Part shown: piece by piece, positions 1 to 45,594 of the stretch
How positions within the stretch are numbered: position 1 is the stretch's first letter
How the letters are laid out: each line of letters starts with the position of its first letter
Assembly (NCBI GenBank): GCA_029261155.1
Contig: JAJDBW010000067.1
Coordinates: 1 to 45,594, forward strand
Source of the DNA: Nitrospirota bacterium
Lineage (GTDB): Bacteria > Nitrospirota > Nitrospiria > SBBL01 > JAADHI01
Direction: 5' to 3'
Length of the DNA: 45,594 nucleotides
The notes under the pieces: generated by a model
Told to the model about the DNA's origin: nothing
What the model saw: the letters and a program-made list of their open reading frames with translations, nothing else
The model's database searches: none
Program-made: the position numbers and the translations under genes

Positions 1-76
1 ACTGCCCTGTTTTCCACAAACGCCAGATCTCCTGTCGATCTAGCGGCGTTAACCTGATCCGCTTGTGCATCACCAT
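1..76 (-). CDS. Transposase N-terminus (IS30-like), cut by window edge
   Basis: A minus-strand reading frame starts at an ATG whose first base is 76 and runs off the left edge. It encodes about 25 residues, including LTPLDRQEIWRLWKTGQ, which looks like the first helix-turn-helix of IS30-type or related integrase-core transposases. A strong ribosome-binding site (GAGGAGG, about 8 nt upstream) decides the start, and an in-frame stop lies at 98-100. Only the DNA-binding start is visible, so the family is tentative and the catalytic DDE domain cannot be seen. Its presence suggests that an insertion element abuts the accessory genes to the right. Confidence 0.45.
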   Translation of the reverse strand, partial: MVMHKRIRLTPLDRQEIWRLWKTGQ

Positions 77-114
77 GTCTACAGAACCTCCTCTTCGTTA
101 AATTACACGAAATT

Positions 115-142
115 CTGTAAACAACGCGCTTATTTCTTACAG
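115..142. repeat. Short inverted repeat upstream of the transposase
   Basis: CTGTAA at 115-120 is inverted as TTACAG at 137-142 in the AT-rich stretch between the transposase start and the next gene. It could be part of the terminal inverted repeat or promoter/operator of the insertion element. The other end of the element lies outside the window, so this cannot be confirmed. Confidence 0.25.
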
Positions 143-153
143 ATAAATCCTCC

Positions 154-1080
154 TCAATCCCCCTTTTTCAAAGGGAGAGGCCCGGAAACCACACTCCTCA
201 AGGGTTTTGAATAGGCGTCGGTATAACCGGTTTCCAATCCGACGCGGCCCAGATGGGGCGCGGGCTGTTCGTCTCGGTGCTCGACCTTAAAATGGGCAGG
301 CTCGCCCATAGATTGGAACAAATACCGGGCCAAGCGCAGCCTGGAGATGACTTGCGCCGCGGGGATATGACGCAGGCCGCAGACCGCGCTTTCCGATAAC
401 TGCATCACGCGCGCCGCCAAATCGCCCGCCCAAACCACGGAGCGATATTCGTCTTCAATAATCGTGATGGGCAAGCCGCGTTGGCTCCGATAGGCCAGCC
501 AATCCATGTGTCCGCTCCGCCCATCCGTCGAGGACCCGATGGCCAGGCCCGGCCGAATCACCAAGCTGTTTTTTCGTTTCAAGACCGCCTGCTCGGCCGC
601 CACGCGCGTGCGCCCATAAATGGAAATGGGGCAAGGGGCAGCGCTTTCGGTATAGTCCCCATCGCCGCCAAAGACATGGTCGGAGGAGATGTACACCAAG
701 CGCGTCGCATCGGGCAAGGCATCGATCACGCGGTGCAATTGCTGAACGTTCATGTCATAGGCCCAGTCGGGATTGGCCTCACACTTACTCACGTCGCAGA
801 CGGCATGGCAATAAATCAGCAGCTTCGGGGCATGGCTTTCGAATTGATGCTTAATCCAATCGGAATCGGCCAAGTGCAAGACCGGCCAAGCGGCAAGAGA
901 TGAGGCACGCTTCGCCTTTGGGACATAGGCTTTCAGGCTCAGGGGATTGGATTTTGCGAGACGAAAACCCAAGATAGAACTCGCGCCAAAAAGCAGGTTC
1001 GAGAGGCGTGCGCCTAATGTCGAAGGGTGCTTGTCGAGAGGATCGGAATCGCCATCGTCGTTCGTCTTTGAATGCCCCAT
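154..1080 (-). CDS. RmlD-like SDR family sugar-nucleotide reductase/epimerase
   Basis: This 308-residue protein resembles the extended short-chain dehydrogenase family, closest in style to dTDP-4-dehydrorhamnose reductase (RmlD). Visible landmarks are a degenerate nucleotide-binding loop (LLFGASSILG, near residue 30), the strand LVYISSDHVFGG near residue 130 and the active-site region SIYGRTRVAAEQ near residue 155. In the family the last motif is YxxxK; here the lysine position is Arg (YGRTR). The N-terminal 25 residues are polar and extra. It starts 3 bp after the upstream hydrolase gene, so the two are probably co-transcribed. No sugar pathway lies nearby, so the substrate is unknown and a changed or lost activity is possible. 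Confidence 0.7.
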   Translation of the reverse strand: MGHSKTNDDGDSDPLDKHPSTLGARLSNLLFGASSILGFRLAKSNPLSLKAYVPKAKRASSLAAWPVLHLADSDWIKHQFESHAPKLLIYCHAVCDVSKCEANPDWAYDMNVQQLHRVIDALPDATRLVYISSDHVFGGDGDYTESAAPCPISIYGRTRVAAEQAVLKRKNSLVIRPGLAIGSSTDGRSGHMDWLAYRSQRGLPITIIEDEYRSVVWAGDLAARVMQLSESAVCGLRHIPAAQVISRLRLARYLFQSMGEPAHFKVEHRDEQPAPHLGRVGLETGYTDAYSKPLRSVVSGPLPLKKGD

Positions 1081-1083
1081 CGT

Positions 1084-2067
1084 TTAATGCACCCCAAAGG
1101 CCATGATCGGCATGCCGGGGAAGACAACGGAGGAATCGCTGTGGCCCAACACAATGCCGTCGTTGAGCGCGCTCACCGTTTCCAGTTGCCGTCCGAAGAC
1201 ATTCACGATTTTGGCGAAGGGCTGGCCTTTTTTGACCTCGTCTCCCGGCTTTGCCAAAAAACGGATGATGCCGCTTTTTGAACTGTAAGGCCGGTCGGAA
1301 TAATTCAGAACTTTTCCCCCATAGGTTTGGGGTGCGTCGTAGGGAACGCGGTCTTCTGGCGGGTCGGCCATATCGAGATGCATGAGTATATTCCAAATCG
1401 CCCGGAGTCCGCGTTCGACGTTTTCCTCGTTAATCACGTGGGGCTCGCCCAGCTCGAAGGTCAAGGCGGGCACATCATTTTTCAAGAAAGTATCCGAGAG
1501 CGAATGCGGCGACGCGACGCCCTCCAATATTGAAACAATCCCCGCTTGCTTCGCAAAGGCTTTCGATTTTTGATACGCAAGCTTGTACGCGGCGCCAGGG
1601 TCGTGATCGATAATCGTATAGGGAATGGACTGGACCCAATCGGTGTGGAGATCGAGAACGAGGTCGGGCTTCGTCTCCATAATGGACTTGAGGATACGGT
1701 CGGCGATGCGCTCACCCAGCGAGCCGTTCGGGTCTCCGGGAAAGGAGCGGTTTAAATCTTCGCTGCTCATCGAAATATTGCGTGTGCCGGTCTCGAAACC
1801 CAGGGGGTTCATGAGCGGAAAGGCGTAAATCGATCCGCGCCGGAGCTTGCGGCGAATGCGCTTAAAGATTTCCTGCGCGATGACAATGCCGCAAATCTCA
1901 TCGCCGTGCGCACAGGCCGTTAGCCACACCACCGGCCCCGGCTCTTTGCTGATCGCCGACATCATCGGCAAGCGCCGCAACGACAAGTCGGAACCGGTTA
2001 AAATCCGCATGAAGCTATAGCGAATTTTCACCGGCAACGTTTTAATTCGATGGGTTTCTCGGGTCAT
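1084..2067 (-). CDS. Succinylglutamate desuccinylase/aspartoacylase family hydrolase
   Basis: This 327-residue zinc hydrolase belongs to the AstE/AspA branch of the M14-like carboxypeptidase superfamily, which removes acyl groups from amino acids or related amides. Visible motifs are the zinc-binding ACAHGDE near residue 55, the EDLNRSFPG substrate loop near residue 105, the second zinc histidine in LVLDLHTD near residue 140, and the likely catalytic glutamate in TFELGEP near residue 205. The C-terminal region has the beta-barrel-like segment typical of these proteins. A GGAG ribosome-binding site precedes the ATG. It is followed after 3 bp by the RmlD-like gene. There are no arginine-catabolism genes nearby, so the substrate is not inferable. 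Confidence 0.8.
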   Translation of the reverse strand: MTRETHRIKTLPVKIRYSFMRILTGSDLSLRRLPMMSAISKEPGPVVWLTACAHGDEICGIVIAQEIFKRIRRKLRRGSIYAFPLMNPLGFETGTRNISMSSEDLNRSFPGDPNGSLGERIADRILKSIMETKPDLVLDLHTDWVQSIPYTIIDHDPGAAYKLAYQKSKAFAKQAGIVSILEGVASPHSLSDTFLKNDVPALTFELGEPHVINEENVERGLRAIWNILMHLDMADPPEDRVPYDAPQTYGGKVLNYSDRPYSSKSGIIRFLAKPGDEVKKGQPFAKIVNVFGRQLETVSALNDGIVLGHSDSSVVFPGMPIMAFGVH

Positions 2068-2103
2068 TCATTTTCTCCGATGCGGTGAGCGACGATCGCA
2101 GGA

Positions 2104-2547
2104 TTACAACTTAGTGACGACATCCCAAACGACCTTCACGAGGGCGGTCAATTCGAGATCTTTATTTTTCGCGCTGAGGATCACCATTAAGATCTTCGCG
2201 AGACTTAACATCCCCAGGACGGAACAAATATTTTTGAAATGTTTCGATACAAAGCGAAAGCCTTCAGCCCGCCTAATTTTTTGAATCAAAAAAGGCACCT
2301 CGGCCAATTGTTCGCCGACAAGCTCCCCCACTGCGCCTAAGACGATAAGCACGGCAATCACCACAAAAATAAAGGCCAAGCCCATACGCGGGGCCAAGTA
2401 GGCATAGACAGGATCAACCACCGCTGCCATCGCCAAACGAAAAAGCGCCGCCCCCACCACAATCACAATAAACGACGCAACCGCGATGAAGAGCACATTC
2501 GTTGTGGTGTCGATGATTTTGTCCGCGCGTTTGAGGAGGTTGTTCAT
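2104..2547 (-). CDS. Small multi-pass membrane protein, unknown
   Basis: This protein of 147 residues has an amphipathic N-terminus (MNNLLKRADKIIDTTTN) followed by two strongly hydrophobic segments at about 17-42 and 54-78. A weaker hydrophobic segment lies near 105-125, in front of a charged stretch (SAKNKDLE). I do not recognise a family. It ends 36 bp before the hydrolase gene in the same direction and may be the first gene of that short operon. An inner-membrane location is inferred from the hydrophobic segments only. Confidence 0.6.
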   Translation of the reverse strand: MNNLLKRADKIIDTTTNVLFIAVASFIVIVVGAALFRLAMAAVVDPVYAYLAPRMGLAFIFVVIAVLIVLGAVGELVGEQLAEVPFLIQKIRRAEGFRFVSKHFKNICSVLGMLSLAKILMVILSAKNKDLELTALVKVVWDVVTKL

Positions 2548-2646
2548 TTTATTTACCGTTTAATGCAAATCCCTACTTCCCTTTCTATTTGCCGGAAGAA
2601 TACTTCAGTTTTTTAAATTATATAAAATAAGGTTTGTTCCTATCCC

Positions 2647-3924
2647 TTATTTAGTCCAAATCAGGTTGTTGCGGAGCCAATCTGGAATTCCTATATTGGA
2701 AGTCTGAACAGCTTCATGATTCTCCAGGAAAAGCATTAAAGTTCGAATTGCCGAGTACACGCGTTTAATTAGATCTTTTTGCTCTTTAATGTATTTTTGG
2801 TCAAAAACATTCACGTCAATTGCATGAGCAGGTTTCTGCCTCATCCTCCTAAGCTTCTTTAAACTTCTTATGTTATTATCCCAAATTTCCCAGCCATCAT
2901 CAGGTATAAATACTTTTCGAATCCACTCATCTAAGGCCTGTAAAGTACCTATAGGCTTAATCTCGATCTTGCCATCGGGACGTCGAATTTCTCTTTCAAA
3001 AGAAACGTCGTCTTGGAAAAACCCTTTGTTAATGTTCTCTGATATCATTTTGTCAAATAACAAAACAAAATCATTGAATTCTTCGAGTGTTGGCCTAATA
3101 AGGAAGCCGAATTTCCTAGGTTTAGATTCACCGTATTTACCGTAGTCTTGGTGAAAAAGATGCGGCCTTTCCATAGCGGTTGCCATTTGATTGACTAAAT
3201 ACAGTTCCTTAAGTATCGCACTACAAATAGGAATACGTTGACTCCAAACACCTCTTACGGTAGATCCATAGTAATCAGGATGTAATATATAATCATTCGG
3301 CAGTTCTTTTGAACTCCAAAATTCTTGATGCTCTGAGCTGAGTTTTGAAAGATAACAGAGAAAGGCACCTACGGCTCTATTTCCATTCCTATCATATGAA
3401 AACCCAAATGTTTTCAAATAAACCTGATCGCTCGCTTGTAAGCCATCTGAGCTGACACAAATTTTCCCGTTAATATCGTCGCATTCATAACGATAGCGAG
3501 GATCATTTCGATACAATTCAAGTACTGAAAGATCAAATGATCGATACGATAATTGAGGTTCACCTAAAGCAAGCAGTAATTGATATGGTTTGCCTGCGTA
3601 CCCATTTCGATCCACGACTAACTCTAAGTATTTTGTGGAGGGATAAATACATGATTGCACTGAATCGGCAGATTTAAGTTTACGGATTTGGTCTTCTTTT
3701 TTCTCAAATCCAGTACGGATAATATGGGGTACTGCATGGACATCTGAATAAATAATGCCCACAAGATTTTTCTTTATAAGTTTGCATATGGGACCACGAA
3801 GTTCACACCATTCCACCCCAAAATTTTTAGCCAGTTCAGTAGCTTCTATCCCATTAAAATCCGAAGACGAAAGATAAAACGTTGCTGTTTCCGATAAAAT
3901 TTCGTCAGTAGAAATATTCTTCAT
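2647..3924 (-). CDS. AT-rich orphan protein with HEPN-like C-terminus
   Basis: This 425-residue protein has no signal peptide or membrane segment. Residues 1-60 look like a winged-helix-type helical region. The C-terminal 70 residues are helical and contain LRRMRQKPAHAI near residue 358-370, which includes R-x4-H as in HEPN-type RNases, followed by the long amphipathic helix of the YIKEQKDLIKRVYSAIRTL stretch. The gene is visibly richer in A and T than both neighbours and uses AT-ending codons, which suggests horizontal acquisition. It stands alone between a membrane-protein gene and an AhpD-like gene. HEPN proteins commonly act in toxin-antitoxin and anti-phage systems, but a function here is inference from one motif. 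Confidence 0.65.
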   Translation of the reverse strand: MKNISTDEILSETATFYLSSSDFNGIEATELAKNFGVEWCELRGPICKLIKKNLVGIIYSDVHAVPHIIRTGFEKKEDQIRKLKSADSVQSCIYPSTKYLELVVDRNGYAGKPYQLLLALGEPQLSYRSFDLSVLELYRNDPRYRYECDDINGKICVSSDGLQASDQVYLKTFGFSYDRNGNRAVGAFLCYLSKLSSEHQEFWSSKELPNDYILHPDYYGSTVRGVWSQRIPICSAILKELYLVNQMATAMERPHLFHQDYGKYGESKPRKFGFLIRPTLEEFNDFVLLFDKMISENINKGFFQDDVSFEREIRRPDGKIEIKPIGTLQALDEWIRKVFIPDDGWEIWDNNIRSLKKLRRMRQKPAHAIDVNVFDQKYIKEQKDLIKRVYSAIRTLMLFLENHEAVQTSNIGIPDWLRNNLIWTK

Positions 3925-4130
3925 AAAGCTCGACCCTGTATTCTAAACTAATAATATTCTAGAAAATATTTAACTTGCCTCTATAGTATTCACAGCCAAG
4001 CGCAATATGCTTGAATTGTGACTATGCTTGAACACAATATAGTGTCTGAAAAAAGGAAGAGGCTGAAAATTGTATATAGGCATGATATTTAATAAAAAAG
4101 TGCCATGGGACATGCCCAAAGTAATAGCCC

Positions 4131-4706
4131 TCAACCCCGTTTATTTCCAGCCTTGTCATTAACAATCGGCACCTTACAAAAGCCCTGCGGCGCGACATCC
4201 AAGGCACTATTAAACTTGCTCGATAGGTTTTGGAAGGCAATCAGCCCCGTCAATTCAACGATGCCGTCTTCGTCGAAATGTTTCCGCAAGGCTTCGAGCA
4301 TGGCCTCGTCCACCTGCCGGTCCGAATAGGTGACGGCCTCCGCATAATCCAAGACGGCCTTTTCTTTATCGTCGAACAAATCGGAATTTCGCCAATGCTC
4401 CAGGGCCTCCACCTTGGCCATTGAGCCCGAGCGCTTGGCCAAGGTCATGGAATTGATATCGACGCAAAAGCGGCACCAGTTGATTTGCGAAACGCGGACG
4501 GTGACGAGGGAGCGCAAAGCCGGATCGATGGGCGAGGACTTTCGGTCCAAGACGCCGTAGAGTGTGGCGACGGCCATAAAGAGTTTGGGCACGCGCCCCC
4601 ACAAGAGGCCCGGCGTGAGCACCTTGCCGTACTTTCTTTTTTGATTCCAAAAAAAGGGACGCAGGTACCAGGGATATTCAGACAAGGGTTTTTCGGAGAT
4701 GCGCAT
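4131..4706 (-). CDS. Carboxymuconolactone decarboxylase / AhpD-like protein
   Basis: This 191-residue all-helical protein belongs to the AhpD/CMD family, whose members act as thiol peroxidase partners or decarboxylases. It carries the redox CxxC in NWCRFCVDIN near residue 80. In AhpD proteins a histidine follows the second cysteine by four positions (CxxCxxxH); here that position is Asn. The downstream helices (EKAVLDYAEAVT and LTGLIAFQNLSSKFN) match the family. The long N-terminus before the CMD domain includes WYLRPFFW and may contact a partner or membrane. A peroxidase role is less certain because of the histidine loss. It is a single gene. Confidence 0.75.
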   Translation of the reverse strand: MRISEKPLSEYPWYLRPFFWNQKRKYGKVLTPGLLWGRVPKLFMAVATLYGVLDRKSSPIDPALRSLVTVRVSQINWCRFCVDINSMTLAKRSGSMAKVEALEHWRNSDLFDDKEKAVLDYAEAVTYSDRQVDEAMLEALRKHFDEDGIVELTGLIAFQNLSSKFNSALDVAPQGFCKVPIVNDKAGNKRG

Positions 4707-4798
4707 TGTGATTTCACGAATCCGGGGGTGGCGGTTTTTCAGGGATGATAGCCGGTTTTAAGGAAAAACCGCAAGCAGGATTTGCAGCAAAGCGGCTT

Positions 4799-5185
4799 TT
4801 AGGAAGGCGGGCTGGAAAAGGCCTGGTCGAGCGCTCCCAGAAATTCGCGGATGTTCCGGGCATTTTGCCCGAAATCGCCCTTGCCCACGCGGGAGGCCGA
4901 AAAAACGTCGAGCATGACCGAATGCTCGTTCATCCGCGTGACGCGGATTTCGATATCGTCCACAAAACGAAAAATCCGCGTGCGGCGCGTGGCGAAGATC
5001 TTTCCATCCATGATCTCATGACGCTCAACTTGCCATCGGGGCAGATCCTCGATCACCTTCACCACGCCAAAAAAAAAGCGCTCGTAATCGGCCATGTAAG
5101 TACGTGTGCGTAGGGAGGGGTCGGGGCTGTCCGGATAGGTTCCGGCACGATTATGAGTGAGTGCCTTGCAAGAAATCATGCTCAT
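4799..5185 (-). CDS. DUF1499 lipoprotein; first normal ATG given, true start probably upstream
   Basis: This is a DUF1499-family protein of 128 residues from the first ATG. The family hallmark VFSASRVGKGDFGQNARNI lies near the C-terminus. Read from that ATG it begins MSMISCK, i.e. in the middle of a lipoprotein signal peptide. The open frame continues upstream, without ATG, GTG or TTG, through a hydrophobic stretch ending at a lipobox (MISC). A good Shine-Dalgarno (TAGGAG, overlapping the stop of the preceding methyltransferase) sits 9 nt before an ATC codon at 5227-5225. Initiation there would give a complete lipoprotein signal. An AUC start is rare, so a sequencing error or point mutation is the alternative. 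DUF1499 has no established function. Confidence 0.75.
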   Translation of the reverse strand: MSMISCKALTHNRAGTYPDSPDPSLRTRTYMADYERFFFGVVKVIEDLPRWQVERHEIMDGKIFATRRTRIFRFVDDIEIRVTRMNEHSVMLDVFSASRVGKGDFGQNARNIREFLGALDQAFSSPPS

Positions 5186-5239
5186 GGAAACCGAGAGTAC
5201 GATGAAAATGAATAATGGCTTTGCGATGCTTCTTTTCTC

Positions 5240-6271
5240 CTAAACCGGCACACACTCCAAGACACTCACGGCCGATGCGGTGGGCACCACGCGATCGAGA
5301 CGAAAACCAGCCTTCGCGACGAGCTCGGCATATTCGGCCTCAGTTCGCTCCTGCCCCCCCGGCACCACCAGCATGGTTATGTCTAGGATCTTGCCCGGAT
5401 GCGGCGTATCTCCGGCAGGCAAGACCATCTCGATAATGAGCAAGCGCCCCTTGGCCCGCATGGCTTTACGGCAATGGCCAAGGATCGTGAGGCACTGGTC
5501 TTCATTCCAGTCGTGAATAATGTGCGAGAGAAGGTAGGCATCGCCACCTTCGGGAACAGCGGTAAAAAAATCGCCACGCTCAATCCGAACACGATCAGCC
5601 ACCCCACGGGCGGCCAAAAAGGAAGGCGCTTCCTGCACCACATGCGGACGATCGAACAACAATCCCTTCGGGTCCGCGTGCCGGTTTAAAATCGCCGCGA
5701 GCATGTTTCCCGTGGCCCCGCCGATATCGGCCACGGTGCCAAAGGTCGAGAAGTCATAGGCCTCGGCGACGGCGGGCGGCTCGGCCCCGTGCAAGCCCAC
5801 CATGGCCGCACTGAAGTGGGAGGCCTCTTCGGGCGCTTGGGCGAGATAATCGAAAAGCGGCATGCCCAAAGCCTTTTCAACTCCGGTTTGTCCGGTTTCC
5901 AAAGAATGCATCAACTCCCCCCAGCCCTGCCACTGCCATTGTCCTGCCAGGGCGATCAGCGTGGAACGCGCTGAACCCGGGGCATCGCTTTTCAAGGCCT
6001 CCCCCAAGGGCGTAAGCGCGAAACGCTTTTCATCGTCTTCGGTCAAAATACCGAGCCCAGCCAAAGTTCGCATCAAACGGTGTAAGGAGGGCGCATGCGT
6101 GCCCGTGGGTCCGGCCAAGGCCTCTGCGTCTTTCGGGCCATCGGCCAATTTATCCGCCAGCCCCAATTTCGCGGCGGCATACACAATACGCGACACCCAA
6201 AACCCAACACCCATTTGAATTAATTGCTCATGGGCGGCGGGGACTTTGCCCGTCGAATGCTGTCCTTCCAT
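5240..6271 (-). CDS. O-methyltransferase family 2 (SAM-dependent)
   Basis: This 343-residue enzyme has the layout of plant and bacterial small-molecule O-methyltransferases. An N-terminal winged-helix dimerisation domain (about 15-100, with PSLHRLMRTLAGLGIL) precedes a Rossmann domain. The SAM-binding glycine loop is VADIGGATGNML near residue 185, followed by the acidic LLFDRPHVV, GDFF, and the catalytic-histidine region LLSHIIHDWNEDQ near residue 250. The family methylates hydroxyl groups of phenolic or carotenoid-type substrates. No biosynthetic cluster surrounds it, so the substrate is unknown. Its TAG stop overlaps the ribosome-binding site of the DUF1499 lipoprotein, suggesting translational coupling. 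Confidence 0.85.
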   Translation of the reverse strand: MEGQHSTGKVPAAHEQLIQMGVGFWVSRIVYAAAKLGLADKLADGPKDAEALAGPTGTHAPSLHRLMRTLAGLGILTEDDEKRFALTPLGEALKSDAPGSARSTLIALAGQWQWQGWGELMHSLETGQTGVEKALGMPLFDYLAQAPEEASHFSAAMVGLHGAEPPAVAEAYDFSTFGTVADIGGATGNMLAAILNRHADPKGLLFDRPHVVQEAPSFLAARGVADRVRIERGDFFTAVPEGGDAYLLSHIIHDWNEDQCLTILGHCRKAMRAKGRLLIIEMVLPAGDTPHPGKILDITMLVVPGGQERTEAEYAELVAKAGFRLDRVVPTASAVSVLECVPV

Positions 6272-6325
6272 AGGGTCCTCTTTATTCGCGATGGGGCGAT
6301 CAAGTGCTTCGGAACAATAAAAAGT

Positions 6326-7171
6326 TTATCTGGCGTCGTGCGCCTTTAAAAGTTCAACCACTTGGGCGTGATTATTTTTCGAGGCAATCCACAAGGGCGT
6401 GCTACCGTCCGTCGCGGCCGAATTAACATCGGCCTTGGCTTCAACGAGCGCTTTCACGACCTCTAGCCGACCTTCGGAAGACGCAATCCACAAGGGGCTG
6501 GCCCCGTCATGGAAGGGCGCGTTCACATCCGCCTCTGCGCGAATCAGGCGCTGGACAATTTGAAGATGACCTGCGAGCGAGGCGTAATAGAGCGGCGTGC
6601 CCTCGTCTAGGGTAAGGGCGTTGACCTGGGCCTTCGCAGCCAGGAGCGCCTCAACAATGGGGAGGTGGCCTTCATAGGCGGCCATGTGCAAAGGCCTGGC
6701 CCCATCCCTGCGTGCCAGATTCACCTCAGCTTTGGCTGCGATTAGTGTTTTGACAATTTCAAGCTGGTTCTCCTGTGAAGCGATAAACAAGGCGGTGCCG
6801 CCGCCTTCGGCATCGTCATTAATTTTTGCCCCGGCGCGAACGAGGGCCTGAACAATTTTCGCGTGCCCTTGCTGGGCGGCAATATGCAAGGGACTCGACC
6901 CATCCAAGGTATTGCCTAAATCCACATTTACATTGTCTTGAATCAGCGCTTCAACGCGATCGGAATCGCCGCGAAGCGCCGCGAGATAGAGGGGGGTTTT
7001 GCCGGTATTGTCCTCTTCATGGTGATGAGCGCCCTCGCCCATGAGATCGGACAATTTGACAACGACTTCTTCTCCCGGTCTTGCGGCCGAGTCATCGGAG
7101 GGCGTAGTCGCGCAAGCTACAACGAAAAAGGGAAACAAGAAAAGCGCCGTTATTTTATGGATCGACTTCAT
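6326..7171 (-). CDS. Ankyrin-repeat lipoprotein
   Basis: From the ATG at 7171 the protein has 281 residues, beginning with a lipoprotein signal (MKSIHKITALFLFPFFVVAC) whose lipobox is VVAC. A GTG six codons upstream is also open, but the ATG fits the signal peptide better. After a short linker with a histidine-acidic patch (GAHHHEED) come about seven 33-residue ankyrin repeats, each with the TPLxxAxxxGHxxIVxxLI pattern, reaching almost to the C-terminus. Ankyrin repeats bind proteins. A lipidated periplasmic ankyrin protein may hold a partner near a membrane, and the His patch may bind metal. The partner is unknown and the gene stands alone. Confidence 0.85.
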   Translation of the reverse strand: MKSIHKITALFLFPFFVVACATTPSDDSAARPGEEVVVKLSDLMGEGAHHHEEDNTGKTPLYLAALRGDSDRVEALIQDNVNVDLGNTLDGSSPLHIAAQQGHAKIVQALVRAGAKINDDAEGGGTALFIASQENQLEIVKTLIAAKAEVNLARRDGARPLHMAAYEGHLPIVEALLAAKAQVNALTLDEGTPLYYASLAGHLQIVQRLIRAEADVNAPFHDGASPLWIASSEGRLEVVKALVEAKADVNSAATDGSTPLWIASKNNHAQVVELLKAHDAR

Positions 7172-7273
7172 GGGGAGGCATTTTAACACAAACGAAAGAG
7201 GAGATGAAGGGAGATCGAAAGAGACGGAATGGCCGAATTTGATTTCAAATCTTCGAGACAGAAAAACGATACC

Positions 7274-7633
7274 TTAGGAATGGAGGGTATGGACACCGCT
7301 TAGGATATCCAAGCTTTCGTCATAGACTTCGGTTTCGATTTCCATCGCACCCAGGAGCGTATGGAAAAGATTGTCATGAGAGAAGAACCCATCCCGCTTT
7401 TCTTGAAGTTTCGCCCGGTCGATATTATAGTTGTCCCCAAACCAGAGGATCGCGCCGACATGTTTTTGTTCTTCCGGGGCGATCAAATACGGGAGGCCGT
7501 GGTTCCCCATTTGATGAAGGACGATCAGAACATTTTTTTCTTTGGCCTGATCGATGTAGTCCTGCAAACTCGACAGCATGACAATACCTTTTAATCTTGC
7601 CCTCTTTCGAATGATCCAAGTGTAAAAAGGCAT
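7274..7633 (-). pseudogene. Remnant of an EptA-type phosphoethanolamine transferase
   Basis: This 119-residue frame carries only pieces of the sulfatase-fold domain of lipid A phosphoethanolamine transferases. Residues about 20-45 match the segment ending VLHQMGNHG. They are followed immediately by LPYLIAPEEQKHVGAILW and SHDNLFHTLLG, which in full-length enzymes lie roughly 80 residues further on, after the metal-binding SDHGE motif. The join falls at the shared His-Gly, as expected for an in-frame deletion between NHG and LHGLPY. The N-terminal membrane domain and the nucleophile threonine are absent, so the product cannot be an active transferase. The first 18 residues look unrelated. It is most likely decaying DNA. 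Confidence 0.75.
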
Positions 7634-7652
7634 TTTAACGTCGCCTCCCCCT

Positions 7653-7677
7653 CCTCCCCCCCAAAAAAAGGGGGAGG
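7653..7677 (-). terminator. GC-rich hairpin downstream of the Spy-like gene
   Basis: CCTCCCCC at 7653-7660 pairs with GGGGGAGG at 7670-7677 around a 9-nt loop that contains the A/T run. It lies 20 bp past the stop of the Spy-like gene in the direction of transcription. It has no T-run after the stem, so it may be a weak terminator, an mRNA-stabilising hairpin or a dispersed repeat. Confidence 0.35.
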
Positions 7678-7697
7678 AATTTGCCCTTATTAAATAT

Positions 7698-8207
7698 TCA
7701 TTTCTTCCCTTGCGCCGCGCGCCCCACGATCAACATGTCGTAGGACAGCCGCTGCTCGGCGCTTAGGATGCCGCGCATCTCAACGATGTGCGCAAAGCGC
7801 TTTTGCATCTTTTGGCCTTTGAGCGAGAGGATCTCATCGATCTTCTCTTTAATGGCCTTGGCATCAGCCCGGTCTTCTGTGGCCAAAACGGCCAATTCGA
7901 TTTTTTTGCGTTTAATCTCCGCCTTGATGGGTGCGGTTTCTTTCATCAAGTGGAGGTGCATGGTGTCGACTTCGATCTTCTGCGCGTCAGTCAGGGTATT
8001 GTGCCAGTCCTCCGTAAATAGATGCATCTTGTGGCCGCCGCCCTGGTGTTGCATCTTCTTTTCTTTACTGTGGCCCTTTCCTGGGTCTTGGCTGCCCTGC
8101 GCGGCGGAATGCCCGTCTTTTCCAACGTTCTCCTCCGCCATTGCGGGCCACGTGAAGGCCAAGGGAACGAGGACCATGCCAAGAAACAAAAGCTGTCGTA
8201 ACTTCAT
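7698..8207 (-). CDS. Spy/CpxP/ZraP-like periplasmic protein
   Basis: This 169-residue exported protein starts with a classic signal peptide (MKLRQLLFLGMVLVPLAFTWPAMA, cleavage after AMA). A low-complexity polar segment rich in His, Gly and Lys (about 28-62, including HQGGGHKMH) follows. The rest is alpha-helical, with LTDAQKIEVD near residue 70 and LSAEQRLSYD near residue 150, which resemble the LTxxQ motifs of Spy and CpxP. Those proteins act as ATP-independent periplasmic chaperones or metal-binding stress proteins. The histidine-rich segment supports metal binding, as in ZraP. No two-component system is adjacent. The gene is monocistronic with a candidate hairpin behind it. Confidence 0.7.
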   Translation of the reverse strand: MKLRQLLFLGMVLVPLAFTWPAMAEENVGKDGHSAAQGSQDPGKGHSKEKKMQHQGGGHKMHLFTEDWHNTLTDAQKIEVDTMHLHLMKETAPIKAEIKRKKIELAVLATEDRADAKAIKEKIDEILSLKGQKMQKRFAHIVEMRGILSAEQRLSYDMLIVGRAAQGKK

Positions 8208-8294
8208 AATCTAAACCCTCCTAAATGGTTGTCGTCTTATCGTATGGATTGTACAACGATTCGCAAGCACATCACAAAGCGAAGCCGCGCGGCC

Positions 8295-9926
8295 TCAGGC
8301 ACTTTGGAAGCGGCTGCGGTGGATGAGGGCGATGGTCGCCAGCGGCAGGGCGAAAACGAGAAAGGTCACGGTCATCAGCAAAAGGCCGAGTTCGCTGTAG
8401 TCGGCTGGCGTAAGCAGCGATCCAGAGACGGGGTCTTTCACTTCACGCGCCACCGTGAAAACTTGGTTCAAGTATTTTGTGCCCAATTGACTTGCAGAAA
8501 GCGCGAGATTGGTAAAGGAAGCCATCACCGCAAAATAGGTGGCCTTGAGGCGGATGGGTGCCGAATTGGCGATCCAAGCGAGCATGGGAATCATGGCGAT
8601 TTGCCCCAGCGGCGATTCCAGAGCCGTATCAACAAGGGCGATAAATCGGGCATCGACGACGCCACCCGTGAGCGCCGCCGTCCATTGGTGCAGACCGTAA
8701 TACATGCCCACGATGGGCAGGGACAAGAGGGTACTTGCGATGGTGAGGGCAGCGGCAACATAGGCGATCGATCTTTCTGCGATAAAGCGACGAAAGACGA
8801 ACATGCCCAACAAGGTCAGGAGGCCCCCGATGAGTGCCAGGACGGATAAAAATTGTTGATCGAAACCCAATTCGTCGATCATCCACCACGTCGCGCCCGG
8901 CCCCGGCGTGGGGACGGCGCGGAAGACGAAGATAATGATGGCCGTGCCGACCAAGGTTTGACGCGCCTGAGCGTCTAATTCTTTCACTAAACGAAAAAGA
9001 AGAAACAAGACAATCGCCATCGATCCAAAAAAGATAATTTCCTGATTGAAAGGGACACCCGCGAGGCCGACGCCTAAGGTAAAAATCACAAAAACGAGAC
9101 TGCCGCCTAGGATCCATAGGTTGGCCTTGGGTTTTTCTTCCTGCGTATTCAAGAGCACCCAGGCGTCTTTAAAGCGGTGCCCTTGCGCTTGCAGAAGCTT
9201 AAGGTCGCGCCATTTCAAGAACATGCCCAGGCATACGCCGAAGACGGATATCAGCGGAATCGCCAAAGCGAGTTGATAGATATTGATATAAACCGACACC
9301 TTTGCGGCTTCGTCCAAGCCACTCGAACCTTCGAACAAATAGACATTTAAAACCGCAACCAATATGCCGCCGCTGATGATGGCCACGCGTCCTAAGGTTT
9401 GCATTGTCGTGTGCATCAAGCGCAGGCTTTCGGGGGGAATGGGCCGACCCGATGCGCCGACTTTTGGAACGGCCTCGACGGTCATCGCATCCGCGACGAC
9501 GTCTTGTACCACGTAACCGACGGGCGCCAAGATTGCGCTCAAGACAAACCAGGCCTCTGCCGATAAAATTTGCCGCATGCCTTCGGGGTCGGTCAGCAAG
9601 GCAATCATGATTAAAAGACTGGCGGCGATCAACGCGGCGCCGATAAAGACCAGAACCGACTTCATGCGCCAGATGAGATCGACGAGGTGCCCCAAGGGCA
9701 TTTTCAGCGCCCAGGGCATCCCCGCCCAGAAACCCAGCGCCGCCAAGAATTCGGCGCTGAGGCCCAAGTACTCTTTGACGAAAAAAGTTCCGACAATACT
9801 GGTGAGGCCTGAAATCCCTGCCGCGACATAGACCATTAAGGGTGGAAGATAGGACAGGCGCATTTCACGCCCCAGCGCGAGAAAGTTTTGGTCAATCCAA
9901 TGAAAAACGGACCGAAATAAGGTCAT
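8295..9926 (-). CDS. MFS transporter, BT1-like
   Basis: This integral inner-membrane protein of 543 residues has about 12 hydrophobic segments. The region with VVQDVVADAMTVEAVP near residue 155 resembles the D-VVADA-VE motif of the folate-biopterin transporter (BT1) branch of the major facilitator superfamily. LGHLVDLIWRMKSVLVFIG near residue 80 corresponds to the MFS cytoplasmic loop between helices 2 and 3. A long cytoplasmic loop sits near residues 225-260. The substrate cannot be told from the sequence; BT1 relatives in bacteria are mostly uncharacterised. It is a lone gene, 87 bp upstream of the Spy-like gene in the same direction. Confidence 0.75.
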   Translation of the reverse strand: MTLFRSVFHWIDQNFLALGREMRLSYLPPLMVYVAAGISGLTSIVGTFFVKEYLGLSAEFLAALGFWAGMPWALKMPLGHLVDLIWRMKSVLVFIGAALIAASLLIMIALLTDPEGMRQILSAEAWFVLSAILAPVGYVVQDVVADAMTVEAVPKVGASGRPIPPESLRLMHTTMQTLGRVAIISGGILVAVLNVYLFEGSSGLDEAAKVSVYINIYQLALAIPLISVFGVCLGMFLKWRDLKLLQAQGHRFKDAWVLLNTQEEKPKANLWILGGSLVFVIFTLGVGLAGVPFNQEIIFFGSMAIVLFLLFRLVKELDAQARQTLVGTAIIIFVFRAVPTPGPGATWWMIDELGFDQQFLSVLALIGGLLTLLGMFVFRRFIAERSIAYVAAALTIASTLLSLPIVGMYYGLHQWTAALTGGVVDARFIALVDTALESPLGQIAMIPMLAWIANSAPIRLKATYFAVMASFTNLALSASQLGTKYLNQVFTVAREVKDPVSGSLLTPADYSELGLLLMTVTFLVFALPLATIALIHRSRFQSA

Positions 9927-10166
9927 AGGCCGAAGAAGGGTTCCATTAAAACGTCAGGAAAAAATGCGCTGTCCGCGATCTATCTCATTTGGAGACACCA
10001 TTTCTACTCTCAAGATGGATCAAGAGGGGTCGTTCGTTTCAGAACATAAAGGATCTAATCATTCGGGAGATTGATGTTCCGGCATTGTCCATTTTAAAAC
10101 GACTTCAAAGAATGGCGTGACATCTAACAATGACATATTTGAGAGCCAATTCAGATCGCGTAAAAG

Positions 10167-10589
10167 TCAGATCGAAACGCTTGATGCCTCAAGACTATTT
10201 TGATGCGCCTCTTTGTAGGTTTGAACCGCTTTTTGAATAGGCGTTTCATTAAAATCGATCTGATTTACAGAAACATAGTCAAAAAAAGATTTTAGATCGT
10301 CTGAGGCGAGACCGTATTGATCGAAGATGAAATGCGGCCCCCCTTTCTCCTTAATACGATAGCAGGCCTCCACGATTTCACTGCTATTTTCAAGTTCAAA
10401 CACACCAGACAAAAGCAGATGTTGTAAGGGGTTACCTGCCTTATTCGGATTCTCGAAATTCGTTTCGACAACACGATTGATTCTATCTTCTCTCTTCCGG
10501 TTTTTTTTAAGATAGTGCAATGCCATCAAAAAAGAAAGTAGCGGGAGTCCAGCGCCAAAAAATAAAATCACGATTATCGACAAGCTCAT
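10167..10589 (-). CDS. Membrane-anchored protein, unknown
   Basis: This 140-residue protein has a single N-terminal hydrophobic helix (SIIVILFFGAGLPLLSFLMA, about 4-24), followed by a very basic stretch (LKKNRKREDR) and a soluble region of about 100 residues. The positive-inside rule puts the soluble part in the cytoplasm. The soluble region has helices such as SSEIVEACYRIKEKG and DDLKSFFDYVSV. I do not recognise the family. About 240 bp of gene-free sequence separate it from the MFS gene downstream, and it lies behind the MscS-like gene in the same direction. Confidence 0.55.
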   Translation of the reverse strand: MSLSIIVILFFGAGLPLLSFLMALHYLKKNRKREDRINRVVETNFENPNKAGNPLQHLLLSGVFELENSSEIVEACYRIKEKGGPHFIFDQYGLASDDLKSFFDYVSVNQIDFNETPIQKAVQTYKEAHQNSLEASSVSI

Positions 10590-10761
10590 AAAAACAATCC
10601 TCTTTTATAAATGTATCCATCTCTTTTGGTTTTTCACTGCATTCTCTTTTTTATTGTGATATCGAATCCGTGGAATACCTGCGGTTATTTCATAAAAGCG
10701 GGTTTGGGGCATACATTGATCCTATAGATAAAATGAAACACGCAGAATAGAGATAGGCCCA

Positions 10762-11235
10762 CTATTTCACGGCTTCTTTAAAAATCGCCAATTTGTTGCT
10801 GAGAAAGAGGGAATTGGGAACCAAGATTTTCGTGCCTTCGAATGCCAGGGTAATGTAACGAAGATTAATATTCGACACTTCGCCCTTGCTGCCGGAGATT
10901 TCAATGAGGTCGCCAATTTGAAGCGGTTTATAAAGGACGATCATCACCCCGGCGACCAGGTTTGAAACGGCATCTTTTAAGGCCAGTCCGAGCGCAAAAC
11001 CGGTTAAACCCAATCCGGCGACCAGGGCCGAAACGTCGAAACCCAACTCGCTAAGTGCAAGCACGACCCCGATGGCGATGAGGAGCCCCCGTTGAGAATT
11101 CGACAAAAGCCTGAATATTTCTGACGTTCCGGTGTCGAAGTGATCGCTTGCTTTCGTTAAAGCGCGGTCGAGCACGATACTGCCCGCATAACAGGCGATA
11201 AAAATCAAAGCGGCTGAAGGGAGGTTTTCGATCAT
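10762..11235 (-). CDS. Minimal MscS-family mechanosensitive channel
   Basis: At 157 residues it is much shorter than E. coli MscS (286). It keeps the core: an N-terminal hydrophobic helix, a second helix (GLLIAIGVVLALSELG), and the pore-lining TM3 with its small-residue pattern (VAGLGLTGFALGLALKDAV). The start of the beta domain follows (YKPLQIGDLIEI to ILVPNSLFLSNKLAIF). The C-terminal alpha/beta vestibule is missing: the frame stops soon after VPNS. MscS channels open under membrane tension to release solutes. This could be a natural pore-plus-beta version or a truncated gene. The stop codon is genuine in all three-base registers of this frame, with no obvious continuation nearby. Confidence 0.75.
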   Translation of the reverse strand: MIENLPSAALIFIACYAGSIVLDRALTKASDHFDTGTSEIFRLLSNSQRGLLIAIGVVLALSELGFDVSALVAGLGLTGFALGLALKDAVSNLVAGVMIVLYKPLQIGDLIEISGSKGEVSNINLRYITLAFEGTKILVPNSLFLSNKLAIFKEAVK

Positions 11236-11297
11236 GATCTTTAGGACTCCATTTAGGTGCTAAGCAGGGCCGAGTTGTTCATCTGCTCTTTATTTTC

Positions 11298-11355
11298 GAG
11301 GCCCCGAAGGCCTCATCGATTAGGCGCTAATCCGTATTGCCGACAAGGGCAATAC
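11298..11355. repeat. Two adjacent hairpins between divergent genes
   Basis: GAGGCC (11298-11303) pairs with GGCCTC (11309-11314) around a 5-nt loop. GTATTGCC (11334-11341) pairs with GGCAATAC (11348-11355) around a 6-nt loop. Both sit in the divergent interval between the MscS-like gene (minus) and the next plus-strand gene. They could be operators, a 5' leader structure of the plus-strand operon, or stacked hairpin repeats. Confidence 0.4.
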
Positions 11356-11420
11356 CGTCTTGCCCCAGCGGGACAATTCCGGGTATAGTACAAAATCTTT
11401 CATCAAGAGGCAATTATTGG

Positions 11421-12032
11421 ATGCGCTTTAGAAACCCCTTTAAAAAAAGCCGCTACCCCAACCCGGCCATCGACGATCTTTTTCGTAAGCAGGGCGAATT
11501 CGATCCAGCCCTCGAAAAAATCGTTTCAAGCCTCCCGGATTTAGCTGATGCGATACGACAAGGCGCAAGCGCTTTGCTTCAAAAGACATTGATCGAACAG
11601 ATCGCAGAATACGACAAGCGAACCGGGCGCGAACTCGTAAAACGGATCGACGAGGATAAATCGGAAGCCATGCTTCAAAAACTCACCAGCATGATGCTGC
11701 TTACGGTGTACGAAGAATTGGCAGCGCAATTTCAGGACCCAGCGGTGCCCTCCTACCTCACAAGCGCCCTGCACTACGATCTTTACAAGGTCATTCCCGG
11801 CGAAGAAGGATTTGTCGAATACCTGCATTATCAAAATCCCCATTTCGACGACCCTGCGATGGCGCCGGCGCATAAATTCGGAAACGACATCGCGGCCATC
11901 CTTTCCATTTCGGACCAGCTCTTTTACTTAATTATCGCCCAGCAAGCGGTCGTGATTTCGGACGTATCTAAACAGTTAATCCGTTGGGTGCTCTTCGACG
12001 AAGAAATCGTGCCGCCCGCATCGACGCAATGA
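11421..12032 (+). CDS. Conserved-looking protein upstream of VanZ/ComF, unknown
   Basis: I start this 203-residue protein at ATG 11421, which has AAGAGG about 10 nt upstream; the frame is open further left but without a good site. The N-terminus is basic (MRFRNPFKKSRYP). The rest is soluble and mostly helical, with ADAIRQGASALLQKTLIEQI and KLTSMMLLTVYEELAAQF among the helices. No family is recognised. Its TGA overlaps the ATG of the VanZ-like gene (ATGA), so it belongs to the three-gene operon ending in comF. Confidence 0.65.
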   Translation: MRFRNPFKKSRYPNPAIDDLFRKQGEFDPALEKIVSSLPDLADAIRQGASALLQKTLIEQIAEYDKRTGRELVKRIDEDKSEAMLQKLTSMMLLTVYEELAAQFQDPAVPSYLTSALHYDLYKVIPGEEGFVEYLHYQNPHFDDPAMAPAHKFGNDIAAILSISDQLFYLIIAQQAVVISDVSKQLIRWVLFDEEIVPPASTQ

Positions 12033-12631
12033 AACGCTATCTGCTTCCGCTCGCCTGGATGGGCTTCATCTTTACCTTGTCGACCGATATCGGCTCGATG
12101 GGAAACACCAGCCGATTCTTGGTGCCCCTGATCCGATGGATCGTCCCGACGATTTCACAAAGCGACTTATCGACTGCCTTATTCATCATTCGAAAATCGG
12201 CCCACTTTTTTGAATATGCGATTTTGTCGATCCTGTGGTATAGCGTGTTTATTCAGGGTGGGGAAAGGGTTTCTCGGCATCCGGTGCTTATGGCCGTTTT
12301 GATTTCAGTTTCCTATGCTGGCTTGGACGAAATTCATCATGGTCTCCTCGAATCGCGAACCGGCAGTTTTGTGGATGTCGGGATCGACACCCTGGGCGCC
12401 ATTACTGGGGTCTCCTTATGGAGCGCAATAAAAAACGGGCTGACGCCGGCCATCAAGTTAAAGCTACGCTATTTCGGTTGGTGGTTTTCTTGGGGGTTTT
12501 TTTCTACAATCATGGCCTTAATTGTCTTGAGGGGAGGCAGCTTGAGCCCCTTGCAAATGCTTCTCTCGATTCCGGCTGTGGCCACCGCCACGGGGATCGG
12601 AGGCCTGGTCTACTATGCCCGAAACCGCTAA
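12029..12631 (+). CDS. VanZ-like family membrane protein
   Basis: This 200-residue membrane protein has about five hydrophobic segments. The family signature is visible as IRKSAHFFEYAILSILWYS near residue 55-75, with the K-x-x-H-F-x-E-Y pattern, and as SYAGLDEIHHGLLESRTGSF near residue 100-120. VanZ-like proteins are found in cell-envelope contexts and one member gives low-level teicoplanin resistance; for most the reaction is unknown. The ATG overlaps the preceding stop by ATGA, and its 3' end overlaps comF by 17 bp. Both overlaps point to translational coupling in one operon. Confidence 0.85.
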   Translation: MKRYLLPLAWMGFIFTLSTDIGSMGNTSRFLVPLIRWIVPTISQSDLSTALFIIRKSAHFFEYAILSILWYSVFIQGGERVSRHPVLMAVLISVSYAGLDEIHHGLLESRTGSFVDVGIDTLGAITGVSLWSAIKNGLTPAIKLKLRYFGWWFSWGFFSTIMALIVLRGGSLSPLQMLLSIPAVATATGIGGLVYYARNR

Positions 12632-13388
12632 ACGGTCCATCCCTTTTTTAGATCAGCTTCTCGACTTTATTTACCCCGAATCTTGCCCAGAGTGCACACG
12701 ACCCATTCGCGCCGGAAACCTTAAAGCATCCACGTCCTCACTTCAAAACAACTTTTTTTGCGCGGACTGTTGGGGTGCCATTCGTCGAATAGAAGGCGCG
12801 CGCTGCCCACAATGTGCCGAGCCTTTTCCCGCGCAGTCGGCCTTAAGCCACAGCCCTGGCCATCTCTGCGGCGATTGCCGATCCGCGCCGCCGGATTTCA
12901 GTCGGGCGGTGACGCCCTATCCCTACGAAGGCGCAGTCGCCAAGGCCATTCAGCGTTTAAAATACCAGCAACAACACAAGCTGGTTCAATCCATCGCCGA
13001 TCTTTTATTTAAAGATCTCGAGGGGCTTTCTGTCGATTGGGTGATGGCCATCCCTCTTCACCCGCGTCGGCTTCGTTCGCGCGAATTCAATCAATCTCTC
13101 CTCCTCGCCAAGGTCCTCGCCCAGAGGCTCCGCTTGCCTTTAGGTATTGATCTCATTCGGCGAATTCGTGAAACGCCGCCTCAAGTGGGTCTTTCCAAAA
13201 AAGAACGGAAGAAAAACATGCATCGCGCCTTCTCCGTCGTCGCTCCCGACACGATTGCAGGACGCCGTATCCTGCTTATTGACGATGTCTTTACGACGGG
13301 TGCGACCTTAAGAGAAGCGGCCAAGACGCTTAAGAAGGCCGACGCAAAAGAAATTATCGTCGCAACACCGGCGCGGATGATCTTGTAA
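12615..13388 (+). CDS. comF: ComF family phosphoribosyltransferase-like protein
   Basis: The 257-residue protein has the N-terminal double zinc-finger region (CPECTRP, CADCW, CPQCAEP, CGDC) followed by a type I phosphoribosyltransferase domain. The PRPP-binding loop is ILLIDDVFTTGATL near residue 220, and VDWVMAIPLHPRRLRSREFNQS near residue 140-160 is typical of ComF/GntX. ComF works in the cytoplasm at the membrane during DNA uptake in competent bacteria, and GntX in use of DNA as a nutrient. The exact chemistry is uncertain. It is the last gene of the three-gene operon. All cysteines and the PRPP loop are intact. Confidence 0.9.
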   Translation: MPETAKRSIPFLDQLLDFIYPESCPECTRPIRAGNLKASTSSLQNNFFCADCWGAIRRIEGARCPQCAEPFPAQSALSHSPGHLCGDCRSAPPDFSRAVTPYPYEGAVAKAIQRLKYQQQHKLVQSIADLLFKDLEGLSVDWVMAIPLHPRRLRSREFNQSLLLAKVLAQRLRLPLGIDLIRRIRETPPQVGLSKKERKKNMHRAFSVVAPDTIAGRRILLIDDVFTTGATLREAAKTLKKADAKEIIVATPARMIL

Positions 13389-13824
13389 AGACATCAAAGT
13401 AAAACAGAAATAGGATTATTTATTGCTTCTTAGCCAGTCGCTCTATATAGAGGAAAATCCTAACCACTCCCTTCTTTTTTCACGAAATTCACCAAATGAT
13501 TCGCCATCAATCTTTTATTTCGTTGTTCTTTCGTAAAAAACCTTGTCCATCCTAGCAGGCGAATCGATCCATATCCAAAGAAGCATTTATTAAAGATAAA
13601 TGCCTTTGAATATATTAAGAAAAATTTACTTCTATTACAAAAACCGCATAAATTAAAACAGCACATCACCTCTATCATTCAAAAAAAAACGATCGTAAAG
13701 AAACTTTGGCGATAGTCGACCCCGTTATTTTTAAATTCAGCATCTTAAGTTTTTCTTTAAATATACCGATGAGATAGAGGGGTCGAACATAGAAATATCC
13801 ATTTTGTAGACACAACGGTCAAAC
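13389..13824. other. AT-rich intergenic stretch without a convincing gene
   Basis: This 436-bp interval separates comF from the exported paralogs. A 72-codon minus-strand frame at 13460-13678 has no ribosome-binding site, an odd cysteine- and phenylalanine-rich composition and no recognisable motif, so I do not call it. An 8-bp inverted repeat (TCGACCCC at 13716-13723 and GGGGTCGA at 13779-13786) flanks 55 bp of very AT-rich sequence just before the first paralog and could be part of its promoter region. Confidence 0.5.
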
Positions 13825-14505
13825 ATGAGATCACTCTGGATTGGAAAATCGCCAGGTCTGGCAGCGCATAGGCAGTCCCCGAATGGCTGGATTGCATACC
13901 TCGCCGTCACCTTAGCGTTATTTTCGGCCCAAAACGTTTGGGCCGAAAATAACGCTACCGATTTAATGCATAAAGCACGCAGCCTACAAAGCGAAGACAG
14001 TCTCCTTTCGGTTTTCGGCACGACGCTTCAGTCGATAAAAGAAGGAGATTGGGAGACGGTCCGAAGCACGATCAAGAAGATTGATCCTCAAATCAAAGAC
14101 CATGCGAAACGATTTGATAAAGATTTAAAACCTATGATCACAGAAGCGGTAGCCTCTAAAGATCCCAACTCAACGCTTAGACATTTAGCGCACACAATCT
14201 TTCTCGGGATGAAATTTCAGTTCAGCGTCATTATTAAAACCCAAATCGACGACTATCTGGATTCCAAGGCTCGACTTGATCTCGCGCATCGCTACTACTC
14301 GGTAATTTTATCGGGGAATGTCAGGAGAAAAGATTCCAAAATACACCGCGGCATTGAGGAACAGTTTACATTGGCCGAAGCCGCTCTAGGAAACCCCGGA
14401 ATCGATATTTTATTGCCAGAATTTCCACCCGATTTAGAAAGTTTTCAGAAAGCTATAAAAAACATTGAAATAGAATTGTTGCGCGTCTACACCTTCATAA
14501 GTTAA
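13825..14505 (+). CDS. Exported protein of unknown family, paralog 1
   Basis: This 226-residue protein has a long N-terminus ending in a signal peptide (WIAYLAVTLALFSAQNVWA, cleavage after VWA). The mature part is soluble, helical and about 180 residues long, with the run HLAHTIFLGMKFQ near residue 130 and ARLDLAHRYYSVILSGNVRRK near residue 150-170. The gene at 14790 encodes a clear paralog sharing the (A/T)-T-D start, A-H-x-x-F-L-G-M, Y-Y-x-x-(I/V)-L-(S/A)-G-N-(V/I)-(R/K)-R-K, and the A-L-G-N ending. I do not recognise the family. A perfect palindrome overlaps the signal-peptide cleavage codons. It precedes a membrane-anchored GGDEF-EAL protein, so a sensory or ligand-binding role is possible but inferred. 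Confidence 0.7.
   Translation: MRSLWIGKSPGLAAHRQSPNGWIAYLAVTLALFSAQNVWAENNATDLMHKARSLQSEDSLLSVFGTTLQSIKEGDWETVRSTIKKIDPQIKDHAKRFDKDLKPMITEAVASKDPNSTLRHLAHTIFLGMKFQFSVIIKTQIDDYLDSKARLDLAHRYYSVILSGNVRRKDSKIHRGIEEQFTLAEAALGNPGIDILLPEFPPDLESFQKAIKNIEIELLRVYTFIS
13913..13957. repeat. Perfect 45-bp palindrome inside coding sequence
   Basis: Two 21-bp arms (13913-13933 and 13937-13957) are exact reverse complements around a 3-nt centre, ACG. The arms begin TAGCGTTATTTTCGG and run to CCCAAA at the centre. They cover the codons for the end of the signal peptide (LALFSAQNVWAENNA), so both strands encode nearly the same peptide (ALFSAQ..WAENNA). It would form a very stable hairpin in DNA or mRNA. Confidence 0.9.
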
Positions 14506-14789
14506 TCGGATGAGGGCAAAACACAAAACTTTAACTGGAGAAACCTGGCATCTCTCTTGAAACGCTCAGAAACAGTTTTTTTGACGATTAGAAAAGGGTG
14601 CATAGGTTTTTTCCAAAAAGGAGTTTCACGCTGGACCGTCTCAAATACTTTTCACAGAATAAGGGGATAGACGACCGCACCCACTTGATTTGACCTCCCC
14701 GACCACCAAAAGAAGAGCGCGTCGCAACGAAATTCCGTTCCACCTTTATTCAGGAACAATCGGTAGAAGAAATTGGTGAAGAAAGAAAA
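14506..14789. other. Intergenic region between the two paralogs
   Basis: These 284 bp contain no convincing gene. There is a T-run after a purine-rich stretch near 14573-14583, and the sequence immediately before 14790 (GAAGAAAG) can serve as the ribosome-binding site of paralog 2. A separate promoter for paralog 2 is possible but not identified. Confidence 0.4.
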
Positions 14790-15419
14790 ATGAAGAAACT
14801 ATTCATTGTAGCCGGATCTGTCTTTATATTTCTGGGAGGAATATTAGGACTACTTTGGGCTGAAACAGCCACCGACTTCATTCGACAAAAGCAGGGAAAT
14901 ATCGTTGAAGACCCGCTAATCCTAGCGTTTAAAGAAAGTCTTGCCGCGAGCAAACTGGATCTTTGGGAAGAGGTCGATAACATCCTATCAAATATTTCAC
15001 CAGCGATACAAAGATACACCGAAAAATTTGGGGTCGATCTAAAAGCCGGTATACAGAATGCCGTCTCTGACCGGAATAAAAACAAAACCGCCAAAATTTT
15101 CGCCCATGTGGTGTTTTTAGGCATGCGAGATAACTTTGCAGCAGCGACAACCCACATAAACAACTATACGTCAGCCCTTGCTTACCTAAAGATAGCCCAA
15201 ACCTACTATGATCGTGTTTTGGCGGGTAACATCAAGCGAAAGAAGCCCGCAGTCCATTTTGAAATCGTTCGGCTATTTGCACAGGCAGAGTTTGCGCTTG
15301 GAAATTCGAATAGCTCCGAGATTAATGAGATTTCACCTGACCTAAAGCTATTCTCATCCTCAATAAAAAAAATCGAAGCGGGTGTCCGAACCGTTTACAC
15401 CTATTTTGACACAAGGTAA
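14790..15419 (+). CDS. Exported protein of unknown family, paralog 2
   Basis: The 209-residue product has a standard signal peptide (MKKLFIVAGSVFIFLGGILGLLWA, cleavage after LWA). Its mature part aligns along its whole length with the product of 13825-14505. Shared landmarks are the T-D-(F/L) start, AHVVFLGMRDNF near residue 110, KIAQTYYDRVLAGNIKRKKP near residue 135-155, FAQAEFALGN near residue 170 and the VYTYF end. The pair arose by tandem duplication and has since diverged strongly. The PAS-GGDEF-EAL gene starts 31 bp downstream, so this gene and the signalling gene probably share a transcript. The family is not recognised and no cofactor motif is visible. Confidence 0.75.
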   Translation: MKKLFIVAGSVFIFLGGILGLLWAETATDFIRQKQGNIVEDPLILAFKESLAASKLDLWEEVDNILSNISPAIQRYTEKFGVDLKAGIQNAVSDRNKNKTAKIFAHVVFLGMRDNFAAATTHINNYTSALAYLKIAQTYYDRVLAGNIKRKKPAVHFEIVRLFAQAEFALGNSNSSEINEISPDLKLFSSSIKKIEAGVRTVYTYFDTR

Positions 15420-15450
15420 TAAGAAAGGTTGTCCAAAGGAACGACTCAGA

Positions 15451-18417
15451 ATGGCCGCGACAAAAAACAGCACCAAGCCCTTTCGTGCATGGACCCTACG
15501 CCAAAAACTGAGGTCATGGTTTTTAATTGTAGCGCTCATCCCCATGTTGGTCATCCTTATAATTTCTCTGAGTTTCCAGGCCGATCAGTTTCGGAAGGAA
15601 ATTGGGGAACGGTTAAAAGACAATCGTCAAGGTCTCGCCATCGAGCTTCGCGAAATCGAGGATCGCCTCATTGATCACAGCAAACGAACCGCTGTACAAG
15701 CCATCCTCCTTGGAACCGTTGCCTTAAATAACAGGGAGACCCTTGAAGATCTGCTAAGTAGTTATCTGAAGTTGAGTAACGTACACCTATTTGGCGTTTT
15801 CGATAAGAACGGCAAGCCGGTTTTAATTCTCCAAAAAAAAGGAGCAGAAAACTCCGAAAATAATTTGGTTCCTGTCATTGAGCCAAGCCTTGATTTGGAT
15901 TCCAATCCTCTTGTCAATCTCTCAAAAGACGCTGCTCTAGAGAGTGCCCCGCGACCTCACTTAGGAGAAAACGAGTTCAGCTTTGATGATGTAAAAACCG
16001 ATGACGCTCAGGACCTTATGTTTAGCCAGGAGGTCTCAAAGGCATCGGCGAGACGTGTACAGGTCAAAGCCCTACCGCAGGACATAGTTGCCAAAATCGC
16101 ATCACATGGAAGCACGGTCACCCGGACATTACGTCTGGATGGTGTCTTGAGTTCGGTCTACGTCTCGCTTATATTCGGTGGCCAACAAATCGGAATATTA
16201 CAACAAGGGTTCCTCCTAGACCAATCCTTCGTAGACGCATTGGAACTGAGAACGGGCCTAGAAGTCGCACTGATCAACGACAAAGGGGAAAAGATTGTCT
16301 CTAGCTTACCGGAGCTCCAATCCCTTTCTATCGATAAGGGACGATCTCGAGTCGCCGAAGAACGAATCGACCAGGTGGATTACCTCTTCACCCTTCTTCC
16401 TTTTGGCGCAGAAGACGGATTTAAACAAGGCGGCATCGCGATCTTTCAGTCCTTGGAAAATCTCTATTCTGAGAAGGAGAAAATAACGATCCTTTTTATT
16501 GTCATATTCGGCGTAATCGCAGTCGGGGCGCTTCTGATCAGTTCATTTATTGCGAGTTCCTTCAGCCGTCCCCTCCTAAGCCTGGCCAAAACAGCCAACA
16601 GCATTGCCTGCGGAAACTTCAATGAACGTGTTCGAGTAAAGAGCGAGGATGAAATCGGACAACTTGCCAATTCATTTAACGAAATGACATCCTCGTTGCA
16701 AGTGTCAAGAGAGGCATTGGTTACGGCAAAGGAATATACCGACAACATCCTTAAATGCATGCTCAACTCCCTGATCGTCGTCTCCCAGGACGGTAATATC
16801 CAAACCGTCAATGCAGCAACATGTGCATTATTGGGTTATCAAAAACACGAGCTGATCGGACAGCCGAGCAGTAAGATTTTTTCCGTCAAACTCCCCACAA
16901 CTGGCGTTGCATTGGCCGAAGCGTTCCAAAAAGGGGTTTTACAGGATATCGAAACCACATACCTTTCAAAAGATGGACATAAGATTACTGTGTGGTTTTC
17001 GTGCACGATAATGCACGATCATGCGAATAATCTCGAAGGCATTCTCTGTGTCGCCCAAGATATTTCCGAACACAAAAAAAATATCGCACGCTCCCACTAT
17101 CTGGCGAATTACGATCCTTTGACCGATCTGCCCAATCGTATCCTATTCATGGATCGACTCAACCAAACCATCCATCGTTCAATTAGGAGAAACCGTCACG
17201 CTGCCATAATGATGCTCGATCTGGACCGCTTTAAAAACATCAACGACACCTTGAGCCATGCCATCGGCGACTTACTTCTACAAACCGTATCCGAACGGCT
17301 CAGGCGCTGCGTACGAGAGAGCGATACCATCGCTCGTTTTGGCGGCGACGAGTTTGCCTTCATCCTAGACGATATTGAGCGCCCGGAAGATGTCAGCAAA
17401 ATTGCAAAAAAAGTATTGCAAACCTTCGAGGAACCGATGACTTTAAGGGGGCACGAACTTTTCATCACCACCAGCATTGGCATTAGCCTCTACCCCACGG
17501 ACGGCACAAACGCCGAATCCCTCTTGAAAAATGCCGATACCGCCATGTACCGTGCAAAAGAACAGGGCAGGAACAACTATCAACATTTCTCGGCCGACAT
17601 GGACCTCAGGGCGCTGGAATATCTCACCCTGGAAACAAATCTTCGGCACGCCCTCGAACGGGGAGAAATGGTCCTTCATTATCAGCCCATGGTCGAAACG
17701 AAAACAGGAAAGATTATTGGGGCCGAAGCACTTGTACGGTGGATACACCCGGACTTAGGACTGATTCCGCCCTTACGATTTATTCCCCTCGCCGAGGAAA
17801 CCGGCCTGATTGAACCGATTGGAAATTGGGTTCTCAAGACCGCGTGCACACAAAACAAGGCTTGGCAAAACGAGGGATATCCCCCCATGCGCGTTGCGGT
17901 TAACCTTTCGGCTCGCCAATTTCAAAATAAAATGTTTTCCAGTATCGTCAATCGGATCTTGATGGAAACCCAACTCGATCCATCGTATCTGGAATTGGAG
18001 CTGACAGAAAGCATTATCATGAAAAACGCAGAGTCGACGATCGAAACATTACGTGAATTCAATGGACTGGGCATCGACATCTCCATCGACGACTTTGGCA
18101 CGGGTTATTCCTCCCTCAACTACCTAAAACGGTTTCCGGTGAATACCTTAAAAATAGACCGGTCTTTTGTCCGTGATATTGCAAGCGATCCGGACGATGC
18201 CGCCATCACACGAACGGTCATCGCAATGGGGCACAACCTTAATCTCAAAATCGTGGCAGAAGGTGTCGAAACGGTCGAACAGCTCGAATTTCTTCGTGAG
18301 ATGCAATGCGACACCATTCAGGGATACTACTTCAGTAAACCTTTGCCCGCTGAGGAACTTACAAAAATCCTGAAAACAGGTAATATCCTCCCACAGCAAG
18401 TGCCAGACAATCGCTAG
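15451..18417 (+). CDS. Membrane PAS-GGDEF-EAL c-di-GMP protein with periplasmic sensor
   Basis: From ATG 15451 (AAGGA upstream) the protein has 988 residues. Order: TM1 (about 23-43), a roughly 300-residue periplasmic sensor, TM2 (about 345-367), HAMP (368-425), PAS (424-545), GGDEF (549-715), EAL (about 735-980). The GGDEF motif RFGGDEF is intact near residue 631. It is preceded by RESD, an RxxD inhibitory I-site at the right distance. The EAL half keeps GAEALVRW, LELELTES, IDDFGTGYSSL, and AEGVET. Both synthesis and breakdown of c-di-GMP are therefore possible, with the balance set by the sensor. The sensor fold is not recognised. A GTG frame extends 23 codons upstream into paralog 2 but lacks a good site. 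Confidence 0.92.
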   Translation: MAATKNSTKPFRAWTLRQKLRSWFLIVALIPMLVILIISLSFQADQFRKEIGERLKDNRQGLAIELREIEDRLIDHSKRTAVQAILLGTVALNNRETLEDLLSSYLKLSNVHLFGVFDKNGKPVLILQKKGAENSENNLVPVIEPSLDLDSNPLVNLSKDAALESAPRPHLGENEFSFDDVKTDDAQDLMFSQEVSKASARRVQVKALPQDIVAKIASHGSTVTRTLRLDGVLSSVYVSLIFGGQQIGILQQGFLLDQSFVDALELRTGLEVALINDKGEKIVSSLPELQSLSIDKGRSRVAEERIDQVDYLFTLLPFGAEDGFKQGGIAIFQSLENLYSEKEKITILFIVIFGVIAVGALLISSFIASSFSRPLLSLAKTANSIACGNFNERVRVKSEDEIGQLANSFNEMTSSLQVSREALVTAKEYTDNILKCMLNSLIVVSQDGNIQTVNAATCALLGYQKHELIGQPSSKIFSVKLPTTGVALAEAFQKGVLQDIETTYLSKDGHKITVWFSCTIMHDHANNLEGILCVAQDISEHKKNIARSHYLANYDPLTDLPNRILFMDRLNQTIHRSIRRNRHAAIMMLDLDRFKNINDTLSHAIGDLLLQTVSERLRRCVRESDTIARFGGDEFAFILDDIERPEDVSKIAKKVLQTFEEPMTLRGHELFITTSIGISLYPTDGTNAESLLKNADTAMYRAKEQGRNNYQHFSADMDLRALEYLTLETNLRHALERGEMVLHYQPMVETKTGKIIGAEALVRWIHPDLGLIPPLRFIPLAEETGLIEPIGNWVLKTACTQNKAWQNEGYPPMRVAVNLSARQFQNKMFSSIVNRILMETQLDPSYLELELTESIIMKNAESTIETLREFNGLGIDISIDDFGTGYSSLNYLKRFPVNTLKIDRSFVRDIASDPDDAAITRTVIAMGHNLNLKIVAEGVETVEQLEFLREMQCDTIQGYYFSKPLPAEELTKILKTGNILPQQVPDNR

Positions 18418-18702
18418 CTTAATAGGTTCTCATTACATCCTTGAGGCTGATCATGATACGAATATCCATCCTGCCATAAAAACACCCCCCTCCCAGACTT
18501 GTAGGACATGTCGGATCATCTTTAAGCCGGGCCTCTCGATATAAAAAAGAACCAATAACTTCCAGTGGGTTAGTCCTTGAGATTCTGTTCACTTTACACA
18601 AAAAAACCAAAAACCCAACAGACATCTATTTTCCCCAAATAATAAGTCATCGAGATTCAATTTCCCACCTTAGGGACTCCGCCCTTTACGAAGAGAGTAA
18701 GA

Positions 18703-18732
18703 TTGACGGGCCCTATGTAATTGTGTTAAAAA
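18703..18732 (+). promoter_or_regulatory. Candidate sigma-70-type promoter for rpsF operon
   Basis: TTGACG at 18703-18708 matches a -35 box. TTAAAA or TAAAAA follows at 17 or 18 bp and is a weak -10. It lies about 75 bp upstream of the rpsF start. The only support is the sequence match and position. Confidence 0.35.
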
Positions 18733-18739
18733 CATGAAG

Positions 18740-18758
18740 CTTTTCGGCTGCGAAAAAG
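18740..18758 (+). promoter_or_regulatory. Leader hairpin before rpsF
   Basis: CTTTTCG (18740-18746) can pair with CGAAAAAG (18751-18758) with one bulged A. It lies in the untranslated leader, followed by a CCGCACCGGGC stretch. Many bacteria have an S6:S18-binding leader at this place. Whether this is one cannot be decided by eye. Confidence 0.25.
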
Positions 18759-18807
18759 GGGATTTCTTTCCGCACCGGGCAGGATTTTTTATTTTTGGAG
18801 GTATACC

Positions 18808-19239
18808 TTGGGAACAAAAACAACGCGCGATGCGGTAGATCCGGAAAAAGCGCAATCGGGAGACGCACAGGACCCCATCTTAAGACCTTATGAAACGATT
18901 TTTGTCGTAAAACCTTCTTTAAGCGATGACGAAGTCACGGCGATTGTGGATAAGATTAAAGGCATCGTCGAGGAAACCGGCGGTGTCATCGTCGCTGCTG
19001 AAAATTGGGGCAAGAAAAAACTGGCCTACGATATTCAAAACGAGCGAAAAGGCATTTATATTGTGATGCATATCAAAGGCTCGGGTGAAGTCATTCGCGA
19101 AATAGAACGAAACTATCGCATCTCCGAGTTCATTATAAAGTATATGACGATAAAGATTAGCCCGGAGACCTTGGGGCAAGCCCTTCCCATCCGAGAAGAA
19201 AAAACATTTTCTTCCCGCGGGCGGTTCGAAAGAAACTAA
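18808..19239 (+). CDS. rpsF: 30S ribosomal protein S6, N-terminally extended
   Basis: A 143-residue product starts at TTG 18808 with GGAGGT 5 nt upstream. The S6 core begins at about residue 27 with PYETIFVVKPS, where most S6 proteins begin, and runs through NWGKKKLAYDIQNERKG, IEIRNYRI-like IEIERNYRISEF region and a short C-terminal tail. The first 25 residues (charged, with DPEKAQSGDAQDP) are extra. S6 binds 16S rRNA as a dimer with S18 in the small subunit platform. It is the first gene of the rpsF-ssb-rpsR operon. The extension could be real or the true start could be internal, but no internal start has a site as good. Confidence 0.93.
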   Translation: MGTKTTRDAVDPEKAQSGDAQDPILRPYETIFVVKPSLSDDEVTAIVDKIKGIVEETGGVIVAAENWGKKKLAYDIQNERKGIYIVMHIKGSGEVIREIERNYRISEFIIKYMTIKISPETLGQALPIREEKTFSSRGRFERN

Positions 19240-19241
19240 CG

Positions 19242-19643
19242 ATGACGAGCTTTAACAAAGTCATCCTCATCGGCAACCTCACCAAAGATCCCGAAATTCG
19301 CTATACGCCGAGTGGAACGGCGGTCTCCAACTTCGGGCTTGCCGTCAATCATCGATACAAACTCGGCGAAGAAATGAAGGATGAAGTGTGTTTTATCGAC
19401 ATCGTGGTCTTTGGCAAACAAGCGGAGAACAGCGGCCAGTACTTATCGAAGGGGCAAGGCGTCATCGTCGAAGGCCGACTTCAGCAACGCCGTTGGGAAT
19501 CTGAAGACGGCCAAAAACGAAGCCGTCACGAAGTTGTCGCGCAAACCTTGCGTTATCTCCCCAAACGCCAAGCCAGCGGCGGCCAAGGTGGGGAACGGGA
19601 TGGGATGGCCATGGAAGATGTTGATCAAGATGTGCCGTTTTAA
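19242..19643 (+). CDS. ssb: Single-stranded DNA-binding protein
   Basis: This 133-residue protein has the OB-fold landmarks of bacterial SSB: FNKVILIGNLTKDPEIRYT at the start, FGLAVNHRYK, FIDIVVFGKQAENSGQYLSKG and VIVEGRLQQRRWE. A short linker leads to the acidic tip DVDQDVPF, which in SSB recruits repair and replication proteins. It is shorter than E. coli SSB (178) because the glycine-rich linker is brief. Only 2 bp separate it from rpsF, and rpsR follows, the standard arrangement across bacteria. Confidence 0.97.
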   Translation: MTSFNKVILIGNLTKDPEIRYTPSGTAVSNFGLAVNHRYKLGEEMKDEVCFIDIVVFGKQAENSGQYLSKGQGVIVEGRLQQRRWESEDGQKRSRHEVVAQTLRYLPKRQASGGQGGERDGMAMEDVDQDVPF

Positions 19644-19676
19644 TCCTTAAAAAAATAAAGAGAAACTGGAGGAACA

Positions 19677-19904
19677 TTGGAAAAAAAAGTCTTTCATCGG
19701 AAAAACGTCTGCCGATTTTGTAACGAGAAAAAAAAGGACATCAGCTTTAAAGAAACCTATCTCTTAAAAGGTTTTCTGACGGAACGCGGAAAAATCATTC
19801 CGCGGCGAATCTCTGGAAACTGCAGCTCCCACCAAAAGGCATTAACCCGCGCAGTGAAACGTTCCCGAAGCATCGCCTTTCTCGCCTTTGTTGAAGAACG
19901 TTAA
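19677..19904 (+). CDS. rpsR: 30S ribosomal protein S18
   Basis: A 75-residue protein starts at TTG 19677 with GGAGG 4 nt upstream. It shows the S18 core ISFKETYLLKGFLTERGKI, PRRISGNCSSHQKALTRAV and KRSRSIAFL. The N-terminus has C-x2-C (CRFC) and a further cysteine in NCSSH, consistent with a zinc-binding type of S18. It partners S6 on the platform. The replication helicase and L9 genes that often follow are not here; a PilZ gene follows instead after 12 bp. Confidence 0.96.
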   Translation: MEKKVFHRKNVCRFCNEKKKDISFKETYLLKGFLTERGKIIPRRISGNCSSHQKALTRAVKRSRSIAFLAFVEER

Positions 19905-19916
19905 AAGGAAAACGAC

Positions 19917-20303
19917 ATGGGCGCAAAAAAAGAAGTCGTCGAAAAATCAGGAATTAATCGCAGACAACATCCCCGACCTTTCCTCGTGCTGGAAATTAAG
20001 GGTACGCATTCCAATAAAATTTTCCTCGCTTATGCAGAAAATGTAAGCAAGGGCGGACTCTTCCTTAAAGGAAAACAAGCCCTTAAAATCGGTGATCAAT
20101 TCCCCATCGAATTTGTACTGCCTGATAACAAAACGACGGTACGCTGTATGAGTGAAGTGGTTTGGAAAAAAAAGTACGATCAACCAGGGCTCAACCCAGC
20201 CGAAGGCATTGGCATTAAATTCGTCGATATGGAACCCGCTCAAAAAAAAGTGATTGGCGATTGGGTCGACAAGGAAGAAGAAAAAACCGCGCAGAATCAA
20301 TGA
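19917..20303 (+). CDS. PilZ domain c-di-GMP-binding protein
   Basis: The protein is 128 residues and is one PilZ domain with short flanks. The two c-di-GMP-binding motifs are present: RRQHPR (RxxxR) near residue 19 and ENVSKGGLFL ((D/N)xSxxG) near residue 42. The strand EGIGIKFVDMEP matches the C-terminal part of the domain. Such single-domain PilZ proteins act as cytoplasmic c-di-GMP effectors. AAGGA precedes the ATG, and the gene follows rpsR by 12 bp, so it is likely expressed with the S6-SSB-S18 operon. The PAS-GGDEF-EAL protein 2 kb upstream is a plausible source of the ligand. Confidence 0.9.
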   Translation: MGAKKEVVEKSGINRRQHPRPFLVLEIKGTHSNKIFLAYAENVSKGGLFLKGKQALKIGDQFPIEFVLPDNKTTVRCMSEVVWKKKYDQPGLNPAEGIGIKFVDMEPAQKKVIGDWVDKEEEKTAQNQ

Positions 20304-20509
20304 CAGCCCAAGCGAAAATGGATTGCCCTTGTCCCTTCCCGCGCTATGACATCCCTCAGCTTTTTATTAGCCCAGATCCCCTTTCATCCCTCAAAAAAAA
20401 TCAGTTCAGCCCCTTCAACTTAAAATCCATCACCCTTCCCGGCTTAGCTCAAGGGTCGCCAACGAAGACACAAACCCGTCGATGGACCGGACGGGGCCTG
20501 GCAAGATAG
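20300..20509 (+). CDS. Possible small protein, coupled to pilZ
   Basis: A 69-codon frame starts at an ATG that overlaps the pilZ stop (ATGA) and ends directly before the DUF4149 gene. The peptide is proline-rich with a CPCPFPRYD start and a basic end (TRRWTGRGLAR). No family is recognised and the composition is not strongly protein-like. The only positive evidence is the coupling geometry and the way it fills the gap exactly. Confidence 0.25.
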   Translation: MTAQAKMDCPCPFPRYDIPQLFISPDPLSSLKKNQFSPFNLKSITLPGLAQGSPTKTQTRRWTGRGLAR

Positions 20510-20977
20510 ATGGAGACGCCCATACCTAACTTTTATTTCATGGGTGTTCAATTCGTCCACTTGCTCGCGCTCTCGATATGGCTGGGCGGCATCGTCATTA
20601 TTCAAACCATCTTCATCCCCATACGCTCTGAGACCACCCCCACCGGCCAACTTGACCGCCTCTTTCTTGGGAAGATCGTAGCTAAATTCGATCATGCGAC
20701 ACTTTTTTGCGCAGGCGCCTTAGTCGCCACCAGTATTATAAAATTTTGGCGTTGGGAGACCCTGACACCCTGGAATCTCATCCGCTATTTTTCCATTTCG
20801 ATGATGTCTTTTATTTCACTCTATACGGCGATAAAAATTTCACCTAAAATGCTTGAAGGAAAGGTACTTCGGCAATCAGAATCCACCGACAGAGCACGGG
20901 CAAAACTTTATCGGCTTTCGTCGCAATTAATGCGGATCAATTTAATTTTCGGCGCCGCCGCCCTGCTTATGGCTTAA
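20510..20977 (+). CDS. DUF4149 / TMEM205-like membrane protein
   Basis: This 155-residue protein has four hydrophobic helices: FVHLLALSIWLGGIVIIQTI, the CAGALVATSIIKFW region, YFSISMMSFISLYTA and LIFGAAALLMA. A first-helix HLLALSIWLGG and an F-D-H segment after the first helix pair match DUF4149 proteins. Family members are small inner-membrane proteins without an assigned reaction. It ends 8 bp before rlpA and probably shares its transcript. Confidence 0.8.
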   Translation: METPIPNFYFMGVQFVHLLALSIWLGGIVIIQTIFIPIRSETTPTGQLDRLFLGKIVAKFDHATLFCAGALVATSIIKFWRWETLTPWNLIRYFSISMMSFISLYTAIKISPKMLEGKVLRQSESTDRARAKLYRLSSQLMRINLIFGAAALLMA

Positions 20978-20985
20978 TCGTTCTT

Positions 20986-21711
20986 ATGCGCATGACTTCT
21001 TCAGCCTTTCTAAATAAAGACGGTCGCTTTTTGTTAAAGATTACAGGCGGACTCTGCCTTTATGCCTTTGCCCTGCTCTTGAACGGCTGCGTGACAAGTC
21101 CTCCGCAATCTAAGCCCTATAGCCTGGGTTATCGTGAGCTGGGACTCACGACATGGCATGGCCAATACCTTCATGGCCGTCCTACGATTAGCGGAGAAAT
21201 CTACAACATGTTCGGCTTCAGTGCAGCACACAGAAACTTACCCTTCGGCACGCTACTTCGGGTCACGGACCTCAAGAACAAGCGCTCGGTGGAGGTCAAA
21301 GTCAATGACAGAGGCCCATTTATCGACGGGCGGGTCTTATCCCTCTCCTATGCTGCGGCAAAAAAATTGGACATCATCGAGACCGGCTTTGCAAAGGTTG
21401 AACTTAAAATTATTGGCAACGCCCCAATCTTCAAGCGCCTACCTCGCCTAAAAAAGGAGGACAGCGGTCGATATTTCGTGCAGGTCGGGTCGTTTCAAAG
21501 CGAAGAAAATGCGCAACGTTTAAAAATAATGCTCGATAAAATAGGAGAGCATCCATTTGTAGAAACATTAAGAACCTCGACTGTTCCGATCTACCGGGTC
21601 CGTCTCGGCCCCTACCTCTCGGAAGAAAAAGCTTTGTCGGTCGTGCTCGACTTACACAAACAGGTATCAAAAGACGACACCCTGTCTCCCATCGTTGTTA
21701 CGGACGAATAG
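20986..21711 (+). CDS. rlpA: RlpA-like septal ring lytic transglycosylase lipoprotein with SPOR domain
   Basis: The product has 241 residues. A lipoprotein signal ends in the lipobox LNGC near residue 27. A double-psi beta-barrel domain follows (about 45-140) with TWHGQYLHGRPTISGE, the catalytic-type histidine in AAHRNLPFGT and the catalytic-type aspartate in VNDRGPF. The usual RIIDLS is RVLSLS here. A SPOR domain follows (about 158-235, RYFVQVGSFQSEENAQRLK), which binds denuded glycan strands at the division septum. RlpA cleaves such naked glycans in the periplasm. Position downstream of DUF4149 is close (8 bp). Confidence 0.93.
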   Translation: MRMTSSAFLNKDGRFLLKITGGLCLYAFALLLNGCVTSPPQSKPYSLGYRELGLTTWHGQYLHGRPTISGEIYNMFGFSAAHRNLPFGTLLRVTDLKNKRSVEVKVNDRGPFIDGRVLSLSYAAAKKLDIIETGFAKVELKIIGNAPIFKRLPRLKKEDSGRYFVQVGSFQSEENAQRLKIMLDKIGEHPFVETLRTSTVPIYRVRLGPYLSEEKALSVVLDLHKQVSKDDTLSPIVVTDE

Positions 21712-21816
21712 TAAACGCGAAGAAAGGCCATCGATTGTAAAACATAGGCCGATCTTTTTATTCATGTCAGTCGCCTATTTATTTCGAATCGCTTCATCTG
21801 ATCTTTGGAGGTTTTT

Positions 21817-22614
21817 ATGTCGGAAGCGTTTGACCGCCTGGTGGGTATTATGACCCGCTTACGCGGGAAAGAAGGCTGCCCCTGGGACCGAGAACAAAAC
21901 CATGACACGCTCAAGCCCTTTTTAGTCGAAGAGGCCTACGAAGTGATCGAAGCCATCGATTCGGGAAAGGCCGATGCTCTCCGCGAGGAATTGGGCGATC
22001 TATTGTTCCAGGTCTTGTTTCACGCCGAAATCGCAACAGAAGCCGGACGCTTCGATATCGATGACGTCCTGCACACCACTAGCGAAAAAATGACCCGCAG
22101 GCACCCCCATGTCTTTCTGGAAAATAACAGGTGTGCCCCCGCTCCCGACAGCACCGAAGTCTTGGCCCGTTGGGAAGACATCAAAAAAAAAGAGGCCCGG
22201 AACAAAGACAGGAACTCGGCGCTCGACGGCGTTCCCAAAAGCCTCCCGCCCCTACTCCGAGCCCACCAGCTCCAGGCAAGGGCCGCGCGAGTCGGCTTCG
22301 ATTGGCGAAGTCCGGAACCGGTTTTCTCCAAGGTCGAGGAAGAATTCGAAGAACTCCGGGAAGCCCTGAAGGAAGCAGACCCTGTAAAGATCGAAGATGA
22401 ACTTGGCGATCTCCTTTTTTCTATCGTCAATTTGGCGCGATTTAATAAGATCAACCCAGAAGATGCTCTGCGGAAAACCATTCGCCGTTTTACAGAACGG
22501 TTTCAAAGCATAGAGACGCTGGCGAAAGAACAAGGAAAGCCCATTGAAGCGCTCTCACTTGATGAAATGAATGTCTATTGGGAGCAGGCAAAAGATAAAG
22601 AACGGCTTGATTAA
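21817..22614 (+). CDS. mazG: Nucleoside triphosphate pyrophosphohydrolase MazG
   Basis: I start at ATG 21817, which follows TTTGGAGG at the right distance. The 265-residue protein has two MazG domains as in E. coli MazG (263). The first has WDREQNHDTLKPFLVEEAYE with the metal-binding EExxE and EELGDLLFQVLFHAEIA. The second has KVEEEFEELREAL and EDELGDLLFSIVNLARF. MazG hydrolyses (d)NTPs and related nucleotides to monophosphate and pyrophosphate in the cytoplasm, cleaning aberrant nucleotides and lowering ppGpp. Acidic metal ligands appear intact in both domains. It is separated from rlpA by about 100 bp. Confidence 0.95.
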   Translation: MSEAFDRLVGIMTRLRGKEGCPWDREQNHDTLKPFLVEEAYEVIEAIDSGKADALREELGDLLFQVLFHAEIATEAGRFDIDDVLHTTSEKMTRRHPHVFLENNRCAPAPDSTEVLARWEDIKKKEARNKDRNSALDGVPKSLPPLLRAHQLQARAARVGFDWRSPEPVFSKVEEEFEELREALKEADPVKIEDELGDLLFSIVNLARFNKINPEDALRKTIRRFTERFQSIETLAKEQGKPIEALSLDEMNVYWEQAKDKERLD

Positions 22615-22625
22615 GCACGCTTAAT
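22610..22625. repeat. Short palindrome at mazG 3' end
   Basis: ATTAAGC at 22610-22616 pairs with GCTTAAT at 22619-22625 with a 2-nt centre. It overlaps the mazG stop and lies 41 bp before the cytochrome gene. It may be an operator or a weak mRNA hairpin; there is no T-run. Confidence 0.25.
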
Positions 22626-22665
22626 TCATGCACACTGACATCTCTAGCGGATAAGGACAGAAAAA

Positions 22666-23163
22666 ATGTCTCAAGCAAAGGTCATTCTCGTTGTATTGTT
22701 GATGATCGGAGGATTTGCGGTTGCCATCCATTTGTTTACGGCGACGATTGCCCCTCCAGAAGGAGAAAGCGTTCAAGAAGGGTTCAACATGTCTCGACCC
22801 CGCGCGCCAACAGAAGCCCGAAAAATGCTCAACCCCTTTCCGCGCTCCGAAGAAATCGTCAAAAAAGGGGAGGTGCTCTACCATACCAAGGGAAGCTGTA
22901 ATGTGTGCCACGGCGAAAAAGGAAAAGGGGATGGTGGCGGCGGCGCCATGCTCTCCCCACCGCCGCGCGACTTCACCGACCCGGGCTTCCAGATGCTCCG
23001 TACGGATGGGGAACTTTTTTGGTCCACCAAATTTGGTATCTCCGGCACGGGGATGTTTTCGTACTCGCCAAGGATGATTACCGAAGAAGAAACCTGGATG
23101 GTCATCCACTACATTCGAAGCTTAAATGCACAAGCCACAGCGACGCCCGAAGGTGACGCCTAA
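22666..23163 (+). CDS. Membrane-anchored monohaem cytochrome c
   Basis: This 165-residue protein has an N-terminal hydrophobic anchor (VILVVLLMIGGFAVAIHLF, about 5-24) and a periplasmic class I-type cytochrome domain. The haem-binding site is CNVCH at residues 78-82, followed by GEKGKGDGGGG. The region with GTGMFSYSP near residue 130 may give the axial methionine. The C-terminal helix is EEETWMVIHYIRSL. It would carry electrons at the outer face of the inner membrane. No oxidase or reductase genes are adjacent, so the partner is unknown. AAGGACAG upstream of the ATG is a plausible binding site. Confidence 0.9.
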   Translation: MSQAKVILVVLLMIGGFAVAIHLFTATIAPPEGESVQEGFNMSRPRAPTEARKMLNPFPRSEEIVKKGEVLYHTKGSCNVCHGEKGKGDGGGGAMLSPPPRDFTDPGFQMLRTDGELFWSTKFGISGTGMFSYSPRMITEEETWMVIHYIRSLNAQATATPEGDA

Positions 23164-23211
23164 TTTTTTTAGGATAATTTAGCCTGTCGCCTTGAAGAAA
23201 AAAAGAAAGCT

Positions 23212-24540
23212 TCAATCCGTCGATTCGCTTTGGGGCTGCTTACTCAAGGGCGTAAAATTTCCTGTTTCCTTTTTGAGTTGCAAAATCGCGATTTCTCGAT
23301 CGTAGAGGGCATTAAAGTAGCGGCGCTCGGCATCAAGCAAGGTCGCATTCGCATCCAAAACATCAATATGTGTTCCCAGCCCAAACTCGAATTGACGGGA
23401 AGACAAGGTATAGGCCTCCTGGGCAAATCGGACACGGTCTTTAAGGTGTTCAAGTTCGCTGTTTAAGGTCGATAGATTCAAAACTGCCCGCCGGACGGCG
23501 ACATCGATTTCGTCTTGAATTTGCCTGCGAAGTAAGGTGGCTTGTCGAAGCCGGGAGCGCGCCTGGGCCAGCTCGGCTGTCCGAAGCATGCCTTCAAAAA
23601 TCGGAACCGTGAGCCGCAAGATCGCCAAGGGGTCTTCCTCAATTAAAAAGTTTCCCACCGGATCTTGGTCCACCCAACGGTATTCAAGATCGAGGGAAAG
23701 AAAGGGGAGGAAATTCCCCCGCGCAAACTTAATGCCCTCACTGGCGCGTTCGATATTCACACCCTTTTGTTGAAGGTCTAAGCGTCTTTCGTGGGAGAGC
23801 GCAAGCCAGTCCAATTCAGCACGATCCGAAAAGGCAACCGAGGGCGCGTCCCTCAGCTCGAAGGGAAGCTCGATACCGGTTAAGAGTGCGAGTTCGTCTT
23901 TCCTCGCATGCGCCTCGTTCTTTGCCCGAATCAGTTTGGCCTTTGCATCTGATAAATCTGTATCAGCACGGAGTAGCGCCGTCTTCGTGACTTCACCGAC
24001 CTGCAAGCGTTTTTCCGCACTCCGTCGATGCGCTTCGAGGCGCGAGACCTCTTTGTCTTCGATACGTATATTGTTTGTCGCTTTCAGAACCTCGTAATAA
24101 GCACGCGCCGTTTCGAGTAACAGGTTTTCCTTGGCCAAGGCGAGGCTAAGCGCCTCGTCCCTAATCCCCAACTGCGCAATGCGGTATTGCGACATGGCCC
24201 TCCCGCCGGAATAGAGGGGCTGCGCAAGCGTAACCGTTAACTGCGATTCCGATTCAGACCGAAGGAGAAACTGATTCCGCGTCTTGGCCTTGGGACGTCG
24301 TAAATAATCAAACGTGCCGGTCAGGGTTGGAAAAAGCGCGCTTCTTGCCCGCTGCCTTTCCTCTCTCGCTTGTACAACGCCCTCGCGAGCAATCTGAATG
24401 CGTTCACTGCGAATGACGGTCGCACGGTAAGCCTCTTCGAGTGTAATGATCTTTTCCGCTTGGACGTTTAAAGCCGAGGCCACTAAGAAAAATAGACTCA
24501 CGATGGCCACGTTCAACTTTTTTTGTCTTTGTGTCTTCAT
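23212..24540 (-). CDS. TolC-family outer membrane efflux protein
   Basis: The product is 442 residues with a signal peptide (MKTQRQKKLNVAIVSLFFLVASALNVQA). Two OEP repeats follow, starting ITLEEAYRATVIRSERIQIA and RLDLQQKGVNIERASEGIKFARG. Long heptad-type helices and short beta segments (SQLTVTLAQPLYSGG; LAILRLTVPIFEG) form the periplasmic barrel and outer-membrane pore. It is the outermost channel of the exporter encoded by the three genes upstream. 15 bp separate it from the permease gene, so all four genes form one operon. Confidence 0.93.
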   Translation of the reverse strand: MKTQRQKKLNVAIVSLFFLVASALNVQAEKIITLEEAYRATVIRSERIQIAREGVVQAREERQRARSALFPTLTGTFDYLRRPKAKTRNQFLLRSESESQLTVTLAQPLYSGGRAMSQYRIAQLGIRDEALSLALAKENLLLETARAYYEVLKATNNIRIEDKEVSRLEAHRRSAEKRLQVGEVTKTALLRADTDLSDAKAKLIRAKNEAHARKDELALLTGIELPFELRDAPSVAFSDRAELDWLALSHERRLDLQQKGVNIERASEGIKFARGNFLPFLSLDLEYRWVDQDPVGNFLIEEDPLAILRLTVPIFEGMLRTAELAQARSRLRQATLLRRQIQDEIDVAVRRAVLNLSTLNSELEHLKDRVRFAQEAYTLSSRQFEFGLGTHIDVLDANATLLDAERRYFNALYDREIAILQLKKETGNFTPLSKQPQSESTD

Positions 24541-24555
24541 TTCGGAATCGGTCCT

Positions 24556-25674
24556 CTAGAGCGTTCTCTTAAACGTCAAGGTCGATAACAGCAACATCAG
24601 GCCCATAAACCCCGACAAAAAGAGGAGATCGGCTTGAACCGCCTGCCAGTTCATCCCTTTAAAAAGGATTGAGCGCAATGCATGTACGGCATAACTCTCG
24701 GGATTGACCTTCGAAAAAGCACGGAGCCACGCGGGAAAGCTTTCGATTGGATAGACCGCTCCACTGGGGAAAAAGAAGATGATATTTAAAAACCCACCAA
24801 AAAGTCCAACGATTCTTGGATGATCGACCCGCGCCAAAAAAACGCACATCATGCTCAGCAAACCCATGGCCGACAGGGCGATCACCATCACCACGGCGAG
24901 AAAGGAACTCACGCCAGCGGCAACCCTTAAATCCGTTAGCCAAATGCCAACACCCAAGACGACCAAGGCAATGAGAGTGGTCACAAACACACCACTGATG
25001 ATAATACCCAAGACCAACTCGCCCTTCGTTAAGGGAGTGGAAAGATAGGATTCATGGACCCCTAAGAAACGGTCCATGACCAGATTAAAGGCACCCGTCG
25101 TCATCGTTCCCATGAAGATGGCCATAATCACCGCACCCGGGACGATGGAGGCATCGTAGTCGACTTTTCTGTAGAGTTCCATCGACCGGATTTGCGGCAC
25201 AACGCGATTGGGCCGTACCGAAACAGCATCAAGCTTGAGTGCGCTAAAGGCGGCCCTTAGGGCTTGCTGCAAGGCCGCCGCGGACACCGAATCCGTATTG
25301 TCTACAATCAATCCAACTTGCGGTGTCGTGCCGCGAAAAACCGCCTTAGAAAAATCCGGCGGAATAATCAAAGCCCCCTTTAATTGTCCACTTCGAACTT
25401 GGGCTTCCGCTTCACCCGAATCGCGCATCATGCGCATTTCGACGGTGTCGGGCCCGACTTCAAGTGAACGGATGCGTTCAATCATCCGTTTGGCGTAGGG
25501 ACCGTGATCGAGGTCGACAAGGCCAAGAGGTAGATTTTTCAAGCTGCCCTGAAAAGAATTCCCAAGGACCAAGAGGTAGACAATGGGGAGGCAGATACTT
25601 GAAAAAATCGTCAAGGGATTACGCATGAATTTACGCAGGTCCCTTTCTACGAATGCAAAGATCCGCGTGATCAC
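24556..25674 (-). CDS. ABC-2 type exporter permease
   Basis: This 372-residue inner-membrane protein has one N-terminal helix (PLTIFSSICLPIVYLLVLGN, about 20-40). A large periplasmic domain runs from about 45 to 175. Five helices at the C-terminal side contain the ABC-2 signature stretch (GLFGGFLNIIFFFPSGAVYPIESFPAWLR near 290-320). This matches the YhhJ/YbhR type of drug or lipid exporter. Two adjacent permeases are usual in E. coli ybhFSR; only one is here, so it presumably works as a homodimer. Two base pairs separate it from the ATPase gene. Confidence 0.9.
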   Translation of the reverse strand: MITRIFAFVERDLRKFMRNPLTIFSSICLPIVYLLVLGNSFQGSLKNLPLGLVDLDHGPYAKRMIERIRSLEVGPDTVEMRMMRDSGEAEAQVRSGQLKGALIIPPDFSKAVFRGTTPQVGLIVDNTDSVSAAALQQALRAAFSALKLDAVSVRPNRVVPQIRSMELYRKVDYDASIVPGAVIMAIFMGTMTTGAFNLVMDRFLGVHESYLSTPLTKGELVLGIIISGVFVTTLIALVVLGVGIWLTDLRVAAGVSSFLAVVMVIALSAMGLLSMMCVFLARVDHPRIVGLFGGFLNIIFFFPSGAVYPIESFPAWLRAFSKVNPESYAVHALRSILFKGMNWQAVQADLLFLSGFMGLMLLLSTLTFKRTL

Positions 25675-25676
25675 CC

Positions 25677-26726
25677 TTATCCTCCCATGCGCCGCGGAAC
25701 GCCGGCGCCAATAAAAAAGTTAACCTTCTGCCCTTCTTCCGCTCGAATGGAGCGACCGGTATAATGGATAAAAACATCTTCTAAGGAAGGCCGCATCAGT
25801 CCAATGGATTGGAGACCAAATCCCTCATCCTGCACCATCCCCATCAAAATGGGGATGGCTTCCGGACCATTTGTAACATAGACTTGAAGCCGAATGCTAT
25901 CCGTCAAGGCGCCCCCTTCCTTCTGGATGACCTGTTGCACAAAAGGGCGGGACGACAGTTTGGAAATGAGCGTATCGAGACGACGATCTTCAGTTAAACT
26001 TTGATCTTGGGCCAAGACTATCTCGACAATATTTCCGCCTGGAATTCCTTTCTTCAATTCGGAAGGCGTGTCCATGACCACGATCTTTCCCGTGTCAATA
26101 ATGGCGATGCGCTCGCAAAGAAAGTCGGCTTCGTCCATATAGTGTGTGGTCAAAAAAATCGTGAGCTGCTCGTCTTGCCGAAACTGCGCCAAGAGCTCCC
26201 AAACAACACGGCGCGATTGGGGGTCGAGCCCGATGGTTGGTTCGTCTAAAAATAAAATACTGGGTTTATGGATCAAGCCACGTGCAATTTCCAAGCGGCG
26301 TCTCATGCCCCCGGAGTAAGACGCGACAAGGTCATTTGCGCGCGCCGTTAAGCCAACGCGTTCTAGGAGCGCTTCGATCCGTCGCCTTCGCTCTTTATAG
26401 GACACGCCATAATAACGTGCGTAGATGTCGAGGTTTTCCCTTGCGGTTAAATCCAGATCGGTGGTCATCGCTTGGGAAACCACGCCAATCGCGCGCCGAA
26501 CCGCATCGGGACCTTGACTCACATCAAATCCGGCGACCCAGGCCCGGCCCTGAGTCGGTTGAATCAAGCCGGTCAAAATGCGAATTAAGGTGGTCTTTCC
26601 CGCGCCGTTGGGTCCAAGAGATCCGAAACAGATGCCGCCTGCGACATCGAAATTGATACCGTCGATGGCGCGCTGTTTCCCATAATGCTTGACCAAGTTC
26701 TCCACGACGACTGCGGGTTTGGGCAC
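25677..26726 (-). CDS. ABC exporter ATP-binding protein
   Basis: The 349-residue ATPase has all nucleotide-binding motifs: Walker A GPNGAGKTT near residue 38, the ABC signature SYSGGMRRRLEIARGL near 140, Walker B SILFLDEPTIGLDP near 160 and the switch histidine in LTTHYMDEADF near 195. The C-terminal third (from about 225) is an extra domain ending in the family-typical LMRPSLEDVFIHYTGRSIR. It drives the ABC-2 permease encoded next to it. It follows the fusion-protein gene by 3 bp. Confidence 0.95.
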   Translation of the reverse strand: MPKPAVVVENLVKHYGKQRAIDGINFDVAGGICFGSLGPNGAGKTTLIRILTGLIQPTQGRAWVAGFDVSQGPDAVRRAIGVVSQAMTTDLDLTARENLDIYARYYGVSYKERRRRIEALLERVGLTARANDLVASYSGGMRRRLEIARGLIHKPSILFLDEPTIGLDPQSRRVVWELLAQFRQDEQLTIFLTTHYMDEADFLCERIAIIDTGKIVVMDTPSELKKGIPGGNIVEIVLAQDQSLTEDRRLDTLISKLSSRPFVQQVIQKEGGALTDSIRLQVYVTNGPEAIPILMGMVQDEGFGLQSIGLMRPSLEDVFIHYTGRSIRAEEGQKVNFFIGAGVPRRMGG

Positions 26727-26729
26727 GCC

Positions 26730-27686
26730 TTACCTTTCCACCTTTTTTAAAGGCCTATTTTTAGTGGTCGTATCGGTATAAATCCGAGCAACGACGGTCA
26801 TTCCCGGTTTAATACGCCCCTCCGATGCTGGCACGCCGATTTTAACCCGAAATGTTTTGATATCCTGACGCCCTCGTGTGGTATCCCGCTGAGTCGCAAA
26901 ATCGCCAGCGGTCCCAATTTCGATGACCTTTCCTGGGTAGATTGTTTCGCGATCAGCGTTCACAAACAGATCGACAGATTCTGAAAGTCTAATTTCCCCC
27001 ACTTCGCCTTCTTCAAGATCGATCCGTGCCCAAAGGGAAGAAAGATCTGTCAAGGTGACAATGGTTACCCCTGGGGCAACCATTTCCCCCGCTTCGTAGG
27101 CCTTTAGGGTCACCACGCCCGAAATCGGTGCGACAAGCGTTCTTTCCTGCATCCGCACCTGAAACAAATGGAGATGGGCCTGGCCTTGCTTTAGCGCCGC
27201 TTCGGCAGAATGGATACGGGCCTTGGTAACCGCCACTTCAGCCGAAGCCAAATCAAACGCAGTCTGTACATCCTCTAAGTCCGCAGTGGCGATGAGCTTT
27301 TCTTTGTGGAGATTGGTAAGACGGTCAAGATTCCGCTTTGCATCGAGTCGTGACCGCTTCGACTTATTATGGATGGCCTCAGCAGTAAGGATTTCGCTTT
27401 CCGCCTGCCTAAGTTCCGCCTCGGCCTGGGCGGCCTCGGCCTCCAATTCTTCTCGATGGAGTAGAACGACCGGGGTTCCTAATGTCACGAAGTCGCCTTC
27501 GCGAAATGGAATCTCTGCAATGCGTTCTGAGATTTTTGCACTCAGATGCACTTCGGTGGCTTCAATCACCCCCACCCGCTCGACATAGCCCAAATCCTTG
27601 GGCGGATCGACAAAGGGAAGACCGGAAAACGTCAAGACCAAGCCCAGGGTTACAAATAAAATTGCGAATAAACGACCTGACATCAT
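26730..27686 (-). CDS. HlyD-family membrane fusion protein
   Basis: This 318-residue protein is anchored by one N-terminal helix (LFAILFVTLGLVLTFSGLPF). After a beta strand comes the first half of a lipoyl-like domain (VHLSAKISERIAEIPFREGDFV), a long coiled-coil hairpin rich in Ala/Glu/Lys (about 70-170), the second lipoyl half (RTLVAPISGVVTLKAYEAGEMV) and a beta-barrel domain (ARIDLEEGEVGEIRLSE onward). It bridges the inner-membrane permease and the TolC channel. It is the first gene of the four-gene export operon. Substrate not inferable. Confidence 0.92.
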   Translation of the reverse strand: MMSGRLFAILFVTLGLVLTFSGLPFVDPPKDLGYVERVGVIEATEVHLSAKISERIAEIPFREGDFVTLGTPVVLLHREELEAEAAQAEAELRQAESEILTAEAIHNKSKRSRLDAKRNLDRLTNLHKEKLIATADLEDVQTAFDLASAEVAVTKARIHSAEAALKQGQAHLHLFQVRMQERTLVAPISGVVTLKAYEAGEMVAPGVTIVTLTDLSSLWARIDLEEGEVGEIRLSESVDLFVNADRETIYPGKVIEIGTAGDFATQRDTTRGRQDIKTFRVKIGVPASEGRIKPGMTVVARIYTDTTTKNRPLKKVER

Positions 27687-28068
27687 CTATGTCACTCGGA
27701 ACTTCATGTGCCGCACGATCACTTGGATCACTAGAAAAAAAGTCATTATACACAAATTTTATTGGCATTGTCTGGAAGAAGTGGGCGCAGCCTAGGGCGG
27801 AAGCGTCATTTCGTCTTCGTGAAAAAAATCCGCAAAAAAACTGGAGACGGATGGACTGGAGGAAGGGCTTCGCATACGATGGCCTTTTTCTCATTCGCTG
27901 GCGAATGGAAGGGCCATTTCAGTAATTATAAGTAGGCTTCCATAGGAAATGAAGGAAATGTGATAAACAGATACGCAAGTCGAGAGACGCGATCCGCTTT
28001 CGACTTGAGGTCTGAATAAATGATCATGGAAATGAAGGCGCTTCAATCTCCAAAACGAAGAAAAGCGT
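27687..28068. other. Intergenic region with nested hairpin
   Basis: This 382-bp interval lies upstream of the exporter operon and downstream of the AMIN lipoprotein gene. Reading frames here have no ribosome-binding sites or recognisable motifs. It should contain the exporter promoter. The only structure I see is the nested inverted repeat at 27879-27917. Confidence 0.5.
27879..27917. repeat. Nested inverted repeat
   Basis: The inner stem is CATTCGC (27892-27898) with GCGAATG (27901-27907) around TG. The outer arms are ATGGCC (27879-27884) and GGCCAT (27912-27917). It lies about 190 bp upstream of the exporter operon and about 150 bp past the AMIN gene. It could be an operator, a processing site or a terminator without a clear T-run. 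Confidence 0.4.
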
Positions 28069-29148
28069 CTAAGGCGATTTTGAATCGGCCATAAAGCTTT
28101 GCACCTTGGGGTCGGCCTTCAGGATCATTTTGAAGTCCCCCTCACTCTGGTTCCAGGAGTATTCTACGGGCCGGATCAGATCGAGTACCACGCGCACTTT
28201 ATCGGGATGCTTGCCCGTTCGGATACGCTCGACAAGGCGACCATCTCCGGCGATGTTTTTTTGGGCCGCATTGGCCTTAATTCCGAGCAAGTCAATCACA
28301 ATGCGCCGTCTTTTTCCATCGGAATAGAAAACATCGGCGGTCGAAATGCCATCCAGAGAAACCACCACCTGAAGATTATTCCCTTCAAGAATCCGAACCC
28401 CGGTAATTTTTTTTGTGGGAACTGGCGTTTCTTTTAGGTCCTTCATTGCGGCCATCGCCCCTGGCGCATCGGGTTTTTGAGACGCCTCTCCTTCAGTCTT
28501 CTCATTCATAGGGGAGGGCGACATCGGGTCGGGCATCATTTCAGCGTCCATGCCCATTGATGGAACCGGTACGAGGGGAGGAGGAAGCGCTCCAAGGGTG
28601 GGTGCCCCCCCTTTTGGGAGTGCCATTCCGCCATCCGCTGTATTTTCCATGGCCTTCGCGTTCATGTCTTTCATGGGCTCACCTTTTAAGCCCATTCCAT
28701 CTCCGCCCATACCCTGCTTATCTGCGCCATCGTCTATCTTTGTGACTTCAACGACTACGTTCAAACCTTCCGGTCGCACATCGGTTTTGACATTGTCATC
28801 TAATTCGAATTCAAGCCGAGAGACATAGATATTGTCCATAGGGATGGGGAGAATCGAACGGACAGGCCCTTCTGTCAATTTAATTTCATTGCGATATTTT
28901 CCAAGGCTGACCTCGGAGATTTCAAGTATGAGCCGATCCGGGTCGGAAAGCTGGAAGGATGTAAACAACATCAGTCCTTCGCCTTCGATTTCGACAATCG
29001 TCTTATCTGCGCCTTCCGCGACACGGATATCTTGTATTTTAAGGCTTTGCGTTGTTCCTGCACCCTTGCGCGGCGATTTCACCACACAAGAAAAGAGGAG
29101 ACTTGAAATCAAAACCATTACCGTGAAACGAACGCCGTCACCTGTCAT
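28069..29148 (-). CDS. Double-AMIN-domain lipoprotein
   Basis: The 359-residue protein has a lipoprotein signal ending in the lipobox LFSC near residue 21. Two AMIN-like domains are visible. The first is at about 35-132 (IQDIRVAEGADKTIVEIEGE, RLILEISEVSLG, VSRLEFELDD). The second is at about 245-350 (KITGVRILEGNNLQVVVSLD, RRRIVIDLLGI, GKHPDKVRVVLDLIRP). They are joined by a low-complexity linker rich in Met, Gly, Pro and Ala. AMIN domains bind peptidoglycan or periplasmic partners and occur in AmiC amidases and PilQ secretins. Neither an amidase nor a secretin domain is present here, so this is a standalone scaffold of unknown role. Confidence 0.85.
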   Translation of the reverse strand: MTGDGVRFTVMVLISSLLFSCVVKSPRKGAGTTQSLKIQDIRVAEGADKTIVEIEGEGLMLFTSFQLSDPDRLILEISEVSLGKYRNEIKLTEGPVRSILPIPMDNIYVSRLEFELDDNVKTDVRPEGLNVVVEVTKIDDGADKQGMGGDGMGLKGEPMKDMNAKAMENTADGGMALPKGGAPTLGALPPPLVPVPSMGMDAEMMPDPMSPSPMNEKTEGEASQKPDAPGAMAAMKDLKETPVPTKKITGVRILEGNNLQVVVSLDGISTADVFYSDGKRRRIVIDLLGIKANAAQKNIAGDGRLVERIRTGKHPDKVRVVLDLIRPVEYSWNQSEGDFKMILKADPKVQSFMADSKSP

Positions 29149-29582
29149 TCTCTTCCTCCTATTGGAGATGGTCGGTTCGGCAAGCCTCGGAGACCTGCCC
29201 TAAACTGAAGCGCACGATATGATGGCTCCGTCTATTTTCTCTACGATGACTATAAGCAATAAAGCACTCATTCTGAATGGACGTTTAGGGTTACGCTTCA
29301 TATTTATCTAATTTTGTTCAAAAAAGCAAATCGGTAAAAAATACCGGATCGAACTGTTTAATGCAAGTCTGCTGTCTTTTCGCGAATGAGCGCAAAGATG
29401 ACTTTTTAGAGAAGATTACTCTGGAATTTAAATGACTTGAGATCGATCATCACCATAGAACCGGTAAGGCCGTGCTGAATTGATGACTCGACTTCTGAAA
29501 ATGACAGATCAGGCTCTAAAACCCATTAATCGCTCGGATCAAATACGGGTAAGAATACGGGTTCTATCGAAATAAGGGGGGA
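29149..29582. other. Intergenic region after the alpha operon
   Basis: This 434-bp interval holds no convincing gene. Near the rplQ end there is a direct repeat of ATACGGGT (29543-29550, 29555-29562). An inverted repeat also spans it, ATAGAACC at 29455-29462 with GGTTCTAT at 29560-29567. I see no textbook terminator for the ribosomal operon. The promoter of the AMIN gene should lie towards the left end. Confidence 0.5.
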
Positions 29583-30185
29583 TTAGGATTCTGACTCTTT
29601 TTTCTTTTTTGAGACCTTTTTCTTGGGGGCCGCTTTTTTCTTTGCAACTTTTTCTTTATCCGTCTTTTTATCGGCGGTCTTCGCTTTCGCGACTTTCTTT
29701 TTCGCAGTCTTCTTTTTTGTCTCCGTCGCTTCTTTTTCTTTTTTTACCGGCGGTTTTTTTGCTTTTGTCTTTTTCGCTTCAACGGCTTCTTTCTTAGGAT
29801 CGCTCTTCTCTTCTTCCGCGCTGGCCGAATCCTTTTTGGTCAATTCGATCACGGTCATCTGTGAAGCATCGCCCTTACGAATGCGGGTCTTAAACATACG
29901 GGTATAGCCGCCCTGGTCATCAGAAAAACGGGGACCAATTTCTGAAAAGAGGTGAGAGACAACAGCAGGACTAAAGAGATAAGATGCCGCCAATTTTCTT
30001 GAATGGAGATCTCCCCTCTTTCCTAAAGAAATCATTCGCTCTGCGATCGGACGAATTTCCTTTGCTTTGGCTTCGGTCGTTTCGATTCGCTCATGCTCTA
30101 GAAAAGAGGTGACCATGTTTCTGAAAAGGGCCCTGCGATGCGCGCTATTTCTGCCAAGGGGCCGTCCTGCTTTACGATGACGCAT
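29583..30185 (-). CDS. rplQ: 50S ribosomal protein L17 with lysine-rich tail
   Basis: The first 115 residues are ordinary L17: [40 protein letters not shown], the [19 protein letters not shown] stretch and IELTKK. The protein then continues for about 80 residues of almost only Lys, Ala, Glu, Val, Thr and Pro, giving 200 residues where 115-130 is usual. The tail is low complexity and probably disordered, and may bind rRNA. L17 sits near the peptide exit tunnel. It is the last gene of the alpha operon, 12 bp after rpoA. Confidence 0.97.
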
Positions 30186-30197
30186 ACCAATTTCTCC

Positions 30198-31199
30198 TTA
30201 CGAGGACGCTTCCGGCTGATTCTCGTCCACCAGCGCGTTCTTATCGACCTTCATTCCCAAAGACAAACCCATATCCACGAGGATTTCCTTGATCTCATTT
30301 AGGGATTTTCGTCCAAAATTTTTGGTTCTTAACATCTCGGGTTCAGTGCGTTGCACCAAATCGCCGATTGTGCGTATGCTCGCATTTTTAAGACAATTTG
30401 CGGCGCGTACAGACAACTCGAGTTCATGCACATTTTTAAGCAGATTCTGATTCACTTCCTGGTCATTATTGTGGTCTGCCTCGGCGGACGGATCCGATTC
30501 TTCAAAATTGATAAACAGATTCAAATGGTCTTTCAGATTTTTTGCCGAGATACCGAGGACATCGTCCGGACGAACACTGCCATCGGTCCAAATTTCCATA
30601 ATGAGCTTGTCATAGTCGGTCACACGCCCAACACGCGCATTTTCCACTGAGAAATTCACCTTGCGAATGGGGGAAAATACGGCATCAATGGGAATGGTTC
30701 CAATGTCCATATCTTCATCCTTATTGCGATCCGCCGGTACATAGCCTCGTCCGATCTGAACCACCATTTCGATATCGATACTGCCATCTTTATCCAGGGT
30801 CGCGATATGCAGATCCGGAACCAGTACTTCGACATCGGGGTCGGGCGTAATGTGTTTCGCCAATAACTTTCCCGCTCCTTTTTTCCTGAGATAAATCACC
30901 TTCTCTTTGCCTGAATGGAGTTTCAAGCGAAGGTTTTTAATATTTAAGATGATGTCAGTCACATCCTCTTTTACACCGGAGACGGTCGAGAATTCGTGAA
31001 GCGCACCTTCAATTTTAATAGAAGTGACGGCTGCCCCGGCGATTGAAGAGAGAAGCACCCTTCTTAGCGAGTTTCCAATCGTGGTCCCAAAACCGCGTTC
31101 AAAAGGTTCTGCAGTAAATTTCCCGTAGGTCTTCGAGAGCGTTTCTTTTTCTACTTCCAACTTTTTTGGAATTTGAAAATCTTTTGTTCGGATTATCAT
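30198..31199 (-). CDS. rpoA: RNA polymerase alpha subunit
   Basis: I start at ATG 31199, which has GAGGG just upstream, giving 333 residues; an in-frame ATG 10 codons further upstream gives a leader unlike the family. The N-terminal dimerisation domain has [25 protein letters not shown] and the C-terminal domain has [20 protein letters not shown] and [15 protein letters not shown], the DNA- and activator-contacting part. The alpha dimer starts RNA polymerase assembly. It lies between rpsD and rplQ as usual. Confidence 0.97.
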
Positions 31200-31265
31200 A
31201 AGGCCCTCATAAATGAGCGGTAAAACCAATCTGTCAAGTAAGGATGATTGTCAAACTGTATTCGC

Positions 31266-31889
31266 TTATCTCGAATAAAGCTCAACGACGAGCTGTTCGT
31301 TGACAGGCAACGCCAATTCTTCTTTGGTTGGTGCCCCTTTCACTTCGCCTTTTAATTCGCCTTGGTCAAGGGTCAGCCAGGCCGGTGTTCGTCCTCCTGA
31401 GATCTCAAGCGCACTTTGAATGGGAAGCAAATTCCGGCTACCTTCTCTAACCGAAACCACGGCACCGACATTCAAGAGATAGGATGGAATATTCACAGAC
31501 TCCCCATTCACCGAAAAATGGTTCTGGCGAACAAGCATCCGGCTTTGTTTGCGCGACGACGCAAAACCTAGGCGATATATAACGTTATCGAGCCGCGATT
31601 CGAGCAGCTTCAGCAGATTTTCGCCGGTGACGCCTTTTTTGCGGTCCGCCTTGAAAAAATATTGCCTAAACTGACGTTCCAACAGACCGTAAATCCGCTT
31701 TAATTTTTGTTTTTCGCGCAACTGTGTGCGATATTCCGAGACCCGCGACCGAACCTGTCCGTGCTGTCCCGGCGGATAGCTTCGCCGATCCACAGCACAC
31801 TTTTCGGTAAAACAGCGCGAACCTTTGAGAAAAAGTTTTGTCCCTTCCCGTCGACAAAGACGGCAAACCGGACCGATATACCTCGCCAA
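31266..31889 (-). CDS. rpsD: 30S ribosomal protein S4 (zinc type)
   Basis: The start is TTG 31889, 4 nt after GGAGGT, giving the expected N-terminus (M)[15 protein letters not shown] and 207 residues. A TTG four codons further upstream overlaps the binding site and is rejected. Four cysteines (CRLC and CFTEKC) near the N-terminus form a zinc knuckle. The S4 RNA-binding core is visible in [19 protein letters not shown] and the [14 protein letters not shown] stretch. S4 is a primary 16S rRNA binder and represses the alpha operon in E. coli. It lies between rpsK and rpoA. Confidence 0.96.
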
Positions 31890-31973
31890 ACCGACCTCCA
31901 ATCAATTGTTACTGATGGCTTTCAAACCTTCCGAATACGTTTTTAAAAATGTGCCCAAAAATGGTTTTGCACC

Positions 31974-32357
31974 TCAGACGCGTCTTTTCTTCGGAGGGCG
32001 ACACCCATTATGCGGAACAGGGGTTACGTCTTTAATCAAATTGACTTTCAAGCCCGTCGTCTGCAGCGATCGAATCGCAGACTCCCGGCCCGAACCCGGC
32101 CCTTTTACATAGACATCCACTTGTTTCATGCCTTGTTCCATTGCTTTTTTCGCGACCACCTCGGCGGCGCGTTGAGCGGCAAAGGGGGTGCTCTTCCGTG
32201 AACCTTTAAATCCAAGGCTTCCCGCGCTGCTCCAGACAATAACATTGCCGTTCATGTCGGTAATCGTCACAAGGGTATTGTTAAAAGAAGCTTGTATGTG
32301 CGCAACACCCGTTTGAACAAAGCGTTTTTCTTTTTTCTTAGTTCCCTTTTTGGCCAA
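31974..32357 (-). CDS. rpsK: 30S ribosomal protein S11
   Basis: This 127-residue protein has the S11 landmarks: [41 protein letters not shown], and [18 protein letters not shown] with the [13 protein letters not shown] end. It binds the platform of the small subunit with S6, S18 and S21. The gene has a basic start ([13 protein letters not shown]) and lies in the rpmJ-rpsM-rpsK-rpsD-rpoA-rplQ order. Confidence 0.98.
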
Positions 32358-32413
32358 GGTTTAACCCCTTTAATAGGTAAATTTTTTAATTAAAAACAAT
32401 AACACTGGAAACC

Positions 32414-32785
32414 TTATTTTTTCTTACCGCCAACGGCGTGCCTTTTTGGCCCTTTTCGCGTTCGGGCATTTGTCCGGGTTTGCTGGCCTCTTACCGGTAA
32501 TCCTCGCCGATGCCGTAAGCCCCGATAACACCCAATGTCCATCAGGCGTTTAATATTCATGGACACCTCCCGCCGGAGATCCCCTTCAACCTTATAGTCT
32601 TGCAAGATCAGTTCGCGAATCCGAACCACTTCGTCTTCGCTCAGGTCTTTGACCCGCGTATTCGGATCGATTGCCGTGGTCTTGAGTATCTTATTGGACA
32701 AGGCACGACCGATGCCCAATATATAGGTCAATCCGACCTCGGCTCTTTTATTTTTTGGCAGATCAACGCCTGCGATCCTGGCCAT
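32414..32785 (-). CDS. rpsM: 30S ribosomal protein S13
   Basis: The 123-residue product starts [20 protein letters not shown] and shows [34 protein letters not shown] and the basic [13 protein letters not shown] tail that reaches the decoding region. S13 sits in the head of the small subunit and contacts tRNA and the large subunit. GGAGGAGATC directly before the ATG is a strong ribosome-binding site. Confidence 0.98.
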
Positions 32786-32803
32786 GAGATCTCCTCCTCG
32801 AGT

Positions 32804-32917
32804 CTATCCTTGTCGTTGCTTATGACGCGGGTTAGTACAAATTACACGAAGCACACGCTTCCTTCTAATAATTCTGCATTTCACACATATGGGTTTTACG
32901 GAAGAACGAACTTTCAT
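32804..32917 (-). CDS. rpmJ: 50S ribosomal protein L36
   Basis: A 37-codon gene lies between infA and rpsM. The product starts [20 protein letters not shown] and ends [11 protein letters not shown], with the zinc-binding C-x2-C...C-x4-H set of the C+ form of L36. GGGAGAGG precedes the ATG. Position and sequence leave no doubt. L36 is the smallest large-subunit protein and stabilises 23S rRNA. Confidence 0.97.
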
Positions 32918-32934
32918 AGGGCCTCTCCCAAATA

Positions 32935-33153
32935 TTATCGACTATAACGATACGTGATCCGCCCTCGGGTCAAATCGTAGGGCGAAAGCTTAATGGTGAC
33001 TTTATCACCGGGTAATATTTTAATGTAATGCATGCGCATCTTTCCTGAAATATGGGCAAGAATACGGTAGCCATTTTCCAATTCAACCCGAAACATCGCA
33101 TTCGGCAAGGTTTCGATAATGGTCCCTTCGGCTTCAATCGCGTCTTCTTTCAT
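32935..33153 (-). CDS. infA: Translation initiation factor IF-1
   Basis: The 72-residue OB-fold protein starts [20 protein letters not shown] and contains [40 protein letters not shown] and the ITYR end. IF-1 binds the A site of the small subunit during initiation. It has the usual length. It is 16 bp downstream of map and just before rpmJ, which is the standard order. Confidence 0.98.
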
Positions 33154-33169
33154 AGGCTCAAAGACACCA

Positions 33170-33922
33170 TTAGGCCGCCAATTGACTCAATACGACGGGA
33201 CCATCCTTTGTAATCGCAATGGTATGCTCGAAGTGGGCAGAAAGACTGCCATCGGACGAGACCGCAGTCCATCCATCCTCTTTCACCGTCACTTGATGTT
33301 TTCCTATGTTGACCATCGGTTCAATGGCCAAGACCATACCTTCACGTAAACGAGGGCCTTGCCCCTTGGGGCCGAAGTTAGGAATCTGCGGTTCTTCGTG
33401 CAAAGAACGACCGATGCCGTGGCCGACAAAATCGGTGACCACAGAATAGCCTTCTTTTTCGACATACGCTTGTATGGCGTGCGATATATCCGACAAACGC
33501 CCGCCTTCACGGCCTTGATCTATCCCCGCAAAAAGAGAGCCTTCCGTCACTTTAAGAAGGCGTTGAATCTCGTCGCTGACTTCTCCGACGGCGACGGTTA
33601 CGGCCGAGTCACCATAAAATCCTTCATAGATCGCACCTAAATCTAGGCCGACGATATCACCCTCTTTAATCAATTTATCCGAAGGGATACCGTGAACCAC
33701 CTCCTCGTTGACCGACACACAGAGGGTCGCAGGATATCGATGATAGCCCTTGAAGGCCGGGATACCCCCTTGTTCGCATATTTTCTCTTCTGCATAAGCA
33801 TCAAGCATTTTTGTGGTCATTCCCGGTTTAATATAGGTTTTCAATGCGTCTAATGCCGTAGCCACCATACGACATGCGACGGCTATTTTTTCGACTTCTT
33901 CTTTTGATTTTAAAATAATCAT
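33170..33922 (-). CDS. map: Methionine aminopeptidase type I
   Basis: This 250-residue enzyme removes the initiator methionine from new proteins in the cytoplasm. Metal ligands are visible: the two aspartates in [17 protein letters not shown], the histidine in [18 protein letters not shown], the glutamate in MVLAIEPM and the glutamate in HFEHTIAIT. The substrate-side histidine is in [19 protein letters not shown]. There is no N-terminal zinc-finger extension, so it is the short bacterial class. It is between adk and infA. Confidence 0.97.
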
Positions 33923-33983
33923 ATCGGCTATTCACTAAGATCAAGGCACCCAACAACCTTATTTCATCTAAAAAAGCTCGGCC

Positions 33984-34634
33984 TCATCGCGAACACCCTT
34001 GGAGAACTTCTTCCACTTTTCCATTGACCCCTTCGAGATCGCCGCCAGCATCCACCTCCGACAAGAGGCCTAGTTCTTTATAATAGGCGATTAAAGGCGC
34101 CGTTTGATCGCCATAAACGGACAGACGCTTTGTTACCGTTTCTGGATCGTCGTCCTTCCGACGAATCAAAGGTGTGCCGCAGGCACAAATCTCATCATTT
34201 TTAGGCCGATTAAAAATCATATGGTATACGGACTGGCAAGATGGACAACTTCTCCGTCCGGAAATACGTTCGACCAAGGCCGCATCATCTAGAGAAAAAT
34301 AAATCACACCATCCAGGTGTTCGCCATTTTGTTCAAGCGCCTCCGTAAAAGCCTGCCCTTGACCCATCGTGCGCGGAAAACCATCTAGAATGTAACCCGA
34401 TTTCGCATCGGGTTGACGAACGCGATCATTCATGAGTTCAATAATCAGCGCATCCGGTACGAGCTTGCCTTCATCAATATAGCCTTTGGCTTTTACACCC
34501 AGGGGCGATTTTTCTGCCATCGCCTTTCTTAAAATATCGCCTGTGGCAATATGAACCACACCATGTTTTTCAGAGACCTTCGCTGCTTGCGTTCCTTTTC
34601 CCACACCGGGAGGGCCTAAAAAGACAAACTGCAT
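33984..34634 (-). CDS. adk: Adenylate kinase (zinc lid)
   Basis: The 216-residue enzyme interconverts ATP + AMP and 2 ADP. It has the P-loop GPPGVGKGTQAA at residue 7, the AMP-binding HIATGDILRKA, and ILDGFPRTMGQGQAF. The lid is the long bacterial form with four cysteines (CPSC and CACG) that should hold zinc. ADP-side arginines lie in GRRSCPSC and KRLSVY. Four base pairs separate it from secY, as is common in this cluster. Confidence 0.97.
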   Translation of the reverse strand: MQFVFLGPPGVGKGTQAAKVSEKHGVVHIATGDILRKAMAEKSPLGVKAKGYIDEGKLVPDALIIELMNDRVRQPDAKSGYILDGFPRTMGQGQAFTEALEQNGEHLDGVIYFSLDDAALVERISGRRSCPSCQSVYHMIFNRPKNDEICACGTPLIRRKDDDPETVTKRLSVYGDQTAPLIAYYKELGLLSEVDAGGDLEGVNGKVEEVLQGCSR

Positions 34635-34638
34635 CAGC

Positions 34639-35952
34639 TTAAAACCCCTTACCTTTCATTTTCCCTTTTTTCATGAAGCCTTCGTAATTTCGGGTCAACA
34701 TATGGGTTTCGATCTGCTGTGCCGTATCCATACCGACACCAATAACGATAAGAAGAGAGGTCCCCCCGAAAGCGAATGGGACGTTAAATCGATAAATCAA
34801 TATCTCCGGGATAATGGCCACCGCAGTTAAATAGAGGGCACCTGCGAAAGTTATCCGTGTCAGCACTTTGTAGATGTAATCCGAAGTCCGCTGGCCTGGC
34901 CGAATCCCCGGTATAAATCCACCATATTTTTTCATATTGTCGGCCATATCGACTGGATTCAACACCACAGCTGTGTAAAAAAAAGCGAAAAAGATAATCA
35001 ATAACCCATAAAGTCCGGTATAAAAAGCTGTGCCCGGCGCCAGATTCCGACCCAAGGCTTGCACCCAAGGCACGGTAATAAACCCTGCAATGGTCGCCGG
35101 AAAGGCGATAATCGAAGAGGCAAATATCGGGGGAATGACGCCCGCCGTATTTATTTTAAGCGGGATATGCGTGCTCTGTCCGCCATAAATTTTACGACCG
35201 ACAACCCGTTTGGCATATTGAACGGGAATTTTTCGCCGACCGCTTTCGAGAAAAACAATGGCGACCACCACGCCGATCATCATGATCACCAGAACAGCAA
35301 TAAATGCAAAACCAAGTTGTCCTGCCTGGAAGAGCTGAATTGTATTAATCACCGCTGCCGGCATCCGGACCACAATCCCCGCAAAAATTATGAGCGAGAT
35401 ACCGTTACCAATTCCGCGTTCTGTAATCTGTTCGCCCAACCACATCAGGAATGCGGTTCCGGCCGTAATGGTAATTACGGCCATCAGCCGAAATCCCCAA
35501 CCGGGTCTTTGGACAAAGGCCCCGCCTTCCATGCCCTCAAGGCCAATGGCAATGCCGAAGGCTTGAACCAAGCCAATACCGATGGTCGCGTATCGGGTAA
35601 GTTGCGTAATCTTTTTCCGGCCCATCTCCCCTTCTTTAGCCAACTTTGTCAGACTGGGGATGACCACGGTAAGTAGCTGGATGATGATGGAGGCCGAGAT
35701 ATAAGGCATAATCCCCAGAGCAAAAATCGTCAGCCTAGAGAGTCCGCCTCCGGAAAACATATCGAGGAAGCCCATTAGAGCCCCGCCTTTTTCAGACAGA
35801 AACTTGCTGAGCTCTTCGTTGTTGATGCCGGGCGTGGGAATATGGGCACCCATACGATACACAAAGAGCATCATGGCGGTAAAGGCAATCCGCTGCCGCA
35901 ATTCTTCAATTTTGGCGATATTTTTTATGCTGTTAAAAAACCGTTCGAACAA
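34639..35952 (-). CDS. secY: Protein translocase subunit SecY
   Basis: I place the start at TTG 35952, 8 nt after AGGA that overlaps the rplO stop, giving 437 residues beginning (M)FERFFNSIKNIAKIEELR. The frame is open upstream to an ATG at 36009, but that would overlap rplO by 47 bp and add an unusual leader. Ten membrane helices are apparent, with the plug region GGGLSRLTIFALGIMPYISA and the cytosolic loop GFIPGIRPGQRTSDYIYKVL. SecY forms the membrane channel for protein export and insertion together with SecE and SecG. Confidence 0.96.
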   Translation of the reverse strand: MFERFFNSIKNIAKIEELRQRIAFTAMMLFVYRMGAHIPTPGINNEELSKFLSEKGGALMGFLDMFSGGGLSRLTIFALGIMPYISASIIIQLLTVVIPSLTKLAKEGEMGRKKITQLTRYATIGIGLVQAFGIAIGLEGMEGGAFVQRPGWGFRLMAVITITAGTAFLMWLGEQITERGIGNGISLIIFAGIVVRMPAAVINTIQLFQAGQLGFAFIAVLVIMMIGVVVAIVFLESGRRKIPVQYAKRVVGRKIYGGQSTHIPLKINTAGVIPPIFASSIIAFPATIAGFITVPWVQALGRNLAPGTAFYTGLYGLLIIFFAFFYTAVVLNPVDMADNMKKYGGFIPGIRPGQRTSDYIYKVLTRITFAGALYLTAVAIIPEILIYRFNVPFAFGGTSLLIVIGVGMDTAQQIETHMLTRNYEGFMKKGKMKGKGF

Positions 35953-35962
35953 GAGTGTATTC

Positions 35963-36406
35963 CTATGAGAGGACTTCGGCGCGTCCGCCGGCGGCTTCAA
36001 TTTTCTCAACCGCTTTTTGACTAAATTTATGTGCGGAAATAACCAGGGGCTTCGTTAAAGTCCCATCGCTCAAGACCTTAATAAGTTGGCGCGACCGTTT
36101 AATCACACGCGCCTCCCGAAGCACTTGCGGCGTAATAACTGTTTCGGCATCAAACTGGTCCAAGCGACCCAAGCTCACAATACTGTATTCCGTTCTGAAG
36201 ATATTGGTAAAACCGCGCTTGGGTACCCGACGGGTTAAGGGTTGCTGCCCACCTTCAAACCAGGGCGGCTTGGTGCCACCCGAGCGAGCGGCCTGCCCCT
36301 TGTGGCCCTTTGCCGCAGTCTTTCCATGACCCGACCCTGGACCGCGCCCGAGCCGCTTTCTTTTCTTTTTCGCTCCAGGTGCCGGAGCCAGGTCTGAAAT
36401 TTTCAC
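35963..36406 (-). CDS. rplO: 50S ribosomal protein L15
   Basis: This 147-residue protein has the L15 start ([19 protein letters not shown]), the glycine-rich [18 protein letters not shown] arm, [15 protein letters not shown], and the C-terminal [21 protein letters not shown]15 is an assembly protein for the large subunit. It overlaps rpmD by 4 bp and precedes secY. Confidence 0.97.
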
Positions 36407-36588
36407 GAAATTTCCTCTACTTTCAGCATATGTGAAATTTTTCGAACCATGCCTCTGATTTCAGGAGTATCGGCTAAGACGACGACCTGGTTCATTTTTC
36501 TTAGGCCCAAACCGGCGACCACGCGTCGATGTTTTTCCGGCCTTCCGATACAGCTTCTACTGAGTTGAATAGATAATTTTTTTGCCAT
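36403..36588 (-). CDS. rpmD: 50S ribosomal protein L30
   Basis: The 61-residue protein shows [22 protein letters not shown] and [18 protein letters not shown], the whole of bacterial L30. The C-terminal [13 protein letters not shown] matches. It lies between rpsE (11 bp) and rplO (4-bp overlap). Confidence 0.96.
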
Positions 36589-36599
36589 CGCCCTTACTT

Positions 36600-37097
36600 T
36601 TAGAGGCTGGACGCGGTTTTCTTGCGCCTCATCCTCATCACCTCACTTGGATGCCGTAACTGAGAAAAGCCTTCCAATGTCGCACTGACGACATTGATCG
36701 GGTTTCCACCGCTGAGACATTTACTTAGAATATTGGCCACACCGGCCATCTCCATCACGGCACGAACTGGCCCACCCGCGATAATGCCCGTTCCTTCGGA
36801 AGCGGGTTTCAACATGACACGCTCGGCGCCAAAACGACCTACCACTTCGAAAGGGATCGTCGTCCCTTTTAAAGGGACACGGATTAAGTTCTTCTTGGCG
36901 TCTTCAATGGCTTTCCGAATCGCCTCGGGCACCTCGGCCGCTTTGCCTTTTCCGCCGCCAACATGTCCTTCACCGTCCCCCACGACAACAACTGCCGAGA
37001 AGGAGAAGCGTTTCCCCCCTTTAACGACCTTCGCAACACGGTTAATAAACACGACCTTGTCTTTTAATGTGAGGTCATTGGGATTAATTTTTTTCAA
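36600..37097 (-). CDS. rpsE: 30S ribosomal protein S5
   Basis: The 165-residue protein has the double-stranded RNA-binding N-terminal half ([41 protein letters not shown]) and the C-terminal half with [19 protein letters not shown] and [20 protein letters not shown]5 is important for decoding fidelity and sits where mRNA enters the small subunit. It is 40 bp downstream of rplR. Confidence 0.98.
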
Positions 37098-37137
37098 ACA
37101 TACTCTCCTTCATGGATGACGATCGTAAAGACCCGAA

Positions 37138-37491
37138 TCAGAAAATCAGACCCACTTCTCTTGCCGACTCGGCAAAGGCTTTGATTCTTCCGTGATAGAG
37201 GTAGCCGTTGCGATCAAAGACGACTTGCTTAATATTTGCTTTCAGCGCGCGTTCGGCCAGAATTTTCCCGACCGTTTTCGCGGCTTCAACATTACCCTTC
37301 AGCCCTTGACCTAAGCTCGAAACAGATAAAAGGGTCTTCCCCGTGGCATCGTCAATAACCTGACCATAAATATGGTTTAGACTTCGAAACACGGCAATCC
37401 GTGGCCGTTCCGCCGTCCCTTTAATTTTTTTACGAACGCGCAGATGCCGACGCTGCCTCGCTATTCTTTTTTCTTTCGCCGCACTTTTCAC
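37138..37491 (-). CDS. rplR: 50S ribosomal protein L18
   Basis: The 117-residue protein starts basic ([20 protein letters not shown]) and shows [20 protein letters not shown] and the [21 protein letters not shown]-terminal end. L18 binds 5S rRNA with L5. It lies 8 bp after rplF. Confidence 0.97.
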
Positions 37492-37499
37492 GATAGACC

Positions 37500-38036
37500 T
37501 TACTTCCCTTTCTTGCCTTCTTTACGCATAATATGCTCATCTTTATATTTTACGCCCTTGCCCTTGTAAGGCTCCGGTGGGCGCAATGCGCGAATTTTTG
37601 CCGCCACTTCGCCAACGAGATATTTATTAATGCCTTTGATCGTGATGGTTGTTTGTTTCTCGACCTCAGCCTCAATCCCTGGAGGAAGCGGATAACGAAT
37701 CGGATGCGAAAAACCGAGACTCAAAACCAGGGCCTTCCCCTCCAAAGCAGCGCGGTAACCGACACCATGAAGTTCAAGCACCTTCTCGAAACCTGCCGTT
37801 ACACCCACAATGACATTATTAATCTCACTCCGAATCAAGCCGTGAAGCGATCGGACAAAAGGAAGATTCGAAGAGCGTGTGACGCTCACTTCGTCTCCCT
37901 CAACGGCAACAGACAATTCGGGACGAAGCGATTGAGAACCCTTACCCTTCGGACCCTTCACATGAATCACATTCGCATCGAGCTTTACTTCTACGCCACT
38001 CGGAATTTTTATTTTTTTTAAGCCAACTCGAGACAT
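37500..38036 (-). CDS. rplF: 50S ribosomal protein L6
   Basis: This 178-residue protein starts [19 protein letters not shown] and has the two repeated domains of L6. The end of the second carries [20 protein letters not shown] and [20 protein letters not shown], the 23S-binding part. L6 is near the factor-binding site. It lies between rpsH and rplR. Confidence 0.98.
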
Positions 38037-38055
38037 TTACGCACGCTTCCTCACC

Positions 38056-38448
38056 TTACCAAACGGTGCAGAGCACCTCGCCACCTAACTTTTCACTCCG
38101 GGATCTCCGGCCTGTCATCAAGCCCTTCGATGTGGAAAGGATAACAATGCCGAGCCCGCGTTTCACATAGGGAATATCGTCACAACCAACGTAAACCCGA
38201 CGCCCGGGTGTACTCACTCGCTTAAGCTCAGTAATCACCGATGCTTCTTCGTCGCCGTATTTCAGGCCAATCTTAATCTCATCCATCCCCGTTTCCCCTA
38301 GGGCTTTGTAACTAGTGATAAATCCTTCATCATACAATATGCGCGCAATCTCTACCTTGATCCTGGAATAGGGCAAGTAGACATTAGGATGCTTGCGCAT
38401 CTTTGCGTTACGTATTCGAGTGAGCATATCTGAAATCGGGTCTGTCAT
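38056..38448 (-). CDS. rpsH: 30S ribosomal protein S8
   Basis: The 130-residue product starts MTDPISDMLTRIRNAKMRKH and has EIKIGLKYGDEEASVITELK, RRVYVGCDDIPYVKRGLGIV and the GGEVLCTVW end. S8 is a primary 16S rRNA binder and represses the spc operon in E. coli. A 134-nt structured spacer separates it from rpsN. Confidence 0.98.
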   Translation of the reverse strand: MTDPISDMLTRIRNAKMRKHPNVYLPYSRIKVEIARILYDEGFITSYKALGETGMDEIKIGLKYGDEEASVITELKRVSTPGRRVYVGCDDIPYVKRGLGIVILSTSKGLMTGRRSRSEKLGGEVLCTVW

Positions 38449-38499
38449 TCTGTACTCCGGTAACTTAAAAACGATCCAACAATAAACTACGCTAGAAAT

Positions 38500-38521
38500 A
38501 GAGGTCGATATTCAACCCTCT
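38500..38521 (-). promoter_or_regulatory. Hairpin in the rpsN-rpsH spacer
   Basis: On the minus strand AGAGG-G-TTGA pairs with TCGA-CCTCT around an ATA loop, with one bulged G and one G-U pair. It lies about midway in the 134-nt gap before rpsH, where neighbours are otherwise spaced by 8-80 nt. It could be a site for S8 feedback or an internal promoter/terminator element. The S8 consensus is not clearly matched. Confidence 0.3.
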
Positions 38522-38582
38522 ACACCCCTAAATCTTCGCCCTTTAAACACCGAACACCCCATGGAACACAAAGGTGAACGGT

Positions 38583-38768
38583 TTACCAGCTCGATTTCGT
38601 GACGCCGGGAAGTTCTCCCCGCAACCCCAACATTCGAAAACAAATACGGCAAAGCCGAAATTTTCGATAATAGCCGCGCACCCGTCCGCAAACATCGCAG
38701 CGGTTGTATTTTCGAACGGGAAACTTAGGTTCACGAAGCGCTTTTGCGATTAATGCTTTTCTAGCCAA
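38583..38768 (-). CDS. rpsN: 30S ribosomal protein S14 (zinc type, S14Z)
   Basis: This 61-residue protein is the short zinc form of S14. It starts [20 protein letters not shown], with CDVC and CRIC forming the zinc ribbon, and the [12 protein letters not shown]-terminal end. The longer non-zinc S14 of E. coli has about 101 residues. S14 sits in the head of the small subunit. It lies 14 bp after rplE. Confidence 0.97.
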
Positions 38769-38782
38769 ACGTCGCCTCTCCC

Positions 38783-39367
38783 TTATGTTCTAAAAGGAAA
38801 ACCCAGGTGTTTCAAAAGGGCTCTTCCTTCATCATCGTTTAATGCGGTCGTCACAATGGTAATATCCATCCCATGAATCGCAACGACATCGTCGTAATTG
38901 ATTTCAGGAAAAATAAGTTGTTCTTTCACGCCCATTGAATAGTTCCCATGTCCGTCAAAAGCCTTCGGTGAAAAACCCCTGAAGTCTCTAATGCGGGGCA
39001 GTGCAGCATGAAAAAGACGATCCAGGAAGGCATACATTCTGTTCTGCCGAAGCGTTACGGAACAACCAATCGGCACACCCTGACGAAGCTTAAAACCCGC
39101 AATCGATTTTTTTGCCTTAGTGATCACTGGCTTTTGTGCACTAATCAAGGTCATCTCCTTGGTCACGGCTTCGAGCAGTTTGGCGTTCGAAACGGCCTCA
39201 CCCATGCCCACATTCAGAACCACCTTGGCAAGCTTAGGCACCTGCATCTTGTTTTTATAACTAAAATCCGAAAGCATCTTCGGAACGACCTCGGTACTAT
39301 ACCGTTCCTTCAAAGGAAGCAAGAGCACCTGGGCCTTTTTTTCCGCACTTTTTTTCTTCGTAACCAT
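38783..39367 (-). CDS. rplE: 50S ribosomal protein L5
   Basis: The product is 194 residues. The L5 core has [60 protein letters not shown] and the [20 protein letters not shown] end. A short lysine-rich extension ([13 protein letters not shown]) precedes the core. L5 binds 5S rRNA and contacts S13 across the subunit interface. It lies between rplX and rpsN. Confidence 0.97.
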
Positions 39368-39419
39368 ACTTATCTATCCCTGAAACTTATATTAAAAACC
39401 TAGAATAAACCTGTAACGA

Positions 39420-39749
39420 CTAAGCTTCTTTATCTAAGGCATCCCCGCAACGCTTGCAGATCCTCAACTTTTTACCATCGGGCAACATTTTTTTACCGAT
39501 ACGTGTGGGTCGATTACAGGACCGGCAAACAATCATCACATTGGAAAGCTGAAGAGATCCCTCACGTTCAACAATGCCGCCCTTTGGATGGCTTTGGCTT
39601 GGCTTCATTGCTTTCTTCTGGAGATTTAACCGCTCAACATAAACAGTTTGCTTTGCTGAAAAAACGCGCAAGACCGTTCCTTCCTTACCCCGCTCTTTGC
39701 CCGTGATGGCGCGAACGGTATCCCCTTTTCGAATATTTTCTTTTTGCAT
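39420..39749 (-). CDS. rplX: 50S ribosomal protein L24
   Basis: The 109-residue protein has the KOW motif at the N-terminus (IRKGDTVRAITGKERGKEGT) and the C-terminal zinc-like pair CRSCNRP and CKRCG. L24 starts large-subunit assembly at the 5' end of 23S rRNA. It is 21 bp after rplN. Confidence 0.97.
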   Translation of the reverse strand: MQKENIRKGDTVRAITGKERGKEGTVLRVFSAKQTVYVERLNLQKKAMKPSQSHPKGGIVEREGSLQLSNVMIVCRSCNRPTRIGKKMLPDGKKLRICKRCGDALDKEA

Positions 39750-39770
39750 GGTGTCCTTCGAAATCTCTCG

Positions 39771-40139
39771 CTACAGCACTTCTGGTGCGAGCGAAACAAT
39801 TTTAGTAAATTTCTTCCAACGCAATTCTCGCGCAACCGGGCCAAAGATACGCGTGCCGATCGGCTCGCCTTGTGCATCAATTAAGACCGCGGCGTTACGA
39901 TCAAATTTAATATAAGAACCGTCGCCTCTGCGAACGCCTTTGGCCGTTCTGACGATAACTGCTTTAACAATTTGGCCTTTCTTTACATTTCCATGCGGAA
40001 TGGCAACCTTCACCGAGGCGATCACCACATCGCCCAAACTGGCGTAACGGCGGCGGGTCCCTCCTTTCACATGGAAACACATCACTTTTTTGGCGCCGGA
40101 ATTATCTGCCACATCCAGCATTGTTTGTAGCTGTACCAT
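39771..40139 (-). CDS. rplN: 50S ribosomal protein L14
   Basis: This 122-residue protein starts [20 protein letters not shown], with [39 protein letters not shown] and [15 protein letters not shown]. The length is exactly typical. L14 contacts 16S rRNA at the subunit interface. It is 8 bp after rpsQ. Confidence 0.98.
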
Positions 40140-40147
40140 TGTCGGAC

Positions 40148-40417
40148 CTAATTCCCTTTCTCGACAGCCACGTTAGCCGGCTTGACGATCTCCAAGACAA
40201 CCCACCTTTTTTGAGCACTTAACGGCCGAGTTTCAATCAACTTCACCTGATCTCCCTCATGGCAGGCATTGCTTTCATCGTGGGCCTTCATTTTATGGGT
40301 TTTTCGAAGGTATTTTTTGTAGCGGGCATGCTTCACCATGCGATCAATCGCCACCACAACGGTTTTATCCATTTTATTGCTCACGACTTTTCCAATAAAT
40401 TCTTTTCGCTTTTGCAT
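40148..40417 (-). CDS. rpsQ: 30S ribosomal protein S17
   Basis: I prefer the ATG at 40417 (89 residues, [20 protein letters not shown]), which has GGGAA about 8 nt upstream. An in-frame GTG at 40432 adds five residues. The OB-fold S17 core includes [20 protein letters not shown] and the [20 protein letters not shown] end. S17 is a primary 16S rRNA binder. It follows rpmC by about 50 bp. Confidence 0.95.
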
Positions 40418-40466
40418 CGAACTATTTCCCACTCACTTTCCCGAATTCACTTCGATGTCGCACCGC

Positions 40467-40667
40467 CTAGCTCTCCCCTTTTTCCTGCTTGATTCCCACA
40501 AGGGTCAGCACTCGCGCAATTTCTCTCCGCACCTCTTTAAACCGATTGGGATTCTCGATGTGTCCTGTCGCAGCTTGAAAGCGAAGGTTGAATAATTCCT
40601 TCCTCAATGTCTTCTCTTTTTCGAGCAGCTCCTGCAAAGACAAGTCAATCAGCTCTTTAACCGCCAT
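40467..40667 (-). CDS. rpmC: 50S ribosomal protein L29
   Basis: The 66-residue helical protein has KELIDLSLQELLEKEKTLRK, LFNLRFQAATGHIENPNRFK and VRREIARVLTLVG, the full L29 pattern. L29 is at the exit tunnel and helps dock trigger factor and SRP. Its ATG directly follows the rplP stop. Confidence 0.96.
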   Translation of the reverse strand: MAVKELIDLSLQELLEKEKTLRKELFNLRFQAATGHIENPNRFKEVRREIARVLTLVGIKQEKGES

Positions 40668-41081
40668 CTAACCCTCGCTCCGTGATACGAACTTCGTTGT
40701 AATGGCCAACTTATGGGAGGCAAGACGAAAGGCTTCTTTCGCGATGGACAAATCGACGCCGTCCATTTCATATAAGATCCGACCGGGCTTCACAACCGCG
40801 ACCCAATATTCCGGGGCACCTTTCCCTTTTCCCATACGGGTTTCGGCGGGCTTCTTTGTAATAGGCTTATCCGGGAATATCCGAATCCATATTTTTCCAC
40901 CCCGCTTAATAAACCGGGTCATCGCAATTCGTGCGGCCTCGATCTGGCGGGCGGTAATCCAACAGGGCTCCATCGCCTTCAGTCCATATTCCCCAAAACT
41001 CAAGTCCGCACCGCGATAAGCCTTTCCGGTGAGTCGGCCCTTCATCATTTTTCGATATTTTACTTTTTTAGGTGACAGCAT
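40668..41081 (-). CDS. rplP: 50S ribosomal protein L16
   Basis: The start is ATG 41081, whose A overlaps the rpsC stop (TAATG). This gives 137 residues starting [20 protein letters not shown]. The frame is open further upstream inside rpsC, but that part is not L16. L16 landmarks are [20 protein letters not shown] and [21 protein letters not shown]16 organises the A-site region of the large subunit. Confidence 0.97.
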
Positions 41082-41755
41082 TATTTCATCCAGCCTGTTG
41101 TCGTATTTTGCGCAAGCTCTGAATCGGCACCCGGAAGAATCTCTCCGACATAAATCCAAACCTTAACGCCGATGCGACCCATTGTCGTCATCGATTCTGC
41201 GAACCCATAGTCGATATCAGCTCGAAGAGTATGCAACGGAACCCGGCCGTCCCGATACCATTCCGCACGGGCAATCTCGGCGCCGCCCAATCGCCCGGAA
41301 CAATGGACCTTGATCCCGAGTGCCCCTAAACGAAGCGTAGAGGCAACAGCCTTCTTCATCGCTCGCCGATAAGCAACACGGCGCTCCAACTGGGTCGCGA
41401 TATTCTCTGCAACCAATTGCGAATCGAGCTCTGGTTTTTTAATTTCACGAATATTGATATAGATCTGGCTCTGGGTCATATTTTCCAGATCCGCTTTGAG
41501 TTTATCGATTTCAGTTCCTTTGCGGCCAATAATAATACCCGGTCGCGCCGTATGGATCGTCACCTTCAGCTGCGTTCCGGATCGCTCGATTTCAATGCGG
41601 GAGACCCCGGCATGGTAAAGTTTTTTCTTAACGACCTTCCGGATCTTTAAATCCTCATGTAACTGTTTTGAATAGTCTTTTTCGGCGTACCACCTGGAAT
41701 TCCAGGTTTTAATGTACCCCAGCCGAAAACCGAATGGATGAACCTTTTGACCCAC
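41081..41755 (-). CDS. rpsC: 30S ribosomal protein S3
   Basis: This 224-residue protein starts [20 protein letters not shown] and has a KH domain with [20 protein letters not shown]. The C-terminal half has [20 protein letters not shown] and the [17 protein letters not shown] stretch. S3 is part of the mRNA entry channel. Its ATG and the rplV stop overlap by 1 bp. Confidence 0.98.
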
Positions 41756-42195
41756 TATGCCTCCCCGGGCGTTGCGCCAGAGCTCTGGCCGCCTTTTTGT
41801 TGCTTTGTCTTGGTCGTTTTGGTCTTGCTTTTAGGTCTTCGGCGCTTGGGCTTTGCATCTTCGGCTTCCCCTTCCAACACCAGAGTGATATGGCTGGTTC
41901 GCTTTAGAATCGTATTCGCACGCCCCATCGCCCGCGGAGAAACGCGCTTCATTGTCGGGCCCCCATTGGCAAAGGCGCTTGAGACGCGAAGCGCATCAAG
42001 GTCCCCCATGTCTTTCTGGGCCGCATTCGCCACCGCAGACCGTAACACCTTTTGAATCACCTCCGCGGCATGCCGCGGCGTAAAACGCAAAACCGTGAGG
42101 GCTTCTTCGGCGTTTTTCCCTCGGATTAAATCAAGGACCAAACGCGCCTTTCGAGGTGTGACCCGTACATATCGTAATACTGCTTTTGCCTGCAT
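41755..42195 (-). CDS. rplV: 50S ribosomal protein L22 with basic tail
   Basis: Residues 1-112 are L22, with [20 protein letters not shown] and the hairpin region [20 protein letters not shown], which reaches into the exit tunnel. The protein continues for about 30 residues of Lys, Thr, Pro, Ser and Gly ([20 protein letters not shown]), longer than the usual 110. It lies between rpsS and rpsC. Confidence 0.97.
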
Positions 42196-42230
42196 TGCCC
42201 TCTACCTTTTCGACCCAGCTTTTGGTTGGC

Positions 42231-42518
42231 TTACTTAAACTTGGCCGCCTTTTCGGTTTTTCCGCCACCATGCACTTTAAATAAACGCGTTGGCGAAAAC
42301 TCACCCAGCTTGTGGCCGACCATATTTTCAGAAATATAAATGGGAATAAACTTTCTTCCGTTGTGGACAGCCAAAGTATGGCCGATCATATCGGGAATAA
42401 TCGTCGATCGACGCGACCACGTCTTGATGATCTTCCTTTCATTCATCGAATTCATTTTGGCGACTTTTACAGCCAAATGCGTATCCACGAAAGGCCCTTT
42501 CTTAATCGATCTCGGCAT
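42231..42518 (-). CDS. rpsS: 30S ribosomal protein S19
   Basis: This 95-residue protein has [40 protein letters not shown] and [20 protein letters not shown] with LGEFSPTR at the end. S19 forms part of the head with S13. It lies 80 bp downstream of rplB. Confidence 0.98.
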
Positions 42519-42598
42519 AAGTTTCCTTCTTTGGGTCAGTGTTCATTTTTTATGGACGTATCCATTCTCGAATCCGGAACCGCCTGAATTCGCCCTTG

Positions 42599-43426
42599 CT
42601 ACTTCTTCCGCTTCTTTACAATAAAACGGTCCGACTGCGTGCGCCGACGGGTCTTAAAACCTTTTGCCAGCTGGCCCCAAGGAGAAACCGGATGAGGATT
42701 TCCCTGACCCGACTTGCCTTCGCCACCGCCATGGGGATGGTCGACCGGATTCATCACAACCCCACGGACATGCGGTCGACGCCCTTTCCATCGATTCTTT
42801 CCGGCTTTCCCGTCCGTTACATTTTCATGGTCGCCATTGCCGACTTGCCCGATGGTTGCCATACATTCGGAACGGATCAGGCGAACTTCTCCAGAGGTCA
42901 AGCGCACATGCGCCCACTCACCTTCTTTCGCCATCAACTGTGCAGAGGCACCGGCACTTCTTGCGAGTTGGCCACCCTTCCCCTGCTTCAATTCGATATT
43001 GTGAATTGTGCTTCCCAAGGGGATATTGATTAAGGGAAGTGCACAACCGATCTTAATTTCCGCATTAGGGCCGGACATCACTTGATCCCCAACCTTCAAT
43101 CCTTCCGATGCGATAATGTATCTCTTTTCTCCATCGACGTAGAAGAGCAGGGCAATGCGTGCAGAACGGTTTGGATCATATTCAATTGCAGCAACCCGTG
43201 CAGGAATATCCCATTTTTCCCGTTTGAAATCCATAAGGCGATAAGCCCGCTTGTGTCCGCCCCCCCGGTGCCGGATGGTCATTTTACCCCGGTTGTTCCG
43301 CCCCCCCGAAGAATGGAGCGGACGAATCAGGGCTTTCTCCGGTTGCGACTTCGTAATTTCGCCAAAAGTGAGACTGGTCGCGCCACGTCGTCCCGGTGAT
43401 GTTGGCTTATGCTTTTTTATTGCCAC
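42599..43426 (-). CDS. rplB: 50S ribosomal protein L2
   Basis: The 275-residue protein starts with [20 protein letters not shown] and shows [20 protein letters not shown] and the C-terminal [18 protein letters not shown], whose histidine is important for peptidyl transfer. L2 is a core large-subunit protein that joins the subunits. It is between rplW and rpsS. Confidence 0.98.
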
Positions 43427-43473
43427 AAAAAACTCCTAATACCCAATACAATTCATAGTTTCATCAATTCAGA

Positions 43474-43758
43474 TTAAGACTCAAAAAAATCGACCTTCTG
43501 TCCCTGCTCCAAGGTCACGATCGCCTTCTTCCAATCGGCACGTTTACCGACAAACCGATTTAAACGCTTTTTCTTACCAATCATGTTTAAAATATTGACC
43601 TTCTTGACCTTCACATTCAAGGTTTCCTCAACAGCACGCTGGACCGTTTTCCTATTGGCATCTTTTCGGACCACAAAACAGACCTTATTCTCTTGCTCCC
43701 GTATCAGAGTGCTTTTTTCTGTCAGTAAGGGTCGGACGATTAAATCATGCGGATTCAT
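43474..43758 (-). CDS. rplW: 50S ribosomal protein L23
   Basis: I start at ATG 43758 (MNPHDLIVRPLLTEKSTLIR, 94 residues), which follows GGGGG and overlaps the rplD end by 14 bp. An upstream in-frame ATG at 43788 gives an unrelated leader. The core has ENKVCFVVRKDANRKTVQRA and VKKVNILNMIGKKKRLNRFV. L23 is the docking site for trigger factor and SRP at the exit tunnel. Confidence 0.96.
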   Translation of the reverse strand: MNPHDLIVRPLLTEKSTLIREQENKVCFVVRKDANRKTVQRAVEETLNVKVKKVNILNMIGKKKRLNRFVGKRADWKKAIVTLEQGQKVDFFES

Positions 43759-44395
43759 GGTTCCCCCACACTTCAGTGAGTCTGGCAATATCGCGCTGTG
43801 ACACCATTAAGGTGTCCGCACGCATCAGCGCATAGACATTTAGATTTCGAATTTCGACGACATTTACATTGGGAAGATTTCGTGTTACGCGACCAAAATC
43901 GTCCTCAATCTGCGAAACAGCGATCAAGATAATACCCCCCAATTGGAGGCGATCAAGCAGATGGACCATCGATCGGGTTTTCACCTCGGAAAAGGCCCAT
44001 TCCTCAATAACAACCAATTTTTGCTCATGAACCTTCGAGGAGAGTGCGGCATAAAGGGCTTTTCTCGCCTTTTTCTTTGGCATCGAATAGCTGTAACTTC
44101 TTGGACTTGGGCCAAAAATTGTTCCACCGCCGCGCCAAATCGGAGAACGATTAGAGCCTGCCCGAGCTCGACCGGTACCTTTTTGCCGCCAAGGTTTTTT
44201 CCCTCCGCCCCGAACTAAGCCCTTTGTTTTTGTCGACGCGTTTCCCTGGCGCATTGAGGCCAGCTGCATTTGCACAACCTCATGGATTAAGGCCGGAGAA
44301 ACCTCGGCGCAAAATATCTGCTCGTCTAGCGCCACCGTCCCTGTTTTTTCGTTATGCTGATTTACAATTTCTATTTCAGATAAAGATGCAGCCAT
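43745..44395 (-). CDS. rplD: 50S ribosomal protein L4
   Basis: The 216-residue product has KTKGLVRGGGKKPWRQKGTG, the following RARAGSNRSPIWRGGGTIFG and SYSYSMPKKKARKALYAALS, typical of L4. The long loop reaches the exit tunnel. In E. coli L4 also represses the S10 operon. It overlaps rplC by 1 bp. Confidence 0.98.
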   Translation of the reverse strand: MAASLSEIEIVNQHNEKTGTVALDEQIFCAEVSPALIHEVVQMQLASMRQGNASTKTKGLVRGGGKKPWRQKGTGRARAGSNRSPIWRGGGTIFGPSPRSYSYSMPKKKARKALYAALSSKVHEQKLVVIEEWAFSEVKTRSMVHLLDRLQLGGIILIAVSQIEDDFGRVTRNLPNVNVVEIRNLNVYALMRADTLMVSQRDIARLTEVWGNHESA

Positions 44396-45051
44396 TACTT
44401 CTGTCCCTTTTTCTCTTGAGACCCACGACGCTTCACAGCCCGCTTCACCACGACAAGCCCCTGAGCGCCGCCGGGGATCGCCCCTTTAATGAGGACGAGG
44501 TTTTGATCGGGACGAACTTCTACAATTTCCAAGTTTTGGGTGGTAATACGCTTGTTCCCCATTTGTCCCGGCATTTTCATATTCTTAAAGACGCGAGAAG
44601 GCGTAGAACTTTGCCCAACCGATCCGGGTGCCCGATGAAAATGCGAACCATGTGAGGCGGGGCCGCCCGAAAAATTATGCCGACGCATCACGCCCTGAAA
44701 ACCCTTCCCCTTGGAGTTGGCGACCACGTCGACCATTTCTCCTTTTTTAAAAATCTCCGCTGTGATGACCTGCCCCAAAGAAACTTCTTCCGCATTGGAA
44801 TGAAACTCCTTCAGCACACGCGCGGGAGAAAGATCCGCTTTTTTGTAATGGCCCGCCAAGGGCTTCGTCACGCGATGCGGTTTTACATCTTTAAAGGACA
44901 CCTGCACACTTGCATAGCCGTCTTTTTCTTGTGATTTTATTTGAACCACACGGCAGGGACCCAACTCCACCAAAGTCACTGGAACCATGTCGCCACCCTC
45001 AGAGAAGACCTGCGTCATTCCAAGCTTATACCCGATCAAACCGTCTAACAT
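44395..45051 (-). CDS. rplC: 50S ribosomal protein L3
   Basis: This 218-residue protein has the L3 start ([20 protein letters not shown]) and the loop [21 protein letters not shown], shortened here to the key part [14 protein letters not shown], with [20 protein letters not shown] and [20 protein letters not shown]. The glutamine in the GSVGQSS stretch is the site methylated by PrmB in some bacteria. L3 begins large-subunit assembly. Confidence 0.98.
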
Positions 45052-45064
45052 TTCCCGTCCAATC

Positions 45065-45370
45065 TTATAACTTGATCTCGACGTTCACACCCGCCGAAAG
45101 ATTTAACTTCATTAATGCGTCAACCGTATCCGGCGTCGGCTCTAAAATATCGAGGAGGCGCTTGTGTGTCCGAATTTCGAACTGCTCTCGAGATTTTTTA
45201 TCCACATGCGGTGACTTTAACACCGTGTACTTATTAATCTTTGTGGGCAGAGGAATCGGTCCTGCGACCTTAGCACCTGTACGAATAACCGTATCAACGA
45301 TTTCCCCGGCCGACTGATCCAACAAACGATAATCATAACCTTTTAAACGTATTCTAATTTTTTGACTCAC
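45065..45370 (-). CDS. rpsJ: 30S ribosomal protein S10
   Basis: The 101-residue protein starts [20 protein letters not shown] and contains [40 protein letters not shown] and the VNVEIKL end. It is full length. S10 also pairs with NusB in antitermination. It heads the S10 operon, 52 bp after tuf. Confidence 0.98.
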
Positions 45371-45422
45371 GAAAAATTACCTCGTTTCAATAAAAAGCCT
45401 TCCCGTACAGCCATTGCCTGCC

Positions 45423-45594
45423 TCATTTAATCACCTTGGTAATCACGCCGGCGCCGACGGTGCGGCCGCCCTCGCGAATAGCAAAACGCAGGCCTTCGTC
45501 CATAGCGATGGGCATGATGAGTTCAACTTCCATTTCGGCGTTGTCCCCGGGCATGACCATTTCGACGCCTTCGTTTAATTTGGAAACGCCGGTG
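45423..45594 (-). CDS. tuf: Elongation factor Tu, C-terminal part
   Basis: The last 57 codons of EF-Tu are present; the gene continues past the right edge. The end shows [20 protein letters not shown] and [19 protein letters not shown], which form part of domain 3. EF-Tu brings aminoacyl-tRNA to the ribosome. The position directly before rpsJ is the classical str-S10 junction (rpsL-rpsG-fusA-tuf expected further right). Confidence 0.97.

Follow-up and report, generated by a model that had tools for sequence, protein, structure and literature searches.

What are two homologous exported proteins doing directly before a membrane-bound GGDEF-EAL sensor? The question arises from the window, by which we mean the whole analysed stretch of 45,594 nucleotides from a Nitrospirota bacterium, where three genes follow one another:

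Positions 13825-14505, plus strand: exported protein A, 226 amino acids, of a predicted all-helical family, carrying SGNVRRK.
Positions 14790-15419, plus strand: exported protein B, paralog of A, 209 amino acids, carrying AGNIKRK.
Positions 15451-18417, plus strand: the sensor, 988 amino acids from its ATG, with a transmembrane segment, a predicted double-Cache periplasmic domain, a second transmembrane segment, HAMP, PAS, GGDEF (with I-site) and EAL.

The original prediction saw in A and B two homologous secreted proteins of an unrecognised family, the second lying 31 bp from the sensor gene, and all of this was borne out. The signal peptides end at NVWA/ENN in A and LLWA/ETA in B, leaving mature parts of about 186 and 185 residues, and the two proteins share 36% identity over 187 aligned amino acids (E 8e-37). 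A and B are separated by 284 bp without any intervening gene, a point that had been missed. Neither has a match above cut-off in Pfam or NCBIfam, and 16 aligned family members show no consistent match in these databases. Resemblances of B to RhoGEF (Pfam, 0.0058) and of A to moonraker (0.13) were rejected, as they fall far under the cut-off and differ between members; matches to PDB sequences (designed helical bundles, apolipoprotein, IP3 receptor) were discarded as reflecting helix composition. The AlphaFold2 model of B is all-helical, with a mean pLDDT of 82, and most invariant residues of the family are aromatic or are Ala, Gly or Asn.

In the sensor, Pfam identifies HAMP, PAS, GGDEF (E 5e-53) and EAL (E 4e-80) domains. 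The I-site and GGDEF motif (RESD-TIARF-GGDEF) and the EAL motifs (EALVRW, NLSARQF, ELTES, DDFGTGYSSL and AEGVET) can be read directly in the protein and are intact, as had been proposed. The periplasmic region, at first left unclassified, has a double-Cache fold according to its AlphaFold model (mean pLDDT 67.5 overall, mostly about 76-91 per 10-residue block in the folded periplasmic part), which matches dCache chains such as 3lie, 2p7j and 5wbf with E-values of 2e-7 to 1e-5. A PilZ-domain protein, a possible c-di-GMP receptor, is encoded 1.5 kb further downstream, at 19917-20303, with a ribosomal S6 gene and an SSB-like gene between it and the GGDEF-EAL gene.

Is this arrangement found elsewhere? 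The same genome holds a second copy of the module, likewise overlooked at first, on contig C53, comprising A2, a 370-amino-acid porin, B2 and a sensor. Including C53, a cassette of A and/or B, porin and sensor occurs in this genome and in six other Nitrospiria genomes, with the orders A-B-porin-MCP (G014, inside a chemotaxis cluster), B-porin-MCP (G015), A-porin-MCP (G004 and G002), A-broken B-porin-MCP (G006) and A-porin-PAS-GGDEF-EAL (G019). The recurrent linkage that had been anticipated thus holds with respect to a periplasm-sensing protein, but the homologs are mostly not beside GGDEF/EAL genes, the outcome that was to count against the original prediction: among the seven module loci with known output, five sensors are MCPs and two, in the window and G019, are GGDEF-EAL proteins. 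The frame of the C53 sensor (L005:3488-4375) stops after 250 amino acids, 135 bp short of the contig end and with no continuing frame, as either a broken gene or an assembly edge would produce. The B gene of G006 (L025:6890-8648) is frameshifted, its C-terminal part continuing in frame into the porin gene (a 464-amino-acid ORF), and may be a broken gene or a sequence error.

The porins of C53, G014 and G019 match Porin_O_P (PF07396) with 21.5-30.6 bits, against a cut-off of 20.9. Close porins (E<1e-200), close exported proteins and motif-bearing sensors occur in one identical set of 7 genomes out of the 267 of the class, a co-occurrence that in part restates their physical linkage. A, porin and sensor show correlated protein distances over a small set of six loci (r 0.79-0.87, permutation p 0.02-0.04), which is consistent with joint inheritance. 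The window locus itself has no porin; since the only close porin of that genome is on C53, it could serve the window sensor only in trans.

Sensor and porin have a short acidic motif in common. In the window it is located as follows:

Positions 15850-16041, plus strand: predicted disordered insert in the double-Cache domain, sensor residues 134-197.
Positions 15964-15993, plus strand: GENEFSFDDV, the acidic F-x-F motif (residues 172-181), which matches the N-terminus of the mature porin.
Positions 16012-16035, plus strand: putative second, weaker copy DLMFSQEV, residues 188-195, recognised by eye.

The mature porin starts with this motif (EDDEFTFGDVF; more generally (E/D)DEFTFGD(V/L)F, with variants DGDFTFEDVF and EYEFAFGDVF), placed just ahead of the first strand and with F32, F34 and D36 invariant. 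F-x-F is present in all eight sensors and all seven porins. It is the sole well-conserved feature of the disordered insert, and its two Phe account for two of the 12 invariant columns of the entire sensor input domain. The sensor versions include NEDDFSFDDV in C53, EEDDFLFEE in G004, GEGFIFGP in G019 and QDDDFSFGED in G002, and two copies each in G015 (DDDFTFDV and DDRFSFDV), G014 (EEDFTFDI and KDTFTFDG) and G006 (EDDFIFDV and GDDFTFES). Motif-like copies number two per sensor in the five loci with B and one in the three A-only loci, a count from few, non-independent loci in which the second copy of the window is degenerate. The motif of the window sensor sits in a low-confidence segment (pLDDT<50) within the dCache fold, as expected of a docking peptide.

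In 106,922 amino acids of locus ORFs there are 15 matches to [DE].F[STALI]F[DEG], every one of them in a module sensor or porin, and shuffled inserts carry it with a probability of 0.0009-0.017 each; as the motif is short and the pattern was fixed after inspection, these figures describe the motif and do not test it. The window copy, NEFSFD, fails this strict pattern and has the same core. A strict DNA version of the motif finds 1-9 matches per genome and is therefore not unique to the module; the other matches listed lie in apparently cytoplasmic (non-exported) proteins or in unlikely frames.

An AxA site directly precedes F-x-F in six of the eight sensor inserts (L005, L020-L025; for instance SSAYA-EEDFTFD) and resembles the signal-peptidase junction of the porin. 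Because of these sites we considered a recent gene conversion from porin DNA into the sensor, and rejected it: judged by eye, the codons differ in two loci. The likeness of the sensor and porin motifs may stem either from an old transfer or from convergence.

Two genomes reveal what happens to the sensor when its partners are gone. A, B and the close porin have no match in G013, a single-contig genome (98% complete), or in G017 (three contigs, 86% complete). Both retain the sensor, placed in the chemotaxis cluster that also contains it in G014; it is 64% identical to the G014 sensor and has a 47-amino-acid gap exactly where the two motif copies would lie. The sensor of G015 is only 60% identical to that of G014, yet it keeps both copies, and its locus has B and the porin. 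In the sensor tree, G013 and G017 are nested within the motif-bearing sensors (support 96/95), so that the absence of the motif is a loss. A single lineage lost the insert as well as the partners, in what counts as one evolutionary event; such a co-loss is what a docking role of the insert predicts.

Our leading reading, which we put forward tentatively, is that A and B are periplasmic adaptors docking on the motif in the tail of the porin as well as in the insert of the sensor, so that the sensor reads the state of porin or adaptor. As soluble periplasmic proteins they would recognise an acidic F-x-F-(G/D) peptide, which the mature Porin_O_P-type porin displays at its free N-terminus and which the dCache sensor mimics in its disordered insert. 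The adaptor would partition between the two, and the inner-membrane sensor would register how much porin is present or what state it is in, or the same of a solute passing through it, along with the ligand of its own dCache domain. The fused output would then pass the signal on, to c-di-GMP turnover for the window sensor and to chemotaxis in the majority of relatives, with the window sensor relying on the porin of the sister locus. Of this, the cassette, the conserved shared motif and the joint loss are observations, while the physical contacts, the adaptor role and the direction of signalling are inferred. It is possible, if somewhat doubtful, that the insert arose by mimicry of the partner porin's N-terminal tail, and that the helical adaptors read the balance between the two for chemotaxis or c-di-GMP control. 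A basic patch, GN(I/V)(K/R)RK, is confined to the close exported family, the one that coexists with the acidic motif, a contrast that amounts to a single clade split.

Could A and B bind a solute instead? In this rather unlikely alternative, which continues the original prediction, they would bind a solute supplied through the porin and would attach to dCache in the manner of LuxP on LuxQ, the shared motif being secondary. Such a role fits the cassette, in which an exported protein accompanies porin and sensor, and also the dCache fold, the LuxQ periplasmic domain (3c38) being among the Foldseek matches of the sensor model. However, A and B are small and all-helical, the B model has no match to a periplasmic-binding-protein fold, the family alignment presents no conserved polar ligand pocket, and the porin-like motif and the loss of the insert are left unexplained. 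With no conserved ligand site and a docking-like motif in sensor and porin, a plain ligand-binding partnership is no longer the most favoured role. In systems of the LuxP-LuxQ type, as in the module, an exported soluble partner is encoded beside the membrane sensor; unlike in these systems, the partner here is a small helical protein without a known binding-protein fold, and a linear motif is shared with a porin.

Remote members of the family bear on another alternative. A profile scan of genome contigs found four Nitrospirota MAGs, while a single-sequence scan gave no matches; the close relatives with names are Candidatus Manganitrophaceae, Nitrospiria and Nitrospirota MAGs. A wider profile extends the exported family to 18 of 270 Nitrospiria genomes, in 13 of the 56 genera sampled. 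By our own tally of 21 loci, an outer-membrane porin or a TonB receptor is encoded in about 17, and about 15 contain a gene for a chemoreceptor, a histidine kinase, a GGDEF-EAL protein or an HD-GYP protein, both counts leaving out the weakest and most distant group (L079-L082, HE(V/I)VG proteins, E 1e-11 to 1e-6). One locus (L071) has the order porin, exported protein, dCache histidine kinase, and two (L072, L073) lie in chemotaxis clusters with an adjoining MCP. In four others (L026, L029, L077, L078), remote homologs adjoin porins and the sensor gene is absent. The exported proteins of L079-L082, with HE(V/I)VGxVTPLMIHMKR.., adjoin a different OMP-like protein (AHILEPLGTEIAATPPRGR..), and one of these loci contains a c-type cytochrome-like gene. 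The output domain is interchangeable and the envelope partners are the stable part of the module. The novelty and the linkage first proposed for it stand, but the partners that stay constant are the porin and the dCache sensor and not GGDEF-EAL in particular.

The homologs that adjoin porins where the sensor gene is absent would suit A and B as factors of porin assembly or gating, as would the position of the porin motif directly before the first strand. The motif would then bind the barrel or another envelope component, and the insert would tether the sensor near the porin, with A and B not acting as readers. We regard this as unlikely: motif copy number tracks the number of exported paralogs, not that of porins, and the insert would need to span the periplasm. 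It is quite improbable that A and B are EfeO/Algp7-like metal carriers in a module sensing Fe or Mn, as the best, though weak, Foldseek matches of the B model (EfeO, EfeM and Algp7, imelysin-like helical periplasmic proteins; E 0.1-0.8, probability 0.5-0.97) and a Candidatus Manganitrophaceae MAG among the close relatives might suggest, since the TM-score to the query is just 0.30-0.38, Pfam, NCBIfam and PDB sequences (EfeO, EfeM and Algp7 chains among them) give no EfeO/imelysin (M75) match for the family, no invariant His/Glu/Asp site of the HxxE type is seen in A1 or A2, and the His of AH..FLGM is replaced by Gln in several members.

How does the proposed adaptor system compare with known ones? 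The module sensor has the fold and the TM-dCache-TM-HAMP-output architecture of dCache receptors (MCPs, histidine kinases, GGDEF-EAL proteins); unlike them, it has a long disordered insert with a porin-like acidic F-x-F, and linked exported helical proteins and a porin. In FecA-FecR, the N-terminus of an outer-membrane protein serves as the periplasmic signal to an inner-membrane protein, much as proposed here; the module differs in having a porin in place of a TonB receptor, a short peptide in place of a domain, and an MCP or GGDEF-EAL protein as sensor, and inspection of the ORFs in the module loci turned up no sigma or anti-sigma genes. In DegS/RseB, a short OMP peptide is likewise read by an inner-membrane system, whereas the module would use an N-terminal tail and not a C-terminal YxF, has no protease, and carries a copy of the peptide in the sensor.

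The module is a real, recurrent and apparently undescribed envelope-signalling system; we found no description of it in the literature. The exported family is new, and the 13 genera in which it occurs belong to lineages known almost only from metagenomes. How information flows from porins across the periplasm to inner-membrane receptors is poorly known, and a peptide common to a porin and a receptor, with a dedicated adaptor family, is a concrete and cheaply testable mechanism. Our results suggest that the cell uses a peptide at the tip of a porin to inform its motility and biofilm controls about the outer membrane.
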